From: Alphaproteobacteria bacterium WMHbin7 | Lineage (GTDB): Bacteria; Pseudomonadota; Alphaproteobacteria; Rhodospirillales; WMHbin7 | Assembly (NCBI GenBank): GCA_002753155.1 | Contig: PDZW01000005.1 | Span: 1 to 64,000, forward strand | DNA length: 64,000 nt | Direction: 5' to 3' | Shown: positions 1 to 64,000 of the stretch, one piece after another | How positions within the stretch are numbered: position 1 is the stretch's first letter | Layout of the letters: the number at the start of each line of letters is the position of its first letter | The notes under the pieces: generated by a model | What the model saw: only the letters and a program-made list of their open reading frames with translations | What the model was told of the DNA's origin: nothing | Database searches by the model: none | Made by a program: the position numbers and the translations under genes

Positions 1-58
1 CCTCCTGCTCCTTCAGAATCCCGATTATCTGCTCTTCCGTAAACCGACTGCGCTTCAT
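1..58 (-). mobile_element. IS3-family transposase OrfA, N-terminus (cut by window edge)
   Basis: Reverse complement of 1-58 reads MKRSRFTEEQIIGILKEQE, the characteristic IS3-family OrfA N-terminus. Confidence 0.88.
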
Positions 59-84
59 CGTCCGTCTCCTCTGGATGACGGACT

Positions 85-402
85 CTACCAAAAAATGGAG
101 GAAAACGAGGGGCTCAGGTCACCTTGATGATCCCACTTATTAAGTTCGTTTATTATTATTGAACAAAGTGGGCGAAATTTTTCTTCCGGCAACCGGCGCG
201 CTAAGCCATTTATTCCAACCACCACAGCCCCAACAGTTGCGAAGAAACCCCACTTTTCTGACGACTGAACTTTCAAAAAGGGGTGCAACTCAGTAATTGG
301 TATAAAAGTTGTCACCGCAAGAATGGCGCAGGACTGAACGAGCCGCTCAGCCTTCGGTTTAAATGGATCGTTGCGGCCAAATAATCTTGATAGCAGAGTC
401 AT
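85..402 (-). pseudogene. Small hypothetical membrane protein, 3' end truncated by the IS insertion
   Basis: ORF has a hydrophobic segment (WGFFATVGAVVVGINGLA); its last 11 codons (DLSPSFSSIFW) lie inside the IS end. Confidence 0.5.
107..121. repeat. Putative terminal inverted repeat end of the IS3-family element
   Basis: Reverse complement reads TGACCTGAGCCCCTC, resembling IS3-family ends that begin TGACCTG; lies about 50 bp upstream of the OrfA start. The other end is outside the window. Confidence 0.65.
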
Positions 403-514
403 ATTCCCTCCCTCAATTATCGGCCTTTGTAATATTAAAATTAGAGATTAATTGGATACCTCTGTCAAATTCCTAGAATTCGCAGGACAAGTCTTGCCAG
501 GAAATGTGCCGCGA

Positions 515-619
515 GCGGCGTTAGCGCAAACCGTTAGCACAAAATCATAGACAAATCAGAATATTAAAACAAATCCAATGCGTTGGCTGGCGGGCGGCGT
601 TAGCACAAACCGTTAGCAC
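515..619. repeat. Pair of near-identical 26-bp direct repeats, GCGGCGTTAGC(G/A)CAAACCGTTAGCAC
   Basis: Copies at 515-540 and 594-619 differ at one position; each contains two GTTAGC hexamers 13 bp apart. Confidence 0.85.
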
Positions 620-663
620 TTTTGTGTTTCTTCAAAAATTCACAAACGCTAACTCATTGAAAA

Positions 664-700
664 AACAAAAAAAAGGGCCGTGGAAAACCACGGCCCAAGT
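664..700 (-). terminator. Rho-independent terminator on the minus strand
   Basis: GGGCCGTGG-AAAA-CCACGGCCC (675-696), flanked at low coordinates by an A-tract that is a U-tract on the minus strand. Confidence 0.7.
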
Positions 701-752
701 CTAGGGAGGAAACGTCCAAGAAAAGCAGACAAGGGAACGTCAGGGACGTCCG

Positions 753-794
753 TTTGCTGCAGTGCGAAATATATAAACGATTTTGCTGCAGCGC
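753..794. repeat. Direct repeat pair TTTGCTGCAG(T/C)GC
   Basis: Copies at 753-765 and 782-794, 29 bp apart, separated by AT-rich sequence. Confidence 0.7.
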
Positions 795-885
795 AAGAGC
801 GTTTTTGCATGGCTGATAAACAGCAGCCCTGAGAGGGGGTTAGCAAAAACATCTCAAGCCTTACTCACCTTGGCCCGCCTGTTGC

Positions 886-1737
886 ATGAAACAAGCAAAC
901 AGGATGACAGCCATGACGCCCCGCCTTGCCCTCTTCCTTTCCCTCTTCACGGCCCTTTTGGGCTCGTTTGCAACGCCAGAAGCCAGGGCTGAGGCCGATC
1001 CCTATGCCGTTTGCGCCCAGAATGTCGCCAGGGCCGAGAAGACCGAAGGCGTTCCCCAGGGGCTGCTGACCGCCATTTCGACCGTCGAATCAGGACGGTG
1101 GGACAAGGACAGGCGGGCAACACTTGCCTGGCCCTGGACCGTTACCTCGGGGGGTAATGGGCAATTTTTCGCCAGCAAGGCCGAGGCCATCGCCGAAGTC
1201 CGGCGCATGAAAGGCCAGGGTATTCGCAATATCGATGTCGGCTGCATGCAGATCAATCTGCACCACCATGCCGAGGCCTTCGACAGCCTGGACGAGGCCT
1301 TCGATCCCGCCACCAACGCCGCCTATGCCGCAAGGTTCCTGCGCTCGCTCTACGATACCCATCAAGATTGGATGACGGCGGCCAGCCACTACCACTCGGC
1401 CACCCCGGAACTTGGCGCGCGCTACCGCTTGAAGGTTCTGGCGGCCTGGAACGGCCAGGATGAAGCGCTGTCAACCGCCTGGACCCAGACGGCCAATTGG
1501 ACCCTTGCCCAGCCCGCCTCGGCCCCGTCACCCGCCGCCGCTCTGCCAATTCGAGAGCGCCCCAGCCAGACCTCGACCCATCGCCCTTCCACAGCCAAGG
1601 CCAAGCCCGCCCCCTCTCTGCCCGCCCCCGTGCCCAACGAAAGTGTACGCGCCGAAGCGCGGTCCTTCGCCCAGGCTTGGCGAGAAGCCAGGCTGGCCGA
1701 GTACAAAAGCCGCAAAGCGGCCCGCGGCGGGGTTTGA
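886..1737 (+). CDS. Lytic transglycosylase (SLT-like) with signal peptide
   Basis: N-terminal signal peptide; GLLTAISTVESGR and DVGCMQINLHHH motifs typical of SLT transglycosylases. Start may be 904 or 913. Confidence 0.8.
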   Translation: MKQANRMTAMTPRLALFLSLFTALLGSFATPEARAEADPYAVCAQNVARAEKTEGVPQGLLTAISTVESGRWDKDRRATLAWPWTVTSGGNGQFFASKAEAIAEVRRMKGQGIRNIDVGCMQINLHHHAEAFDSLDEAFDPATNAAYAARFLRSLYDTHQDWMTAASHYHSATPELGARYRLKVLAAWNGQDEALSTAWTQTANWTLAQPASAPSPAAALPIRERPSQTSTHRPSTAKAKPAPSLPAPVPNESVRAEARSFAQAWREARLAEYKSRKAARGGV

Positions 1738-2457
1738 TCAGGGTATGATGGTCTTAGAACTCTCATTCTCGGCGGCTTGAATGGCCGCTTCCTGGGCCTT
1801 TCTGCGTTTCATCGTGCTGAGAAACCACAACACCACAAAAAGCGACACGAAGCCGCCCAGGATGTGGAAGGGATAAGCACCCAGCCACTCGCCCATGGCG
1901 ACCCCCAGGAAATAACCGCCCCAGGCAAAGGAATTGGCCCAAACGGTCGCCGCGATCAGATTGAGTGCGAAATATTTCAAGCGCGAGACGCCGCTCATCC
2001 CGATCACGAAGGGGCTGATATTGCGCACCCCATAGATGAAGCGAAAGGTGAGAATGAAGATCGTCTGATGGTCGCGCACCATGTGAAAGGCCCAGGCGAT
2101 CTTCTTTTCCATGCCCGGCCAGCGTTGCAGCAAGGGCTGGCCATAGATGCGCCCAATATAGAAGTAGAACTGGTCACCGACGAAACTGCCCAGCAGGGCG
2201 AATCCCATGACCAGCCAGATATTGATGTTGTAGGTGCCTTCCTGAGCCAGATACCCCAGGACGATGATAAAGGTCTCGCCTTCGAGAAAGGTCCAGATCA
2301 CCACCACCACGTAAAGGAGGTAGTGATAGCTTTCAAGAAAGCTGCGGACGAATTGTGTGAACTCTTCCAAGACGGACCCGGTGACTAGTGCGGTGGTTTC
2401 GACGTTGCTGCGATCATGCGGCGCCGCTTTCAGGTACTTCGAAACCGGAGACCACAC
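1738..2457 (-). CDS. DedA family membrane protein
   Basis: FLEGETFIIVLGYLAQEG, GDQFYFYIGRIYG and FRFIYGVRN motifs of DedA/SNARE-associated proteins. N-terminal start uncertain. Confidence 0.8.
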   Translation of the reverse strand: MWSPVSKYLKAAPHDRSNVETTALVTGSVLEEFTQFVRSFLESYHYLLYVVVVIWTFLEGETFIIVLGYLAQEGTYNINIWLVMGFALLGSFVGDQFYFYIGRIYGQPLLQRWPGMEKKIAWAFHMVRDHQTIFILTFRFIYGVRNISPFVIGMSGVSRLKYFALNLIAATVWANSFAWGGYFLGVAMGEWLGAYPFHILGGFVSLFVVLWFLSTMKRRKAQEAAIQAAENESSKTIIP

Positions 2458-2604
2458 TGACGATCAAGTGGTTGTTTTTTGCAATGTCGGCAAAGCAGGA
2501 GACAACGTCAATGGAAGAAGCGAAGACAGACGCTTATTTCTTTTAGCTTAAATTTTTGCCGAACGGGCCAGCCCGGAAAAAGTCGAACCGGCAGGGCGGA
2601 CAAA

Positions 2605-2635
2605 CGAAAGGGGGCGCCAAAAGACGCCCCCTCGT
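2605..2635 (-). terminator. Terminator downstream of flagellin
   Basis: GGGGGCG...CGCCCCC hairpin (2610-2616 / 2625-2631) just after the flagellin stop, U-rich on the minus strand. Confidence 0.6.
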
Positions 2636-2656
2636 TTATCCAATCGCGAGAAGCGA

Positions 2657-3478
2657 CTAGAAGAGCTTCAGAATCGACTGTTCGGACTGGTTGGCCAGCG
2701 ACAGCGAGGTAATACCCAACTGTTGGCGGGTCTGCAGGGCGAGCAGGTTGGCCGATTCCTCGTTGATGTCGGCGTTGACCAGCTTGGCCGCGCCTTCTTC
2801 CAAGGTCATGACCAGGTTCTTGGTGAAGTCCAAGCGAATCTGCAGCACCGAGTTGTTCGAACCGAAGGTGCTGGCCTGTGCGCGCAGAGACTTCAAGCCG
2901 GCGTCGACCTGGGCGATGCCCGATTCGACAGTCGCCGAGTCGGTCCAGTTGGCGGCCGTAATCGTCTGCATGGTGAGGCCCGAAGCGTCGAGACGGACGC
3001 CGGAGATGGTCAGCTTGTGGCTGGCGAATTCGTCGAAGGTGACGACCAGCGAGGCGCTGGTGCCGTTGACGAGGTTCTTACCGCCGTAGCTGGCGTCATA
3101 GGCCAACTGGTTGATCGCGGTGACCAGCGTGTTGTACTGGCTGGCCAACTTGGTCTGTTGGGCGGTATCGGTGGTTGACTGGGCCGCAGTGGCAAGCGCC
3201 TTGGCCTGTTCGACCATCTTGGTGATGCTGTCGATGCCCTTGGTGGCCGATGTCAACTGGCTGATGGACTGGTCCATCGTGTTCTTGAGGTTGGCAAGGT
3301 CGGTACCGCGGTTGGACAGTCCGGCCGCCGTGAAGAAGGCCTGGGCGTTATCCAGCGAGCTGTTGACGTTCTTGCCGGTCGAGAGGCGGTTCTGAGTGCG
3401 CCCGATCAACGATGCCGTGTTCTGCAAGGACAGCAGGTTTGTGCGGATCGATGATGTAAGTGTGATGTCTGTAGCCAT
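2657..3478 (-). CDS. Flagellin
   Basis: N-terminal MATDITLTSSIRTNLLSLQNTASLIGRTQNRLSTGKNVNSSLDNA and C-terminal LALQTRQQLGITSLSLANQSEQSILKLF. Confidence 0.95.
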   Translation of the reverse strand: MATDITLTSSIRTNLLSLQNTASLIGRTQNRLSTGKNVNSSLDNAQAFFTAAGLSNRGTDLANLKNTMDQSISQLTSATKGIDSITKMVEQAKALATAAQSTTDTAQQTKLASQYNTLVTAINQLAYDASYGGKNLVNGTSASLVVTFDEFASHKLTISGVRLDASGLTMQTITAANWTDSATVESGIAQVDAGLKSLRAQASTFGSNNSVLQIRLDFTKNLVMTLEEGAAKLVNADINEESANLLALQTRQQLGITSLSLANQSEQSILKLF

Positions 3479-3586
3479 GATCGTTCTCCTGTTCTAGGTC
3501 GATTCGGTAGGCGGTTCTGCCTGCCTAGGGGATGCGGCACTGCCACCGAGAAAATAACACGGACTTCCCCTATCGCTTGCTATGTT

Positions 3587-3602
3587 AGCACCCCCCGGGC
3601 CA
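3587..3602 (-). promoter_or_regulatory. Candidate sigma-54 promoter of flagellin
   Basis: Minus strand TGGCCCGGGGGGTGCT versus consensus TGGCACGNNNNTTGCW; two mismatches with exact GG-N10-GC spacing; 109 bp upstream of the ATG. Confidence 0.5.
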
Positions 3603-3770
3603 GAGTCAATCTTTTCCGGGGGTCTGCTAACCGGGGAAACATTTCCCAACCTGCGCCTAGATACTGTGTCCTGATTTAAAAGTACCACCAGTAATAGACG
3701 TGTGTTGGGGCCTTTCTGAACTAACTCCAAGTTTCTTCCTGGAGGCTTAAAACTTCCTTACCGGCCGGAA

Positions 3771-5246
3771 TTAAATATAGTCGGCCAGGCTGAGCTGCTG
3801 AATTCGGCCAAAGGCCGTATAGGAAACTTCCAGTGCGTTTTGCTGACTGGTGAGCAGGGTAACGATCTCAGTCTTCTCGATGTTTTCCAAGTCCGACAGG
3901 CGCGATTCCGAAGTGGCCTTGAAGTTGCTCTGCAGGTCGATCGCCCGCTGAATCGAGGTGACATGGGTTTCGATGGTGTATTGCATGGTCAGCAGATCAC
4001 TGTCCAACTCGCTCGAGGACGGATCGTGCTGAATCGAATCATTCACCAACTGGATGACATCGCCGATCAGCGTGGGATTGGAGGTTTCCACCTGGCTCAT
4101 ATTGCCCTGGGACATGATGAGCATGGCCCGCATGAGCTTCTCGATGGCCGGGTCGTTGGCGGTAATGCCCGTCGTCACCGTGCGGTTCTCGTCGATCCGA
4201 TGATCGATCTGCATATTATCGCCTTTGTAGTAATAGTTCGTTCCCAAGGCGACATGGCCGGAACGCGTGGTGGGAAACTGGCTTTGCGGCCTGATCATGA
4301 CGCCTGGCGTGGCGACTTCCGTGACAGGAGCCGCTGTCAGGGTCAGAATCGTATTCGTTCCGTCGATCGAAGCGATGGTGTAGGCGGTGTTGTTCGAGTT
4401 CGTGCCTGAGAAGGTAACCCTGTCCCCCGCCGAATAGCCTGAGAAAGCCCCGGCATTGGCCGCCGTGATCGTGCTGCCGGCACTGCTGAAGGTGAGGTTG
4501 CCGGTGTTGGCTGCCGGAGGCGGCTGCATCGTAGCCCCGCTCGACGCCACTTCGTTGACCGGAGCCGTGGTCAGGGTCAGGATGGTCTTCGTGGCGTCGA
4601 TCGAGGCGACAGTATAGGTGGCGTCGTTCGAGGCCGTGCCCGAGATCAAAATCGAATCGCCGGCGGCGATGCCTGTGAAGGTGCCCGCATTGGCCGCAGT
4701 GATGGTGCTGGCGGCGTTGTCGAAAGTAAGCTGCCCCGTGATCGAGGAGACGGTGGCCTGCTTGTAGGAGGACTGGTATTGCGTCAGCGATCCCCAGGTG
4801 ATGTCCACGGGCTTGGTATTGGTCTTGCCACCGGAGAAGATGAAGTTGCCGTTCATCTTCTCGTTCATGAGTGACTGAATCTCGGTCAAATGCGTCCAGG
4901 ACAATTGCTGAACCAAGCCCAGTGCATCGGGATCATCCGCCCCCTTGGACAGGAAGGCGCCAAGTTCCGTACGGTACCTGCCCGCGATGTCCATGACGGT
5001 CTTTAGCGAATCCGACATGATCTTCAGCTTGGTCTTTTGAGTCGTGTTGGTACCGATAAGCCGGACAGTCTGGTCGTGCTGGTTTTCCAAAGAAACCAGA
5101 TTGAAGGAATCGCGGGAGATGCCGGCGTAATTCTGCGACTTCTTCTCGGTGTTGAGCATCGTGTTGAGATCTTGAAGACGCTTCTGCGAGTTCAGAAGCT
5201 GCGACAGCAGCATGTTGTCCGATGCAAGACTTCCTACGCGAGACAT
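3771..5246 (-). CDS. flgL: Flagellar hook-associated protein FlgL / flagellin-like, with tandem internal repeats
   Basis: N- and C-terminal flagellin-like D0/D1 regions, immediately downstream of flgK. Confidence 0.8.
   Translation of the reverse strand: MSRVGSLASDNMLLSQLLNSQKRLQDLNTMLNTEKKSQNYAGISRDSFNLVSLENQHDQTVRLIGTNTTQKTKLKIMSDSLKTVMDIAGRYRTELGAFLSKGADDPDALGLVQQLSWTHLTEIQSLMNEKMNGNFIFSGGKTNTKPVDITWGSLTQYQSSYKQATVSSITGQLTFDNAASTITAANAGTFTGIAAGDSILISGTASNDATYTVASIDATKTILTLTTAPVNEVASSGATMQPPPAANTGNLTFSSAGSTITAANAGAFSGYSAGDRVTFSGTNSNNTAYTIASIDGTNTILTLTAAPVTEVATPGVMIRPQSQFPTTRSGHVALGTNYYYKGDNMQIDHRIDENRTVTTGITANDPAIEKLMRAMLIMSQGNMSQVETSNPTLIGDVIQLVNDSIQHDPSSSELDSDLLTMQYTIETHVTSIQRAIDLQSNFKATSESRLSDLENIEKTEIVTLLTSQQNALEVSYTAFGRIQQLSLADYI
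4287..4739 (-). repeat. Two tandem about 78-aa repeats inside FlgL
   Basis: TGQLTFDNAASTITAANAGTFTGIAAGDSILISGTASNDATYTVASIDATKTILTLTTAPVNEVAS versus TGNLTFSSAGSTITAANAGAFSGYSAGDRVTFSGTNSNNTAYTIASIDGTNTILTLTAAPVTEVAT. Confidence 0.9.
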
Positions 5247-5262
5247 TTCTTGCCTCCTTCGC

Positions 5263-7737
5263 TTAGCGGATCAGGTTGCCAAGGACTTCAAAGAGAGTCT
5301 GGGTGGTGCTGATCACTTTTGCCGCAGCCACATAGGACTGCTGGAAGATGATCAACTGCGCCATCTCTTCGTCCAGGTTCACGGCACTGACCGCCGCGTC
5401 CTTGACATACAGACTCTCCTTCAAATTCTTCAAATATTCAAGTGTTTGTGAGTTATTGTCGGCCCGGGTGGCCGTATCCGACACCACGTTCGCTGCATAG
5501 CCCTCGAAGGTAAGCGTCTGAACGGAAACGTTTCCCGCAGTCCGGAAGGACAGGGTCGTGGTCATCCGCTCGGTGAAGGCCAGGGCCGTCGTGTTGTCGC
5601 CCGTTCCCAGATAATACACACCGGTATCGCTGTTGTACTGCAAAGCACCCCTGGACATCATGCTGGGGGCCGCCTTGATATCGTCACGCACTTCGATGAC
5701 CGAGGCCAGGGTGGTGGCCCCCGCCTGCATCGAAAGCGAAGTCAGCAGCGTTCCCGCCGTCTGGGTCAATTGCAGCTCTTCGCCGGTATCCGATATCAAG
5801 CGCAAGCGGTAGCCCGCACCCTCGGGCACCATGCTGGCGGTAACACCGGTCACGGTCGTTGCGGTGACGCCTGAATTGACCTGGGCATTGTTGATGGCGC
5901 TGACGATCTGCGTCATCGTGGCCCCGGCGGCGATGGTGATCGATCCCAGACCGCCGATGCCGTTGGTGAGATCGCCCAAGCTCCAGGTTCCGCCGGCGGC
6001 GGCCGTCCACCCCCTGGATTGAATCGCCGATTCATAGAGATCCTGGGGCTCGTTGGTAACGAGGAAATCGTTGAGGCCCAGAAAATTCGAGAACCCCTTA
6101 AGGCCCGTTTCGTCGTTCGTGCCGTTGCCGTCCTTGTCGAAGGAGATGGTGGAATCCTGCGCCGCGCCATGGAAACCCAGTGAATCGCGAAGTGCTGTGG
6201 TGCTGGGCACGATCAAGAGATCGTTGCCCGTGGTGGCATGGGTGACGCGGATGCGCACACCATCGCCGTCCGAGACGATGTTGGCGACGACCCCGGCCAG
6301 GGCATTCAGATTGGTCGTGATCGTGGCCAGGCTGTCGGTGGCCAGGACGGCGACGGGCGAACCGACAAGGGCACCCGTAGAATCGTAGATGGCCAGGTTG
6401 CCCGCCTGCCCCGGAATGCTGGTCGACCCCGTGAAAATGCGAGATTCAAGCTGGTCCGCCGACTCGTCGCGCATGACCAAACCAAGCGTGGTTGATTTAA
6501 GATTGATGTCGAACTGGCCGTCCGTGGCACTCACGGCCACTGTCGCCGAGGCGGCCCCGTTTGCCTGAAGCCATGCCTGGATGCGCGTGGCAACCGTATC
6601 GACCACCCAAGCCCCATTCACCGAAGCGCCGCCTGCCACCATCAGCGCATTCAGCGACGTGCGCGCCGTTTCAGTTCCGTCCGAATCGTAGATGGATAAG
6701 ATGGTATCCCCGTCCGTGACCGTCATGGTCTGAACCGAAGAATCGACGAAGATGCGCGTGCCGTTGAACTCGGCCTTCAGGTTAGGAAATGAGGTGCCCT
6801 GGTTGTGGATGCGGTTAATCTCGCTCTTGAGCTGATATGTTGTCTCGTCCAGTTCCGCCTGAAGATTGGGAATGATCGTATCACGCATATCGATCAGCGC
6901 CTTCATGCGTCCGCTGGAAAGCTCGGACGTGATGTCATTCACGCCGACATAGAGCCCGGCAATGTCTCCGCCCAGCTTGGACATGGAAGACAACATCGTA
7001 TTGGCTGGCGTATGGGACATTGTGACCGTGGCGCTGTCCAGGAGCGTCCGCCCTCCGCCGGAGTAGACAACGACCGTGTTGTCGTCGCGCTTGAAGGTGT
7101 GGATGTCAATGTATTCGCTGATATCTGACAGCGCCACATCCCGCTGATCCTCGAGATCGCCGATCTCGTGGCCGACCGCCTGCTCGCGCACGATGGTATC
7201 GTTCAAGTTCAGAATGTCGGAAAGCTTGGAATTGATGATCGTGACCGCGTTGGCGATCTCCTTGTCGGCATTGAGGCGCAGCGTCTGCAATTGCGCCGAC
7301 ATGCTGTTCAGGTTCAAGGTCATGTCCTCGGCGGCGCTGACGGCCCCCCATTGGACGCTGGTATTGTCGGGCGATGCCGCCAGGCTCTCCAACGACTGAC
7401 CGAACGAGGCGATCAGGTGGCTGAAAGTCGAATTGTCGCCGGGCCTTCCGAACAGATCCTGGATGCGGTCGTAGTAGCCACTTAGGCTGTCGGACATCGA
7501 CCAGTTGCTGGTTTCAGTCCGCAAATCCTTGCGAAGATTGTCATCCACCGTTCTGGTGACAGAAGATATCTGCACACCCGCGCCATGGCCTGCCAGGACG
7601 CGCGATTCGGCATTGACCGTTTTTCGCGAGAAACCTTCGGTATTGACGTTGGCGATGTTGTGCGAAATGAGGTCGAGGCTGCGCTGCGACACCAGAAGTC
7701 CGCTGATGGCCGTACTTAATCCAAGGGTCAGCGACAT
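5263..7737 (-). CDS. flgK: Flagellar hook-associated protein FlgK
   Basis: MSLTLGLSTAISGLLVSQRSLDLISHNIANVNTEGFSRK and C-terminal VNLDEEMAQLIIFQQSYVAAAKVISTTQTLFEVLGNL. Confidence 0.95.
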   Translation of the reverse strand: MSLTLGLSTAISGLLVSQRSLDLISHNIANVNTEGFSRKTVNAESRVLAGHGAGVQISSVTRTVDDNLRKDLRTETSNWSMSDSLSGYYDRIQDLFGRPGDNSTFSHLIASFGQSLESLAASPDNTSVQWGAVSAAEDMTLNLNSMSAQLQTLRLNADKEIANAVTIINSKLSDILNLNDTIVREQAVGHEIGDLEDQRDVALSDISEYIDIHTFKRDDNTVVVYSGGGRTLLDSATVTMSHTPANTMLSSMSKLGGDIAGLYVGVNDITSELSSGRMKALIDMRDTIIPNLQAELDETTYQLKSEINRIHNQGTSFPNLKAEFNGTRIFVDSSVQTMTVTDGDTILSIYDSDGTETARTSLNALMVAGGASVNGAWVVDTVATRIQAWLQANGAASATVAVSATDGQFDINLKSTTLGLVMRDESADQLESRIFTGSTSIPGQAGNLAIYDSTGALVGSPVAVLATDSLATITTNLNALAGVVANIVSDGDGVRIRVTHATTGNDLLIVPSTTALRDSLGFHGAAQDSTISFDKDGNGTNDETGLKGFSNFLGLNDFLVTNEPQDLYESAIQSRGWTAAAGGTWSLGDLTNGIGGLGSITIAAGATMTQIVSAINNAQVNSGVTATTVTGVTASMVPEGAGYRLRLISDTGEELQLTQTAGTLLTSLSMQAGATTLASVIEVRDDIKAAPSMMSRGALQYNSDTGVYYLGTGDNTTALAFTERMTTTLSFRTAGNVSVQTLTFEGYAANVVSDTATRADNNSQTLEYLKNLKESLYVKDAAVSAVNLDEEMAQLIIFQQSYVAAAKVISTTQTLFEVLGNLIR

Positions 7738-7755
7738 GGGTTTCTCCCGTCCCTG

Positions 7756-8292
7756 CTAGAGGGTCTTGTTCACTGAAACGGCGACGGAGGGCATGCCTTT
7801 GCGCCGCCCCGACCCGATACTGCCTTCACGATCATAAGCCACGCCGCCCGCCTGATGCTTGCGTGCGGCGTCGACCACGGCCTTCAGAACCCGCTGATTG
7901 GCCTCGATCGAGGCCTTCAACAGCCGCCCGTTGGAGGCAACCAGTGCATCAAGTCTCTTGGCCAGGGCCATCACCTGATCGCGCACCGGCTTGGAGAGAC
8001 TTTTCAAAGCCTCGCTTCCGCCCACCGATATCTGCTTCATGCCATGCTCGTACAGCCTGGAAAGGGCGGTTTTGCGTTCCTGCAATGACTCGACCTCCTC
8101 AAACTTGTGCTCGCGCAGCGCCAAGTTTTCGGCTTCAAGAAGCGCACACAGATGCTGGGCGGCCTCGACCACGGAAATCAGGGCCTGCGAAATTTCCTTG
8201 CCGCCTTCCTTGGGCTTGGCCTCGGCGCCCGATCCGGGAGCATCAGCCTGGCGCGTTACCGCGGCGCGCTGAAAGGATTGTGGAGCGTTCAT
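7756..8292 (-). CDS. FlgN-like flagellar export chaperone
   Basis: Small helical protein with LCALLEAENLALREHKFEEVESLQERKTALSRLYE, located between flgJ and flgK. Confidence 0.65.
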   Translation of the reverse strand: MNAPQSFQRAAVTRQADAPGSGAEAKPKEGGKEISQALISVVEAAQHLCALLEAENLALREHKFEEVESLQERKTALSRLYEHGMKQISVGGSEALKSLSKPVRDQVMALAKRLDALVASNGRLLKASIEANQRVLKAVVDAARKHQAGGVAYDREGSIGSGRRKGMPSVAVSVNKTL

Positions 8293-8630
8293 GACCTCAC
8301 CTCTTGCATCTTCAGCATATGTTCCTCGATCTGGCGGGCCAGCCCGATACGGCCTGTCTTGGCAGTCAGTTTGGCGTACTCATCCACCATGAAGGAACGG
8401 AAGGTTTCCTCACCGGCGCCGCCGCCGAACACTTCGTCGGTACCAACGCCCTCGAACATGTGCTTGTACATCTCGGCCATGAAGTGCGTTTCGAACTCCA
8501 GCGCCGTCTTCTTGATCTGCTCGGGCGAGACCTTGCCCTGGTTGACGGCGGGGCGTTGAGAACGCGCCTGTTCAAGGCCCAGATTGGCGCTGGCTGAAAG
8601 GCTGTCGAAGGCGGCTTGGGCGCTCATCAC
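8289..8630 (-). CDS. flgJ: Rod-binding protein, FlgJ N-terminal type
   Basis: ALEFETHFMAEMYKHMFEGVGTDEVFGGGAGEETFRSFMVDEYAKLTAKTGRIGLARQIEEHML, adjacent to flgI. Confidence 0.85.
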   Translation of the reverse strand: MMSAQAAFDSLSASANLGLEQARSQRPAVNQGKVSPEQIKKTALEFETHFMAEMYKHMFEGVGTDEVFGGGAGEETFRSFMVDEYAKLTAKTGRIGLARQIEEHMLKMQEVRS

Positions 8631-9769
8631 ATCACCTCGATATCTGCCTGAAGCGCACCCGCCGCCTTGATGGCCTGCAAGATGGCAATCATGTCCCTGG
8701 GTCCAACGCCCAGTTCATTCAGCCCCTTGATCAGGTCTTGCATGGTGACGCCGGTCTTCAGTTCGGTCAGCTTCTTGTCGGCCCCTTCATCAACCTGAAT
8801 GTCGGTGCGGTTGACGGTGGTCGTCGTTCCTACGCTTGAGAAGGGCGAGGGCTGCGAGACCTGAGGAGTCTCGGTGATGCGAATGGTCAGATTGCCCTGG
8901 GCGATGGCCACCGGATCGATGCGCACATTCTGACCCATGACGATAACGCCGTTCTGCTCGTCGATCAGGACGCGGGCCTGCTGATCGGGCTGGACGCGAA
9001 GTCCTTCGATATCGGTCAGCAGGCCAACGACATTACCCTTATAGGCAGGCGGAACGCCAACCTCGATGGTGGTGGGATCGGTCGAGCGCGCCGCTGCCTG
9101 GCCCAGGAAGGAGTTGACGGCTTCGGCGACGCGGCGCGAGGTGGTCAGATCGGGATTGCGCAGCGAAATGCGCACCCGCTCCATCTTGCCCATGTCGAAG
9201 TTGATTTCGCGCTCGACGATGGCTCCGTTGGCCACGCGTCCGCTGGTCGGAATGTTCTTGGTAACGCTGGCGGCAGCGCCCGAAGCGGTAAAGCCGCTGG
9301 CCACCGACCCTTGCGCCACGGCATAGATCTCGCCATCGGCGCCCAGAAGCGGGGTTACCAGCAGTGTGCCGCCGGACAGGCTTTTCGAATCGCCCATGGC
9401 GCTTACCTGAACATCGATGCGCGAGCCCTGGCGGGTAAAGCCGGGCAGCTTGGCGGTCACCATCACGGCAGCCACGTTCTTGGCCTTCAGCTTGTCGGTC
9501 AAATCCCTTGTATTGACGCCCAAGCGCTCCAGCATGGCGATCATGCTCTGCTGGGTGAAGGCCATGTCCGAGGCGTCACCCGTGCCGTTCAGCCCCACCA
9601 CCAGGCCGTAGCCAACCAGCATATTGTCGCGAACACCCTCGAAATCGGCGATATCCTTGATGCGCGAGTCGGCCCAGACGGGTGCTGCCCCACCCATCAT
9701 GGCCAAAGCCAGGAGGAGGGTGCAAAGCGCGTAGCGGCAAGGTGCGAAGAGCGAAGCCATGGTCGTCAT
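8627..9769 (-). CDS. flgI: Flagellar P-ring protein FlgI
   Basis: [76 protein letters not shown]. Confidence 0.97.
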   Translation of the reverse strand: [380 protein letters not shown]

Positions 9770-9804
9770 CCCGTGACGGAAACAAATTCATCCGCTAAGC
9801 CTCA

Positions 9805-9820
9805 TGCGAAGCTCGTGCCA
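9805..9820 (-). promoter_or_regulatory. Sigma-54 promoter upstream of the flgI-flgJ-flgN-flgK-flgL operon
   Basis: Minus strand TGGCACGAGCTTCGCA versus TGGCACGNNNNTTGCW, one mismatch, about 36 bp upstream of flgI. Confidence 0.75.
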
Positions 9821-10040
9821 AGCTATCCCCTTTGAAATTAATGATGTTTCCACAGCGAGACACGTCTCCTTGGGCAATAATGGCCCTAGTCGAGCGGCAA
9901 AAACTGCCCAGTGCGCAAGAGCGCGAAAAAGCGCAGAATTCAATTTGTTTACGGCTCCTTAACCCCCTGATGCTTAAGGTTGAGACTGAGCCGTTCTCTA
10001 ACGGACGGAAAAACGCGACGTTGTTCAGGATCGTATTCAT

Positions 10041-10490
10041 ATGAAGGTTTCCGGCGTCGGCCCGGCCAACCCCACGACCAAGGCCCGCGCTGCCGCCAAG
10101 CCCAGCGCCAAGGGCGGGGCTGACTTCGCGCAGCATTTGAACGAGGCGATCGCAGGCCCCCAGGAAGCCGGAGTCGTGGAATCTCCTGTGGCGGTCAGCG
10201 GAGTGGATGCGCTTTTGGCCGTCCAGGCGGCCACCGACGCCACCGACGAGGAAGCAAGGCGCAAGGCCCGCAAGCGCCTGTACGAACGGGGCGAAAGCAT
10301 TCTGGCCCATCTTGACGAACTGCGGCACGGGCTTCTGATGGGGCATCTTCCCAAGGAGCGTTTGATCGAGCTGGCCCAGCTGGTCAGGGGCAAGCGCGAC
10401 CAGGTCGATGACCCCCTGCTGGCCCAGGTTTTGGACGAAATTGAGCTGAGGGCCGAGGTCGAATTGGCCAAGCTGGCCCCCCGCGGCTAG
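10041..10490 (+). CDS. fliX: Flagellar assembly regulator FliX
   Basis: MKVSGVGP N-terminus and RRKARKRLYERGESILAHLDELRHGLLMG...LIELAQLV; divergent from flgI, as in other alphaproteobacteria. Confidence 0.8.
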   Translation: MKVSGVGPANPTTKARAAAKPSAKGGADFAQHLNEAIAGPQEAGVVESPVAVSGVDALLAVQAATDATDEEARRKARKRLYERGESILAHLDELRHGLLMGHLPKERLIELAQLVRGKRDQVDDPLLAQVLDEIELRAEVELAKLAPRG

Positions 10491-10606
10491 CAGAATCATT
10501 GAAATTCAATGACCTAGCCTTCGCAATTCCCGCTTGCGGGAGCGGCATTCGATTCATATAGTGCCGAGCCACGAAACGTCCCCCATGGAAGAAACGAGGA
10601 CCAGGG

Positions 10607-11023
10607 ATGAACGTCACGCTGCCGCCCGACTATCGACCCACGGAAAAAGAGCCGTTCATGAACGAACGGATGCGCGAATATTTTCGCCAAAAGCTGATCC
10701 GCTGGCGTCACGAGTTGCTGGAAGAATCGAATGAAACGCTGATGCATCTGCAAGAAGGCGGATTGCAGGAGCCCGATATTGCCGACCGCGCCTCGGCCGA
10801 GACCGACCGCGCCCTGGAACTGCGCACCCGTGACCGGGCACGCAAGCTGATCTCCAAAATCGATGCCGCCATGAAGCGAATCGATGACGGAAGCTATGGT
10901 TACTGCGAGGAGACGGGCGAGCCGATCGGCATTCGCCGCCTGGAAGCCCGCCCAATCGCCACCCTGTCGATCGAGGCTCAGGAACGCCACGAGCGCATGG
11001 AGCGCACCCATCGCGAGGATTAG
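10607..11023 (+). CDS. dksA: DksA/TraR-family RNA polymerase-binding protein
   Basis: MREYFRQKLIRWRHELLEES...ADRASAETDRALELRTRDRARKLISKIDAAMKRIDDGSYGYCEETGEPIGIRRLEARPIATLSIEAQERHE. Confidence 0.93.
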   Translation: MNVTLPPDYRPTEKEPFMNERMREYFRQKLIRWRHELLEESNETLMHLQEGGLQEPDIADRASAETDRALELRTRDRARKLISKIDAAMKRIDDGSYGYCEETGEPIGIRRLEARPIATLSIEAQERHERMERTHRED

Positions 11024-11045
11024 GGCGCAAGCTCATAAATGAAAA

Positions 11046-11075
11046 GGGCCGGGGAAATCCCCGGCCCTTTGTCTT
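11046..11075 (+). terminator. Rho-independent terminator after dksA
   Basis: GGGCCGGGG-AAAT-CCCCGGCCC followed by TTTGTCTTT. Confidence 0.85.
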
Positions 11076-11094
11076 TCGGCCTGGAATTTCGGGC

Positions 11095-11799
11095 CTATTT
11101 CTTCTTCTTGACGGGAGCCTTGGCGGCAGGCTTCTTGGCCGGAGCAGCCGCCTTTTTGGCCGGCGCCACGACTGGCTTTTTGGCCGGTGCAGCTGCCTTC
11201 TTGGCAGGGGCTGCGGCCTTGGCGGCAGGTTTCTTAGCCGGGGCTGGTGCCGCAGCCTTCTTGGCCGGAGCCTTGGCCTGAACCTTCTTATGCGCCTTGA
11301 TCGGGTCCGAACCCATGATCTTGGCGAATTCCTTGAGCGCGTTGGCATAGTCGGCGGCCTGCGTGATCTCATACTCGGCCTTCAGCCAGTGATCAAGATC
11401 GCGCCCCGGCGGGCAACCCGCCTTTTCCCACATCTTATAGGCCAGTTCGCGGATGCGGTGTCCGGTCGTCCCCTCCAAAAGTCCCTCGGCGATCTGCAGA
11501 TTGAGGTTGATCAGACTGTCCAGAATGTCGTCGGTCACGCCATTGGCCACCTCGAAGGTTTTCTGAGCGGCAAATTGCGACAGCTTGATCAGATTGTTGC
11601 GGATGTCCTTGGGCAACTGGCATTCGGGCCGCTGCATCAGGGTGCGGATGGCCACCCAAAGCTGAAGGTTGCTGTCCAGGGCGCTTGTCAGATCCGCCCC
11701 GCCCTTCTTGCGGGCGGTTGCGATCTGAACGGCAGAGCGGGCCAAGGCCAGCGCATCCTCTTCACCACGGGACAGACTGTCGATCTCAATCTTGGCCAT
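11095..11799 (-). CDS. FlaF-like flagellar regulator fused to DUF2934 and a histone-H1-like Lys/Ala/Pro tail
   Basis: FlaF-like core (TSALDSNLQLWVAIRTLM..LPKDIRNNLIKLSQFAAQKTFEV..LINLNLQIAEGL), DUF2934 motif (IRELAYKMWEKAGCPPGRDLDHWLKAEYEI), then PAKKAAAPAKK repeats. Start set at the ATG with RBS GGGAG. Confidence 0.7.
   Translation of the reverse strand: MAKIEIDSLSRGEEDALALARSAVQIATARKKGGADLTSALDSNLQLWVAIRTLMQRPECQLPKDIRNNLIKLSQFAAQKTFEVANGVTDDILDSLINLNLQIAEGLLEGTTGHRIRELAYKMWEKAGCPPGRDLDHWLKAEYEITQAADYANALKEFAKIMGSDPIKAHKKVQAKAPAKKAAAPAPAKKPAAKAAAPAKKAAAPAKKPVVAPAKKAAAPAKKPAAKAPVKKKK
11098..11298 (-). repeat. Low-complexity AAPAKK repeat tail coding region
   Basis: 67-aa tail KAHKKVQAKAPAKKAAAPAPAKKPAAKAAAPAKK...VKKKK. 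Confidence 0.9.
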
Positions 11800-11911
11800 C
11801 TCTTGATCTCCCAAAAAGTGCTGTTGCGTCAAAGATACCCCGGACGAGAAACTCTAGACTATCAAGATTCCAGGGGCTTGTGAATTATGAATGACTCTGG
11901 TGATACGGCTG

Positions 11912-11939
11912 CGGGTGTGAGGTTATAACCCCACACCCG
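11912..11939. other. Long near-perfect hairpin between flgH and the FlaF fusion gene
   Basis: CGGGTGTGAGGTTA/TAACCCCACACCCG: 13 of 14 positions complementary; no U-tract on either strand. Confidence 0.75.
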
Positions 11940-11959
11940 ACAGTTTAGACCCATTCAAA

Positions 11960-12709
11960 TCAGAAGGGGAAGAGAATATCGAACAACTGCTGGCCGTAGC
12001 GCGGCTGTTGCAGGTCCGACAGGGTGCCCCGCCCGCCATAGGTGATACGTGCCTCGGCGATCTTCTCGTAGGTGATCGAGTTGGTCGAATCGATGTCCGA
12101 AGGCCGGATGATGCCGGAAACAGTCAATTCGCGCATCTCGTTGTTGACCCGAATTTCCTGCTTGCCCGCCAGCACCAGATTGCCATTCGGCAAGACTTGA
12201 ATGATCACGGCAGCCATAGTGACGCTGATTTCTTCCTTGCGGTCGATCTTGCCGTCGCCGGTGACGGCGTGGGTGCTGCCCATGGCCCCCAGATTGGCCG
12301 CATTGGCCGCCGAGGGGAACAAGCGGCTCAACTGGGTTTCGTAGCCCAGAAGCGTCAGGGCATCCGTGGTTTCGTTATTATCGCGGGCTTCCGTGGTCTT
12401 GTTGTTCAGCGTCCCCTTGTCCGAGATGCTGACCTTGACGGTCAGGATGTCGCCGACTTCGCCTGCGCGATTATCCTTGAAGAAGGCCCTGGCTCCCGGA
12501 CGCCACAGAGAATTTGGATTCGTGCTGGTCGTCTTGGGGGCGGGCATGGGCAGGCTGACCGGACGGTAAAGCGGATTTTGCGTCGGATCGGTGATCTTCG
12601 AGGTCTTGGGCGATTCGCCCACCTCGCTTAAGCGATTGATCGCGTTGCAGCCCGAAAGTGCTAGGCCTGCCGCAGCCAGAAGGAGCGATGTTCTGAACGT
12701 GTTTTTCAT
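11960..12709 (-). CDS. flgH: Flagellar L-ring lipoprotein FlgH
   Basis: MKNTFRTSLLLAAAGLALSGCNAINRLSEVG (lipobox LSGC); GDILTVKVSISDKGTLNNKT; IRPSDIDSTNSITYEKIAEARITYGGRG. Confidence 0.95.
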   Translation of the reverse strand: MKNTFRTSLLLAAAGLALSGCNAINRLSEVGESPKTSKITDPTQNPLYRPVSLPMPAPKTTSTNPNSLWRPGARAFFKDNRAGEVGDILTVKVSISDKGTLNNKTTEARDNNETTDALTLLGYETQLSRLFPSAANAANLGAMGSTHAVTGDGKIDRKEEISVTMAAVIIQVLPNGNLVLAGKQEIRVNNEMRELTVSGIIRPSDIDSTNSITYEKIAEARITYGGRGTLSDLQQPRYGQQLFDILFPF

Positions 12710-12725
12710 AATGTCCTCCAAGCTT

Positions 12726-13706
12726 TCAATTGACCTGACGCGCCCCTTGCGGGCGAACCGAAACGACGCCCTGGCTGATGACCGTGGCTTCCACGACATT
12801 CCGGCTTTGGGCGTTGGTGACGTGAATGACGTCGCCTTCCGATCCATCCTCGTTGGCGCGGCCCTGGGCGGTCAGCGTCATGGCGCTGTTGCGCACGATC
12901 ATGGTGACGGTGCTGTTCTTGGGCACCATGATGGGACGCTGAATGTCTTGCTTGCTGACCATCTGGCCGACCTTCAGCAGGCGCCTGGGCGCCTTGCCCA
13001 CGATCTGGGAAATCTCGGTCAATGTATCGGCGCGCACGGCGTCGGCGCTGATCTGCACGAATTTGAGGTCGTCGGCTGAAATCGGCTCGTTCTGGGCGAT
13101 GCTGCGGGCCAGAACGGGAATGCCGACCTGTGTCACAACGCGCCCGCTGACCTTGGCCATCAGCGCATTCGGAACGCCCGCCGGGGTTTCCAGCGTCGCC
13201 GTGAAGCGGCGCGAACGCTCGTCATAGGCCAGTGCGCGCACGGCCACAGTCGGCTTGACCTCGACGGGAATGACCAGGGCAATCGAGCGATTGGCCAGTT
13301 CGATTGCCGAATCCGCAGCGATTCCATAGGGGGCCAGGGCGGAAAGCAGCGCGTTCTCGATCGTCTCGCGGCCCACGGTCTGCCCGGCGCGCTCGACCAC
13401 GATGCGGTCATACTGCGAGGCCGGACGCCAGTTGACGCCTTGCGATTTTGCCATGGCGTAGAGCCAGTTGACATCGAGCGTTGACCTGGTTCCGGGCTTA
13501 GGCGCGTAGGCGATGGGCTTTTTGGCCCGGGCGTCATCGAGATTGTCGAAAAGATCGCCCAACATCACCACGTCGCCTTCGACCAGGGCTTGGTCTTTCA
13601 AGGCCACCGGCGGCGACAACAGGGCCAGCTTGGCATCCTCGGCCTTGGCGGAAGCCACAGCCAGCAGAAGCGCTGAACCCAGAAAAAGGATACGAAGGCT
13701 AAACAT
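12726..13706 (-). CDS. flgA: Flagellar P-ring assembly chaperone FlgA
   Basis: ARSIAQNEPISADDLKFVQI...GKAPRRLLKVGQMVSKQDIQRPIMVPKNSTVTMIV (SAF domain), adjacent to flgG and flgH. Confidence 0.92.
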   Translation of the reverse strand: MFSLRILFLGSALLLAVASAKAEDAKLALLSPPVALKDQALVEGDVVMLGDLFDNLDDARAKKPIAYAPKPGTRSTLDVNWLYAMAKSQGVNWRPASQYDRIVVERAGQTVGRETIENALLSALAPYGIAADSAIELANRSIALVIPVEVKPTVAVRALAYDERSRRFTATLETPAGVPNALMAKVSGRVVTQVGIPVLARSIAQNEPISADDLKFVQISADAVRADTLTEISQIVGKAPRRLLKVGQMVSKQDIQRPIMVPKNSTVTMIVRNSAMTLTAQGRANEDGSEGDVIHVTNAQSRNVVEATVISQGVVSVRPQGARQVN

Positions 13707-13718
13707 AACCAGTCCCCA

Positions 13719-14504
13719 CTATTTGAGCTGCGTTACCGAGCCCATCATCTCGTCCGAGGTCTTGATGACCTTGGAATTCATTTCATAGGCTCGCTGCGCG
13801 CTGATCAGGTTGGTGACTTCGGACACCACATTGACGTTCGATGTTTCCAGAAAGCCCTGCAACAATGTGCCATAGCCAAGCTGCCCCGGCGTCGATACCG
13901 TGGCCTGACCCGAAGCAGGGGTTTCCAGGAACATGTTGTCGCCGATGGCTTCCAGGCCCGATTCGTTGGCAAAGGTAGCCAGGTCGAACTGGCCGATATT
14001 CTGCGGCGTCACCTGACCATCGATCTTGACCAGAACCTGGCCCGAAGCATTGATGGAAACGCTGACGGCATTGGCCGGAATGGTCATGCCGGGCGTCACC
14101 GAATAGCCGTTATGGGTCACGATCTGGCGATCGGCGGACAATTGAAACGAGCCGTCGCGCGAATAGCCGTAGTCGCCATTGGGCAGGCGCACACGAAAGT
14201 AGCCCTTACCCTGCACGGCCAGATCAAGCGAATTGTCGGTGTTGAGCATACTTCCCTGCTCGGCGATCCGATAGACCGCCGCCGTTCGCACACCCAGGCC
14301 AAGCTGGACGCCGGCAGGCACGATGGTGCCGGTATCCGACGAGTTGGCGCCGACGCGGCGCAGATTCTGATAAAGAAGGTCGTTGAACTCGGGCCTTCTT
14401 CGCGAGTAGGCCGTGGTGTTCATGTTGGCGATATTGTTCGAGATCACCTCGACATTGGTTTGCTGGGCCAGCATGCCCGTAGCGGCGATATTGAGCGATC
14501 TCAT
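13719..14504 (-). CDS. flgG: Flagellar distal rod protein FlgG
   Basis: MRSLNIAATGMLAQQTNVEVISNNIANMNTTAYSRRRPEFNDLLYQ. Confidence 0.96.
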   Translation of the reverse strand: MRSLNIAATGMLAQQTNVEVISNNIANMNTTAYSRRRPEFNDLLYQNLRRVGANSSDTGTIVPAGVQLGLGVRTAAVYRIAEQGSMLNTDNSLDLAVQGKGYFRVRLPNGDYGYSRDGSFQLSADRQIVTHNGYSVTPGMTIPANAVSVSINASGQVLVKIDGQVTPQNIGQFDLATFANESGLEAIGDNMFLETPASGQATVSTPGQLGYGTLLQGFLETSNVNVVSEVTNLISAQRAYEMNSKVIKTSDEMMGSVTQLK

Positions 14505-14530
14505 GGCGAGAATCCTTTTCCTGAAAGTCG

Positions 14531-15268
14531 TTAACGCGAGGTGCGGCCCAGCACATCGATGGCCTTGCGCACACGATCGCTTTCGGAATCGATCATGCGC
14601 TGTACGGCATCGTAGCTGCGCTGCACTTCAATCATCTTGGTCACTTCGACGATGGGCTTGACGTTGGATTCCTCGATCATGCCCTGCACCACCTGTGGCT
14701 TGTCGACATCCTGGGGCTGGGCCTCGGTCTGAAAAAGGCCGCCCGAGGTTTTGCGCAGATCCTGCGGATTTTCGAATCGCACCACACGCAGCTTGCCCAC
14801 CTGTCCGTTTTCGGTCGAAACCGTGCCGTCGGCGGCGATCGTCACATTCTGCTCGTTGGGGGCGAAGAAGAAGGGCTGGTCGGAGTTGGACAGAACGGGA
14901 AATCCGTCCGCCGTGACCATTTGGCCGCTTTCATCCAGCTTGAAATGCCCATTACGGGTGTAGCGAGCCCCCTGGGGCGTATCGATCACCATAAAGCCGT
15001 CGCCGCGAACGGCGACATCCAGGGGATTGCCGGTATGCGTCATGGCGCCTTCGCTCATGTCGCGATAGACCGACACGTCCTGGACAAAGGACATCTTGTC
15101 GCCAAAGGGGCGATCCGCCGCCCTGGCCTTGATCACATAGTCGCGAAACATCATATGCTCGCCCTTGAAGGAGGGCGTGTTCATATTGGCCAGATTGTTG
15201 GCCACCGTGTCCATCTGCCGCCAAAGAGCTGCCTGGCGCGACAGGGCGATGTAAGAGGTGGTTTCCAT
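14531..15268 (-). CDS. flgF: Flagellar proximal rod protein FlgF
   Basis: METTSYIALSRQAALWRQMDTVANNLANMNTPSFKGEHMMFRDYV; immediately upstream of flgG. Confidence 0.95.
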   Translation of the reverse strand: METTSYIALSRQAALWRQMDTVANNLANMNTPSFKGEHMMFRDYVIKARAADRPFGDKMSFVQDVSVYRDMSEGAMTHTGNPLDVAVRGDGFMVIDTPQGARYTRNGHFKLDESGQMVTADGFPVLSNSDQPFFFAPNEQNVTIAADGTVSTENGQVGKLRVVRFENPQDLRKTSGGLFQTEAQPQDVDKPQVVQGMIEESNVKPIVEVTKMIEVQRSYDAVQRMIDSESDRVRKAIDVLGRTSR

Positions 15269-15313
15269 ATCCAGAGTGTCCCAATGACAGTTAGAAACTT
15301 GCGCAGGTTGGTT

Positions 15314-15329
15314 TGCACACCCCGTGCCA
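15314..15329 (-). promoter_or_regulatory. Sigma-54 promoter upstream of flgF-flgG-flgA-flgH
   Basis: Minus strand TGGCACGGGGTGTGCA versus TGGCACGNNNNTTGCW, one mismatch. Confidence 0.75.
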
Positions 15330-15524
15330 ACGTCTATCCATCTGTTTTATATTGTTTTTTTATCACACACCGCCTGCCAGGGCGGCAGAGCTTGCAAGGT
15401 CGAGCACCGCTTGCCGGGCAGTTCTTGCCGCTTCGGCGCTTCAATTGCTAAGGTGCCAGGGAAACTTACCTCTTATTAACCCGCTCGGCCTTAGCATTGG
15501 GCAAGGTCAAGAGCGCTTGCCCCC

Positions 15525-16094
15525 ATGGGAGACGATATGGTCCAGGATCTGGAAGAACACGATGACGGCGGCGGGGAAGAAGAGGGCGGCGGCGCACCGG
15601 CAAAAAAGGGCGGTTCCAAGAAGCTGATCCTGTTCGTGGCCATTCCCCTGGTCCTCGTCATGGGTCTGGCGGCCGGAGCCTACTTTACCGGACTGGCCGA
15701 CCCTATTCTGGGTTTGGTGGGCATTGGCGGCAAGGAAGAGAAGCCGCCTGAAGGTGCTGCGGCGCCGGGCGGTGCCCAACCCGTGGTCCAGTCTGTTTTC
15801 TACGACCTGCCCGACATGCTGGTGAACCTGAATTCGCCGGGACGGCGTCAGAGTTACCTGAAAATTCGCGTCAGCCTGGAATTGTCCAATCCCATGGACC
15901 AGCCCCGCATCGAGCAGATGATGCCGCGCATTGTCGATAATTTTCAGGTCTATCTGCGCGAACTTAGGGTCGAGGATCTGCAAGGTGCCGCTGGCGTTTA
16001 CCGGCTGCGCGAGGAACTGTTAAGCCGGGTCAACGGGGCCGTGAAGCCTACCAAGGTCAATGACGTCCTCTTCAAGGAGATGCTGGTCCAGTAA
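15525..16094 (+). CDS. fliL: Flagellar basal body protein FliL
   Basis: Single TM segment, FYDLPDMLVNLNSPGRRQSYLKIRVSLELSN; directly upstream of fliM. Confidence 0.9.
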   Translation: MGDDMVQDLEEHDDGGGEEEGGGAPAKKGGSKKLILFVAIPLVLVMGLAAGAYFTGLADPILGLVGIGGKEEKPPEGAAAPGGAQPVVQSVFYDLPDMLVNLNSPGRRQSYLKIRVSLELSNPMDQPRIEQMMPRIVDNFQVYLRELRVEDLQGAAGVYRLREELLSRVNGAVKPTKVNDVLFKEMLVQ

Positions 16095-16111
16095 GCCGGA
16101 CCTGAACCCCC

Positions 16112-17299
16112 ATGGCAGAAGAAGAAGCGCGCACCGACAAGGATGAAGAAGCCCTGATGGCCGAATGGGCCGCCATGGCCGGTGACGACGATGGCGGTGG
16201 CGACAAGCCCGCAGAAGGAGGGGGCGAAGGCGACGCTGCAGCGGCTGCCGAATGGGAAGCCATGCTGGGCGATGATGCCGGTGGCGCAGAGGGTGGCGGC
16301 GGGCGCGAATCAACGCGCGTCCTTAACCAGGATGAAATCGACAGTCTTCTCGGTTTCGACGACGTTCACGAAACTTCCAATGAGAAATCGGGCATTCAGG
16401 CCATCCTGAACTCGGCGCTGGTCTCCTACGAGCGCCTGCCCATGCTGGAGGTGGTTTTCGACCGCCTGGTCCGCATGATGAGCACCAGCCTTCGCAACTT
16501 CACCTCTGACAACGTCGAAGTTTCTCTGGACAACATCGTCAGCATCCGATTCGGCGATTATCTGAATTCGATTCCGCTTCCCGCCATGCTGGCCGTGTTC
16601 AAGGCCGAGGAATGGGACAATTACGGCCTCTTGACCGTCGATTCGTCGCTGATCTATTCGATCGTCGACGTGTTGCTGGGTGGGCGGCGCGGTACGGCCG
16701 CCATGCGCATTGAGGGCCGCCCCTACACCACCATTGAGCGCAATCTGGTCGAGCGCATGGTCCATGTCGTCTTCTCGGACCTGTCCGCCGCCTTCGATCC
16801 GCTTTCCCCGGTCACCTTCCGCTTCGACCGCCTGGAGACCAACCCGCGCTTCGCCACCATCTCGCGCCCCTCGAACGCCGCCATCGTCGCCAAGCTGCGC
16901 ATCGACATGGAAGACCGCGGCGGGCGGCTTGAGTTGCTGATTCCCTATGCCACCCTGGAGCCGGTGCGCGAGCTTCTGCTTCAGATGTTCATGGGCGAGA
17001 AGTTCGGACGCGATTCGATCTGGGAAACCCACTTGGCAGAAGAGCTGTGGATGACCGACGTTGACCTGGACGCCGTTCTCGACGTTCAGACCATGCGCCT
17101 GCGCGAAGTCCTGAATTTAAGAATCGGCGACCGTATCATGCTGAATGCAACGCCAGACTCGCTGGTCAATCTCCATTGCGGCGATGTCGAGATGTTCTTT
17201 GGCCGCATGGGGCGCAAAAGCCATCATATGGCCATCCGTATCGAAGGCCGGGGCTCGGCTGCCGAGTCCGAGAAGAAAAAGGCCGGAGGAGGGTCGTAA
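16112..17299 (+). CDS. fliM: Flagellar motor switch protein FliM with acidic N-terminal extension
   Basis: VLNQDEIDSLLGFDD CheY-binding-type motif; DNVEVSLDNIVSIRFGDYLNSIPLPAMLAVFKAEEWDNYGLLTVDSSLIYSIVDVLLGGRRG. Confidence 0.95.
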   Translation: MAEEEARTDKDEEALMAEWAAMAGDDDGGGDKPAEGGGEGDAAAAAEWEAMLGDDAGGAEGGGGRESTRVLNQDEIDSLLGFDDVHETSNEKSGIQAILNSALVSYERLPMLEVVFDRLVRMMSTSLRNFTSDNVEVSLDNIVSIRFGDYLNSIPLPAMLAVFKAEEWDNYGLLTVDSSLIYSIVDVLLGGRRGTAAMRIEGRPYTTIERNLVERMVHVVFSDLSAAFDPLSPVTFRFDRLETNPRFATISRPSNAAIVAKLRIDMEDRGGRLELLIPYATLEPVRELLLQMFMGEKFGRDSIWETHLAEELWMTDVDLDAVLDVQTMRLREVLNLRIGDRIMLNATPDSLVNLHCGDVEMFFGRMGRKSHHMAIRIEGRGSAAESEKKKAGGGS

Positions 17300-17302
17300 A
17301 CC

Positions 17303-17938
17303 ATGGGCACACTAAGCATTGTCCTTGATCTGCTGCTCGTTCTCGTCCTGGGCGCCGTCCTCGCCTATGCGGTCATTCTGAACAAGCGGCTGACCCAATT
17401 GCGCGCCAATAAGGAAGAGTTGGCCCGCGTCATCAATTCCTTCAACGAAGCCACCCAGCGGGCGGAGGCCAGCATTCCCCGCCTGCGCAAGGCCGCCGAC
17501 GAGGTGAAGAACCAGTTGGAAGAGCGCATTGAAAAGGCCGTCAGCCTGAAGGACGACTTGGCCTTCATGATCGACCGGGGCGACAGCATGGCCAATCGGT
17601 TGGAAAGCTCGGTTCGCATGGCCAGGGGCGAGACCATGGGCGGCTCTTCCGCTTCCGCCGCCACCGCCCCCTCGCCCCGAATGCCCTCGCCCCCCAGGCC
17701 GATGACCGCTTCAAGGCCTGCCATGAGCACCCAGCCCACAGCGATGATGGCCCAGGCACCTGCGGCCATGGCCCGCCCGGCGCCGACTCGTGCGCCGCAA
17801 AGCCCGCCGCCCGCGCCAGCAACACCGCAGCGCAAGGAACCGCGCCTGGATGAGATTTTCCGCCTGTCCGAGGACGATATGGACGACCGCTCCGAAGCCG
17901 AACGAGCGCTCCTAAAAGCGCTGCAATCGGCAAGATAG
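17303..17938 (+). CDS. DUF6468-like single-TM protein in flagellar operon
   Basis: N-terminal TM, coiled coil LRANKEELARVINSFNEATQRAEASIPRLRKAADEVKNQLEERIEKA, Pro/Ala-rich linker; between fliM and motE-like. Confidence 0.6.
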   Translation: MGTLSIVLDLLLVLVLGAVLAYAVILNKRLTQLRANKEELARVINSFNEATQRAEASIPRLRKAADEVKNQLEERIEKAVSLKDDLAFMIDRGDSMANRLESSVRMARGETMGGSSASAATAPSPRMPSPPRPMTASRPAMSTQPTAMMAQAPAAMARPAPTRAPQSPPPAPATPQRKEPRLDEIFRLSEDDMDDRSEAERALLKALQSAR

Positions 17939-17948
17939 GGAGCTATCC

Positions 17949-18683
17949 ATGAATGCCCTGCTCGAAAAAATCCGCCTCCTGCCCGTCCTTATCTTCGTGG
18001 GTGTTCTGCTTTTGACTGTGAAAGTGGGCGGGTTGATCGAAGGATTCTCCAAACCCAGCGTCGAAGTCAGCCTGGCCACCAAGGGCGAGGCACAACAGAC
18101 CAATCCGGTGCAGCCCAAACCCATCATGCTGGCTCAAGCCCCGACAGCACAGGCTCCGGCTGACCCCGCCCCCCCCGCGGCGGAAGCTCCCATCCTCACG
18201 CCCCCCCCCACCCAGGCCCTGTCCACGCCGGTTCCCAGCGGTGAGCCCGGCGCCTATACAGCCGCTGAACTGGAAGTATTACAAAAACTTTCAAAAAGGC
18301 GCGACGAGTTGGAAGCCAGGGCCAAGGAAATGCAGATGCGCGAAGACCTGGCCAAGGCCGCCGAGGCCCGACTGGCCAAGAAACTCGAGGAAATGAAGCA
18401 GGTGCAAAGCACCATCGAGGGCCTGCTGCGAAAGTATGACGACCAGGAAGACGTAAAAATGAAGAGCCTGGTCAAGATCTACGAATCGATGAAGCCCAAG
18501 GATGCAGCCAAAATCTTCGAGCAGCTCGATATGCCCATCCTTTTGGACGTCATTGAACGGATGAAGGAGCAGAAGGCGGCGGCCGTTCTGGCCGATATGA
18601 GCCCCCAGAAGGCCAAGGAAGTGACGGCCGAGATCGCGGACCGGCGCAAACTGCCCCGTCCGGGGGCTGGCTCGGGTGGCTGA
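17949..18683 (+). CDS. MotE-like (MgtE-N domain) flagellar protein
   Basis: N-terminal TM, coiled coil, then MKSLVKIYESMKPKDAAKIFEQLDMPILLDVIERMKEQKAAAVLADMSPQKAKEVTAEIADRRKLP. Confidence 0.8.
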   Translation: MNALLEKIRLLPVLIFVGVLLLTVKVGGLIEGFSKPSVEVSLATKGEAQQTNPVQPKPIMLAQAPTAQAPADPAPPAAEAPILTPPPTQALSTPVPSGEPGAYTAAELEVLQKLSKRRDELEARAKEMQMREDLAKAAEARLAKKLEEMKQVQSTIEGLLRKYDDQEDVKMKSLVKIYESMKPKDAAKIFEQLDMPILLDVIERMKEQKAAAVLADMSPQKAKEVTAEIADRRKLPRPGAGSGG

Positions 18684-18808
18684 CCGGGCGTCTTTAATCC
18701 GTGAAAAATGCTTGCGCCTCTGACTAATAACACGTAATACCGTTACTGGTCCTTCCAGGGGAATTGGGGGGTAAATGAACCGATATCAGCATCCGATAGG
18801 AGCCAAGA

Positions 18809-19195
18809 ATGTCTGTCGATAAGAATATGAGGGTTCTCATCGTCGACGACTACAAGACGATGTTGCGCATCGTGCGCAACCTTCTTAAACAGCTTGGTTT
18901 CATGAATGTCGATGAAGCCACCGATGGCTCTATGGCCTTGCAGCTTCTGCGCAATGCCCAGTACGGCCTGGTTATTTCCGACTGGAACATGGAACCGATG
19001 ACCGGCCTGCAACTTCTCAAGGAAGTTCGCGCCGATCCCAAGCTGAAGGGCGTTCCCTTCATCATGGTGACGGCGGAAAGCAAGTCGGAAAACGTCATCG
19101 CCGCCAAGGAAGCGGGTGTGTCGAACTATATCGTCAAACCCTTCAACGCCGAGACGCTCAAGACCAAGATGTCCAGCGTTCTGGGCGACTTCTGA
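18809..19195 (+). CDS. cheY: Chemotaxis response regulator CheY
   Basis: MRVLIVDDYKTMLRIVRNLLKQLGF...LVISDWNMEPMTGLQLLKEVR...IMVTAES...YIVKPFNAETLKTK. Confidence 0.95.
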   Translation: MSVDKNMRVLIVDDYKTMLRIVRNLLKQLGFMNVDEATDGSMALQLLRNAQYGLVISDWNMEPMTGLQLLKEVRADPKLKGVPFIMVTAESKSENVIAAKEAGVSNYIVKPFNAETLKTKMSSVLGDF

Positions 19196-19226
19196 CGCGG
19201 TTTGAACCGCACCCAGGAGACGCTCC

Positions 19227-19892
19227 ATGTCGGGTAAAGCCGTTGACCGCGATCTCGAAAAGCGATTGGCCGAGATACGCGAATCCAGCGGCGGCACCGT
19301 TCGGGTGGATCAGATCGGCGAAGTCGTGCAATCCCTGCTGGATTCGCTCTCGGGCGACGTGACGGCAGCCGATCTGCGCGTCTATCAGGAGCTTGAGGGT
19401 CTGGCCGCCTATATCCGCGCCGCCAAGGCTGAGATAGCGCAGTTGCGTCCTCAGGAAATCAAGGAGCACTTCATCTCCTCGGCTTCCGATGAGCTGGACG
19501 CCATCGTCGAGGCCACAGAGGGGGCCACCAACGATATTCTGGACGCGGTCGAGGCCATAGAAAGCGTTGCCGCCGAGGCGCCTCCTGAAATCAATCAGAA
19601 GCTTACCGAGCTGACCACACGCCTCTACGAGGCCTGCAATTTCCAGGACATTACCGGCCAGCGCATTACCAAGGTGGTTCGGGCATTGAAGCATATCGAG
19701 GACAAGATCGAATCGCTGGTCAAGGCGCTGGGCGGCGAGGCGCATGAGCCCTCGGCTGCTTCAGACGGAAATCCGCCCGCTTTCTTCACCCATGGCGGCG
19801 AGGGCGAGCAGGAGCTTCTGAACGGGCCGCAAGTCGCCGGAAAAGCCAATAAGCAAGACGATATCGACGCCCTGTTTTCCAGCTTCGATTGA
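19227..19892 (+). CDS. cheZ: Protein phosphatase CheZ
   Basis: LYEACNFQDITGQRITKVVRALKHIEDKI (CheZ signature with catalytic Gln) and C-terminal QDDIDALFSSFD CheY-binding peptide. Confidence 0.92.
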   Translation: MSGKAVDRDLEKRLAEIRESSGGTVRVDQIGEVVQSLLDSLSGDVTAADLRVYQELEGLAAYIRAAKAEIAQLRPQEIKEHFISSASDELDAIVEATEGATNDILDAVEAIESVAAEAPPEINQKLTELTTRLYEACNFQDITGQRITKVVRALKHIEDKIESLVKALGGEAHEPSAASDGNPPAFFTHGGEGEQELLNGPQVAGKANKQDDIDALFSSFD

Positions 19893-19898
19893 GGCCCC

Positions 19899-22800
19899 AT
19901 GCCCGGGGCTGATCCGACCCCCATCCGACGTTTTGCCAGATATTTCTTTCTGGGCCTGCTGGTCTGTCTGACCAGCGCCCCCGCCAACCTTGCCCAAGCG
20001 GCCCAGGTGCGCGCCGCCAAACATGCAGATTACGCCCGCATCGTCTTCGATCAGGACGAAGCCGCAGCCTTCACGGCCCAGATTGAGGGCGGCAAGCTGG
20101 TGGTGCGCTTCGATCAGCCCTTTGCAGGCGATCCCAGGTCCGTGGTCTCGGCGCTGGAGGGCATCATCACCGAAGCCAGCCTGGGCCCCGGACGCAAGAG
20201 CGTCATTCTGACCCTTTCCGGCAAGGTTGATGTCAAAAGCTTTTCCCTGGGCACCTCGGCCGTGGTCGATCTCATTCCGGCCAAAGGCAGCCAGCAGGCC
20301 AATGCCTTTGCTCCCAAGCCCCCGTCAGCCGCTCCGGCTTCCAGCGCCAGATCCGGCGACACCATTCCGATTCGGGTAGGCGATCACGACGATTTCAGTC
20401 GGCTGGTCTTCGACTGGGCAAGTCCCGTGGCCTATGACGTCGCCAAGCAGGGCGAAGTCGTCACTGTCACCTTCAAGCGCCCCGCCCGTTTCGAAGATGG
20501 TCCGCTTAAGGCCAATCTGCCGCTCTTCATCAGCGGGGTTGAAACGGAAAGCTCCGCCAGCACTTCGACGGTAACCCTGTTCGCGCCGCAAAATGCCCGG
20601 ATACGCCATTTCACCAGCGGCCCCAAGGTGGTCGTCGATATCATAAGTGCGTCTGGCGCAAAGGCAGGGGCCGCCTCCTTGCCGCGTCCCGCCCCACCCA
20701 CGACAGCTGTGCGCCCGGCCCCCTTAAGCGATCGCGGCATTCCAACCGATCTGGCCGGTCTGTCAAAGCAAGCGACAACCCCGCCTGCCCCTCCTCCGGC
20801 CTCTCCCACGCCTCCCCCGGCCACATCGCCTGGACAGACGCCAGCCCCTCCCTTGCCCGCCACAACAGCGTCTGCACCGGATGCTGCAATCCCGCCCGGC
20901 CCCGGCGCACCAACGCCCACATCAGCACCGCCTGCAACAGCGACTTCGCCGACTCCGCCCGCCAGCCCTGAGGCGGCGCCCATGCAGCCCTCGGACCTGC
21001 CCTTCCCCGCGCAAGGAGACGAGGAAGACGATCTGTGGCCCGCTGAAACCGGCCCCGGCACCACGGCCAGCCTGTCCTTTACCTGGAATCAGCCCGCCGC
21101 CGCCGCAGTCTTTCGCCGTTCGGGCTATTTGTGGATCGTTTTCGACCGCTATCAGGAGGTCGATCTGCGTCTCTTGAAGCAGTTGGGCGCGGGGGTCGTG
21201 ACATCGGTCGAGCAGCTACCCTCAAAGTCGGTAACCGTTGTGCGCATCGTGACCCAGCCCGGCTACAACCCCTCGATACGGCGCGAAAATCTTTTGTGGA
21301 TCATGGACCTCTCGCGCCGCCCCTTAAAGCCCCTCAACCAGATCGAGGTGAAGCTGGAAGAACAAAGCGTCGTCGGCGCGCGCGCGCTGCTGAAGGTCAA
21401 CGAGGCAGGGTCGGTCATCCCCCTGGTCGATGCTGAGATCGGCGACCAGATATTCGTGATTCCAGTCATGCCGCTGGGAGCCGGCGTCCAGCCCGGGCGC
21501 GATCTTCCGGATATGACTCTGCTGGCCACGGCTCAGGGAATTGCCGTGGTCAAGAAAACGGACGGCGTCGATGTCCGCTCGACCCGCGATGGCGCCGAAA
21601 TCAGCCGCCAGCCCGGTGGGATTCGTTTCACCAAGGACGCCGACCGGCTGGCCCGCGCCTCGGGCGTTCCCACCGGACCGGCTGACCTGACCGCCATGAC
21701 CGTCGGCAAGTGGATGCTGGGCGATCCGGCCAAGTCCGACGAAACGATGCGCGATCTCCTGCAGACGGTCGGCCAGACATCACCGGAAGGACGCACCCAA
21801 CCGCGTCTGACACTCGCCCGCTTCCTGATTGCCAATGGCCTGGGGGCCGAAGCTTTGGGGGTTCTGCGCACCATCGCGGTAACCGATGCTCCCTTTGCCG
21901 AAACCGCCCCCTTCAAGGCGGCCAGGGGAGCCGCCAACGTCCTGGCCCACCGCTCGATCGAGGCCTTGGAAGACTTGCAAAGCCCCGCCTTGCAAGGAGC
22001 GCCCGAGGCGCGCTTCTGGCGTGCCCTGGCCGAAGCGGATCAAGCCAACAATCCCGGTCATTACAATGATGCCCTCAAGGAAGGCGGCGGCTTCCTGGCC
22101 AATTACAGCCCGGCCCTGCAACTGCGCCTGGGACTGCTGGCCGCCCTGGGGGCGGTTGATGCCGCCGACGACCTGACCGCAGGACGCCTGATGGATATGC
22201 TAAAGCCCCTGGTCCAGACGGGAACCGAAAAGGCCAGGCTGACCTTCATCGAGGGCCGCTTCGAGGAAATGACCGGCGCAACCGAGACGGCCCTGGTGAA
22301 ATACAGAGAGGCCGAAGCCAGCTCGGGGCGCTGGGAACGTTCACGCGCCGGAATCGCCCGCGTCGAACTAGAGTTGAAAGAGAACAAGATCACCCCGGCC
22401 CAGGCCATTCAGGAACTGGAGCGCCTCCGATTCGCCTGGCGCGGTGACGATTTCGAATACAATCTTCTGAAGCGGCTAGCCGAACTTTATTTCAAGGAAA
22501 AGGACTTCGGCAGCGGCCTTCGCACCCTAAAGCAGTTGGCCGCCAATTTCCGCGAAACCAAGGATATCGAATCGATAGCCGCGCAAATGAGCGACGTCTT
22601 CTCGAAGCTGTTCTTCGATGGCGAGGCCGACAAGCTGCCCCCCTTTACCGCCATCGCCCTCTTCGAGGAATTCAAGGAACTGACCCCCGTCGGCCCCAAG
22701 GGCGACGAAATGATTCGCAAGCTGGCAGACCGTCTGGCCACCATCGATCTTTTGGACCGCGCCTCCGACCTTTTGCGCCAGCAGGTCAGGTTCCGCCTGC

Positions 22801-23411
22801 AAGGCGAGGAAAAGGCCCGGGTCGGATTTAGAAACGGCATTCTTCTCATGCTGAATCGCAATCCCCAAGGTGCCATCGACGCCTTGGCCGAAAGCGAGGT
22901 TCCCGCCATTTCTGCCGACCTGGAACAAAAGAGGCGCTATTTGAAGGCGCGCTCGCTGGCCGAGTTGAACCGAGTCGAGGAGGCCATCGCCCTGATCGGC
23001 GAGGATAGCAACCGCGACGCCCTGCTTTTGAAGGCCGAAATCTACTGGGACAAGCAGAATTGGCCCGAGGTCGTCAACAGCTTCGAGGCCCTGGTGCCCA
23101 AACCGGAGCAGAGCCCGGCCAAGGGTGGCAAGCTTTCGGATCAGGAGGCCCGCTTCATCCTGAACAAGGCGGTGGCGCTGATTCTGGCCCATGACGACCG
23201 TGGACTGGCCCGTATCCGGCGCCATTTCCAGCCCTATATGGACGTAACACCCTATAGGGACGCCTTCACGCTGCTCACCTACGAGCCGGGAACCGAAGGA
23301 ATCTCCACGGAAATGGTGGCCGCAAAAATTAAGGAAGTTGAAAACTTTCAGACATTTATGTCGGGCTATCGGGAACGCTTGCGGGAAGAAAAATTGAGTG
23401 CTATAAACTGA
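19899..23411 (+). CDS. Large exported AMIN-like/TPR-repeat protein
   Basis: N-terminal signal peptide, two AMIN-like segments, Pro/Ala/Thr-rich linker, long C-terminal helical TPR-like region; 1170 aa. Confidence 0.7.
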   Translation: MPGADPTPIRRFARYFFLGLLVCLTSAPANLAQAAQVRAAKHADYARIVFDQDEAAAFTAQIEGGKLVVRFDQPFAGDPRSVVSALEGIITEASLGPGRKSVILTLSGKVDVKSFSLGTSAVVDLIPAKGSQQANAFAPKPPSAAPASSARSGDTIPIRVGDHDDFSRLVFDWASPVAYDVAKQGEVVTVTFKRPARFEDGPLKANLPLFISGVETESSASTSTVTLFAPQNARIRHFTSGPKVVVDIISASGAKAGAASLPRPAPPTTAVRPAPLSDRGIPTDLAGLSKQATTPPAPPPASPTPPPATSPGQTPAPPLPATTASAPDAAIPPGPGAPTPTSAPPATATSPTPPASPEAAPMQPSDLPFPAQGDEEDDLWPAETGPGTTASLSFTWNQPAAAAVFRRSGYLWIVFDRYQEVDLRLLKQLGAGVVTSVEQLPSKSVTVVRIVTQPGYNPSIRRENLLWIMDLSRRPLKPLNQIEVKLEEQSVVGARALLKVNEAGSVIPLVDAEIGDQIFVIPVMPLGAGVQPGRDLPDMTLLATAQGIAVVKKTDGVDVRSTRDGAEISRQPGGIRFTKDADRLARASGVPTGPADLTAMTVGKWMLGDPAKSDETMRDLLQTVGQTSPEGRTQPRLTLARFLIANGLGAEALGVLRTIAVTDAPFAETAPFKAARGAANVLAHRSIEALEDLQSPALQGAPEARFWRALAEADQANNPGHYNDALKEGGGFLANYSPALQLRLGLLAALGAVDAADDLTAGRLMDMLKPLVQTGTEKARLTFIEGRFEEMTGATETALVKYREAEASSGRWERSRAGIARVELELKENKITPAQAIQELERLRFAWRGDDFEYNLLKRLAELYFKEKDFGSGLRTLKQLAANFRETKDIESIAAQMSDVFSKLFFDGEADKLPPFTAIALFEEFKELTPVGPKGDEMIRKLADRLATIDLLDRASDLLRQQVRFRLQGEEKARVGFRNGILLMLNRNPQGAIDALAESEVPAISADLEQKRRYLKARSLAELNRVEEAIALIGEDSNRDALLLKAEIYWDKQNWPEVVNSFEALVPKPEQSPAKGGKLSDQEARFILNKAVALILAHDDRGLARIRRHFQPYMDVTPYRDAFTLLTYEPGTEGISTEMVAAKIKEVENFQTFMSGYRERLREEKLSAIN

Positions 23412-23563
23412 CCACGCTTACCGAATCAGCGGGCTTCCTATGTGTGGCTTGGGGTTCGGAATTTTTTTTGGCCTCGGCCAAAATAGTTGTTGCGAGAAGG
23501 CGGGGGATGCCTGATAAGCCCCCCTTTCTTCTTCTGGTCCATCTACTGGTTAGGAGTGGGGAG

Positions 23564-24076
23564 ATGTCGAAAGTCGCCCTTGCCCGGCTGGGGATGAACT
23601 CGGAAGCCAATCCGAGGGAAACCCAAGGCACCGCTTACCATATGTCCTATCCTGAGTCGCATCAGGCCAAGGAATGTCATCTTTGGCCCGTCGTCGACAA
23701 CGGCAAGGATTATTACGTCGAAAAGAACGGCGTAAAATTCGCTGGAACCCATCTGATCATCGATCTGTGGGGCGCGACCAATCTCGACCAGCTTGAGCTG
23801 ACCGAGAACGCGCTTCGCGAATCGGCAGAGGTGGCCGGCGCCACGTTGCTGCATTGTCACCTTCACCATTTCTCGCCCAATGGCGGGATTTCGGGCGTTC
23901 TGGTGCTGGCGGAATCGCATATCAGCATCCATACATGGCCGGAACGCAATTACGCGGCACTTGATATTTTCATGTGCGGCGAATGCGATCCCTACATGTC
24001 GATTCCGGTGCTGAAGCGGGCCTTCCTGCCTGAACGCGTTGTCGTGAACGAGCAGAAGCGGGGCATCCTGGCGTGA
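23564..24076 (+). CDS. speD: S-adenosylmethionine decarboxylase proenzyme (SpeD)
   Basis: GTHLIIDLWGATNLDQLELTENALRESAEVAGATLLHCHLHHFSPNGGISGVLVLAESHISIHTWPERNYAALDIFMCG. Confidence 0.96.
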   Translation: MSKVALARLGMNSEANPRETQGTAYHMSYPESHQAKECHLWPVVDNGKDYYVEKNGVKFAGTHLIIDLWGATNLDQLELTENALRESAEVAGATLLHCHLHHFSPNGGISGVLVLAESHISIHTWPERNYAALDIFMCGECDPYMSIPVLKRAFLPERVVVNEQKRGILA

Positions 24077-24924
24077 GTGCCTGGATCGTCGAGAAGCTCT
24101 ACGAGAGTTGGCGTCAAACCTTCCTGGCTACGAAGACCTTCTTCGAGGCCAGGACGGAGCACCAGCATCTGGTCATCTTCGAAAACCCTCAGTTCGGACG
24201 CGTCATGGTCCTGGACAATGTGATCCAGGTCACCACCGGCGACGAATTCGTCTATCACGAGATGCTGACGCATGTTCCCATGTTGGCTCATGGCCATGCG
24301 ACAGAGATTCTGGTGGTGGGCGGCGGCGACGGCGGAATCTTGCGCGAGGTCTTAAAGCACAAGCAGGTGACCAAGGCCGTTCTGGTCGAGATCGACCAGG
24401 GTGTCGTCGATATGAGCATCGAGCATATGCCCTCGGTTTCGGCTGGGGCCTATGACGACAAGCGCGTCGAGGTGGTGATCCAGGATGGCGTCGAATACAT
24501 GGCCGAGGATGGACAGAAATTCGACATCATCATCATCGATTCCACCGACCCCGCCGGTCCCGGCGAAGTGCTGTTTACCGAATCCTTCTACAAGAACTGC
24601 GCCAAACGCTTGAAGCCGGGTGGCATCTTCACCTGCCAGAACGGCGTACCCTTCATGCAGGGCGATGAACTGACCGATACGCAGAACCGCCGTAAGCCGC
24701 ATTTCAAGGACGCAGCCTTCTATGTCGCCGCCGTGCCCACCTATGTCGGCGGCTTCATGGCGCTGGGCTGGGCAACGCAGGACCCCGCCTATCGCAAGCA
24801 GGGGGCCGAGGTAATTCATCAACGCTATAACGCCAATCCCTTCCCCACCCGCTATTGGACGCCAGACTTGCACGTAGCTAGCTTCGCGCTGCCGCGCTAC
24901 GTCCAGGACCTGATGGAGAAGTAA
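24073..24924 (+). CDS. speE: Spermidine synthase
   Basis: EHQHLVIFENPQFGRVMVLDNVIQVTTGDEFVYHEMLTHVP..LVVGGGDGGILREVLKHKQVTKAVLVEID. Confidence 0.97.
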   Translation: MSAWIVEKLYESWRQTFLATKTFFEARTEHQHLVIFENPQFGRVMVLDNVIQVTTGDEFVYHEMLTHVPMLAHGHATEILVVGGGDGGILREVLKHKQVTKAVLVEIDQGVVDMSIEHMPSVSAGAYDDKRVEVVIQDGVEYMAEDGQKFDIIIIDSTDPAGPGEVLFTESFYKNCAKRLKPGGIFTCQNGVPFMQGDELTDTQNRRKPHFKDAAFYVAAVPTYVGGFMALGWATQDPAYRKQGAEVIHQRYNANPFPTRYWTPDLHVASFALPRYVQDLMEK

Positions 24925-25764
24925 GTGCAAGAACGCAGCGGCGGACATGCCTTGGCCACCGTCGCCGTTCCCGCCTATAACTGCGCATCCACCATCCTTG
25001 CCGCGCTGGACAGCATCGAGGAATCGATTGCCTATCTGAAGGCGTTGCGCGGACGAAACGCACTGGTCGAGATTCTGGTGGTCGATGACGGATCGACCGA
25101 CGCAACGCCCGATCTGATTGCAAGCTTTGCCGCCACTAGGCCACATGTCCGGCTGTTGCGCCAAGCCAACAAGGGGCCGGGGGCTGCCCGCAATGCTGGC
25201 GCCGAAGCTGGCACGGCCCCGGTGCTGATGTATCTGGACGGCGACGATCTGTTCTTCCCCTCTCACATCGCTGTCTGCCTTGATCTTCTGGATGCGCATC
25301 CCGAGGCGGGCTTTGCCAAGACCGGCGTGCGTCTTGACGAAAGCGTTCATCCGGGCTGGAAAATCGGCATTTCCAACAGCATCGTCATCAACTGCGCCGT
25401 CCGGCGCTCTGTCCACGAATTCATCGGCGGATTCTTCGAGGAAGCCCCCTTCAAGGCCCTGCATGCCGAGGATGCTCTGTATTCCGGCTTGTTGATGACC
25501 TTCTTTACCCAGGTTCATAGCGATCTGGAAACCGTGCACCATCTGGTCTATCCCGGCAACGCCTTCGACCGGCAGCGCACAAAATTCTCGGCACCGCCAC
25601 AAGACGCCATCGAGGCCATGACAGAAAAAGAAAAAGAGGCCGAGCCCGAGGTCATGCGCATCTACGAGGAGCGCCGCCAATCGCTGGCCCGCCGTGCGCA
25701 GAACAGCGACTGGTCAGGCCCGCCCATCAACCGCGAGGGCCCCCGCCTCATCGCGGCGGATTGA
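24925..25764 (+). CDS. Glycosyltransferase family 2
   Basis: ATVAVPAYNCASTILAALDSIEES..LVEILVVDDGSTDATPDLI..QANKGPGAARNAGAEAGTAPVLMYLDGDD; GTG start. Confidence 0.88.
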   Translation: MQERSGGHALATVAVPAYNCASTILAALDSIEESIAYLKALRGRNALVEILVVDDGSTDATPDLIASFAATRPHVRLLRQANKGPGAARNAGAEAGTAPVLMYLDGDDLFFPSHIAVCLDLLDAHPEAGFAKTGVRLDESVHPGWKIGISNSIVINCAVRRSVHEFIGGFFEEAPFKALHAEDALYSGLLMTFFTQVHSDLETVHHLVYPGNAFDRQRTKFSAPPQDAIEAMTEKEKEAEPEVMRIYEERRQSLARRAQNSDWSGPPINREGPRLIAAD

Positions 25765-25769
25765 CTTCA

Positions 25770-25804
25770 TTGACTGCTTATTCCCGATGGGGTATATTCC
25801 CCGT
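25770..25804 (+). promoter_or_regulatory. Sigma-70 promoter with overlapping operator of the ars operon; likely leaderless
   Basis: TTGACT-17 bp-TATATT (25770-25775, 25793-25798), with GGGGTATATTCCCC dyad over the -10; ATG at 25805 is 7 nt past the -10. Confidence 0.8.
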
Positions 25805-26155
25805 ATGGGATATGAACCGACGGATATTTTCGCCACCCTGGCCGACCCCACCCGCCTCAGGCTTTTGATGCTGCTGACGCGCGCCCCATCGCTTTGCGTC
25901 TGCCATCTGGTCGAGGCCATGCAGGAGCCCCAGCCCAAGCTGTCCAAACATCTAGGCGTCCTTCGGGAAATGGGCTTGGTCAGCGACGAACGCAGGGCCC
26001 AGTGGGTGCATTACTCGCTGAAAAGCGACTTGCCCGCCTGGGTGCGACAGGTAATCGAGGCGGCGGCCCAGGCGGCGGACGGGCAGGCCCCCTTCAAAAA
26101 GGATGCAGCTAGGCTTGCGAAAAGACTCGCCGCGAGCTGTAGCAGGGCCGCCTGA
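25805..26155 (+). CDS. arsR: ArsR-family metalloid-responsive repressor
   Basis: ATLADPTRLRLLMLLTRAPSLCVCHLVEAMQEPQPKLSKHLGVLREMGLVSDERRAQWVHYSL; CVC metal site; heads an arsenic operon. Confidence 0.93.
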   Translation: MGYEPTDIFATLADPTRLRLLMLLTRAPSLCVCHLVEAMQEPQPKLSKHLGVLREMGLVSDERRAQWVHYSLKSDLPAWVRQVIEAAAQAADGQAPFKKDAARLAKRLAASCSRAA

Positions 26156-26157
26156 CC

Positions 26158-27123
26158 ATGGCCGATCCCTTCTCCCTTCTGGCCGATCTGCTGGTCTTTA
26201 CCTTGCTAGGTCTTGATGGCGCCACGAATCTAGGTGCCGCCCTGCATTTTTTCGTCGAGGACACGGTCAAAATCTTCGTCCTTCTAGCCCTGATCGTCTT
26301 CGTCATCGGTCTTTTCCGCTCAATGATGTCGCCCGAGCGGGTCAGGAAAATGATCGGCGGCAAGCGGCGCCTAGTGGCCTATCCAGCGGCCGTGGGCCTG
26401 GGCGCCGTGACGCCTTTCTGCTCCTGCTCGTCCATTCCCCTGTTCATCGGATTTCTCGAGGCTGGGATTCCGTTGGGCGTCACCATGTCCTTCCTGATCG
26501 CCTCACCCATGATCAATGAAATCGCCGTGATCATCCTGGCCAGCTCGATCGGGCTGCAATTCGCCGTGATCTATGTGGTGACCGGCCTGGCCGTGGGTTT
26601 GATCGGCGGGCTTCTCATCGACAGCATGAAGCTGGAACGCTATGTCGAGGACTATGTCTGGAACATCCGCATGGGCAAGACGGCCACGCCAGAGCATCCA
26701 GAAAAGCTGTCGGAACGCATGGCCTATGCCTGGGGTGAAGTGAAAAGCATCATAAAGCGTCTGTGGCTCTATGTTTTCATCGGCATCGGTATCGGCGCCG
26801 TTTTGCATGGCTATGTGCCGCAGGAATTCTTTACCGAACATGCCGGAGCGGACAACCCCCTGGCTGTTCCGCTGGCCGTGCTGATGGGAATTCCGCTTTA
26901 TGGCAGCGCCACCAGCGTCATCCCCGTGGCCGAGGCTTTGCTGTCCAAGGGTGTGCCGGTGGGCACCGTGCTGGCCTTGATGATGAGCATTGCCGCCCTC
27001 TCGCTGCCCGAGATGATCATGCTAAAGCAGGTGATCAAGCCCAAGCTGATCGCCATTTTCGTGAGTATTCTGGCCACCGCCTTCATCATCGTCGGCTATG
27101 GCTTCAACTTCCTGTTTTCCTGA
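26158..27123 (+). CDS. Permease, ArsP/SO_0444-type (DUF318)
   Basis: TPFCSCSSIPLFIGFLEAGIPLGVTMSFLIASPMINEIAVIIL Cys-rich signature and repeated permease motif. Confidence 0.88.
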   Translation: MADPFSLLADLLVFTLLGLDGATNLGAALHFFVEDTVKIFVLLALIVFVIGLFRSMMSPERVRKMIGGKRRLVAYPAAVGLGAVTPFCSCSSIPLFIGFLEAGIPLGVTMSFLIASPMINEIAVIILASSIGLQFAVIYVVTGLAVGLIGGLLIDSMKLERYVEDYVWNIRMGKTATPEHPEKLSERMAYAWGEVKSIIKRLWLYVFIGIGIGAVLHGYVPQEFFTEHAGADNPLAVPLAVLMGIPLYGSATSVIPVAEALLSKGVPVGTVLALMMSIAALSLPEMIMLKQVIKPKLIAIFVSILATAFIIVGYGFNFLFS

Positions 27124-27134
27124 CGGAGGGTGTC

Positions 27135-27371
27135 ATGAAGGACATCAAAGTTCTGGGCGGCTGCTGTGGCAATTGTGACACCGTCATGAAACTGTTCGAA
27201 AGCCGGGCGACGGCGCTGGGCGTCGATATTTCTCTTCAGAAAATTTCAGACATGCCGACCATTCTGGGCTTCGGTGTCATGAGTACGCCAGGAGTCGTGA
27301 TCGACGGCAAAGTAGTCCATGCGGGCGGCATTCCCGCCCCCGCCAAGATCGACGCTTGGCTGAAGGGGTAA
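27135..27371 (+). CDS. Thioredoxin-like small redox protein
   Basis: KVLGGCCGNCDTVMKLFESRA...GVMSTPGVVIDGKVVHAGGIPAPAKIDAWL; in-frame ATG with upstream RBS. Confidence 0.88.
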   Translation: MKDIKVLGGCCGNCDTVMKLFESRATALGVDISLQKISDMPTILGFGVMSTPGVVIDGKVVHAGGIPAPAKIDAWLKG

Positions 27372-27376
27372 GTGTC

Positions 27377-28288
27377 ATGAACTGGAAGCAGGCCCAGGCA
27401 GTCTATGGCGCCGTCGGCGAAGAGGCGCTTGCCCAGTTCAAAAGCGGACTTTACTGCGCCGAAAGCGTTCTGCTGGCTTTGGCGAAGTTCCAGGACATTT
27501 CTTCGGAGCTGATTCCCGCCATCGCCACCGGCTTTTGCAGCGGGGTCGCCCGAACTTCCGGTCCGTGCGGCGCCGTCTCCGGCGCCATCATGGGCCTAAG
27601 TCTGGCCTACGGAAGAAACACCGGGGGCGAATCCCTGGATCAGGCATATCTGGCGGCTCAACGTTTCCTGAAACGCTTTAACGCCGAATTCGGGTCGACC
27701 AATTGCGCGGGCCTTCTGAACTGCCATCTGGGAACGCCTGAGGGCCAGGAGACCTTTAAGAAGAACGATCTCTACAAGAAATGCTTTGACTATGCCGTGC
27801 GCGCCAGCGAACTGGCCGCCGAACTGATCGATCCCCATCCCATCCGCGTCCTGGTTCTTTGCACCGGCAACAGTGCCAGAAGCGTCATGGGCGAGGTGCT
27901 GATCAATGCGCTGGGCGAGGGGCGCTGGAAAGCCTATAGCGCCGGAAGCCATCCCACCGGCCAAGTCAATCCCCTGACGCTGGAGCTGCTGCGCGAAAAG
28001 GGCCACCGCACCGAAGGCTTGCGCTCCAAATCCTGGGACGAATTCGCCAGTCCCACTGCTTCCAAAATGGACCTGGTGATCACCGTCTGCGACAACGCGG
28101 CGGGCGAGGTCTGCCCCGTCTGGCCGGGCGGCCCCCGAAAGATCCATGTCGGATTTCCCGACCCAGCCGCCGCCACCGGATCACATGAAGATCAACTGGC
28201 CGAGTTTCGCAGGGTCTATGCCATGATCGAGGAAAAGATAAAGCGCCTGATCGAGCTGGGTCCTGACAGGATTGGAGAAATAGGATGA
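27377..28288 (+). CDS. Fusion: C_GCAxxG_C_C-type redox domain + LMW-phosphatase-type arsenate reductase
   Basis: N-terminal FCSGVARTSGPCGAVSGAIMGLSL; C-terminal IRVLVLCTGNSARSVMGEVLINAL...TVCDNAAGEVCPVWPGG (arsC). Confidence 0.88.
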   Translation: MNWKQAQAVYGAVGEEALAQFKSGLYCAESVLLALAKFQDISSELIPAIATGFCSGVARTSGPCGAVSGAIMGLSLAYGRNTGGESLDQAYLAAQRFLKRFNAEFGSTNCAGLLNCHLGTPEGQETFKKNDLYKKCFDYAVRASELAAELIDPHPIRVLVLCTGNSARSVMGEVLINALGEGRWKAYSAGSHPTGQVNPLTLELLREKGHRTEGLRSKSWDEFASPTASKMDLVITVCDNAAGEVCPVWPGGPRKIHVGFPDPAAATGSHEDQLAEFRRVYAMIEEKIKRLIELGPDRIGEIG

Positions 28289-29352
28289 GCGGTCTTTGCG
28301 AAACGGCACAGAAGAAACCCATGGGTTTCTTCGAGCGCTATCTCACCTTGTGGGTGGGCCTGTGCATTCTGACTGGTGTTGCGCTGGGCCATCTGGCCCC
28401 CGCTCCCTTCCAGGCCATCGGGCGTATGGAACTTTACAAGGTCAATATGCCGGTGGCCCTGCTGATCTGGCTGATGATCATTCCCATGCTGTTGAAGATC
28501 GATTTCGCCGCCCTGCATCAGGTGCGCGAACATTGGAAGGGCATCGGCGTCACCCTGTTCATCAACTGGGCGGTCAAGCCCTTCTCGATGGCGCTACTGG
28601 GCGCCATCTTCATCGGCACCCTGTTTCGACCTCTTCTGCCCGCCGATCAGATCGACAGCTATATCGCCGGCCTGATTCTTCTGGCAGCAGCTCCTTGCAC
28701 CGCCATGGTCTTCGTCTGGTCGAACCTGACTGACGGCGAGCCGCACTTCACCCTTTCCCAGGTAGCACTCAACGATCTGATCATGGTCTTCGCCTTCGCC
28801 CCCATCGTTGCGCTGCTGCTGGGCCTGTCCTCGATCACCGTGCCCTGGGAAACCCTTTTTCTGTCGGTTATTCTGTACATCGTGGTGCCGGTGGTGGCTG
28901 CCCAGCTTTTGCGCAGAATCCTTCTTTCAAAAGGCGAAGCTGTTTTTGAAAGAGCATTGGCCAGCCTGGGGCCATGGTCGCTGATCGCCCTGTTGGCAAC
29001 GCTGGTCCTTCTTTTCGGTTTTCAAGGCGAGGAAATTCTCAGCCAGCCCCTGGTCATTCTGATGCTGGCGGTGCCGATCACCATCCAGGTCTATTTCAAT
29101 TCCGCCCTGGCCTATTGGCTGAACAAGAAACTCAAGGTGGCGCATTGCGTGGCCGGGCCATCGGCGCTGATCGGGGCTTCCAATTTCTTCGAACTGGCCG
29201 TCGCCGCCGCCATCAGCCTGTTCGGCTTTCAGTCGGGGGCCGCTCTGGCCACCGTGGTCGGCGTGCTGATCGAGGTGCCGGTGATGCTGTCGGTGGTGCG
29301 CATCGTCAATGCGTCAAAAGGGTGGTACGAGGCTGATCTAAAGCGTGCGTAG
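28285..29352 (+). CDS. acr3: ACR3-family arsenite efflux transporter
   Basis: LTLWVGLCILTGVALGHLAP, AAAPCTAMVFVWSNLTDGEPHFTLSQVALNDLIMVFAFAPIVALLLG. Confidence 0.95.
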   Translation: MSGLCETAQKKPMGFFERYLTLWVGLCILTGVALGHLAPAPFQAIGRMELYKVNMPVALLIWLMIIPMLLKIDFAALHQVREHWKGIGVTLFINWAVKPFSMALLGAIFIGTLFRPLLPADQIDSYIAGLILLAAAPCTAMVFVWSNLTDGEPHFTLSQVALNDLIMVFAFAPIVALLLGLSSITVPWETLFLSVILYIVVPVVAAQLLRRILLSKGEAVFERALASLGPWSLIALLATLVLLFGFQGEEILSQPLVILMLAVPITIQVYFNSALAYWLNKKLKVAHCVAGPSALIGASNFFELAVAAAISLFGFQSGAALATVVGVLIEVPVMLSVVRIVNASKGWYEADLKRA

Positions 29353-30972
29353 CCGATAGCGTTGAATCTTTCCGGTCAGCGTCTTGGGCAGTTCCTCGAT
29401 GAATTTGATGTCGCGAGGATATTTATAGGGCGCTATGGTCGCCTTGACATACTCTTGAATTTCCTTGGCGGTCGTTTCCGAAGCGTCTCGCATGTCTTTC
29501 AACACGATGCAGGCCCGAACGATGCGGCCGCGGGCTTCGTCATCCACCCCCACCACGGCGCACTCATACACTTTGGGATGATCCAGAATCACCCGCTCGA
29601 CCTCGGTGGCCGAGACGTTATAACCCGAGGTCACGATCATATCGTCCGAGCGGTCCGTGTACCAAAACCAGCCATCGGCATCCTGCTCGGCGATATCGCC
29701 TGTCACGTTCCAGCCGTTCTGTACGAATTTGGCCTGACGCTCGGCATCATCCATATAGCGCCCGCCAGTGGGGCCGAAGGCGGCTAGGCGCCCCTTGCTT
29801 CCAGGCGGCAAGGGATTGCCCGCGTCGTCCAGCACCGCCACCGTATAACCCGGCACGGCGCACCCGGTCGATCCGGGTTTTTCGACGTTCATCGATTCCG
29901 AAATGAAGTGAGTCAGAAACTCGGTCATGCCAAGTCCGTTGACTAGGCGGATACCCGTTTTGTCCAGCCAGCCATCCCACAGGCGCTGTCTTAAGTGCTC
30001 GCCCGCCGAGGTGCATTTGCGCAAGGAAGCGAGATCGCGCCCACCCGCCTGTTCCAAGAGGGCGTGATACATGGTGGGCACGGTATATAGGCTGGTCACC
30101 TTGCGCCGTTCGATGGTTTCCAAGATGGCATCAGGCGTAGGCTTGGGCAGCAGGGCCGCACTCGCCCGCCAGTAAAGCGGATACATCAGAAACGCCGCCA
30201 TGCCGTAGGTAAAGGCGAGCGAAGGCGACCCGGCGACGATGTCGTCTTGATCCAGCGTATAGACCTGCGGCCAGCAACGGCAAACCGCCAGAATATCGCG
30301 GTGCAGATGCAGCGCCCCCTTGGGATTGCCGGTAGTGCCCGAGGTGAAGGTGATTAGCGCCACATCGTCGGCCGCCGTATCGACGGCGCGAAATCCGCCG
30401 TCCTTCTTTGCCATGCGCTGATCAAGCTCGCCCTTGCCCGTGAAAAGCGAAGAAAAATGGCAGACATGAGTAAGCGCCTCGGCCGATCCCTTGGCCAGCT
30501 CAAGCTCTTCGGCCAGATCGATATCGGCCAGGGCTATGTTGATTTGCGCCTTGTTCAGAATGAAGATCAGTTCGCGTGCGCGCAAAAGCGCCATGGTGTT
30601 GACGCATACACCGCCCGCCTTCAAGATTCCCAGCCAGCAAGCCGCCGCCATCGGTGTATTGGCCGAGCGCACCAGAACACGATTGCCGGGAATCAGTCCG
30701 AAGTCCTCGACCAGCACGCGGGCGATGCGGTCGGCCTTGTCTTGAAGTTCGCCGTAGCTCCAGACGGCGTCGCCGCAGAAGAAGGCGGGCTTTTGAGAAA
30801 AACCCTCGGCAATCGCCCCATCGATCAAAAGCGAGGCCCCGTTCAGGCGGTCTGGAATAGTCGACAGGAAGGGTGCCGAATAGTCGAAACGCGGCAACAA
30901 TTGCGCCGGCGGCAATCTGTCTCGTGCAAATCTGTCCTGGTGCGCTGACGGCACCCCGCCTGGAATCCGCAT
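29338..30972 (-). CDS. AMP-dependent acyl/aryl-CoA ligase (2-aminobenzoate/benzoate-CoA ligase-like)
   Basis: ITFTSGTTGNPKGALHLHRDILAVCRCWPQVYTLDQDDIVAGSPSLAFTYGMA; TLTGKIQRYRLR C-terminus. Confidence 0.85.
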   Translation of the reverse strand: MRIPGGVPSAHQDRFARDRLPPAQLLPRFDYSAPFLSTIPDRLNGASLLIDGAIAEGFSQKPAFFCGDAVWSYGELQDKADRIARVLVEDFGLIPGNRVLVRSANTPMAAACWLGILKAGGVCVNTMALLRARELIFILNKAQINIALADIDLAEELELAKGSAEALTHVCHFSSLFTGKGELDQRMAKKDGGFRAVDTAADDVALITFTSGTTGNPKGALHLHRDILAVCRCWPQVYTLDQDDIVAGSPSLAFTYGMAAFLMYPLYWRASAALLPKPTPDAILETIERRKVTSLYTVPTMYHALLEQAGGRDLASLRKCTSAGEHLRQRLWDGWLDKTGIRLVNGLGMTEFLTHFISESMNVEKPGSTGCAVPGYTVAVLDDAGNPLPPGSKGRLAAFGPTGGRYMDDAERQAKFVQNGWNVTGDIAEQDADGWFWYTDRSDDMIVTSGYNVSATEVERVILDHPKVYECAVVGVDDEARGRIVRACIVLKDMRDASETTAKEIQEYVKATIAPYKYPRDIKFIEELPKTLTGKIQRYRLRTL

Positions 30973-31005
30973 TCGTACCCTCCCTGTGCGCCCTCCGGGA
31001 AACCT

Positions 31006-31662
31006 CTAACGGGCTTTGCCGAATTTTCTCTTGCCCTTGTCGGTCAGAAGGCCCTGAACCAGAAAATCGAAACCCTCGCGCACATAACGCTCAAAATTTG
31101 TGATCTGGCTCAAGCGCCAGTACTTCAGCGCCCAGCTATGCGCCAGACTGACGAAATGATAGGTGACCAGATCGACATCCACCTGGCGGAACAGACCGGC
31201 CTCGATGCAATCTCGCAAGCACTGGGCAATCAGCGCATTGGTTTCGATTTCGCACGCCATGATCAGTTGGCGCCGCTCATGCGAAAGCGATTTCGTCGAG
31301 CGATAGGCCAGCACGGTTGCCTCGCGCCTTTGATCGACTACGCGGCAATAGGCGTAAATCGCCGCCTGAAAACGTTCCAGCGGGTCCGTCAGCCCCTGGA
31401 TGGCAGTGGGAATTTCCTGCTTATAGGATTCCAGCACATCCAGAACCGACAGCAACAGCACGTCTTCCTTGTCGCGCACATACTGATAGATCAGCCCAGC
31501 GCTGACGCCAGCCTTCTTCGCCACATCCTGAATGGTGGTCTTGTAATAGCCCTGACGGGAAAACAGATCGACGGCAGCCGCGATGATCTGGGCTCGGCGC
31601 TTTTGCACCAAGACCGCATCCGTGACCAGGCTTTGCACCTCGAAGGCGGGTTTTGCTGGCAT
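31006..31662 (-). CDS. TetR-family transcriptional regulator
   Basis: RRAQIIAAAVDLFSRQGYYKTTIQDVAKKAGVSAGLIYQYVRDKEDVLLLSVLDVLESY. Confidence 0.93.
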   Translation of the reverse strand: MPAKPAFEVQSLVTDAVLVQKRRAQIIAAAVDLFSRQGYYKTTIQDVAKKAGVSAGLIYQYVRDKEDVLLLSVLDVLESYKQEIPTAIQGLTDPLERFQAAIYAYCRVVDQRREATVLAYRSTKSLSHERRQLIMACEIETNALIAQCLRDCIEAGLFRQVDVDLVTYHFVSLAHSWALKYWRLSQITNFERYVREGFDFLVQGLLTDKGKRKFGKAR

Positions 31663-31705
31663 TCACGCTCCCTGCCTGCGCCAAGAAGACCTTGACGCCG
31701 CAACC

Positions 31706-31723
31706 TGAATGAATAATCATTCA
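31706..31723. promoter_or_regulatory. TetR/FadR-type operator palindrome
   Basis: TGAATGA-ATAA-TCATTCA, perfect 7-bp arms, in the divergent region between tetR and enoyl-CoA hydratase. Confidence 0.8.
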
Positions 31724-31764
31724 CTATTGCTTGGCCCAGTCGGCCTGTCAAGATCGAGGTGTGG

Positions 31765-32535
31765 ATGACGGAACTTCTTGAGGAGCGCCCCAGCCCTTCG
31801 GTGGCGCTTCTTCGCCTCAACCGGCCCCAGGCCAGGAACGCCCTGACCATGGCGCTGCGCCGCCAGTTGGCCGAGCGTTTCTCCGCCCTGTCGGCCGAAG
31901 ATGAGGTGCGCGTCATCATTCTTACCGGCAATGGCGAAGCCTTTGCCGCCGGAGCCGACCTTAAAGAAATGGCCGAAGCCGGAGCCATCGAGATTCTGTT
32001 GCGGCAAACGCATCTGCTCTGGCGCGCCATCGCGCAATGCAAGAAGCCCGTGATTGCCGCCGTCAACGGGGCCGCTCTGGGCGGAGGCTGCGAATTGGCC
32101 ATGCATGCCGACATCATTATCGCGGGTCAATCGGCCCAATTCGGCCAGCCCGAGGTGCGGGTGGGCATCATGCCCGGTGCGGGCGGCACACAGCGCCTGG
32201 TGCGCGCTGTCGGCAAATTCAAGGCGATGAAGCTGCTGCTGACCGGAAAACCCATCAAGGCCGCCGAGGCCGAGGCCATGGGGCTGGTCAGCGAACTCGT
32301 GCCAGACGAGGAGCTTCTGCCCACGGCACTGAAAATGGCCGAGCACATTGCCGCCCTGCCGCCGCTGGCGATCGCCGAGATCAAGGAAGTGGTGCTGGCG
32401 GGAATGGACGCCCCCTTGGACACCGCCCTGGCGCTTGAGCGCAAATCCTTTCAGCTTCTCTTCGCCAGCGCCGATCAGAAGGAGGGGATGAAGGCCTTTC
32501 TTGAAAAGCGTCCTCCCCACTTTGAGGGGAAATAG
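31765..32535 (+). CDS. Enoyl-CoA hydratase/isomerase
   Basis: NRPQARNALTMALRRQLAERF..GEAFAAGADLKEMAE..KKPVIAAVNGAALGGGCELAMHADIIIAGQSAQFGQPEVRVGIMPGAGGTQRL. Confidence 0.93.
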   Translation: MTELLEERPSPSVALLRLNRPQARNALTMALRRQLAERFSALSAEDEVRVIILTGNGEAFAAGADLKEMAEAGAIEILLRQTHLLWRAIAQCKKPVIAAVNGAALGGGCELAMHADIIIAGQSAQFGQPEVRVGIMPGAGGTQRLVRAVGKFKAMKLLLTGKPIKAAEAEAMGLVSELVPDEELLPTALKMAEHIAALPPLAIAEIKEVVLAGMDAPLDTALALERKSFQLLFASADQKEGMKAFLEKRPPHFEGK

Positions 32536-32537
32536 CC

Positions 32538-34034
32538 ATGACCGATGTTATCGGCATCATCGGAACCGGCACCATGGGGCGCGGCATCGCGCAAATCGCC
32601 GCCCTGGCCGGTTACACCGTGTTGCTGGCCGATGCAAGCCAAGGCGCCGCCCTGGAAGCAAAAAGCGCACTGGCCGCTACTCTCGCCAAGCTGGCCGAGA
32701 AGGGAAAGATTTCTTCTGGCGAAGCCGAGGCAGCCACGGAACGCTTGACCACCGTTGCGCCTGATAGCCCAGGCCTTGCCGCCTGCTCGCTGATCGTCGA
32801 AGCCATCGTCGAGGAGATCGGCGCCAAGAAAGCGCTGTTTGCCAGCCTGGAATCCATCTTATCCCCCGACTGCCTCCTGGCCTCCAACACCTCCTCGCTC
32901 TCCATCACCCAGATCGCTGCAGGATGCTTGCGGCCAGAGCGCGTGGCCGGGCTTCACTTCTTCAATCCGGTTCCCCTGATGAAGGTGGTGGAAGTGATCG
33001 AGGGCTTGAACAGCTCGCCCCAAACCATGTCCCGCTTGATGGAATTTGCCAAGCACCTGGGCCATGCGCCGGTCAGGGCCAAGGACACCCCAGGCTTCAT
33101 CGTCAATCATGCCGGGCGCGGCTATGGGCCCGAGGCCCTGCGTCTGCTGGAAGAGGGTGTTGCCGATGCCCCCACCATCGACCGCATCCTGGTCGAACAG
33201 GCCGGATTCCGCATGGGTCCCTTCGAGCTTTACGATCTGGTCGGCCTTGATATATCTGCTGCCGTGATGGAAACGCTCTATCAGCAATTCTTTCACGAGC
33301 CGCGCTACCGTCCCTCGCCCCTGGTGCGTTCACGCGTCGAGGCCGGGCTTCTTGGAAAAAAAACGGGGCGCGGATTCTACGCTTATTCGAATGGTCAGAT
33401 TCTGCGCCCGCCTGAGCCGCAGATTTCCAGCGCACCGTCAAGGCAGGTATGGGTCGCTGGCGGCGATGCCTCGCTGCGCGATTTGATCACAGCGCTTAAA
33501 GGCGACATCGATACCGGAAAAACCCCCTCTGCCGACAGCCTGCTGCTGATCGCCCCCTTGGGGGGTGACGCCTCCGGCACGGCGGCCCGCTTAAAGCTTG
33601 ATCCCCGGCGCATTGTCGCCATCGACCCGCTGTTCGGCTTCGACCGGCACCGCGTCTTGATGACCACGCCCGCAACCCTGCCCGATTATCGCAACGCTGC
33701 CCGCGCACTTTTTGCCAGGGACGGCATGCCAGTTTCCCTAATCCGTGACAGTTACGGCTTTGTCGCGCAGCGCGTTGTTGCGAACCTCGTCAATATCGCC
33801 TCCGAGATTGCCCAGATGGGCATTGCCTCGCCTTTGGATATCGATACCGCCGTCCGGCTGGGGCTGGGCTATCCAATGGGGCCGCTAGCCTGGGGCGATG
33901 CGCTGGGGGCGGCAAGGATTCTGGCCCTTCTCGATAATCTTCACGACAATACGAAAGATCCTCGCTGGCGTGCCTCGCCCTGGCTGAAACGCCGAGCGGA
34001 ACTTGGCTTGTCGCTTCTATCCGTTGAAGCCTGA
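32538..34034 (+). CDS. 3-hydroxyacyl-CoA dehydrogenase (PaaH-like)
   Basis: VIGIIGTGTMGRGIAQIAALAGYTVLLAD; PERVAGLHFFNPVPLMKVVEVI; duplicated C-terminal 3HCDH domain. Confidence 0.93.
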   Translation: MTDVIGIIGTGTMGRGIAQIAALAGYTVLLADASQGAALEAKSALAATLAKLAEKGKISSGEAEAATERLTTVAPDSPGLAACSLIVEAIVEEIGAKKALFASLESILSPDCLLASNTSSLSITQIAAGCLRPERVAGLHFFNPVPLMKVVEVIEGLNSSPQTMSRLMEFAKHLGHAPVRAKDTPGFIVNHAGRGYGPEALRLLEEGVADAPTIDRILVEQAGFRMGPFELYDLVGLDISAAVMETLYQQFFHEPRYRPSPLVRSRVEAGLLGKKTGRGFYAYSNGQILRPPEPQISSAPSRQVWVAGGDASLRDLITALKGDIDTGKTPSADSLLLIAPLGGDASGTAARLKLDPRRIVAIDPLFGFDRHRVLMTTPATLPDYRNAARALFARDGMPVSLIRDSYGFVAQRVVANLVNIASEIAQMGIASPLDIDTAVRLGLGYPMGPLAWGDALGAARILALLDNLHDNTKDPRWRASPWLKRRAELGLSLLSVEA

Positions 34035-34817
34035 TCACTTGCCCTTGAAGGCAGGCTTGCGCCTGGCCTTGAAGGCGGCAACACCTTCGGCATAGTCCTC
34101 GGTTGCCAGAAACGCATAGCACTCTTCCATCTCGCCTGGCGTGATGGGGCTGGGATCTCCCAGGCGGCGCACGAATTTCTTGTGCCAGCGATTGGCCAGC
34201 GGCGCACCCGCCAGGATGCGCTTCAAGCTGGTCTCGACCTCAGCTTCCAGATCGGCATCCGCAACGACGCGGTTGACGAGGCCCCAGGACAATGCCGTCT
34301 TGGCATCCACCACCTGGCCCTCCAGAAGAATTTCCAATGTTCGCGCCGGTCCGAGCAGGCGATGCAGGCCGATCAGTTCAGGATAGCCCATCACCACCGA
34401 AATGCGGTTGATGGGCACACCGAAGCGAGAGGACAGTGCGGCAAGACGCAGATCGCACAAGGCCGCCAGCTCGAGGCCGCCGCCGACGCAAGGGCCATAA
34501 ATCATGGCAATCGTCGGGTGCGGGCAGGCCGCAACCGCATCGAAGGCACGGCGCATGACCTCGTCATAATCCCTGGCCTGCTCTGCACTGGCACGCACGG
34601 TATCGAATTCCTCGATGTCGGCCCCGGGCGCAAAGGCCTCGGTTCCGGCGCCGCGCAGCACCACCGCCCGCACGCTGTTATCTTTTGCCAGCGCCAGAAA
34701 GTGATCGCCCAGCCTTTTCCAGACATCGAGATTAAGCGCGTTCATGCGCTCTGGCCGATTGATCACGACCGTCACGCAGTCGTTTTCGCTTTTCTGAAGC
34801 GTTACCACCTCACTCAT
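34035..34817 (-). CDS. Enoyl-CoA hydratase/isomerase
   Basis: VVINRPERMNALNLDVWKRLGDHF..GTEAFAPGADIEEF..CPHPTIAMIYGPCVGGGLELAALCDLRLA. Confidence 0.9.
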   Translation of the reverse strand: MSEVVTLQKSENDCVTVVINRPERMNALNLDVWKRLGDHFLALAKDNSVRAVVLRGAGTEAFAPGADIEEFDTVRASAEQARDYDEVMRRAFDAVAACPHPTIAMIYGPCVGGGLELAALCDLRLAALSSRFGVPINRISVVMGYPELIGLHRLLGPARTLEILLEGQVVDAKTALSWGLVNRVVADADLEAEVETSLKRILAGAPLANRWHKKFVRRLGDPSPITPGEMEECYAFLATEDYAEGVAAFKARRKPAFKGK

Positions 34818-35469
34818 GACGCATCTCCAAGATCTCGCGAATCAGGGGCACGGTAATCGGGCGCTTGGCCGCCAGGGCTTGGCGATCCACACGGTCGACC
34901 AGATCGCGGGCAGCGGCGAAACTGCGCTCGATGCGCCCCAGAATATAGGCAAGGGCCTCGGCTCCCACGCGAACCTGCCGATCAGCAAACAGTTTGGCCA
35001 GCACGGCCATCAGCAGCGCGTCGTCGGGCGGCTTCAGTTCGGCCAGAGGCAAAGCCAGCAGGCGCGAGCGCAGATCTGGAAGAACGATCTTCCAGCGCGC
35101 CTGCGGCTCACGCGCGGTAAAGAGAACACTTCCCCCGCTCTCCTTGGCCAGATTGAGCAGATGGAACAGGCCCGTCTCGTCAAGATTCTCCTGGCAGTCT
35201 TCGATCACCACCGAAAGCCCTTCCAGCGCCTCGACCTCGGTTTTGGAAAAATCCTTTCCCTGATAAAAGCGCGCCTTCGTCCTGGCGGCAAAGATATGCG
35301 CCAGATGCGTCTTGCCGGACCCCGCAGGGCCTGCCAGCACCAAACCCTGGGCAGGCCAATCCGGCCAGCGTTCGATCCAGGCCAGCGCCTCGGCATTCGA
35401 GGATGATTCCAGAAAATCCTCGCGGCCCAAGGCCGGAATGGATGGAAGGCTGAAGGAGAGCTGGGTCAT
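34810..35469 (-). CDS. hda: DnaA-related Hda/HdaA-like ATPase
   Basis: PAQGLVLAGPAGSGKTHLAHIFAARTKARFY..LNLAKESGGSVLFTAREPQARWKIVLPDLRSRLLALPLAELKPPDDALLMAVLAKLFADRQV. Confidence 0.88.
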   Translation of the reverse strand: MTQLSFSLPSIPALGREDFLESSSNAEALAWIERWPDWPAQGLVLAGPAGSGKTHLAHIFAARTKARFYQGKDFSKTEVEALEGLSVVIEDCQENLDETGLFHLLNLAKESGGSVLFTAREPQARWKIVLPDLRSRLLALPLAELKPPDDALLMAVLAKLFADRQVRVGAEALAYILGRIERSFAAARDLVDRVDRQALAAKRPITVPLIREILEMRHE

Positions 35470-36536
35470 GGCTCGGGCGAATGCGTTCCCTTGTAGAGCG
35501 GGCTGGCCAGATAACGCTCGAGCGAGAAGCGGATGAGAACGCCGATCACCGCCGCCACCGGCACAGCCAGCAAAACGCCCAGAAAACCGAACAGGGCCCC
35601 GCCCGCCAGCAGCGCGAAGGGAATCCAGACAGGATGCAGCATGATGCGGTCGCCCACCAGATTGGGGGTCAGCACATAGCCTTCGGCAATCTGCCCTACG
35701 ATGAAGATTGCCGCCACCAGAGCCACCGGCATCCAATCGGAAAACTGGGCCAATGCCAGCCCCACGCCGACCAGCATGCCGGCAAAGCCCCCCAGATAGG
35801 GAATGACCGTTGCAACGCCTGTCAACACGCCGACGACCAATCCCAGTTCCAGATTGGCCAGCGAAAGCGCAATGCCGTAATAGGCGGCCAGAACGACGCA
35901 GACCAGGCCCTGACCGCGCACGAAACCGGCCAGAGTCGAATCGATCCGTTCCAATTGTGCGCGAATGATCGGGGCATGGTCGCGGGGCAACCAGTTATCA
36001 ATTCTGGTCGTCATCTTGTCCCAGTCGCGCAGCAGATAAAAGGTCACCACCGGCGTGATCAGCAAAAGCGAAAGAATCGAAATGACCGCCATGCCGCCGG
36101 ACAGGATATCCGCCAGGGCCGTCACCGCCCAGGAAACCGCCGTTCCGGCGTAGTTCTCGGCGCTGACTTTCAAATGCTCGACATCCTCGGGCCTTAGATT
36201 GGCCAGCAAGGTCTCGACCAAAGGCTTCAGCCGTTCGCGCAGGCCTTCGGCATAGCCGGGAATATTGGCGGCGAAATCGATCACCTGGGCCTGAACCAGG
36301 GGGACCAAAAGGGCGATGAGGCCGCCCGCGATCAGAAAGAAAACCACGGTGACCAGTGCCGTCGCCAGCGAGCGCGCCAGCTTGAGACGTTCCAGCCGGT
36401 CGACGATGGGATCGAGGAAATAGGCCGCCGCCATGCCCGCGACAAAAGGCAGCAGAATGGGGCGCAACACATAGATCAGGGCGATAAAGACCGCAAAGCC
36501 GACCAGCCAGAAGCGTATTTGCGTGCGCGGCGTCAT
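35466..36536 (-). CDS. AI-2E/PerM family transporter
   Basis: PTM protein with YFLDPIVDRLERLKLARSLATALV..LLLITPVVTFYLLRDWD..GVATVIPYLGGFAGMLVG. Confidence 0.9.
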   Translation of the reverse strand: MTPRTQIRFWLVGFAVFIALIYVLRPILLPFVAGMAAAYFLDPIVDRLERLKLARSLATALVTVVFFLIAGGLIALLVPLVQAQVIDFAANIPGYAEGLRERLKPLVETLLANLRPEDVEHLKVSAENYAGTAVSWAVTALADILSGGMAVISILSLLLITPVVTFYLLRDWDKMTTRIDNWLPRDHAPIIRAQLERIDSTLAGFVRGQGLVCVVLAAYYGIALSLANLELGLVVGVLTGVATVIPYLGGFAGMLVGVGLALAQFSDWMPVALVAAIFIVGQIAEGYVLTPNLVGDRIMLHPVWIPFALLAGGALFGFLGVLLAVPVAAVIGVLIRFSLERYLASPLYKGTHSPEP

Positions 36537-37090
36537 CTCTTCGTTTCCTCCGTCAAAAGGCGCCTGCCCCAGACCGTGATATAGGACAGACCCGAGGCCA
36601 GGGTGGTCAGCGCCACGATGACTTCCATCACAGGGCGCAAGGCCAAAACACCATCTTCAATGCCAAGCCCCAGTCCGCCCAGGGCCATGGCGGCCAGAAC
36701 GATCTGAGCCAGGGTATTGACCTTGCTGACCAGCAGGGGCTCCATGCGCAGCCGCGCCGTGGCCATGTGCACGACTAGCGCACCTCCAACGATCAGCAGA
36801 TCGCGCGAAACCACCATAATGACCAGCCAGCCCGGCATCAGCCCATGATAGCCCAAGGCGATGTAGACGGCCACCAGCAGGGCCTTGTCGGCCAGGGGGT
36901 CGAGATAGCTCCCGATTTCCGTCCTGGCTTTCATCCAGCGGGCCAGGGCGCCATCCACGGCATCAGAAATGGCCGCGGTCAGGAACAGCCAGAAGGCCAG
37001 CGTGTATCTTCCCTCGTCGATCGCCCAAATGGTCAACGGAACGGCGAACAGCCTGCCCAGCGTGATCAGATTGGGGACAAGCTTGATCAC
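36533..37090 (-). CDS. CDP-alcohol phosphatidyltransferase (PgsA-like)
   Basis: NLITLGRLFAVPLTIWAID..SDAVDGALARWMKARTEIGSYLDPLADKALL (CDP-OH-P motif); GTG start just after the preceding stop. Confidence 0.9.
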   Translation of the reverse strand: MIKLVPNLITLGRLFAVPLTIWAIDEGRYTLAFWLFLTAAISDAVDGALARWMKARTEIGSYLDPLADKALLVAVYIALGYHGLMPGWLVIMVVSRDLLIVGGALVVHMATARLRMEPLLVSKVNTLAQIVLAAMALGGLGLGIEDGVLALRPVMEVIVALTTLASGLSYITVWGRRLLTEETKR

Positions 37091-37091
37091 G

Positions 37092-38135
37092 TCAGCGCTG
37101 CGAGGACAGTGACAAGACCGCCCCTCCCTGGCCATCCTGGGTCAGGACCAGATCTGCCTGGGCAAGTGCCGTACGCAACTGCGCCATGTCGCCCGCGTGG
37201 TGCAGGGCCAGCGTCGCCTGATTGCGCGCCACTTCCAGGATTTCCTGGCGACGGACAAGATTGACCTTGGCTAAGCGGTCGCGAATTCTCAGCCAATCGT
37301 TCAATCCGTTGAAGCTGGCGGTTACCAGCAGCATGCCCGAGGATTCCGACACCAGCAGGTTGTTCTTCTTCCAGGCCTCTTCGAGATGAAGGGCGACCAG
37401 ATCGGCCCCCTTGCGGAACACCGCCTGCGGCTGATCCTTGGCCTGCGCCTGAACGGCGATCTGGGCGGTTGCGCCAGAGCCGTAAAGCAGACGGATATCC
37501 AATCCGTTCTGGCTGGGCTTGGCTTCGGCCACCAGGGCCTGGACGGCGCCATAGCGGCGCCCCATCGCTTCCAACCTGTCCTTGTCGGACCCAACATCGA
37601 AGGTCTGACGGTCCCAGTTGTCGCCCATGGGGGCCAGCACCGGCGCCAGAGTGGAAAGCTTGGGCCGCTCCTGCCAGGCTTTCAGCCAAAGATTGTCTTC
37701 ATCCCACAAAAGGGGGCGCCCCGGCTGAACCAGGATGGGAATGACTAGCGAGGGTTTGCTGGCGGTTTCGGCAAAGGCAATTCCGGCCTGCTTGAGCAGG
37801 TTGCGCACCGGCTGCGCCTTGAACCTGACGGTCAAAAGGGCCAGATAGCGCACCGCAGAGGTTTTTTCCTGATCGACCGAGAAATCGACCACCCAGTCCT
37901 GCCAATTGGCCGGGTGGGGCAGGCGGGCATGGTCGGAAGAAATGGTCAGGCTTTCCAGCAGACGGCGGAAAGCCTGCTGCTGGCCATCGCTCAAGGCCTT
38001 TTCCCTGGCCTGCGAGGTGCTTTGCCCCGTGGCATCAACGGCAATGCTCACCGCCAGGAAATCGGCGGCAGGGGCCGGAGCCGTCAGAAAAAGGCCCAGG
38101 ACAAGGAGACCAAAAAAACGCAACAGCGAAGGCAT
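37092..38135 (-). CDS. DUF2066 domain exported protein
   Basis: Signal peptide; [22 protein letters not shown]; located between pgsA-like and purM as in other proteobacteria. Confidence 0.78.
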
Positions 38136-38230
38136 TGCAAACCGTGGGGCTAAGGATCAAAATCCAGGCGATTCGCCCTGACTTTATCACGTTCTTATCT
38201 TTGAGGAAGCCTCGCTTGTCCACAACCGCC

Positions 38231-39280
38231 ATGACCTATAAATCCGCCGGCGTCGATATCGATGCGGGGACGGCCCTTGTCGAGGCCATCAAACCCCTGG
38301 CCGGGGCAACCAAGCGTTCCGGAACCGAGGCCGGGCTGGGCGGTTTCGGCGCCCTGTTCGACCTGAAAGCCGCAGGCTACAAGGACCCCATTCTGGTGGC
38401 CGCCACGGATGGCGTGGGAACCAAGCTGAAGCTGGCCATCGATGCCAAACGCCACGATTTCGTGGGCATCGATCTGGTCGCCATGAGCGTCAACGACCTC
38501 GTCGTTCAAGGTGCTGAGCCCCTGTTCTTTCTCGACTATTTCGCCACAGGGAAACTGGAGGTCGAAGAAGGACGGGTCCTGGTGGCCGGAATTGCCGAGG
38601 GCTGCAAACAGGCGGGCTGCGCCCTGATCGGCGGCGAAACGGCGGAAATGCCCGGCCTGTATGCCAAGGGCGACTACGATCTTGCAGGCTTTGCCGTGGG
38701 TGCTGCCGAGCGCGGCACACTGATCGATGGCTCGAAAGTTCAAGAAGACGACGTTATTCTGGGTCTGGCCTCGAACGGAATTCATTCCAATGGATTCTCG
38801 CTGGTCCGACGCATTCTGGACCGCGCCGGGGTGAAACCAGAAGACAGCGCCCCCTTCGCCCCCGGCAGTTCGGCGGGCGACGCCCTTCTTGCCCCCACCC
38901 GCATCTATGTCAAAAGCTGTCTGGCCGCCGTGCGCACCGGCAAGATCAAGGCGCTGGCCCACATCACCGGAGGGGGACTTTACGAGAATATTCCGCGCGT
39001 ATTGCCCAAGGGACTGGTGGCCGTGATCGATGCAGCCGCCTGGTCTTTGCCCCCGGTTTTCGCCTGGCTGAAACAGGCGGGCGGGGTTGAGTCTGGCGAG
39101 ATGGCGCGCACCTTCAATTGCGGCATCGGCATGATGGCGGTTTGTTCAAAATCCGATGCCGAAACGCTGACCTCCTTGTTCAAGGAGCATGGCGAAACGG
39201 TGACACAGATTGGTCAGGTGGTTTCGGGAAGCGATATCCACGCTCGCGTGGTCAATCTTGAAGCCTGGGATCGCGGATGA
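38231..39280 (+). CDS. purM: Phosphoribosylformylglycinamidine cyclo-ligase
   Basis: [58 protein letters not shown]. Confidence 0.97.
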
Positions 39281-39942
39281 CGCAGGCAAAAAAACGCGTG
39301 GGCGTTCTGATTTCAGGGCGCGGCAGCAATCTTCAGGCCCTGATCGATGCACAATCAGCGCCTGACTACCCCGCCCAGATCGTGCGCGTCATCTCGAACA
39401 TTCCCGATGTTTTCGGGCTTGAGCGCGCCCAAAAGGCGGGGCTTCCCACCGCCGTCATTCCTCACAAGAACTATCCGGATCGCCCGAGCTTCGAGGCAGC
39501 ACTCAACGCCCAGCTCAAGGCCGATGGCGTCGAGATCGTCTGCCTGGCTGGCTTCATGCGCGTTCTGACCGACGGCTTCGTTTCATCCTGGTCTGGCCGC
39601 CTGATCAATATCCACCCCTCGCTGCTTCCTTCCTTCAAGGGGTTGCACACGCATGAACGGGCAATTGCCGAAGGGGTGCGCTTTTCCGGCTGCACGGTCC
39701 ATTTCGTCGTTCCGGAAATGGATAGCGGCCCTATCATCGTTCAATCCGCCGTTCCCGTTTTGCAGGAAGATACACCCGACAAGCTGGCAAGCCGTGTGCT
39801 GGAGCAAGAACATCTCATCTATCCCCTGGCACTCGCCCTGGTTGCCACGGAGAGAGCCCGTATCGTCGATGGCGCAGTCCATCTGGATGGCGTGACATTT
39901 GCCAATCAGCCATTGACCAATCCCCTCCCTCGGGGAGCATAA
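39277..39942 (+). CDS. purN: Phosphoribosylglycinamide formyltransferase
   Basis: [63 protein letters not shown]. Confidence 0.97.
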
Positions 39943-39948
39943 TCTCGT

Positions 39949-41655
39949 ATGACAACAGGAAAATCACGCTTCGACGCCCGCCATTCTGTTCTGGCCTTCG
40001 GAGCGGTGCTTCTGCTGGTTTTGTGGACGGCGATTTACCAGCAGGATCGCCGGGCTTATGACTTGTCGTTGGCCAACGATCATCAGGGACTGGTCAATTA
40101 TGCCCGCATTCTGGAAAGCCATACCAGAAGCGTTCTGCTCGGCCTTGATCAGGTCGTCTTGCATCTGAAGGCGGAATACGAGGAAGATCCGAAGATCTTC
40201 GATCTGAAAAAGCAGATGGCCCGCAGCCCGATTCTGAAGGGCATTTCAGTCCAGGTCGGCGTCATCGACGCCGAGGGCTATCTTCTGCTTTCCTCCTCGG
40301 CGACACAGCCGGGCCAGCGCGTCTTTCTGGGCGACCGTGAGCATTACAAAGTTCATCTCGAACAGGATACGGGCGAGGTGTTCATCAGCAAGCCCGTCCT
40401 GGGCCGGGCCTCCGGGAAATGGTCGATTCAGTTGGCGAGGCGCCTGAACGGAAAAAACGGCGAATTCCTGGGCGTCATGGTGGTTTCGCTTGATCCCGGC
40501 TATATCGCCAACATCCACGACCAGATCGACCTGGGACCGGGCAGCACCATTCTGGTCGTCGGCAAGGACGGCATTGCCAGAGTCCGCTCGATGGCGGGAG
40601 ATCGCTCGGTCGGCCAATCCTTTGCGGATGTTCCCTACTTCAAAGAACTTTGGCTGAAGCCCGAGGGAATCGTACAGGGAAACAGCCCGGTCGATGGCGT
40701 CGAGCGCGTTGGCGCCTTTCGGCGCATGACCGACTATCCGCTGGCTGTCGTCGTCAGCCGCTCCGCCGACGATCTGGCCGCATCACACCAGCACGACCAC
40801 CGGCTGTTGACGATCGCCGGCCTGTCGGCAACCTTGCTGATCATGGGCGGAACCGCCTTGCTGCTCTGGCAGATTCTGCGCCAGCATGAGACCGAAATGC
40901 GCCTGCTTGACCGCGAGGCCGAATTGCTGGCCGCCAGAGAACGGCTGGAACACTCGAACGAAGAGTTGAAGAACTTTGCCCGCGTCATCGCGCACGATCT
41001 GCAAGAGCCCCTGCGCGCCATCGTCAGCTACGCCCAACTGATGAACCTGCGTTACCGGGGAAAGTTGGATGGTGATGCCGACGAATTCATCGGCTTCATG
41101 GTCGAGGGTGCCACCAGCATGAAAGCCCGACTGCTGGACCTTCTGGATTACACCTTGATCGAACAGTTTTCCTCTGATCTCGAACCGATTTCCCTAGACG
41201 CCATCCTCTCCTCCGTTCGCTCATATCTGGCCGACAAGATTTCCGAGGCACAAGCCAGCATCGACTACGGACCCTTGCCGAGTGTCATGGCGACATCGAA
41301 GCGCCTGATTCTCGTGTTCGAACACCTGCTGGAAAATGCCCTTGAATACCGAAAGAAGGATACGCCCCTGGTTGTTCGCATCTCGGCCGTCGATCTTTCC
41401 AATGGCTTTTGGGAGATCACGGTTTCAGACAACGGGATCGGCATCGAGCAGCAATATTTCGAGCGCATTTTCGTTATCTTCCAACGGCTGCATTCTTCGG
41501 CCCATCATTCCGGAACCGGCGTTGGTCTTGCCATTTGCAAGAAAATCATCGAGCAGTTGGGAGGACGGATCGCCGTCGAATCCCAGCCCGGCGTTGGCAC
41601 GACCTTCCGCTTTACTCTACCGTCGGTTCCTTCGGATAAAATCGACGAAGCGTGA
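39949..41655 (+). CDS. Sensor histidine kinase with extracytoplasmic dCache-like domain
   Basis: Two TM helices flanking a sensor domain; FARVIAHDLQEPLRAIVSYAQLM H-box; VSDNGIGIEQQYFERIF and GTGVGLAICKKIIEQLGG. Confidence 0.92.
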   Translation: MTTGKSRFDARHSVLAFGAVLLLVLWTAIYQQDRRAYDLSLANDHQGLVNYARILESHTRSVLLGLDQVVLHLKAEYEEDPKIFDLKKQMARSPILKGISVQVGVIDAEGYLLLSSSATQPGQRVFLGDREHYKVHLEQDTGEVFISKPVLGRASGKWSIQLARRLNGKNGEFLGVMVVSLDPGYIANIHDQIDLGPGSTILVVGKDGIARVRSMAGDRSVGQSFADVPYFKELWLKPEGIVQGNSPVDGVERVGAFRRMTDYPLAVVVSRSADDLAASHQHDHRLLTIAGLSATLLIMGGTALLLWQILRQHETEMRLLDREAELLAARERLEHSNEELKNFARVIAHDLQEPLRAIVSYAQLMNLRYRGKLDGDADEFIGFMVEGATSMKARLLDLLDYTLIEQFSSDLEPISLDAILSSVRSYLADKISEAQASIDYGPLPSVMATSKRLILVFEHLLENALEYRKKDTPLVVRISAVDLSNGFWEITVSDNGIGIEQQYFERIFVIFQRLHSSAHHSGTGVGLAICKKIIEQLGGRIAVESQPGVGTTFRFTLPSVPSDKIDEA

Positions 41656-42993
41656 GACCCAGGGCGTTGCGCCGACTGATCGCAAATGGGCGTAGCTGGC
41701 CATCGTGTTGCCGATCACCAATCCATCGAACCCCTCTTGAATGCCCGAGCCGCGCACGACCTTGAAAGCATAGGCCTGATTCTTGGGAAGGCCTTCCAGG
41801 CGGGAATGATGGAATTCGTGGGCAGAAAAGCTTTTGCCAACCTCGGTCATCGGCGCCCATGGACCCTGCCCGGTTTCAGTCAGCCGAACATAGCCGCGCC
41901 CGACCGGACGTTCCTGCATCACCACATCGGCCTTGATCAACCCGACCATGTCGCCCTTCTGACCTTCCCAGCGGATGGATCTGGCCAGATACATCAGCCC
42001 TCCGCACTCGGCATGGCAGGGAAGCCCCGCTTTCAATGCCGCCTTGATTTCGCTTCTCAAGAGGTGATTGGCTGACAAATCGCGCAAATGCGTTTCCGGA
42101 AATCCGCCTCCAATGAACAATCCGTCGATATCTGGCGGCAAATGGAAATCACGCATCGTATTGAAGGGAATTAGTTCGGCGCCATTCTGGGCGAAGGCGT
42201 CCAGGTCGTCGGGATAATAAAAGCCGAAGGCCGAATCCTGGGCGATGGCGATGCGTAGATTAGCCTTCGGGGCAGCAGGCAAAGGGGTTGCCGATTGAAG
42301 CTGACCAGCTCTTGCCGCAATCGCCAACAGCCGGTCAAGATCGACATGCGCCTCAACGCTGGAAGCCAGAAGCGAGATCAATTCGCTGGCATCCGCCTGC
42401 TCATTGGCGGGCACCAGACCCAGATGCCGCTCGGCCACCACCAGATCTGTTTCACGGGGAATGGCGCCCAGAATGGGCATATCTGGCAGATAGCGCGAGA
42501 TGGCCTGGCGCAGCTTGCCTTCATGGCGCGGCCCCGCCACCTGATTGAGAATCACGCCGCCGATATCCAGGTCGGGGTCGAAATCCCTAAAGCCCTTGAG
42601 CAGCGGTGCTATGCCGCGCGTCATGCCCCTTGCATCGATGACCAGAATCACCGGTGCCTGCATCAAGCGGGCCAGGGCCGCCGTGTCGTCGGTGCCTTCG
42701 GTATCCATGCCATCGAACAGGCCCTTGTTCCCTTCGATCAGCACAAGATCGGCTTGTCTGGATTCGCGTGCCGCCAAGGCCAGCATTTCCTGATGCGACA
42801 TTGAATAGAAATCGAGATTCCAGGAAGGCCGTCCCGAGGCGGCGCGGTGCCACAAGGGATCGATGTAATCCGGCCCCTTCTTGAAAGGCTGGACGCTGAG
42901 ACCCCGCTTTTTAAGAGCGGCCAGCAACCCCAATGTGACAGTGGTTTTGCCCGAGGATTTATGCGCCGCCGAGATGACAAGGCGAGAGGTCAT
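41617..42993 (-). CDS. dsrN: Cobyrinate a,c-diamide synthase family, DsrN-type (siroheme amidation)
   Basis: MTSRLVISAAHKSSGKTTVTLGLLAALKKRGLSVQPFKKGPDYIDPLWH..GGGFPETHLRDLSAN..CGGLMYLA; at the end of the dsr operon. Confidence 0.9.
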   Translation of the reverse strand: MTSRLVISAAHKSSGKTTVTLGLLAALKKRGLSVQPFKKGPDYIDPLWHRAASGRPSWNLDFYSMSHQEMLALAARESRQADLVLIEGNKGLFDGMDTEGTDDTAALARLMQAPVILVIDARGMTRGIAPLLKGFRDFDPDLDIGGVILNQVAGPRHEGKLRQAISRYLPDMPILGAIPRETDLVVAERHLGLVPANEQADASELISLLASSVEAHVDLDRLLAIAARAGQLQSATPLPAAPKANLRIAIAQDSAFGFYYPDDLDAFAQNGAELIPFNTMRDFHLPPDIDGLFIGGGFPETHLRDLSANHLLRSEIKAALKAGLPCHAECGGLMYLARSIRWEGQKGDMVGLIKADVVMQERPVGRGYVRLTETGQGPWAPMTEVGKSFSAHEFHHSRLEGLPKNQAYAFKVVRGSGIQEGFDGLVIGNTMASYAHLRSVGATPWVSRFVDFIRRNRR

Positions 42994-42994
42994 C

Positions 42995-43993
42995 TCAAGC
43001 GCCGATGCGGTCCAGGGTACGTCCGGCCCACATCTCATCGGCCATGCTTTGAGCCTGGGCCGGTGATTTTGCGCGGCCCAGCAGGCGTAGCGCTATGGCT
43101 GTTGTCCCCGTGACGGTGGCCGTGGCAAAAGCGTCATCAAGCTTTCCGGCCCACAGATCCTGCATTCGCCTGGGATCCATCTGGTGATCGTGGGGCTGAG
43201 CGCTTTCGGACAGAATGGCCGGCCATTCCTCTTCGCCCATCTTGCCCTCGGCAACCATCTGAACCAGACAGGGTTTTTCGGGGCGCCGCTCGGCCTCGCC
43301 GCCCTCGCCCTTGAACACGGCCAGACGCTGATCGCCCAGAAGATTGGCCGCCATCTGATGAACGCCCCGATAGGCCGGATGGAAAACGCTGACCATGCTG
43401 GCTCCGGCCTTCAAGGGATTGAGCATGCGGCCAATGGTGTGCAGCGGTGTGCGCAAACCAAGAAGCGGCTTCAAGCCCAGCATCTCGTTCAAACGCGGGC
43501 TTAAATGTTCAAGCGCCATGAAGGCGAAATTGCGCTTATCCAAATGCTGGGCCGCCTCGCCCAGTGTTTTGGCGGCGGGAATGCCCAGAGCTTCCAGCGC
43601 AGCTCGGGAATAAAGGCGGCCCTCGGTGTGATCTTCCGGCCCTTGCATGAAAACGCGAATACCGTTCTGGGCCAAAAGCAGGGCCGAAAGCAGGAACCAG
43701 GGCAGTTGGCGGCTTTTTCCGGCATAGCTCGACCAATCGAGATCGGCTCTGGGGGTAGGCTGTCCTGCCGCGATGGCTTCGCGCGCCGCCGCCACGAAAC
43801 CCGCCACTTCCTCGGGCGTTTCCGTTTTCACACGCAGCAGGCACAAGAAGGCTCCCAACTGCACGGGCTCGACGGCACCGGCCAGAATCATGGCCGCAGC
43901 GGCCTTGGATTCTTCGAAGGTTAGTGGGCGTGAAAGCGTCGGCCCCTTGCCCAGAATGCGGACATAGGGCGCGAAAGGGTGTTCAGTCGCCAT
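42995..43993 (-). CDS. TrpD2/YbiB-like glycosyltransferase family protein (anthranilate phosphoribosyltransferase fold)
   Basis: LTFEESKAAAAMILAGAVEPVQLGAFLCLLRVKTETPEEVAGFVAAAREA..NGIRVFMQG; placed between dsrP and dsrN. Confidence 0.78.
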   Translation of the reverse strand: MATEHPFAPYVRILGKGPTLSRPLTFEESKAAAAMILAGAVEPVQLGAFLCLLRVKTETPEEVAGFVAAAREAIAAGQPTPRADLDWSSYAGKSRQLPWFLLSALLLAQNGIRVFMQGPEDHTEGRLYSRAALEALGIPAAKTLGEAAQHLDKRNFAFMALEHLSPRLNEMLGLKPLLGLRTPLHTIGRMLNPLKAGASMVSVFHPAYRGVHQMAANLLGDQRLAVFKGEGGEAERRPEKPCLVQMVAEGKMGEEEWPAILSESAQPHDHQMDPRRMQDLWAGKLDDAFATATVTGTTAIALRLLGRAKSPAQAQSMADEMWAGRTLDRIGA

Positions 43994-43997
43994 AATC

Positions 43998-45269
43998 TCA
44001 AGCGGCCGGGGCTGGCTCGGCCTCCTCCTCATCCTTGGTTTCCGCCTGATGCTTCCTGGCATGCGGATCGATTTCCGCGTCGGCCAGGCTGACAGGCAGG
44101 AAACGAAGGATGGCCGTTCCCAGGGCGACAATCAAGAGGGCGAGCGCAAAGCCGCCCAATCCCAAGAGAATTTCCGGCAGCGAAGGGCTATAGCCATGCA
44201 CGACCCCGTCAAAGAAGCTGCTTTCCACCTCGTAACCCGGGAAAAGGGTGAGCGGCCAGGCCTGGCCACCGATGATGATGATGAAAACCTGGGCCAATCC
44301 CCCAATCACCACCAGGAAGGAAGCGAAGGCCAGCGTTCCGTGCGAGCGCATGCGCGGCACCAGGGTCAGCATCAAGGGGAAAAACGTTCCGATCCCCATC
44401 TGCACACCCCAGAAATGGAAGCTATAGAATCCGCTGCCGAACAGCAGAAAATCGACCACCTCGACGCGCCCGGCCCAATAGGCCGCCGTGACATGCTGCA
44501 GCAAGGCCAGATAGGCGGTGGCGGCCACGAACACGGCCAGCAACACGCGCAGCCGCTCGGTGATCACGACGCCTAAGGGGCGCCGGTCCATGGTATAGGC
44601 CGCCAGCATGACCAGGATGAACAGGGCGGTGCCGAAGGACAGCGACATGGCGATAAACAAAGGTGCCATCACGGCCGAGGAATAGGCCTCACGGGCCACC
44701 AGAAAGCCGAAGATCGAACCGGTACCGGTGGTCAGGACCAAGCGCCAGATGAAGGCGAAAGTGCCGGGGCCGCTACTTTTCGACTTCAAGCGGCGATCCA
44801 TCATGAACCACAAATAGACCAGCACGATGCCGAAGAAGCCGGTATAGAGAATGATGTTGGCGGCAAAGATGGATTTGAAATTGAAGTGCGACATGGCAAC
44901 GATCAGGCGATCGGGACGCCCGAGATCAAGCACCAGAACGGCCAGGCCACCCGCCAGCAGGGCAAGGGCCAACAGGGCCGAAAGCGGGGCCAGCGGCTTA
45001 TAGACCGACTTGCCAAACACCGAGCCGATGGAAGCGACGTTCAAAGCGCCAGAAGCCGCCACAATCAGGAACACGGCGAAAACATGGGGCATGCCCCATA
45101 CAACTTCGTTGCTCATGCCAGTCACCCAGTGACCGCTATGCTCCATGTAATAGGCGGCCCCCAGGCCGATCAGGAAAATCAGGCCCAAAATGACCACAGC
45201 CGCGCGAAAGCAAGGACGCTTCGAATTGATTTCCTGGTAGACGAGGTCGGGCAGATTGGCCATGGGCAT
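43998..45269 (-). CDS. dsrP: DsrP, NrfD-like membrane subunit
   Basis: 10-TM NrfD family protein; MSNEVVWGMPHVFAVFLIVAASGALNVASIGSVFG; operon context dsrJ-O-P. Confidence 0.92.
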   Translation of the reverse strand: MPMANLPDLVYQEINSKRPCFRAAVVILGLIFLIGLGAAYYMEHSGHWVTGMSNEVVWGMPHVFAVFLIVAASGALNVASIGSVFGKSVYKPLAPLSALLALALLAGGLAVLVLDLGRPDRLIVAMSHFNFKSIFAANIILYTGFFGIVLVYLWFMMDRRLKSKSSGPGTFAFIWRLVLTTGTGSIFGFLVAREAYSSAVMAPLFIAMSLSFGTALFILVMLAAYTMDRRPLGVVITERLRVLLAVFVAATAYLALLQHVTAAYWAGRVEVVDFLLFGSGFYSFHFWGVQMGIGTFFPLMLTLVPRMRSHGTLAFASFLVVIGGLAQVFIIIIGGQAWPLTLFPGYEVESSFFDGVVHGYSPSLPEILLGLGGFALALLIVALGTAILRFLPVSLADAEIDPHARKHQAETKDEEEAEPAPAA

Positions 45270-45275
45270 CGTCTC

Positions 45276-46022
45276 CTAAATACCGTGATAGCGGATGCCG
45301 GGATCGGTCTTCAGGTCCGCCCGGATCTGGCTGGTGGGATATTGGGCCACGACCTGGGTGATGGCATGTTCGGGATTCATCAAGTCGCCGAACAGCATGG
45401 CGCCACGTCCCTTGGCATGGCAGGCCTCGACGCAGGCGGGAACGACGCCCGCATCGACACGGTGGACGCACAAGGTGCAGGCCTCGACGCAGCCCTTGCC
45501 CCGGGGATTGTGCGGCGCCTGACCGGTTTGCGCTTCATGCGCAAACGAGCGGGCCTTGTAGGGGCAGGCCATCATGCAATAACGGCAGCCGATGCAGATA
45601 TGGCGATCAACCAGAACGATGCCGTCGGCGCGCTTGAACGAGGCGCCGGTGGGACAAACATCGGCACAGGGCGGGTTGGTGCAATGCTGGCACATCACGG
45701 GCAGCGAACGGGTAAAGCCGGTCTTGGGCTCGGCCAGCTCCACCTTGCGGATATATTGGGGATCGCTGGCCGGACGCCCGTGGCTGGGCAGGCGCATCTC
45801 ATCCTTGCAGGCCGTAACGCAGGCCGTGCATTCCTGATCGCAGCGATTGGTGTCGATCAGAAGTCCCCAGCGCACACTGGGCTGGGCCATACTGTCTTCG
45901 GGCCGGGCCTTGGAAGGTGCGGGGGCTGCCACCAGGAAAACGCCCGGCGCCAGCAGGGCGGCCGTTCCGGCAACGGTCTTCAAGACGTCGCGCCGCGTTT
46001 GTGAGATTTTGCACCCGCTCAT
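45276..46022 (-). CDS. dsrO: DsrO, periplasmic TAT-exported 4Fe-4S protein
   Basis: TRRDVLKTVAGTAALLAPGVFLVAA TAT signal; CDQECTACVTACK, CQHCTNPPCADVCPTGA, CIGCRYCMMACPYKAR clusters. Confidence 0.93.
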   Translation of the reverse strand: MSGCKISQTRRDVLKTVAGTAALLAPGVFLVAAPAPSKARPEDSMAQPSVRWGLLIDTNRCDQECTACVTACKDEMRLPSHGRPASDPQYIRKVELAEPKTGFTRSLPVMCQHCTNPPCADVCPTGASFKRADGIVLVDRHICIGCRYCMMACPYKARSFAHEAQTGQAPHNPRGKGCVEACTLCVHRVDAGVVPACVEACHAKGRGAMLFGDLMNPEHAITQVVAQYPTSQIRADLKTDPGIRYHGI

Positions 46023-46459
46023 TGCGGACCCTCCGGCTTGGTGTCCTGGGCGGGCACGGTTTCTTCCGATGGCGTCGTCTCGGGCATAGCAGCTTGCACC
46101 CGCTTGGGCTCGGGACGCGGATTATGGCACTCGAAGCAATCGACGCTGACGGCGGCGTAATCATGGCAGACGCGGCAGAAATGCTTGTCGCTGTCGATGC
46201 CGACGGGCTGGCCGTCGGTTCCGGAAACGGCATGGCAATCAAGGCAGGCTTTGAGGCCGTTTGCCGTGGCGCGAACACCTTGATGCATGGTGGCATCGCG
46301 CCGGTGCAGCAGCATGGTCATGTGCGTTCGCCGCATGGCGGCAGGCTCGGCCAGGCATTTCTCGCCCGAAGCCTTGGGCAGCTCGGGCGGCCCGGCAAAC
46401 GAGGGTGCCGCCGAACCGATCAGCGTCAACGCCAGAAGCAATGCCGCCCAAAGCCGCAT
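46019..46459 (-). CDS. dsrJ: DsrJ triheme cytochrome c
   Basis: Signal peptide; three CxxCH motifs CLDCH, CRVCH, CFECH. Confidence 0.92.
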   Translation of the reverse strand: MRLWAALLLALTLIGSAAPSFAGPPELPKASGEKCLAEPAAMRRTHMTMLLHRRDATMHQGVRATANGLKACLDCHAVSGTDGQPVGIDSDKHFCRVCHDYAAVSVDCFECHNPRPEPKRVQAAMPETTPSEETVPAQDTKPEGPQ

Positions 46460-46460
46460 C

Positions 46461-48404
46461 TTACTCTCCCAACCCCATCTGGATGTAGCCGGTGGGGCAG
46501 ACGTCCATGCAGATATGGCAGCCCACGCACTTGGCGTAATCGGTATAGACATAGCGCCCAAGCGCCCGCTCGTTCTTCGGTGTGCGCTGCACGGCCGATT
46601 GCGGACAGAAGACCAGGCAGTTGTCGCATTCGAAGCACAAGCCGCAGCTCATGCAGCGCTTGGCCTCGGCCACCACTTCGGCGTCGGTCAGCGTCTTCAA
46701 ACGTTCGTCGAAATTGCCAATCACTTGATCGGCTGCGATATGAACCTCGTTTCGCTTGTTGCGCTTGGTGTAGCTGAAATGTCCCAGGAACAATTCGTCC
46801 GACGGCACCACATCCTTGGTCGAGCGGTCTTCGTAATTATGCAGCGCCACCTTGGAATCGCAGGTGCCGCGCATGCCGTCGCCCGAGAAGACCTCGGGCT
46901 CGCGGCCCATGTTGCGAAGCACATCGATCAGGTTGAAGTGATGCACGTCAACCTTGGGGCGCTTGCCGAATTCCTCGCCCTTCAAGTAGGTGTTGATGCT
47001 CTCGGAGGCGATCCAGCCGTGGCCGATGGCGGTGGTCAGCAGATGCGGGCGCACGATATCGCCGCCCACGAAATGCTTGTCCTTGCCGGGCACCTTGAAA
47101 TGCTTGTCGGCATTGATGAAGCCCTTGCCATTGTCCATGGCTTCCAGGCCTTCCATGTCGCCCTTTTGTCCGATGGCCGATACGATGAGATCGCATTCGA
47201 TCTCGAATTCCGTACCGGCCTGGGGAACCGGCGTCATGCCGTCCATGGTGCATTTGCACATCTTGAGCGCACGGGCGCGGCCATTCGAATCCTTCAGCAC
47301 CTCAAGCGGCATGATGCCGCCCTTGATGTCCACACCTTCGCGCTTGGCGTCTTCCACCTCGCGTTCGGCGGCAAACATCTTTTCCACCGGGAACAGCGAG
47401 GTCAGCGTCACATTGGCCCCTTCGCGGGTGGCGGCCGTCGCCACGTCGTGCGCGGTCTGGCCCAGCACGACATGCTCGACGCGATCCTTGTCATGCACCT
47501 GGGTGATGTGGCCCAGGCGTCTGGCCACCGAGGCCACGTCGATCGAGGTATCGCCGCCGCCGACCACGATGATGCGCCCGGTAACGAACTTCAAACGCCC
47601 CTCGTTGAAGGCGCGAAGGAAAGCGACACCCGAGATGCAGTTGGGAGCATCGGCACCAGGAACCGGCAGGCCGCGCCCGGCATGGGTGCCGATGGCCCAG
47701 AAAATGGCGTCGTTGTTCTTTTCCAAATCGGCCAATTGAACATCCCGGCCTACGCGGCAATTCATCTTGGTGGCAACACCCAGATCGAGAATACGCTTGA
47801 TCTCGCCATCCAGAACGTCGCGGGGCGTGCGATAGCCGGGAATGCCGTAACGCATCATGCCGCCCAACTCGGCGCGATCATCATAGATGGTGACGCTGTG
47901 GCCCATCTTGCGAAGCTGATAGGCCGCCGACAGGCCGGCTGGGCCGCCGCCGATAACGGCAATCTTCTTGCCCGTCTCCTGGCTGGGCTTGGGGAAGGCC
48001 AGCTTGTTCTCGAGCGCCCAATTGCCGATGTAGTGTTCGACCGAATTGATGCCGACGTGATCTTCGACCTCGTTCCTGTTGCAACCATCCTCGCAAGGTG
48101 CGGGGCAAACGCGGCCCATCACGGCGGGAAAGGGATTTGACATGGTCATCTTGTGGAAGGCGTATTCCTGCATGCTCATGCCTGCGGGGGGCTTGTCGAC
48201 GCCGCGCACGATGTCCAGCCAGCCCCGGATGTCGTGACCCGAGGGGCAGCTCGCCTGACAGGGCGGCGCACGATGCACATAGGTCGGGCATTTGTGCGAC
48301 CAACCCGCCTGAAAGATGGCGTCCTGGAAATCGCTCCACTTCGATTCGCCATCCTTGTAGCGGCGGAAGGAGTTTTGCTGGTTGTCCACGGTCAGATGAG
48401 TCAT
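46461..48404 (-). CDS. dsrL: DsrL iron-sulfur flavoprotein
   Basis: KIAVIGGGPAGLSAAYQLRKMGHSVTIYD; GRIIVVGGGDTSIDVASVARRLG; C-terminal CMSCGLCFECDNCLVFCP and CVGCHICMDVCPTGYI. Confidence 0.95.
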   Translation of the reverse strand: MTHLTVDNQQNSFRRYKDGESKWSDFQDAIFQAGWSHKCPTYVHRAPPCQASCPSGHDIRGWLDIVRGVDKPPAGMSMQEYAFHKMTMSNPFPAVMGRVCPAPCEDGCNRNEVEDHVGINSVEHYIGNWALENKLAFPKPSQETGKKIAVIGGGPAGLSAAYQLRKMGHSVTIYDDRAELGGMMRYGIPGYRTPRDVLDGEIKRILDLGVATKMNCRVGRDVQLADLEKNNDAIFWAIGTHAGRGLPVPGADAPNCISGVAFLRAFNEGRLKFVTGRIIVVGGGDTSIDVASVARRLGHITQVHDKDRVEHVVLGQTAHDVATAATREGANVTLTSLFPVEKMFAAEREVEDAKREGVDIKGGIMPLEVLKDSNGRARALKMCKCTMDGMTPVPQAGTEFEIECDLIVSAIGQKGDMEGLEAMDNGKGFINADKHFKVPGKDKHFVGGDIVRPHLLTTAIGHGWIASESINTYLKGEEFGKRPKVDVHHFNLIDVLRNMGREPEVFSGDGMRGTCDSKVALHNYEDRSTKDVVPSDELFLGHFSYTKRNKRNEVHIAADQVIGNFDERLKTLTDAEVVAEAKRCMSCGLCFECDNCLVFCPQSAVQRTPKNERALGRYVYTDYAKCVGCHICMDVCPTGYIQMGLGE

Positions 48405-48421
48405 GGTCGCTTCCTTACCCT

Positions 48422-49915
48422 TTATGAATTACCGCCCAGAAGGATGGCGTTGCTTACCAACTGGTGAACGCTTTGGACCATGCCCATGTCGTAACCGTAA
48501 TAGGGCAGGACCTTGGTGAACTGGCTTTTGCAGATGGCGCACATGGCGGCCATGTGGGTCACGCCATGCTGGTCGACCGCCTGCTTTAAGGCCTCGACGC
48601 GGGGCTTAGCACCCTTGATGCGAAGATCGATCAATTCGTCGGTCAACAGCCCGCCACCGCCGCCGCAACAGAAGGTGCGGGCATGCGTGGTGTCAGGATG
48701 CATATCGACGAATTTTGGGCAGGCCGCCTTCAGCACATCGCGGGGATAGAAGAATTGGCTGCCCGGCTCGGGCCCCATACGGGTGGCCCTGGCGATGTTG
48801 CAGGAATCATGCACGGTGACGATCTTGTCAGCATTGGCCGATGGATCAAGCCTGACGGCGCCGCTCATAATGGCGCCCCTGGTCAGTTCCATGATGTGCT
48901 GGGGCACCGGATATTTCGGATCGAGAAAATCGAAGGGACCGGCCAGCGTGTTCAGGAAGGCATAGGCCACGCGCCAAGCATGCCCGCATTCGCCAAAGAC
49001 GATGCGCTTGACCTTGAGATCAAGGGCGGCTTGGCGGATACGCATGGAAATCTTCTTCATCTGCTCGTAATTGCCGATGAACATGCCGAAATTGCCGGCT
49101 TCCGAGGCATAGGACGACATGGTCCAGGAAAGCCCCATCTGGTGGAAGACCTTGGCATAGCCGATCAGGCCATCGACATGCGGCTCGGCGAAGAAGTCGG
49201 CGGAGGGTGTGACCAGCAGCACATCGGCCCCCACCACATTCAGCGGGAACTTAATGTCATGGCCGGTGGCGTCTTTGACGTCCTCCTCAAGGCCCTCCAG
49301 CGTATCGATCAGCGCCGGTTCGGGCAGACCCAGATTGTTGCCGATCTTGTGAACCTTGCCGATGATCTCGTTGCAGTATTTCTGGCCGAGCCCAATCGAG
49401 TCCATGATCTCGCGGGCCGCCATCGAGATTTCGGCGGTGTCGATGCCATAGGGGCAGAATAGCGAGCAGCGGCGGCACTGCGAACACTGGTGAAAATAGT
49501 TGTACCAGTCGTCGAGGCGCTCGCGCGTCCAGGGCTTGGCGCCAACCAAACCGCCCAGGGCCTTGCCAGCGGGCGTGAAGTAATAGCGGTAGATGTCGCG
49601 CATCAGATCCTGGCGCGCCACCGGCATGTTCTTGGGATCACCCGTTCCCAGGAAATAATGACACTTGTCGGTGCAGGCGCCACATTTGACGCAGATATCA
49701 AGATAGACGCGCAGGCTTTTGTACTTGCCCAGCAACTCGCCCATCTTGGCGACGGCGGCTTGCTCCCAATTCTCGACCAGCTCGCCGGGAAAGCCCAGAG
49801 GCTCCTGGTGCGCTCTTACCGCGACATAGGATTTCAGCCCACCCATCACGCCCGGATTCAGGGCCGGAACGGTCGGCAGATCATCAAGCGCCGGGGCAAC
49901 CGGTTTCAAAGCCAT
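48422..49915 (-). CDS. dsrK: DsrK, HdrD-like Fe-S protein
   Basis: CVKCGACTDKCHYFLGTGDPKNMPVARQDLMR; CSQCRRCSLFCPYGIDT; CCGGGGGLLTDE (CCG domain). Confidence 0.96.
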   Translation of the reverse strand: MALKPVAPALDDLPTVPALNPGVMGGLKSYVAVRAHQEPLGFPGELVENWEQAAVAKMGELLGKYKSLRVYLDICVKCGACTDKCHYFLGTGDPKNMPVARQDLMRDIYRYYFTPAGKALGGLVGAKPWTRERLDDWYNYFHQCSQCRRCSLFCPYGIDTAEISMAAREIMDSIGLGQKYCNEIIGKVHKIGNNLGLPEPALIDTLEGLEEDVKDATGHDIKFPLNVVGADVLLVTPSADFFAEPHVDGLIGYAKVFHQMGLSWTMSSYASEAGNFGMFIGNYEQMKKISMRIRQAALDLKVKRIVFGECGHAWRVAYAFLNTLAGPFDFLDPKYPVPQHIMELTRGAIMSGAVRLDPSANADKIVTVHDSCNIARATRMGPEPGSQFFYPRDVLKAACPKFVDMHPDTTHARTFCCGGGGGLLTDELIDLRIKGAKPRVEALKQAVDQHGVTHMAAMCAICKSQFTKVLPYYGYDMGMVQSVHQLVSNAILLGGNS

Positions 49916-49918
49916 CGC

Positions 49919-50647
49919 CTAACCCTCCAACTTGGCCGCCCAGGGCGCCAGATGGCGCCGCTCGCGCGGATCGTCGGCCTGATTACGCGAAGGGCTGAAG
50001 AAAACGCCCGGCGCATGCAGAAGCTTCGAGAAGGGAAATACGATCATCAGAAGTGCTACCATGAACAGATGAGCCAAAAGCGGCGGCTCGACCGGCAATT
50101 CACGGATGTCAAAAACATAAAGCCCCATGATGAAGGCCTTGACCGCCACGATGTCGGTGGGATTGGCGAACTTCATGCCATAGCCGGAAACGCCGATTCC
50201 GATCAGCAACAGCAGCATCAGAATGTCGGAGGGGCGCGTGATGTAGCGCACCCGGTCGATCACAAAGCGCCTGGCCAGCAGCACCAAAAGGCCACCCACC
50301 ATGGCCATGCCGCCATAAACCCCGAAGGGCTGGGCCAGTACGATGATCTCGGGCACCGGATTGACGAAGTAGCGCATGTGACGCACCAGAACCAGGGCCA
50401 GACCGGCATGGAAGGCGGCGGCGAAAATCCACAGCCAGCGGTTCGAATAGAACAGGCTTTCGAACAGCACGGCTTCGCGCCCCACGCGCAGCCAGGCACC
50501 TGCCTGGGTGGTGGGCGCTGGGGTCACGGCGATCTTCAAGGGAGCGGGCGTGGTCCAGTACTGGCGAATCTTCACTGCCAGTCCCGCCACAAGAACGCCT
50601 GCCGCCACATACAGCAGAGCCGCATAGAACATGCTCAAGCCCGACAT
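49919..50647 (-). CDS. dsrM: DsrM cytochrome b subunit
   Basis: NarI-like membrane protein; VLVRHMRYFVNPVPEIIVLAQPFG; FSKLLHAPGVFFSPSRNQADDPRERRH. Confidence 0.95.
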   Translation of the reverse strand: MSGLSMFYAALLYVAAGVLVAGLAVKIRQYWTTPAPLKIAVTPAPTTQAGAWLRVGREAVLFESLFYSNRWLWIFAAAFHAGLALVLVRHMRYFVNPVPEIIVLAQPFGVYGGMAMVGGLLVLLARRFVIDRVRYITRPSDILMLLLLIGIGVSGYGMKFANPTDIVAVKAFIMGLYVFDIRELPVEPPLLAHLFMVALLMIVFPFSKLLHAPGVFFSPSRNQADDPRERRHLAPWAAKLEG

Positions 50648-50660
50648 CTCGGCCCTTCCT

Positions 50661-50696
50661 CCTCCCGGGATCGGGAGGGTGGATTCGTGTCCACCC
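50661..50696 (-). other. Tandem hairpins in the dsrC-dsrM intergenic region
   Basis: CCTCCCG/CGGGAGG (50661-50678) and GGGTGGA/TCCACCC (50677-50696). Confidence 0.7.
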
Positions 50697-50728
50697 CCTC
50701 CGACATCACTTATCGGCGAAACGCCCGA

Positions 50729-51061
50729 TCAGACGCAGCCCGTCGGCTTGGGCAATCCTGCGATCTTGCAGGCCTGCTTGGCGGGGCCGTAGGGGAACAA
50801 CTCGTAAAGATACTTGTTGCTGCCCTTTTCGGCGCCGAGGCGCTTGGTAATCGCCTTGGTCAGCACGCGGATGGCCGGAGCGATCTGATATTCGTTGTAA
50901 TATTCGCGCAGGAAGTTCACGACTTCCCAATGCTCGGGCGACATGTTGATCTGCTCGGCCTTGGCAATTTCGCCCGCCAGCTCTTCGTTCCATTCATTGA
51001 TATTGACGAGGTAGCCCTCTTCGTCCGCCTCAATCGTCTTGCCGTTTGCTGTGTAGGCCAT
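50729..51061 (-). CDS. dsrC: DsrC sulfur carrier protein
   Basis: ELFPYGPAKQACKIAGLPKPTGCV, with both conserved C-terminal cysteines. Confidence 0.97.
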   Translation of the reverse strand: MAYTANGKTIEADEEGYLVNINEWNEELAGEIAKAEQINMSPEHWEVVNFLREYYNEYQIAPAIRVLTKAITKRLGAEKGSNKYLYELFPYGPAKQACKIAGLPKPTGCV

Positions 51062-51100
51062 CTTACTTTCTCCTCTAAACCCGATTTCGATTGTTTGAAT

Positions 51101-51409
51101 TCAGCACCAGGCCTGAACCGCCGAAGCTTCGGCGGCCAGGTCGACAAATCCGGCGTAATCCACGACCTTGACGCCGGGAACCACCTTAGCGGCGTCCAGA
51201 CCGCGCGCCGCCAGATCAGGACCCAGCACATGCAGGCTGAAGGTCTTGGCGGCGGCAGCGACGGCGTCGGCCATCGACGTTCCCTGCATGGCGCCGATCA
51301 CGGCATCCTCGTACAGCAGGATCGCCGAACCGGGCGTGGCCAGCTTCAGACAGCTTTGCAGATTGGTCCGCTCGAAGGGCGATTTGGATACGGTGTGCAA
51401 CTGGCTCAT
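51101..51409 (-). CDS. dsrH: DsrH
   Basis: LHTVSKSPFERTNLQSCLKLATPGSAILLYEDAVIGAMQGT; operon position E-F-H-C. Confidence 0.93.
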   Translation of the reverse strand: MSQLHTVSKSPFERTNLQSCLKLATPGSAILLYEDAVIGAMQGTSMADAVAAAAKTFSLHVLGPDLAARGLDAAKVVPGVKVVDYAGFVDLAAEASAVQAWC

Positions 51410-51425
51410 CGTTTCAGTTCCTTGC

Positions 51426-51812
51426 TTAAGCCGACAGGACCACGTCCATCTGATCCATCAGCTTGGCCATTTCGGCACGGCTGACGACCTGGACATCGAC
51501 CAACAGGTCGTCTTCGGTCAGACCACGTTCATCGAGCGATTCCTGATCGACATAAAGCTTCTCGATGTCGTAGCCCTCAAGGGCGCGATAGGTCTTCGAG
51601 AAGTTCTTCATGCCGATGCCTTCCGTCGCCATGTTCTTCTTCAACTGAAGAACCCCGTCGTCGGTGAAGACAAGATGCACATCCTGGTCGAAGGCGGCCG
51701 AGATCAGCACCATTTCCAGCACTTCAAGCGCATAGACGGTGCCATAGGGCTGCTTGCGGTTCACATACATGAACTTCTTGACGACACCAGCTTCCATTTC
51801 TTCTTCCATCAT
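51426..51812 (-). CDS. dsrF: DsrF
   Basis: VVKKFMYVNRKQPYGTVYALEVLEMVLISAAFDQDVHLVFTDDGVLQLKK. Confidence 0.94.
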   Translation of the reverse strand: MMEEEMEAGVVKKFMYVNRKQPYGTVYALEVLEMVLISAAFDQDVHLVFTDDGVLQLKKNMATEGIGMKNFSKTYRALEGYDIEKLYVDQESLDERGLTEDDLLVDVQVVSRAEMAKLMDQMDVVLSA

Positions 51813-51820
51813 GTCCTCCC

Positions 51821-52180
51821 TTAATCGCCGAAGGTGACGAGACGGTCGGCCTGAATGCCCGCTTCGATCAACTGGCCCAGGCCAGAGATGCGAAAGCCTG
51901 CGGCCAGATTCTCGTCCTTGATGCCACGGCGAAGTGCGGCGGCGACACAGACCACTAAGTCCAGCTTATGCTCTTCGGCCAGCTTGCCCCAGTTGGCGAC
52001 CACATTGCGGTCGTCGGTGGGCGGCTCGGAGAGCTTGCTCGCGTTGTAGACGCCGTCGTAATAGAAGAACACCCGAAATATCTGGTGTCCCTTGGACAGC
52101 GCTGCCTTCACGAACTGATAGGCCGAGTCAGAGGCCTGGTGGTTAAACGGTCCCTCATTGACCAGAACGGCGAATTTCAT
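51821..52180 (-). CDS. dsrE: DsrE
   Basis: MKFAVLVNEGPFNHQASDSAYQFVKAALSKGHQIFRVFFYYDGVYNAS; active-site CVAAALRRG. Confidence 0.96.
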   Translation of the reverse strand: MKFAVLVNEGPFNHQASDSAYQFVKAALSKGHQIFRVFFYYDGVYNASKLSEPPTDDRNVVANWGKLAEEHKLDLVVCVAAALRRGIKDENLAAGFRISGLGQLIEAGIQADRLVTFGD

Positions 52181-52193
52181 ACCAGCCTCCGGC

Positions 52194-53264
52194 CTAGAAA
52201 TGCAGGTGCGCCGACGCGTTCAGGCTTGCACGCCCGCCACGCCAGGTTTCCAGATGATATTTGGTGAAGGGCAGGCCGGTCAGTTCGAAGAAGCGGGGCC
52301 AGCCCACGCGGTCGATCCACTCGCCCATGCGCTCCCAGGCTCTGGCGTCCTTTTGATAGGCGCGCAGGATGTTCTTGACGATCTCGGCGGCCTCGGGCCA
52401 GCGGGGCGCGTTGTTGGGAATGCCCGCCGCCACCAGCTTGTGGAAGGTGGGACGCGAGCGCGTGGAGGAATGCTTGCCACCGACCCAGATTGCCAGCTTC
52501 GAATGCTCGGGATCGTTGATCTGCATGGGCGGGCAAGGCGGGAAGCAAGCACCGCAGCAGACGCACTTCTTCTCGTCCACTTCCAGCGTCGGCTTGCCAT
52601 TGACCATGGCGGGGCGAATGGCCGCCACCGGGCAGCGCGCCACCACGGCCGGGCGTTCGCACTGCAGCGAAACCAGCTCGTGATTGATCTTGGGCGGCTT
52701 GGTGTGCTGAATGTTGATCGCGATGTCGCCCTGGCCGCCGCAGTTGATCTGGCAGCAGGATGTCGTGATCTTCACGCGGTTGGGCATGCGCTCGTTGATG
52801 AATTCTTCGTACAATTCATCCATCAGCGACTTGACGACACCCGAGGCGTCGGTGCCGGGAATGTCGCAATGCAGCCAGCCTTGCGTGTGCGAGATCATCG
52901 ATACCGAGTTGCCGGTGCCGCCGACGGGGAAACCGCCGTCGTTCAGCGCCTTGATCAAGGGATCGACCATGTCCTTCTTGGACACCATGAACTCGATGTT
53001 CGAGCGCACGGTAAAGCGAACATGTCCCTCAGCATACTTGTCGGCGATGTCGCACAGGGCGCGCACCGTAAAGACATCCATCTGGCGCTGGGTTCCGGCC
53101 TTGACGGTCCAGATCTCGTCGCCCGATTCGGCGACGTGATGCAGAACGCCCGGGCGCGGGCGATCATGCCAGGCCCAATGACCATAATTCTTGCGCATCA
53201 CGGGATGCATGAACGGCATCGGATCGGGCACGCCGCTTTCGGTTGGACGACGGGGTTCAGCCAT
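52194..53264 (-). CDS. dsrB: Reverse dissimilatory sulfite reductase beta subunit
   Basis: GYGHWAWH-type region, TTSCCQINCGGQGDIAIN siroheme/4Fe-4S site and CVCCGACFPPCP ferredoxin motif. Confidence 0.96.
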   Translation of the reverse strand: MAEPRRPTESGVPDPMPFMHPVMRKNYGHWAWHDRPRPGVLHHVAESGDEIWTVKAGTQRQMDVFTVRALCDIADKYAEGHVRFTVRSNIEFMVSKKDMVDPLIKALNDGGFPVGGTGNSVSMISHTQGWLHCDIPGTDASGVVKSLMDELYEEFINERMPNRVKITTSCCQINCGGQGDIAINIQHTKPPKINHELVSLQCERPAVVARCPVAAIRPAMVNGKPTLEVDEKKCVCCGACFPPCPPMQINDPEHSKLAIWVGGKHSSTRSRPTFHKLVAAGIPNNAPRWPEAAEIVKNILRAYQKDARAWERMGEWIDRVGWPRFFELTGLPFTKYHLETWRGGRASLNASAHLHF

Positions 53265-53302
53265 GAATTCCTCCGGTCTCTCTATCTATCTCGTTGAATT
53301 GC

Positions 53303-54550
53303 TTACTCGGCGGCCGACTTGGACCTGGCATTCCATTTCTTCACTTCCTCGTCCCAGCCATCCATGCGGACGTAGGAGTTAGAGCGAGGTGCCGCGATCA
53401 TGTTCAGATCGAGTTCCAGACCAACGCCTTCCAGGAAGTTGGAAAGTCCGATACGCTCGATCATCTCGCCGGTACGCTCGTGCTCAAGCGCGTTCTCGGC
53501 AAAGAAGTCCAGCATATTGCGGGCCAGTTCGACCAGGCCCTCGTAATCCTCGTCATTCTCGAGCTTCATGAAGGGCACGACCACGGTGCCCATCTGATCG
53601 CCGATCTTCAAGGTGCGCTTGCCACCCACCAGAATGGCAGCACCACGCTCTTTGCCCGGCTTCAACGCCTTGGTGCAGACATTGAGGCAATGCATGCAGC
53701 GCACACAGCTTTTGTTATCGACTTCCAGCGTGTCGTCGTCGTTCAGGGACAGCGCCTCGGTCGGGCACATGCGGATCACCTGATCGATGATCTCCTTGCG
53801 GCCACGCTCCTTCACGATCTGCTGGAAGGCCTTCTGGTCAACCTGCATATCATCTTTCCAGGTGCCGATGATCGCCATATCAGCGCGATGAATGGCATTG
53901 GCGCAGTCGTTGGCGCAACCGGCAAACTTCATCTTGAACTTGTAGGGCAGCGAGGGCCGGTGAATGTCGTCGACCATGGCATTCAGCGACATGCGCATGG
54001 CCTTGGCCTCGTCATAGCAGCTCTGTTCGCAGCGGGCCGCACCCACGCAGGAAACCGAGGTGCGCACGCCAGCGCCGGCGCCGCCGAGATCGAAGCCCAG
54101 CTCGTTCAACTCGTCGAAGGCGGGCTGGATGTTATCGGTCGTCGAGCCCTGGAACATGATATCGCCCGACTGGCCGTGAAAGGCGATCAGGCCTGAACCA
54201 TGGCGCTCCCAGATGTCGCACAACTTGCGCAGCAAATCGGTGGTGTAGTGCATCCCTGCGGGCGGCATGATGCGGATGGTGTGGAATTCCTTGGATTCGG
54301 GATATTTGTCGGCCACTTCCGAGAAGCGCGGAATGACACCGGCGCCATAACCGAAAACGCCGACCGTGCCGCCCTTCCAATAGCCCTTGCGGGTTTCATA
54401 GGAATGTTCGAGCTGGCCGAGCAGATCCTTCATCATGTCGGCATAGCCTTTGTCCGACTTGGCAAGGCGCTTCAGGCCCGTCACGAAGCTGGGCCAGGGC
54501 CCGGTTTCCAGTTGGTCCAGAAGGGGTGTCTTGGGCATCTGTTTGGCCAT
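53303..54550 (-). CDS. dsrA: Reverse dissimilatory sulfite reductase alpha subunit
   Basis: MAKQMPKTPLLDQLETGPWPSFVTGLKRLA; CVGAARCEQSCYDEAKA; KFKMKFAGCANDCANAIHRADM; CVRCMHCLNVC. Confidence 0.97.
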   Translation of the reverse strand: MAKQMPKTPLLDQLETGPWPSFVTGLKRLAKSDKGYADMMKDLLGQLEHSYETRKGYWKGGTVGVFGYGAGVIPRFSEVADKYPESKEFHTIRIMPPAGMHYTTDLLRKLCDIWERHGSGLIAFHGQSGDIMFQGSTTDNIQPAFDELNELGFDLGGAGAGVRTSVSCVGAARCEQSCYDEAKAMRMSLNAMVDDIHRPSLPYKFKMKFAGCANDCANAIHRADMAIIGTWKDDMQVDQKAFQQIVKERGRKEIIDQVIRMCPTEALSLNDDDTLEVDNKSCVRCMHCLNVCTKALKPGKERGAAILVGGKRTLKIGDQMGTVVVPFMKLENDEDYEGLVELARNMLDFFAENALEHERTGEMIERIGLSNFLEGVGLELDLNMIAAPRSNSYVRMDGWDEEVKKWNARSKSAAE

Positions 54551-54927
54551 TATTTCCTCCACCATCGTCGCGGCATGATTCCCAAGGGGGCCTCCTTGAG
54601 TGCCTTGATAAGTCTCTTGCTTCAGGATGCGGGAAAGGATTGGGTCCGCTCCCCTCGCCAACGCTCCTCCACTCTGCGCAAGTCCGAAGGCTTTAATCAA
54701 GCTTTTCGAATATGCGCAAACCCTCTTTCTTGGCCAGGGGGTCTCTAAGATCACTCGGCCTGGGGTTACATGAAAACATCATAATATAACGTTCCAACCG
54801 GAATCCAGCAGATTTTCCGTTTCCCACCAAGATTCTTTGATATTTCGTATATTATAGAAGCTCTAGATTATAACATATTGTCGAATCATCCTTTTCTTGC
54901 GCAGGATATGAAAAAGCAGGTGAAGGA

Positions 54928-55803
54928 ATGCTCCAAAATCCCTTCGATTTGGCCCAGGTCAAGGCCTATGAAAGCTGGCGGGACGCCAGACTGGAAGCCA
55001 TGCCCCGAACGGTCCAGGACTTGCTCGTCCAGATCGCTGACCCCTGGAATCTCTCTGAAAGCGAACATGCGGCCCTGCTGGACCGGGTCAGGTGCTCCAA
55101 CATGGCCGTCTTCGCCGCTCCGCCCCAAGCTTGCAGCAAGGAAGCCCTGAAAAGCTTGGCTGCCCGTTTCGGCCTGCTGCGTCTGGATGCCAACCAATTG
55201 GCCGACGAGGATGGAATCAGCCCGCTTTCGGTAGCGCCCGCTGGAACCAGGAAACGCTATATCCCCTATACTGACCGCCCTATCGCCTGGCATACGGACG
55301 GCTATTACAACGACACAGAAAGTCAGGTTCAGGGACTGATGCTCTGGTGCCAGCGTCCGGCGCTTGAGGGAGGGGGCAACGCTCTTCTCGACCCTGAACT
55401 GGCCTATATCGCCCTGAGAGAGCGCGATCCTGCCCATATCGAAGCCCTGATGCGCCCCGATGCCTTCGCCATCCCGCCCAACGAAGATGCGGACATGACG
55501 GGGCGCGAGATGCGCCCAGGCCCCGTATTCTCCGTGACGAAAGCAGGCAAGCTGCATATGCGCTACACGGCCAGAAAACGCTCGATCACCTGGAATCCGT
55601 CGCCCGATGTGCAGGCGGCCAGGGCAGCGCTTGAGGAAATTCTGGCCGATCCGCCCTTTGGTCTTTTTGAGCACCGCCTCGAGGCGGGACAGGGACTGCT
55701 GTCAAACAATGTGCTACACACCAGAACGGCCTTCAGGGATGATCCCGCCGTTCCCCGCCTGCTCTGGCGTGCCCGTTTTTACGACCGGATTTCAGAAAGT
55801 TGA
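54928..55803 (+). CDS. TauD/TfdA-type Fe(II)/2-oxoglutarate dioxygenase
   Basis: PIAWHTDGYYND (HxD) and distal GLLSNNVLHTRTAF His plus Arg (RLLWRARF). Confidence 0.8.
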   Translation: MLQNPFDLAQVKAYESWRDARLEAMPRTVQDLLVQIADPWNLSESEHAALLDRVRCSNMAVFAAPPQACSKEALKSLAARFGLLRLDANQLADEDGISPLSVAPAGTRKRYIPYTDRPIAWHTDGYYNDTESQVQGLMLWCQRPALEGGGNALLDPELAYIALRERDPAHIEALMRPDAFAIPPNEDADMTGREMRPGPVFSVTKAGKLHMRYTARKRSITWNPSPDVQAARAALEEILADPPFGLFEHRLEAGQGLLSNNVLHTRTAFRDDPAVPRLLWRARFYDRISES

Positions 55804-55808
55804 CCCCC

Positions 55809-56069
55809 ATGACCGATGACATGACGCCCCCCGGCAACCAGTTAAACGCCATCAGCCAGGACGAGCTGGCCCACATGCCAGCGCCCTGGGGGCGCGAGGT
55901 CAAATTGATCCGCCTGACTTACGATTCCGGTTTCGAGATGCTGCGCTTGGCGATTAAGGAGGGCAAACGCTTCACCACGCTCGACCTTGATGCCGCCTCG
56001 GCCTCAAAATTGGCGGGGCTTATCGCGGGCTGGGCCGAGACAAGGTCTCCTGAACCATCCGCCGAATAA
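55809..56069 (+). CDS. Small hypothetical protein
   Basis: ATG 6 bp after dioxygenase stop; PWGREVKLIRLTYDSGFEMLRLAIKEGKRFTTLDLDAASASKLAGLIAGWA has coding character and co-directional coupling. Confidence 0.65.
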   Translation: MTDDMTPPGNQLNAISQDELAHMPAPWGREVKLIRLTYDSGFEMLRLAIKEGKRFTTLDLDAASASKLAGLIAGWAETRSPEPSAE

Positions 56070-56805
56070 GAGTCTCCAGGGCCTGGTCATCGACCAGGCC
56101 TTGCGTGATGGCCAGCCGATACCCCCCGAACTCGGTCAAAACGGGATCGGCCCCTCCCAATTCCTTCAGCCCGAACAAAGGCGGCAGGTCGCGGGCCGCA
56201 TGCTGCCCCTCGGCCAGCAGCATGGGCAGCACGACGATCTGCCTTGTTTTAATGCTGCATTGCCAGTCGGCCGCCCTGGGCTCCTCTTCCAAAAAGCAAA
56301 CCCTGACCTCGGCCCATCGCCCGGCCTTAAGCAACTGCGCCGCCAGCCCCTCAGCACTCGCCTTGGCCCCGCCGCCCTGCCGATTGCCATGCGCAACCAG
56401 CAACAGCGCGGTCGCCTTGAAATCGAAGCTTGCTGCCATGGCGGCTAGTTCCGCCCGTTCTTCCACCAATCGGGCAAGGCCGGGATGAACGCCGATGGGA
56501 CGTAGATAATGGACGCTGCGCCCATCCGATAACAGGGTCAGCGGCCCTTGAAGCCCCATCTCGGCAGGAATCAGATCGCGGGCAATCCGGCCCTCGGTGG
56601 CAAAAACGGGAATTGCCAGAACAATGGGCGAGGTGATCAGCTTCAAACCTTCGCCCACATAGGGGGTCTCTTTCCAAAAGCAGGCCGCCACCTGATCGAA
56701 AGCCTCGTCCTGGCCCAGCCGTTCGGCCAGGCGGCGCACAGCGCCACCGCCGCCTAAACTGGCGCCATGCCCGATCAGCAGTAGTCCGATTCCTTCCTTC
56801 TTCAT
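56020..56805 (-). CDS. CbiX-type sirohydrochlorin chelatase, two-domain form
   Basis: GLLLIGHGASLGGGGAVRRLAERL and LLLVAHGNRQGGGAKASAEGLAAQL half-domains with conserved His. Confidence 0.8.
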   Translation of the reverse strand: MKKEGIGLLLIGHGASLGGGGAVRRLAERLGQDEAFDQVAACFWKETPYVGEGLKLITSPIVLAIPVFATEGRIARDLIPAEMGLQGPLTLLSDGRSVHYLRPIGVHPGLARLVEERAELAAMAASFDFKATALLLVAHGNRQGGGAKASAEGLAAQLLKAGRWAEVRVCFLEEEPRAADWQCSIKTRQIVVLPMLLAEGQHAARDLPPLFGLKELGGADPVLTEFGGYRLAITQGLVDDQALETLIRRMVQETLSRPSPR

Positions 56806-56894
56806 GGCATCCAGGGTAGCGCGCTTCCTATCCCTCTGATACCCTTAAGACGAATCGGCGAAAAAGCCGAGCGGAAAGCGTGGAGGAAACAGGG

Positions 56895-57260
56895 ATGGGC
56901 CGTTCCGTACTGGTGGTCGATGACGAGTCGAACATCGTGCTTTCGTTGGAATTCCTGATGCGCCAGGCCGGGTTCGAGGTCCGCATCGCCCGTGATGGCG
57001 AACAGGCCCTTGAAGAAGTGGCCCGCCAGCCGCCCGATCTGATTCTGCTGGATGTCATGATGCCCAAGCGTGACGGCTATGATGTCTGCCAGACGGTGCG
57101 CGCCAACCCCCTTTGGAAGAATGTCCGCATCATCATGCTGACGGCCAAAGGCCGCGAGATCGAGCGCGAAAAGGGCCTGGCCATGGGTGCGGACGATTAC
57201 ATCACCAAGCCCTTCTCCACCCGCGAGGTTGTCGAGCGGGTCCGTCAATATCTCGGCTAG
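56895..57260 (+). CDS. Single-domain response regulator
   Basis: [76 protein letters not shown]. Confidence 0.92.
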
Positions 57261-57263
57261 ATC

Positions 57264-59318
57264 GTGGGTCACAGCGCCCGCATCGGCCTTGTCTTTGCGC
57301 TGCTGGGAGCGGCAGGGGCCGGAGCGATGCTGCTGATTCCCGCCACCCTGTCCTGGCTGATCCTTATTCCCGTACTTGGTCTGGCTTGGCTGCTGGTGAA
57401 TCGTCTGCTTTTGGCACCCGCAGCCCTTCTTGCCCGCGAAGTGGCAATTCTCGCCCAGACCAAGGGAACAGGCCGGGCGCCGATCTTCCCCGAACGCCAT
57501 CTGCTGGGCGACCTGCTGCCTGCGATTGAAAAATTGGCGCTGACGGTTTCGTCCAGCCAGGGCGAATTCAACGCCGCACTCGACAAGGCGACGAGACAGT
57601 CCGAAGAACAAAGGCGCTGGCTGGAAGTCATTCTGGTCGATCTGGCCGAAGGCGTTCTGGTCTGCAATCTCAATCACCAGCTTCTGCTCTACAATCAGAC
57701 CGCCACGCGATTGTTCGGAAAACCCGAAGCAATTGGCCTGGGCCGCCCGCTCTTCGCCCTGGTCTCGAAGGCGGCCATTCTGCACACGCTGGATCTTCTG
57801 GACTATCGCCGCCGCTCGGGCGTGCCCCAGGATGGCGACACATTGCCCTTCGTCTGCGCCACCGCCGATGCCAAGCGCATGCTGGAAGGACGCATGGGGC
57901 TTATTCTCGATCCTGCGGGCAAGACATCGGCCTATGTGCTGACTTTCACCGATATGAGCGAGCGCGTGGCCGAACTGGAACGCGCCGACACGGTGCGTCA
58001 CGCCCTGACCCGCGATCTGCGCCAACCCATGGCCAATCTGCGCGCCGCCTCGGAAACATTGAACGCCTATCCTTTGATGGAAGCAGGGGTGCGCCAGTCC
58101 TTCGAGAAAGTGATCCTGGAAGAAAGCACGCGCCTCAGCAATCGCCTGGACGAATTGGCCTTGGCCTATCGCGGCCATGGGCTGGGCCGCTGGCCGATGG
58201 GAGAGTTGCATGCCGCCGATCTGATCGACTGCCTTGATCGCAGGCTGGTCAAAGAGAATGGGCCGCGGGTCACGCTGATCGGCATGCCTTTGTGGCTGCA
58301 GGCCGATCATCACCTTCTCATGCGCACATTGCTTCAGCTGGTGCGCAAGATCGCGCAGCGTTTCGCTGTAGAAGAAATCGATGCCGAAACCAAGCTGGGC
58401 GACAAACGTGTCTATCTCGATCTGATCTGGAAGGGGGCCGCCCTTTCCAACCAGGAGATCGAAGCCTGGATCGCTGAACCGCTGGAGGGCGGCGATGGCC
58501 CAGCCACCATCGCCGAAGCGCTTGAACGCCACGGCGCCGAAATCTGGAGCCAACCTTCTGGCGGCGATTACGCTCTGCTGCGCCTGCCCCTGCTGACCCC
58601 GATGAATGCCCGGATTCTGGTCAAGCAAGAAGAAGAGCGCCCGCCTGCACGCCCGGAATTCTACGATTTCGGCCTATTGGCCCAGCATGCCGATGTGGGC
58701 AGTCTGGCCGAGCGGCCCTTAAGCCAACTGACCTTCGTCGTCTTTGATACCGAGACCACCGGCTTGAAGCCCTCGCAGGGCGACGAGATCATCTCCATCG
58801 GTGCGGTGCGCGTCGTCAACGGGCGCCTTTTGAGCGGCGAGACCTTCGAGCGTCTGGTCAATCCCGGAATGAAAATTCCCGAGGCCAGCATCCGTTTCCA
58901 TCACATTACCGACAGCATGGTGGCCGACAAGCCGCCGATTGCCATCGTTCTTCCCCAATTCAAGGGATTCGCGGGCGATGCCGTGCTGGCCGCCCACAAT
59001 GCCGCCTTTGATCTCAAGTTCCTGCATTTAAAGGAAGCCAGCACCGGCATCCGCTTTACCAATCCGGTGGTGGATACGCTGTTGCTGTCGCGTCTGGCCG
59101 ACGAGCATCTGGAAGATCATTCGCTGGATGGCGTTGCCCTGCGGTTCAATATCGACATTCCCGACCGGCACACCGCCTTGGGCGACGCGTTGGCCACCGC
59201 CGTCGTTCTGGTCAGGCTGATTCAGATTCTGGAAACACAGGGGATCACCACCCTGGGTCAGGTGATGAGATTAACCAACATGGCAGCGCAGATGCGCGCC
59301 ACCGGCCAGAATTTTTAG
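57264..59318 (+). CDS. Membrane PAS/degenerate histidine kinase fused to a DEDDh 3'-5' exonuclease
   Basis: Two TM segments, PAS, TRDLRQPMANLRAASETL (H-box without His), then FVVFDTETTGLKPSQGDEIISIGAV / HNAAFDLKFLHL / HTALGDALAT. Confidence 0.85.
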   Translation: MGHSARIGLVFALLGAAGAGAMLLIPATLSWLILIPVLGLAWLLVNRLLLAPAALLAREVAILAQTKGTGRAPIFPERHLLGDLLPAIEKLALTVSSSQGEFNAALDKATRQSEEQRRWLEVILVDLAEGVLVCNLNHQLLLYNQTATRLFGKPEAIGLGRPLFALVSKAAILHTLDLLDYRRRSGVPQDGDTLPFVCATADAKRMLEGRMGLILDPAGKTSAYVLTFTDMSERVAELERADTVRHALTRDLRQPMANLRAASETLNAYPLMEAGVRQSFEKVILEESTRLSNRLDELALAYRGHGLGRWPMGELHAADLIDCLDRRLVKENGPRVTLIGMPLWLQADHHLLMRTLLQLVRKIAQRFAVEEIDAETKLGDKRVYLDLIWKGAALSNQEIEAWIAEPLEGGDGPATIAEALERHGAEIWSQPSGGDYALLRLPLLTPMNARILVKQEEERPPARPEFYDFGLLAQHADVGSLAERPLSQLTFVVFDTETTGLKPSQGDEIISIGAVRVVNGRLLSGETFERLVNPGMKIPEASIRFHHITDSMVADKPPIAIVLPQFKGFAGDAVLAAHNAAFDLKFLHLKEASTGIRFTNPVVDTLLLSRLADEHLEDHSLDGVALRFNIDIPDRHTALGDALATAVVLVRLIQILETQGITTLGQVMRLTNMAAQMRATGQNF

Positions 59319-59320
59319 CC

Positions 59321-59569
59321 ATGACAGGTCGTCGCAAAAACACCCCCCATGTCCGTTTTGCCAGCCCCGGCGGGCGCGAGGCCAAGCTGGCAGGGCTGTT
59401 TCTGCTGGGGCTTTTGCTGTTCCTGCCCCCGATCCTGACCCTTTTCAGCCGCCCGATTCTGGTGTTTGGCATTCCCCTGTTCTATCTCTATCTGTTCCTG
59501 GCCTGGGCGGCTCTGATTTTTCTTCTGGCCCGCGCGCTTAGGCGCGGTCCGGACCCCGGTTCGGAGTAA
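59321..59569 (+). CDS. Small two-TM protein preceding the symporter
   Basis: AKLAGLFLLGLLLFLPPILTLF and IPLFYLYLFLAWAALIFLLARAL; sits directly before the SLC5-like sensor, as small subunits commonly do. Confidence 0.7.
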   Translation: MTGRRKNTPHVRFASPGGREAKLAGLFLLGLLLFLPPILTLFSRPILVFGIPLFYLYLFLAWAALIFLLARALRRGPDPGSE

Positions 59570-59572
59570 GCC

Positions 59573-62263
59573 ATGCTGACGCCCTGGCAGGTCATCCCCG
59601 CAGCCCTGGCCTATCTTTTCCTGCTTTTTGCGCTGGCCTGGTGGGGCGACCGCAGGGCCGATCAACAGCGCAGCCTGATTTCCTGGCCCATCGTCTATGC
59701 CCTGTCGATCGCGGTTTATTGCACCTCATGGACCTTTTACGGAAGCGTCGGGCGGGCCGCCGCCTCGGGTGTCGGCTTCCTGCCGATCTATCTTGGCCCC
59801 ACCCTGATGGCCTGCCTGTGGTGGCTATGGCTGCGCAAGATGGCGCGTATTTCCAAGGCGCACCGCATCACCTCGATTGCCGACTTTCTGTCAGCGCGTT
59901 ATGGCAAAAGCACACTTCTGGGCGGCCTGGTTACCGTCATCGCGGTCATCGGCATCATGCCCTACATCTCGCTGCAACTGAAAGCGGTCTCGGCCACCTT
60001 CCAGGCCCTGGTCGCTGTGACGCCTGAACATAACGCCGCCCCTGCCATGTTCGAAGACACGGCGTTCTACGTCGCCCTGTTGCTGACCGCCTTCGCCATT
60101 CTGTTCGGCACCCGCCATATCGACGCATCGGAGCGCCACGAGGGCATGGTTGCCGCCATCGCCTTCGAAAGCCTGATCAAGCTGATCGCCTTCATGGCCG
60201 TCGGCCTGTTCGTCGTCTTCGGCCTGTTCTCCAGCCCCGCCGAACTGTTCGAACTGGCCGCCAGCGACGCATCGCTGGCCAAGCTGTTCACCCTGCCCGA
60301 TGCCAAGTCGGCTGGCGATTTCGTGGCGCTGACCTTTCTTTCCGGCCTTGTTATCATTTGCCTGCCCCGCCAGTTCCAGGTGGCGGTGGTCGAAAATGTT
60401 TCAGAAGACCATATTCGCCACGCCGCCTGGATGTTTCCGCTTTACCTGTTCCTGATCAATCTCTTCGTGCTGCCCATTGCACTGGCCGGGCGCATGGCCT
60501 TCGGCACCGACGTCAATCCCGACCTCTATGTTCTGTCCCTGCCCCTGGGGGCTGGGCAGACCGCCCTGGCGCTTTTCGCCTTCATCGGCGGATTGTCGGC
60601 GGCCACCGGCATGATCATCGTTGAAACGGTGGCCTTGGCCACCATGGTCTGCAACGATCTGGTCATGCCCGCCCTCTTGCGCCTCGCCCCCTCGCATCTG
60701 AAGGCCAGAGCCGATCTTTCCGTGTTGCTGCTGCGCATTCGCCGTTGGGCCATCGTCGGTGTGGTGGGGCTGGGCTATCTTTACGCCCATTTCATCGGCC
60801 AATCCTATGCCTTGGTGACCATAGGCCTGGTCAGCTTTGCCGCCGCCGCCCAATTCGCCCCGGCCCTGCTGGGCGGCATTCTGTGGAAGGGCGGAACAAG
60901 CTCGGGCGCCCTGGCCGGTCTTTCTGCGGGGGCCGTGATCTGGTTCTATACGCTGCTTTTGCCTTCCTTCGCCCGCTCGGGCTGGATCGCTGGCGCCTTC
61001 ATCGATTTAGGCCCCTTTGGCTTCGAACTTTTAAAGCCTTATGCGCTGTTCGGCCTTTCGGGCCTTGATCCCATCACGCATTCGCTGATCTGGAGCATGA
61101 TGGCCAATCTTGGCCTTTACATCGCCGTGTCGCTTTTATCCAGCCAGGGCGCCATCGAGCGCATTCAAGCCACCTTGTTCGTCGATGCCTTAAAGCCAGC
61201 CGGCGAAACCGGAGGTGCTCGTTTCTGGCGCGGCACCGCCCAGGTGGCCGACCTGTTGGCCCTGGCCGCTCGCTTCGTCGGCACCGAGAATGCCGAACGC
61301 GCCTTTGCCCAACATGCCAGTTCGCGCGGGCTTGAACTGGGCGAGGTCGAGGTGGCGGATGCCGATTTCGTGGCCTTTGCCGAGCGACTGCTTTCCGGCG
61401 CCATCGGCGGCGCCTCGGCCCGCGTCATGGTCGCCAGCGTAGCCAAGGGCGAGATCATGGGCCTGGCCGAGGTGATGGAGATTTTGGACGAAGCTTCGCA
61501 GGTGATCGCCTACAGCCAGAAGCTTGAGGCCACCTCGGCGGAGTTGAAAGCCGCCAACGAGCGGCTTAAGGAATTGGACAGCCTGAAGGATGATTTCGTT
61601 TCAACGGTCACCCACGAATTGCGCACCCCGCTCACCTCGATCCGCTCGTTTTCGGAAATTCTGCGCGACAATCCCGAGCTTGATCCGGCCCAGCGCCAGG
61701 AATTCCTGCGCATCGTGGTCGAGGAAAGCGAGCGCCTGACCCGCCTGATCAATCAGGTGCTGGATCTGGCCAAGATCGAGGCGGGTTCCCTGGGCTGGGA
61801 TATCCACCCCTTGATAGCCCAGGAAGCCCTTGAATCAGCCCTGGCCGCGACCAGACGCTTAGCCCAGGACCGAGGCGTGATCATCGAGGAGAACCTGCCC
61901 GCCAGCCCCCTGATGGTGATGGCGGATCGTGATCGGCTGATTCAGGTGCTGATCAATCTGCTTTCGAATGCCGTGAAGTTCGCGCCGGAAAACAGTGGGC
62001 GCATTCGGGCGCAAGTGGCGGCCAGCGACGGCGGCATTCGCTTTACCATCGCCGACAATGGGCCCGGCGTGCCCGCAGCCCATCACGAAACCATCTTCGA
62101 CAAATTCCGCCAGGTGGGCGACACCCTGACCGCCAAGCCCTCGGGCACCGGGCTTGGCTTGGCTATTTCTCGGGGCATCGTCGAGCATCTTGAGGGGCGC
62201 ATCTGGATCGACAGCCAACCAGGCCAGGGGGCTACCTTCCATGTGCAATTGCCGGGGGCTTAG
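59573..62263 (+). CDS. CrbS-like sodium/solute symporter-histidine kinase fusion
   Basis: 13-TM-like SSS domain (YCTSWTFYGSVGRAAASGVGFLPIYLGPTL) followed by DDFVSTVTHELRTPLTSIRSFSEIL and HATPase NLLSNAVKFAPENSG. Confidence 0.92.
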   Translation: MLTPWQVIPAALAYLFLLFALAWWGDRRADQQRSLISWPIVYALSIAVYCTSWTFYGSVGRAAASGVGFLPIYLGPTLMACLWWLWLRKMARISKAHRITSIADFLSARYGKSTLLGGLVTVIAVIGIMPYISLQLKAVSATFQALVAVTPEHNAAPAMFEDTAFYVALLLTAFAILFGTRHIDASERHEGMVAAIAFESLIKLIAFMAVGLFVVFGLFSSPAELFELAASDASLAKLFTLPDAKSAGDFVALTFLSGLVIICLPRQFQVAVVENVSEDHIRHAAWMFPLYLFLINLFVLPIALAGRMAFGTDVNPDLYVLSLPLGAGQTALALFAFIGGLSAATGMIIVETVALATMVCNDLVMPALLRLAPSHLKARADLSVLLLRIRRWAIVGVVGLGYLYAHFIGQSYALVTIGLVSFAAAAQFAPALLGGILWKGGTSSGALAGLSAGAVIWFYTLLLPSFARSGWIAGAFIDLGPFGFELLKPYALFGLSGLDPITHSLIWSMMANLGLYIAVSLLSSQGAIERIQATLFVDALKPAGETGGARFWRGTAQVADLLALAARFVGTENAERAFAQHASSRGLELGEVEVADADFVAFAERLLSGAIGGASARVMVASVAKGEIMGLAEVMEILDEASQVIAYSQKLEATSAELKAANERLKELDSLKDDFVSTVTHELRTPLTSIRSFSEILRDNPELDPAQRQEFLRIVVEESERLTRLINQVLDLAKIEAGSLGWDIHPLIAQEALESALAATRRLAQDRGVIIEENLPASPLMVMADRDRLIQVLINLLSNAVKFAPENSGRIRAQVAASDGGIRFTIADNGPGVPAAHHETIFDKFRQVGDTLTAKPSGTGLGLAISRGIVEHLEGRIWIDSQPGQGATFHVQLPGA

Positions 62264-62275
62264 AGCGGTCCCGCC

Positions 62276-62315
62276 TTGACGAGGGCTGTGCATATGTACA
62301 TAGTTACGTACATAT
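62276..62315 (+). promoter_or_regulatory. TA-operon promoter with TGTAC dyad operator
   Basis: TTGACG-17 bp-CATAGT, overlapped by ATATGTAC-N8-GTACATAT (62292-62299, 62308-62315). Confidence 0.75.
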
Positions 62316-62328
62316 CAAGGAGGCCGCC

Positions 62329-62583
62329 ATGAACACCTGCACTTTTACCGATCTGCGCGAGCATCTTAGAGAGCATCTGGACGAGGTGCATCACTCGCGC
62401 AAGCCCTTGTTGGTGACTCGTCAGAACGCGCCAGCGGCCGTGCTTCTCGACAAGGAAGAGTTCGACGGCATCATGGAGACCCTGCACCTGCTGCAAAGCC
62501 CGGCCAACGCGGCACGCCTGATGCGGTCCATCGCAAAGGCCGAGGCGGGCAAGACCAAGGGGCGCAAGCCGATATCCGCATGA
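62329..62583 (+). CDS. Phd/YefM-family antitoxin
   Basis: MNTCTFTDLREHLREHLDEVHHSRKPLLVTRQNAPAAVLLDKEEFDGIMETLHLLQSPANAARL. Confidence 0.93.
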   Translation: MNTCTFTDLREHLREHLDEVHHSRKPLLVTRQNAPAAVLLDKEEFDGIMETLHLLQSPANAARLMRSIAKAEAGKTKGRKPISA

Positions 62584-62846
62584 AGCTGCTATGGACAGAG
62601 GAGGCTTGGGACGATTATCTCTTCTGGCAGGCCAGCGACAAAAAAACCTTGGGCCGAATCAATGACCTTCTGAAGGAAATCGCCCGCACACCCTTCACCG
62701 GCCTTGGAAAACCTGAGCCCTTGAAGGGCAGCCTGAAAGGCTGGTGGTCGAGGCGCATCACTGGCGAGCATCGGCTGGTCTATCGCATCGAAGGCACGGG
62801 CAGAGCCCAGCAGGCCGTGATCGTGCAGTGCCGGTATCACTATTGA
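62580..62846 (+). CDS. YoeB/Txe-family toxin
   Basis: WTEEAWDDYLFWQASDKKTLGRINDLLKEIARTPFTGLGKPEPLKGSLKGWWSRRITGEHRLVYRIEG...CRYHY. Confidence 0.95.
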   Translation: MKLLWTEEAWDDYLFWQASDKKTLGRINDLLKEIARTPFTGLGKPEPLKGSLKGWWSRRITGEHRLVYRIEGTGRAQQAVIVQCRYHY

Positions 62847-62857
62847 GGAAGGCGGAC

Positions 62858-63175
62858 CTACGCCGCCTCGATACGCCTTGTGATCCATTGGCTGATGCTG
62901 ACGCCTTCAGCGGCAGCTTGCAAAGCGGCCTTTCGATGCAGCTCGGGATCGGTGCGCAACAAAATTTTGCCGTTGAAGGGTTTGTCGGGCGCCTTGCCGC
63001 GCTCGGAACAAAAGGCCAGATAATCATCGATGCTGTTCTGGAAAGCGCGCTTCAAGTCGCGGGCGTTGGTGCCCTCGAAATGGATGACGTCCCTCAAGCC
63101 CGCCACCGTGCCCGAGAAAATGCCCGCCTCGGCATCGAATTCAATCGGCCCGGCCAGATAGCCTTTGTATTCCAT
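62858..63175 (-). CDS. HicB-family protein (RHH C-terminus), no HicA partner visible
   Basis: YKGYLAGPIEFDAEAGIFSGTVAGLRDVIHFEGTNARDLKRAFQNSIDDYLAFCSERG..GKILLRTDPELHRKAALQAAAEGVSISQWI. Confidence 0.85.
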   Translation of the reverse strand: MEYKGYLAGPIEFDAEAGIFSGTVAGLRDVIHFEGTNARDLKRAFQNSIDDYLAFCSERGKAPDKPFNGKILLRTDPELHRKAALQAAAEGVSISQWITRRIEAA

Positions 63176-63214
63176 CATGGTCTAACTCCTGCCGTATCCA
63201 GAAACGACAGCTTC

Positions 63215-64000
63215 TCACACATCCAAATTAGCCACTTTCAGCGCGTTGGTTTGGATGAATTCGCGACGGGGCTCGACCAGATCGCCCATCAGGGTTGAGA
63301 AGATGTCGTTGGCCTCGTCGGCCATGTTGACCTTCACCTGCAGCAGCGTGCGCGCCTCGGGGTCCAGCGTGGTTGCCCACAACTGCTCGGGATTCATTTC
63401 GCCCAGGCCCTTATAGCGCTGAATGCCCACACCCTTGCGTCCGGCATCCATGATCGCACCTGCCAGACCCACCGGCCCGGTGATCACCGTCTCGCGGTCC
63501 TTGGTCATCAGTTTTCCGGTATGGGCATAGGTCTCCTTGAGCGAGACCGCAATCTCATCAAGCCTGCGCGCCTCGCCCGAATGCAGCATAACGCCATCCA
63601 GATCATGCGATTCAGAAACGCCGCGCAGGGTGCGCGTGAAGATCAGTCCGCCATCGGGGCGCTTGTCGCCCTGCCAGCCGCGTTCGAATTCGGGCTCCAG
63701 CACATCCATGCGCCGGGCGACCTGGGCAGCGGCCTCGCGGGCCCGCGTCTCATCGCTCAGAATCTTGAGATTATAGGCCCCGGCGATGGCCGCCTGCTCG
63801 GCCAGCTTGATGGGCACCCTTCGCGCCAGAGGCTGCAGCAGGCTGCGCACCTGACGCGCCTGCTCGACCTGAGCGCGAAGATCGACACCCGCCACCTGAG
63901 CCCCTGAATGCAATGTCAGCACGGCGCCGTCAAGCCCGGCATCGATCAGATAGTTTTCAAGTGCCCGCTCGTCCTTTAGATACACCTCTGACTGTCCGCG
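63215..64000 (-). CDS. gyrB: DNA gyrase subunit B, C-terminal part (cut by window edge)
   Basis: [19 protein letters not shown] reading in from the edge; [36 protein letters not shown]-term [17 protein letters not shown]. Confidence 0.96.

Follow-up and report, generated by a model that had tools for sequence, protein, structure and literature searches.

A FlaF-DUF2934 fusion protein with a basic Lys/Ala/Pro-rich tail encoded within a flagellar gene cluster of Rhodospirillales

The window analyzed here, a stretch of 64,000 nucleotides from the draft genome of Alphaproteobacteria bacterium WMHbin7 (73 contigs, 87% complete), contains a flagellar gene cluster in which flgF-flgG-flgA-flgH are followed, on the same strand, by a gene coding for a fusion protein of three modules (11095..11799, minus strand; 234 aa, ATG start). 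This gene is preceded by a GGGAG Shine-Dalgarno-like sequence, contains no internal stop codons and is separated by 160 bp from flgH (11960..12847, minus strand), which lies directly upstream. An intrinsic terminator-like hairpin (11043..11070, minus strand), found in relatives too, is located directly 3' of its stop codon, and a dksA/traR-like gene (10607..11023, plus strand) is convergent with it. Beyond dksA/traR lie fliX and then the genes flgI-flgJ-flgN-flgK-flgL-flagellin; the products named FlgI, FlgK, FlgF and FlgG are what we take them to be from reading their sequences. Two proteins encoded here could be clients of the fusion protein: flagellin (2657..3478, minus strand), which is the sole Flagellin_N match found in the 87%-complete genome, and a FlgL-like hook-filament junction protein (3771..5246, minus strand). 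The latter, with 491 aa, is longer than usual and contains the repeated segment ITAANAGxFxGxxAGDxxxxSGT.

The N-terminal part of the fusion protein (residues 12-107; 11479..11766, minus strand) is a FlaF domain, matching Pfam profile PF07309 with 60.4 bits (cut-off 23.6; E = 2e-16) over profile positions 16-113 of 113. It is followed by a DUF2934 domain (residues 114-145; 11365..11460, minus strand) matching PF11154 with 52.6 bits (cut-off 22; E = 3.5e-14; positions 4-35 of 37), and by a histone-H1-like tail of the PAKKA type, rich in lysine, alanine and proline (K/A/P; 11098..11298, minus strand; about 67 aa, approximately residues 169-234). A previous sequence-only reading had proposed the combination of these three modules in one ORF, with a 67-aa tail at 11098-11298, and both proposals stood the analysis, the gene being intact and both Pfam profiles scoring above their cut-offs. 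It had also reported a DUF2934 helix-motif string, which is indeed present and spans 11365-11454; the end coordinate given for it, 11463, was 9 nt too long. A phasin identity of the N-terminal domain was discarded, as no phasin profile matched anywhere in the fusion protein by Pfam and FlaF was matched instead.

The draft state of the window genome would favor an artefact, in which a frameshift or an assembly error had joined separate genes. The complete architecture, however, occurs in a single frame in four relatives (G001-G003, which belong to the same genus, and G004, from the same family), which are 73-87% identical to the window protein and share with it the gene order flgA-flgH-fusion. 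One of the three same-genus sequences is a contig of LM-1 (Rhodospirillaceae bacterium LM-1), a magnetotactic bacterium also designated Ca. Magneticavibrio boulderlitore (PMC12724286). Moreover, synonymous changes greatly exceed non-synonymous ones (pS >> pN) in the FlaF, DUF2934 and tail segments and, though less clearly, also exceed them in the 22-residue linker, and pN/pS is low across all module junctions. The artefact raised as a possible refutation of the fusion can therefore be dismissed as extremely improbable. An origin of the gene from phages or viruses was also rejected, since no relative was present in viral contigs with close-relative patterns or in phage records. The rarity that had been ascribed to the three-module architecture was supported, and no paper describing it was found in the literature searched, which mostly did not extend to subscription journals. 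We conclude that the fusion protein is unusual but assembled from known modules.

The tail (residues 169-234, 66 aa; 11098..11295, minus strand) consists of K, A and P to 91%, with 21 lysines, no aspartate or glutamate and a net charge of +21. It is the sole place in the six frames of the 64-kb window where K+A+P reaches at least 0.75 over 66 aa. This uniqueness, together with the presence of all modules in the four relatives and the excess of synonymous changes, rules out an explanation by chance. Its composition has been retained in the window's family while synonymous sites change: between LM-1 and G001, tail pS was 0.47 and pN 0.008, a pN that is probably underestimated because the low-complexity alignment is ambiguous and favors matches. 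Stand-alone DUF2934 proteins, too, are in many cases made up of this domain and a K/A/P tail. DUF2934 proteins whose tails are rich in K/A/P, K/S or K/C (L110-L147 and L159-L187) are widespread in Alphaproteobacteria and Pseudomonas. The papers found to mention DUF2934 describe no function for it in their titles or abstracts. AlgP and PhaF have KPAA tails that bind DNA and presumably anchor granules to the chromosome (PMC9239181); by analogy with them, it is plausible that the tail of the fusion protein binds polyanions.

With respect to the FlaF domain, the fusion protein scored below the cut-offs of the NCBI FlaF equivalog models (NF009435, 51.6 versus 91 bits; NF009434, 24.9 versus 99 bits), indicating that it contains a divergent FlaF paralogue and not canonical FlaF. 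Canonical FlaF and FlbT are encoded by an adjacent gene pair on another contig of the same genome (C28), which agrees with the earlier remark that no flbT gene is visible in the window, and the fusion gene does not adjoin flbT. The FlaF domain of the fusion protein is approximately 33% identical to this canonical FlaF. A third FlaF of the genome, a stand-alone protein of 113 aa encoded on contig C68 next to a gene that presumably is alaS, is 68% identical to the fusion core. A phylogeny of 84 FlaF domains, which comprised only 108 columns and left many inner forks poorly supported, split the window protein, its C68 paralogue and most Rhodospirillales relatives from canonical FlaF by a branch with 99/95 support. 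The identification of the fusion as canonical FlaF was thus rejected, since the canonical gene is elsewhere and the tree places the fusion on the other branch, for which we coin the name FlaF2. This second FlaF subfamily extends across Rhodospirillales, and current annotation does not distinguish it from FlaF.

FlaF2 is usually a stand-alone protein of about 115 aa with the C-terminal end NINLQISEGLLEG, and a FlaF2 match of at least approximately 80 bits was found in 101 of the 282 genomes of the order. In at least 24 genomes, from families f1 and f18, flaF2 follows immediately after flgH, in the same orientation and within 800 bp; in other genomes it lies next to or after flgL. Since the stand-alone flaF2 of family f18 occupies the locus directly downstream of flgH, the fusion gene holds the place of stand-alone flaF2. 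In three near-complete genomes (G001, G003 and G004; 98-100% complete), the fusion was the sole FlaF2 copy found, and it would therefore have to perform there whatever FlaF2 does. Family f29 (G032, G050 and G242-G268), by contrast, comprises 29 genomes with FlgH and without a strong FlaF2 among the matches listed, which indicates that FlaF2 is dispensable for some flagella of the order. Two further observations were made during this survey. A contig-end ORF (L106, 2-511) apparently contains tandem FlaF2-FlaF2 domains, and FlaF2 of the Rhodospirillales type occurs on metagenome-assembled contigs labelled Binatia, Asaia or Acidobacteria (L080, L094 and L109), which are probably misbinned or mislabelled.

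Upstream of the fusion gene, a 30-bp element, TTCACAAGCCCCTGGAATCTTGATAGTCTA (11855..11884, minus strand), is conserved ahead of all five window-type fusions, and a diverged form of it precedes the C68 paralogue (28116-28139 of C68). With a -35 TTCACA, a 17-bp spacer and TGA-TAGTCT, it resembles a sigma70-type promoter of the extended -10 class; a stricter promoter-scan pattern did not list it. Bases of the spacer are conserved between the elements of the two paralogues, and the element was absent from the other FlaF2 genes checked. A reduced pattern matched without mismatches at these two sites alone in the whole genome, a result that, the pattern having been derived from the same sites, shows only the absence of a third copy. 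With up to two mismatches four matches were obtained, as many as in the reversed control, and a broader regulon was rejected. As the element is common to both paralogues, the fusion and the C68 gene probably share control by descent.

The taxonomic spread of the architecture was then considered beyond the four relatives. Other FlaF-DUF2934 fusions were found in Azospirillum and in family f14 (G017 and G039), and genomes of the Magnetospirillum type contain a divergent form. The basic tail differs among them: the window's family has a long one at the C-terminus, f14 carries it at the N-terminus, Azospirillum has a short N-terminal one and the Magnetospirillum type has none. The Azospirillum proteins are annotated solely as 'DUF2934 domain-containing protein'; FlaF and DUF2934 lie together in one protein, as Pfam showed for the A. 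picis homologue. An N-tailed DUF2934 protein of G129 (L151) scored 30 bits with a custom FlaF profile, FlaF not being called in it by Pfam. The Magnetospirillum type has two adjacent FlaF-DUF2934 genes (L194, 7810-8265 and 8407-8835; L196, 8622-9107), the DUF2934 of the second being degenerate. Mapping the fused state on the FlaF tree required six changes, of which three are imposed by branches with good support, in a parsimony count that cannot tell gains from losses. A single ancient fusion was rejected by the AU test, on a tree with long branches (p = 3.5e-6 for one clade of all 27 fused rows); the window-type and f14-type rows as one clade, a grouping chosen after the tree had been seen, gave p = 0.010. 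Comparison of these sequences thus indicates more than one origin of the FlaF-DUF2934 fusion among these related bacteria. Since stand-alone DUF2934 is often accompanied by a K/A/P tail, we infer that its simplest origin would be the joining of flaF2 to a gene of this kind.

None of the fusions examined from other lineages was near the flagellar genes searched for; the f14 fusion with an N-terminal basic tail (L201, 8090-8653), for instance, lies between genes that we take, from reading them, to be queF-like and tgt-like. This location of the Azospirillum, f14 and Magnetospirillum-type fusions would fit a fused FlaF domain that has left flagellar work for a nucleoid- or granule-associated role, as in AlgP and PhaF. 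Such a role is quite unlikely for the window protein, whose gene lies inside the flagellar cluster in its family, is the sole FlaF2 gene in the three near-complete genomes and encodes a FlaF core 68% identical to stand-alone FlaF2. At the other extreme, the protein might be an ordinary FlaF2 export chaperone, with DUF2934 and the tail merely stabilizing or solubilizing it or adding a protein-protein contact. The stand-alone FlaF2 at the same f18 locus, showing that FlaF2 works without the extension, and the existence of FlaF-DUF2934 fusions without a tail speak for this possibility, but the basic segment recurs, N-terminally, in another clade and the composition of the tail is conserved in the window's family, so that we regard it as rather unlikely.

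The fold of the protein was examined in two AlphaFold models. The fusion, modelled with its relatives, was predicted to be all-helical (pLDDT 84), with the last FlaF helix running continuously into DUF2934 (helix 90-126); a second model was built from stand-alone FlaF2 proteins only (pLDDT 89). The two are not fully independent, as their alignments share relatives. In Foldseek searches against the PDB, the fusion model placed the flagellin export chaperone FliS at ranks 1, 2 and 4, and the second model gave FliS ranks 1-5 and 12 of the top 22. TM scores reached up to 0.74 and probabilities were 0.95-1.00, with best E-values of 0.03-0.3, which are not significant alone. Proteins of similar topology, namely designed cytokine mimetics and hemerythrins, matched as well. 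Given the weak E-values and the promiscuous matching of four-helix bundles, the predicted FliS-like fold of FlaF2 is suggestive only. No solved structure related by sequence was found, and Pfam detected no FliS (PF02561) in the fusion protein or in the window genome. Of 20 genomes examined for FliS, 19, among them the window genome, gave no match; the remaining one, G013 (L192 and L193), has two FliS matches besides FlaF2. The models would thus propose a FliS-like fold for FlaF2 in a group mostly without FliS.

Caulobacter FlaF is a flagellin secretion chaperone and not an RNA binder: it binds flagellin and promotes its export, and the feedback on flagellin level runs through FlbT-FljJ (PMC7591256). 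The link of FlaF to post-transcriptional control, assumed in the sequence-only reading, should therefore be reassigned to FlbT. Our leading explanation, which we hold tentatively and at somewhat short of even chances, is that the fusion is a FliS-like chaperone for flagellin or FlgL with a polyanion tether mounted on DUF2934. The FlaF2 domain, as a predicted four-helix bundle, would hold new flagellin (or FlgL) for export, and its last helix, continuing into DUF2934, would allow the latter to position the disordered basic tail. The tail would bind nucleic acid, most likely nucleoid DNA and possibly mRNA or polyphosphate, and could either keep chaperone and client at a nucleic-acid surface or couple the level of free client to gene expression. 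Client binding, tail binding and regulatory outcome are all inferred. In favor of this explanation we count the two Pfam modules, the FlaF2 branch, the flgH/flgL neighborhood, the FliS ranks together with the absence of FliS, the role of FlaF in Caulobacter, the genomes with the fusion as sole FlaF2, the AlgP/PhaF tails, the conserved tail composition and the many stand-alone proteins made of DUF2934 and a K/A/P tail. Against it count the non-significant Foldseek E-values, the fusions outside flagellar clusters, the tail-less Magnetospirillum type and family f29.

A regulatory version, close to the original proposal, is an autonomous regulator in which unexported flagellin would be sensed by FlaF2, with the arm of DUF2934 and tail then repressing or activating flagellar mRNAs or genes, in analogy with FlbT and its flagellin co-repressor. 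The position of the fusion in a flagellar cluster, its basic tail and the precedent of FlbT-FljJ feedback in Caulobacter (PMC7591256) are consistent with it; yet the genome already has FlbT, Caulobacter FlaF is a chaperone and no sequence specificity is known for K/A/P tails. The other fusions examined, moreover, are outside flagellar clusters, so that regulation of flagella becomes less convincing as what such fusions do in general. We consider this version improbable. We assign a similarly low likelihood to a self-contained flagellin-feedback device, in which a FliS-like FlaF2 would bind unexported flagellin, the DUF2934-basic arm would bind nucleic acid, and occupancy by the client would set both location and repression of flagellar expression; the FlaF-DUF2934 fusion itself was gained more than once, with the basic tail at either end according to lineage. 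Should the tail bind nucleic acid, flagellin handling would gain a direct link with the nucleoid or mRNA. The fusion also provides a first recurrent functional partner for the widespread and uncharacterized DUF2934-tail proteins.

In comparison with known systems, the fusion protein resembles the stand-alone DUF2934 proteins of alphaproteobacteria and Pseudomonas in the succession of DUF2934 and a basic K/A/P tail, and differs from them in its FlaF domain. It shares the presence of FlaF and DUF2934 in one protein with Azospirillum fusions such as WP_149201393.1 and WP_109331514.1, which are, however, 37-45% identical, are basic over a short N-terminal stretch where the window protein has its long tail at the C-terminus, and are encoded outside flagellar clusters. 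AlgP and PhaF also combine a helical N-terminal part with a disordered K/A/P tail (PMC9239181), which here is long, basic and acid-free, but they have other N-terminal domains, act in granule organization and lack a flagellar link, while the window protein has no phasin match. The predicted helical bundle of FlaF2 matches FliS best among PDB chains, although with non-significant Foldseek E-values, and the window protein lacks a Pfam FliS match and carries additional C-terminal modules. Finally, it belongs to the same Pfam family (PF07309) as the Caulobacter chaperone FlaF over 96 residues, and differs from it in belonging to the FlaF2 branch, in being encoded away from flbT and in carrying DUF2934 and a basic tail.

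Follow-up and report, generated by a model that had tools for sequence, protein, structure and literature searches.

The locus described here raises the question of what a bacterial membrane protein may do when a histidine-kinase-like half that appears to have lost its chemistry is joined to an exonuclease that has kept all of its own catalytic motifs. The window analysed, i.e. the whole stretch of 64,000 nucleotides from Alphaproteobacteria bacterium WMHbin7 (contig PDZW01000005.1), contains the open reading frame exactly as given in a preliminary description, with two transmembrane segments, a PAS domain, a kinase-like region and a DEDDh domain (Table 1), and the view of it as a membrane-anchored pseudokinase with an intact DEDDh exonuclease is strongly supported by residues, profile, structural model and relatives. 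Because the successive gaps amount to only 3, 2 and 3 nucleotides, the genes of the response regulator (with an alternative GTG start at 56880), the pseudokinase-exonuclease, a small two-transmembrane protein and an SLC5-type sensor kinase, all on the forward strand, form one tight operon. The sensor kinase also matches the SSF symporter family above the cut-off and has its HisKA and HATPase_c domains intact. The small protein, absent from the preliminary list, gave no Pfam match in the Pfam search, and at 33 of the 37 loci where the genes follow in this order a small hydrophobic frame occupies the equivalent place. By its size, its topology and its location the protein of the window resembles CbrX, a peptide of two helices whose gene precedes that of the SLC5 kinase CbrA and which packs on the CbrA transporter domain (PMC13022988); CbrX is therefore a plausible model for it. 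Elsewhere in the window, on the reverse strand, there are a dissimilatory-sulfite-reductase-like cluster (50729-54754) with two NIR_SIR subunits and small DsrE/F/H- and DsrC-like frames, suggesting that the host is a sulfur-metabolising alphaproteobacterium, and a HicB-family protein (62858-63178; Pfam 9.7e-19) near gyrB.

Table 1 Features of the operon and of the pseudokinase-exonuclease in the window
Feature	Position	Strand	Evidence
Single-domain response regulator (receiver only, without output domain)	56895..57260	+	Pfam Response_reg 8.9e-31
Membrane pseudo-histidine-kinase/DEDDh exonuclease, 684 aa, GTG start	57264..59318	+	Open reading frame, Pfam, relatives, model
Two transmembrane helices, residues about 7-25 and 29-47	57282..57404	+	Hydrophobic stretches; model helices 3-24 and 30-65
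Signalling helix and PAS domain, residues 84-232	57513..57959	+	Pfam PAS 2e-4; profile; secondary structure
Pseudo-DHp, residues 233-304	57960..58175	+	H-box column in 104 relatives; VicK alignment
Pseudo-catalytic (CA) domain, residues 309-446	58188..58601	+	GHKL-type fold; VicK alignment
RPEFYDF linker motif, ahead of the exonuclease	58650..58670	+	Relatives
DEDDh 3'-5' exonuclease domain, residues 490-655	58731..59228	+	Pfam RNase_T 2.1e-33; PolC exonuclease 2p1j 3e-28
Small 82-aa protein with two transmembrane segments, encoded between the exonuclease and the sensor kinase	59321..59569	+	Sequence; conserved gene order
SLC5-type (CrbS-like) sensor histidine kinase, without receiver domain	59573..62263	+	Pfam HisKA 1e-20, HATPase_c 1e-29

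Concerning the kinase-like half, Pfam offers little: the PAS match (residues 121-230) lies just below the curated cut-off, HisKA is sub-threshold (0.0036) and no HATPase_c match reaches 0.1. The fold becomes visible with a profile built from 67 relatives over residues 85-448, which finds VicK (4i5s) among the solved structures with an E-value of 1.6e-20 over 345 residues, as well as ThkA and WalK, and which matches the PAS domains of WalK and DosP at 1e-8 to 2e-7, the modelled secondary structure of this region being PAS-like. The AlphaFold2 model of the same residues, based on the 67 sequences and superseding a weak earlier one (11 sequences, pLDDT 60), has a mean pLDDT of 88.6, and Foldseek places it next to WalK (5.7e-19), VicK, the ThkA-TrrA complex, HK853-RR468 complexes and DivL (4q20). 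As judged from profile and predicted structure, the region is thus confirmed as a true but degenerate histidine-kinase core with the PAS-DHp-CA fold.

The replacement of the H-box histidine and the degeneration of the N-box, both claimed in the preliminary description, hold not just for this protein—in which Arg250 (codon 58011-58013), within TRDLRQPMANL (residues 249-259), occupies the phosphorylated position—but throughout its relatives. Across 104 full-length relatives this column holds Glu in 54, Asp in 22, Pro in eight, Arg in six and other residues in 14 sequences, i.e. it is acidic in 76, and a histidine, which in close orthologues would have spoken for a functional HisKA, occurs in none. 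The N-box columns are scattered over the same sequences, with the asparagine lost, the aspartate of the G1 box is replaced by tryptophan in 102 of the 104 (Trp389 here) and the G2 box is missing in the alignment to VicK. The profile alignment sets the columns in question opposite the SHELRTPL box and the G1 box of VicK and, since the CrbS-like kinases from these loci show the histidine in 57 of 58 cases, the method detects it where it is present. A conventional kinase can accordingly, as far as the residues tell, be ruled out for this protein and across the whole family, the pseudokinase state being by the same reasoning an ancient one and not a product of local decay; the conserved tryptophan and the acidic residue argue for a retained function. 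A pseudogene or recent decay was considered and excluded by the conserved architecture, the near-invariant Trp389 and low dN/dS, the closest pair (L021/L023) exhibiting omega of 0.017-0.065 across the kinase-like part and 0.017-0.104 over all regions, which means purifying selection. It should be noted that in wider pairs of close relatives the DHp evolves faster (omega about 0.38-0.45) than the PAS and exonuclease (0.07-0.16), and that within the N-terminal half close relatives conserve the PAS best (0.07-0.13); the faster DHp counts against docking of the response regulator there.

In the C-terminal half, where the RNase_T match covers residues 492-648, the motifs DTETTG (495-500), HNAAFD (578-583) and HTALGD (636-641) are intact, as the preliminary description had it, and the catalytic set D495, E497, D583, H636 and D641 is complete in every readable relative (142/142 or 139/139, depending on the residue). 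By residue set and profile the domain qualifies as a DEDDh 3'-5' exonuclease.

The architecture search proposed earlier retrieved an equivalent layout in ten relatives of the order, at 41-77% identity, and far more widely, a conservation beyond chance. According to the scan of GTDB contigs, the family extends over Alpha-, Beta- and Gammaproteobacteria and also occurs in Desulfuromonadales, next to a few further matches; among 398 sampled Pseudomonadota genomes, 58 contain a match at E ≤ 1e-40, and for 31 matches, the window's own included, the alignment begins within the first 50 profile positions. The members form a series of architectures, from two transmembrane segments plus exonuclease, through a form with the PAS inserted (about 470 residues, found in many Rhodobacteraceae) and one with PAS and CA lacking the DHp, to the full form, a full-length relative being present also in Rhodobacter capsulatus (L064). 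The RPEFYDF linker is retained even by relatives without the kinase-like part. One member (L074:7668-9827) is split in the DHp/CA region by a frameshift or an assembly error and was scored as lacking the DHp. In most relatives of the Rhodospirillales type (L031, L033, L029, L028 and others) an ABC-F ATPase gene adjoins the exonuclease gene on the opposite strand. The pseudo-histidine-kinase/exonuclease family is widespread, a response regulator travels with it, and the observation is larger than the preliminary description reported. Its parts are of known kinds, and their combination appears to be undescribed in the open literature searched: the open-access search, with subscription papers outside its scope, returned no histidine-kinase/exonuclease fusion and nothing relevant on DUF294 with an exonuclease or on regulators with a nuclease output.

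The link to the neighbouring regulator, suggested at the outset, has gained real support from the co-occurrence of its gene with the pseudo-DHp. A same-strand receiver gene immediately upstream was scored at 142 loci with enough upstream sequence and was found at 88 of the 104 loci with a DHp vs one of the 38 without it (Fisher 2.7e-20), the sole exception (L194) having an apparent DHp remnant below the threshold. The regulator is absent from the forms with a PAS but no DHp, and from most of those with a CA but no DHp. Within a single operon type, SSF-DUF294-(regulator)-exonuclease with no SLC5 kinase nearby, the counts are 20/23 with the DHp vs 1/23 without it (p 1.2e-8), and loci of this kind weaken the candidate reading of the regulator as a partner of the kinase alone. 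On the exonuclease-domain tree, among seven well-supported independent pairs differing in the DHp, the regulator changes alike in five to six and oppositely in none (median p 0.03); that this tree-corrected test comprises only seven contrasts is to be set against the docking model, and so are the 16 of the 104 DHp-containing loci without an adjacent regulator, mostly from Desulfuromonadales and some from Betaproteobacteria. Examples with a DHp and with neither a regulator nor an SLC5 kinase nearby are L070, L085, L093, L094 and L106 from Desulfuromonadales, as well as L051, L058 and L088. The linked regulators themselves look functional in their residues, Asp15 of the acidic pocket, the phosphorylated Asp58, Thr88 and Lys110 being kept in 82-87 of 87. 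No covariation tying regulator to DHp emerged from mutual information with average-product correction over 87 pairs (effective number 51, hence of weak power), the top pairs falling in the PAS and CA and being depleted in the DHp. Of all the evidence, the co-occurrence—a matter of genetic linkage, not of binding—speaks most strongly for an action of the regulator through the pseudo-DHp.

As to the wider neighbourhood, the CrbS-like kinase adjoins in the window, CrbS and DUF294 genes lie near many relatives, and at most loci, those of the short forms without the kinase-like part included, a CBS-DUF294 nucleotidyltransferase is encoded nearby, in many cases together with an SSF symporter. The genome of the window itself has two DUF294 proteins elsewhere, one of them beside an SSF symporter. 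In two alphaproteobacterial cases, confirmed by Pfam, the DEDDh exonuclease and CBS-DUF294-DUF294_C are found even in one polypeptide (L206:5037-7148 and L207:5506-7638, both on the reverse strand), and further open, full-length fusions of this kind are those of L209-L212 and L214, the frames of all these cases comprising about 700-750 residues. The MxtR/ErdR system (= CrbS/CrbR) controls acetate use; its targets in P. putida include the operon of pp_0354 (CBS domain) and pp_0353 (RNase_T), strains deleted for pp_0353, mxtR or erdR grow more slowly on pyruvate, and the authors of that study speculate that central-metabolism mRNA is degraded by the pp_0353 nuclease (PMC9927547).

Among the described systems, DivL of Caulobacter, whose DHp/CA devoid of the histidine serves as a sensor of the phosphorylated regulator DivK~P (PMC4211667), shares with the present protein the PAS-DHp-CA core, the lack of the phosphorylation-site histidine and, likely, a single-domain regulator as partner: a non-histidine DHp with the histidine-kinase fold is present here, and a dedicated phosphorylatable single-domain regulator is indicated by genetic linkage. 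DivL, however, has Tyr at the site occupied mostly by Glu or Asp in the present family, acts on another kinase (CckA) and has no nuclease. PP_0353 is likewise a DEDDh exonuclease tied to an SLC5-type kinase and a CBS-domain partner (PP_0354), and a genomic link to such a kinase or to the CBS-DUF294/symporter module is found here, too; its likeness to the long form concerns the exonuclease and the context. In PMC9927547 the control described is transcriptional and exerted by ErdR, and a kinase-like region is not mentioned. The SLC5-fused sensor kinase is common to the window and to the SLC5-STAC systems CrbS/CrbR, CbrA/CbrB and RpuS/RpuR (PMC5715377, PMC13022988, PMC9100948), CbrA being, moreover, preceded by its small protein as here, whereas transcription is the target of CrbR and CbrB (PMC5715377, PMC13022988) and the regulator of the window is receiver-only, beside the pseudokinase-exonuclease. 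With the PAS histidine kinases of the VicK/WalK type the protein has domain order and fold in common, although it has lost all ATP-binding and phosphoacceptor residues and gained the exonuclease. The latter shares its catalytic motifs with PolC, DnaQ and DinG, but differs from them in the membrane-tethered, regulated architecture, the RPEFYDF linker and the linkage to DUF294 instead of a polymerase or helicase.

On the evidence as a whole, we consider it moderately probable that the protein acts as effector in a two-component system, in which a DivL-like pseudokinase reads the phosphorylation of the response regulator and, as part of acetate/pyruvate physiology, gates an exonuclease tethered to the membrane. 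The SLC5-type kinase, which by analogy with its relatives may sense an organic acid, would phosphorylate the single-domain regulator encoded upstream; the regulator, in its phosphorylated or unphosphorylated state, would dock on the pseudo-DHp as DivK~P does on DivL; and the docking would alter the conformation of PAS, DHp and CA so that the exonuclease is switched, in one direction or the other, or positioned at the membrane. The exonuclease would share one pathway of acetate/pyruvate metabolism with the CBS-DUF294 nucleotidyltransferase, its substrate there presumably being RNA, as a first guess, or a nucleotidyl mark.

The main rival, in our estimation unlikely, sees in the kinase-like region a mere membrane scaffold for dimerisation and ligand sensing, whose PAS (and perhaps CA pocket) would gate the nuclease upon binding a small molecule, with the regulator as a bystander serving the SLC5 kinase only. 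It draws on the strong conservation of the PAS, the occurrence of fused PAS-only forms without any regulator, the lack of regulator-DHp covariation in a data set of weak power and the 16 DHp-containing proteins without an adjacent regulator. It is nevertheless disfavoured because a neighbour serving the kinase alone would not track the loss of the DHp, and the regulator does follow the DHp both where no SLC5 kinase is nearby and in the independent contrasts. Distinctly improbable appears the alternative of a decoy or sink that titrates the regulator from the SLC5 kinase, or heterodimerises with the latter, to tune the system, the exonuclease being a separate second activity. Pseudo-DHp and intact kinase do share one operon at many loci, and the acidic residue at the histidine position could mimic a charged state; the exonuclease, however, is fused, its catalytic residues have not been lost at any readable position in 142 relatives, and the regulator accompanies the pseudokinase without a nearby SLC5 kinase at many loci.

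The remaining two alternatives concern the nuclease. One is the hydrolysis of a nucleotide second messenger, as offered in the preliminary description, or of linear dinucleotides, in the manner of oligoribonuclease. The DEDDh fold is indeed common to these exonucleases and oligoribonuclease, and a nucleotide product could come from the neighbouring nucleotidyltransferase; yet the best matches are PolC, DnaQ, DinG and UvrC-associated exonucleases, and the matches listed include neither a model nor a structure of Orn, so that this reading is left without support and we regard it as highly improbable. Still less credible is an ordinary DNA-repair or proofreading exonuclease with a passive membrane anchor as its N-terminal half. 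The nearest solved domains are replicative exonucleases and short relatives with two transmembrane segments plus exonuclease occur, but the genomic linkage to DUF294 and to the sensing and transport of organic acids, the recurrent fusion to CBS-DUF294 and the pyruvate phenotype of pp_0353 (PMC9927547) are at odds with it. A role in anti-phage defence was rejected, the PADLOC matches being confined to the generic DEDDh domain and to receiver-domain parts of other models.

Returning to the regulator-reading pseudokinase, since the regulator gene is lost together with the DHp, docking is directly testable in laboratory strains, e.g. in Rhodobacter capsulatus. A more speculative and rather doubtful extension would make the exonuclease and its genomic partner an eraser/writer pair, the DUF294 transferase responding to adenylates sensed by CBS with the addition of nucleotides to a protein or an RNA end, and the exonuclease taking them off again under direct two-component control exerted through the pseudokinase. 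If true, it would represent a post-transcriptional or post-translational nucleotidyl switch over the use of acetate and pyruvate. The usual outputs of response regulators are DNA binding, second-messenger enzymes and protein partners, and we know of no two-component system with a nucleotidyl switch as its output. A two-component pathway gating a membrane-bound exonuclease directly would tie the sensing of carbon sources to the turnover of nucleic acids or nucleotidyl marks, and the exonuclease of the CrbS/MxtR acetate-pyruvate regulon, unexplained as it is and with a mutant phenotype in P. putida, would acquire a role.
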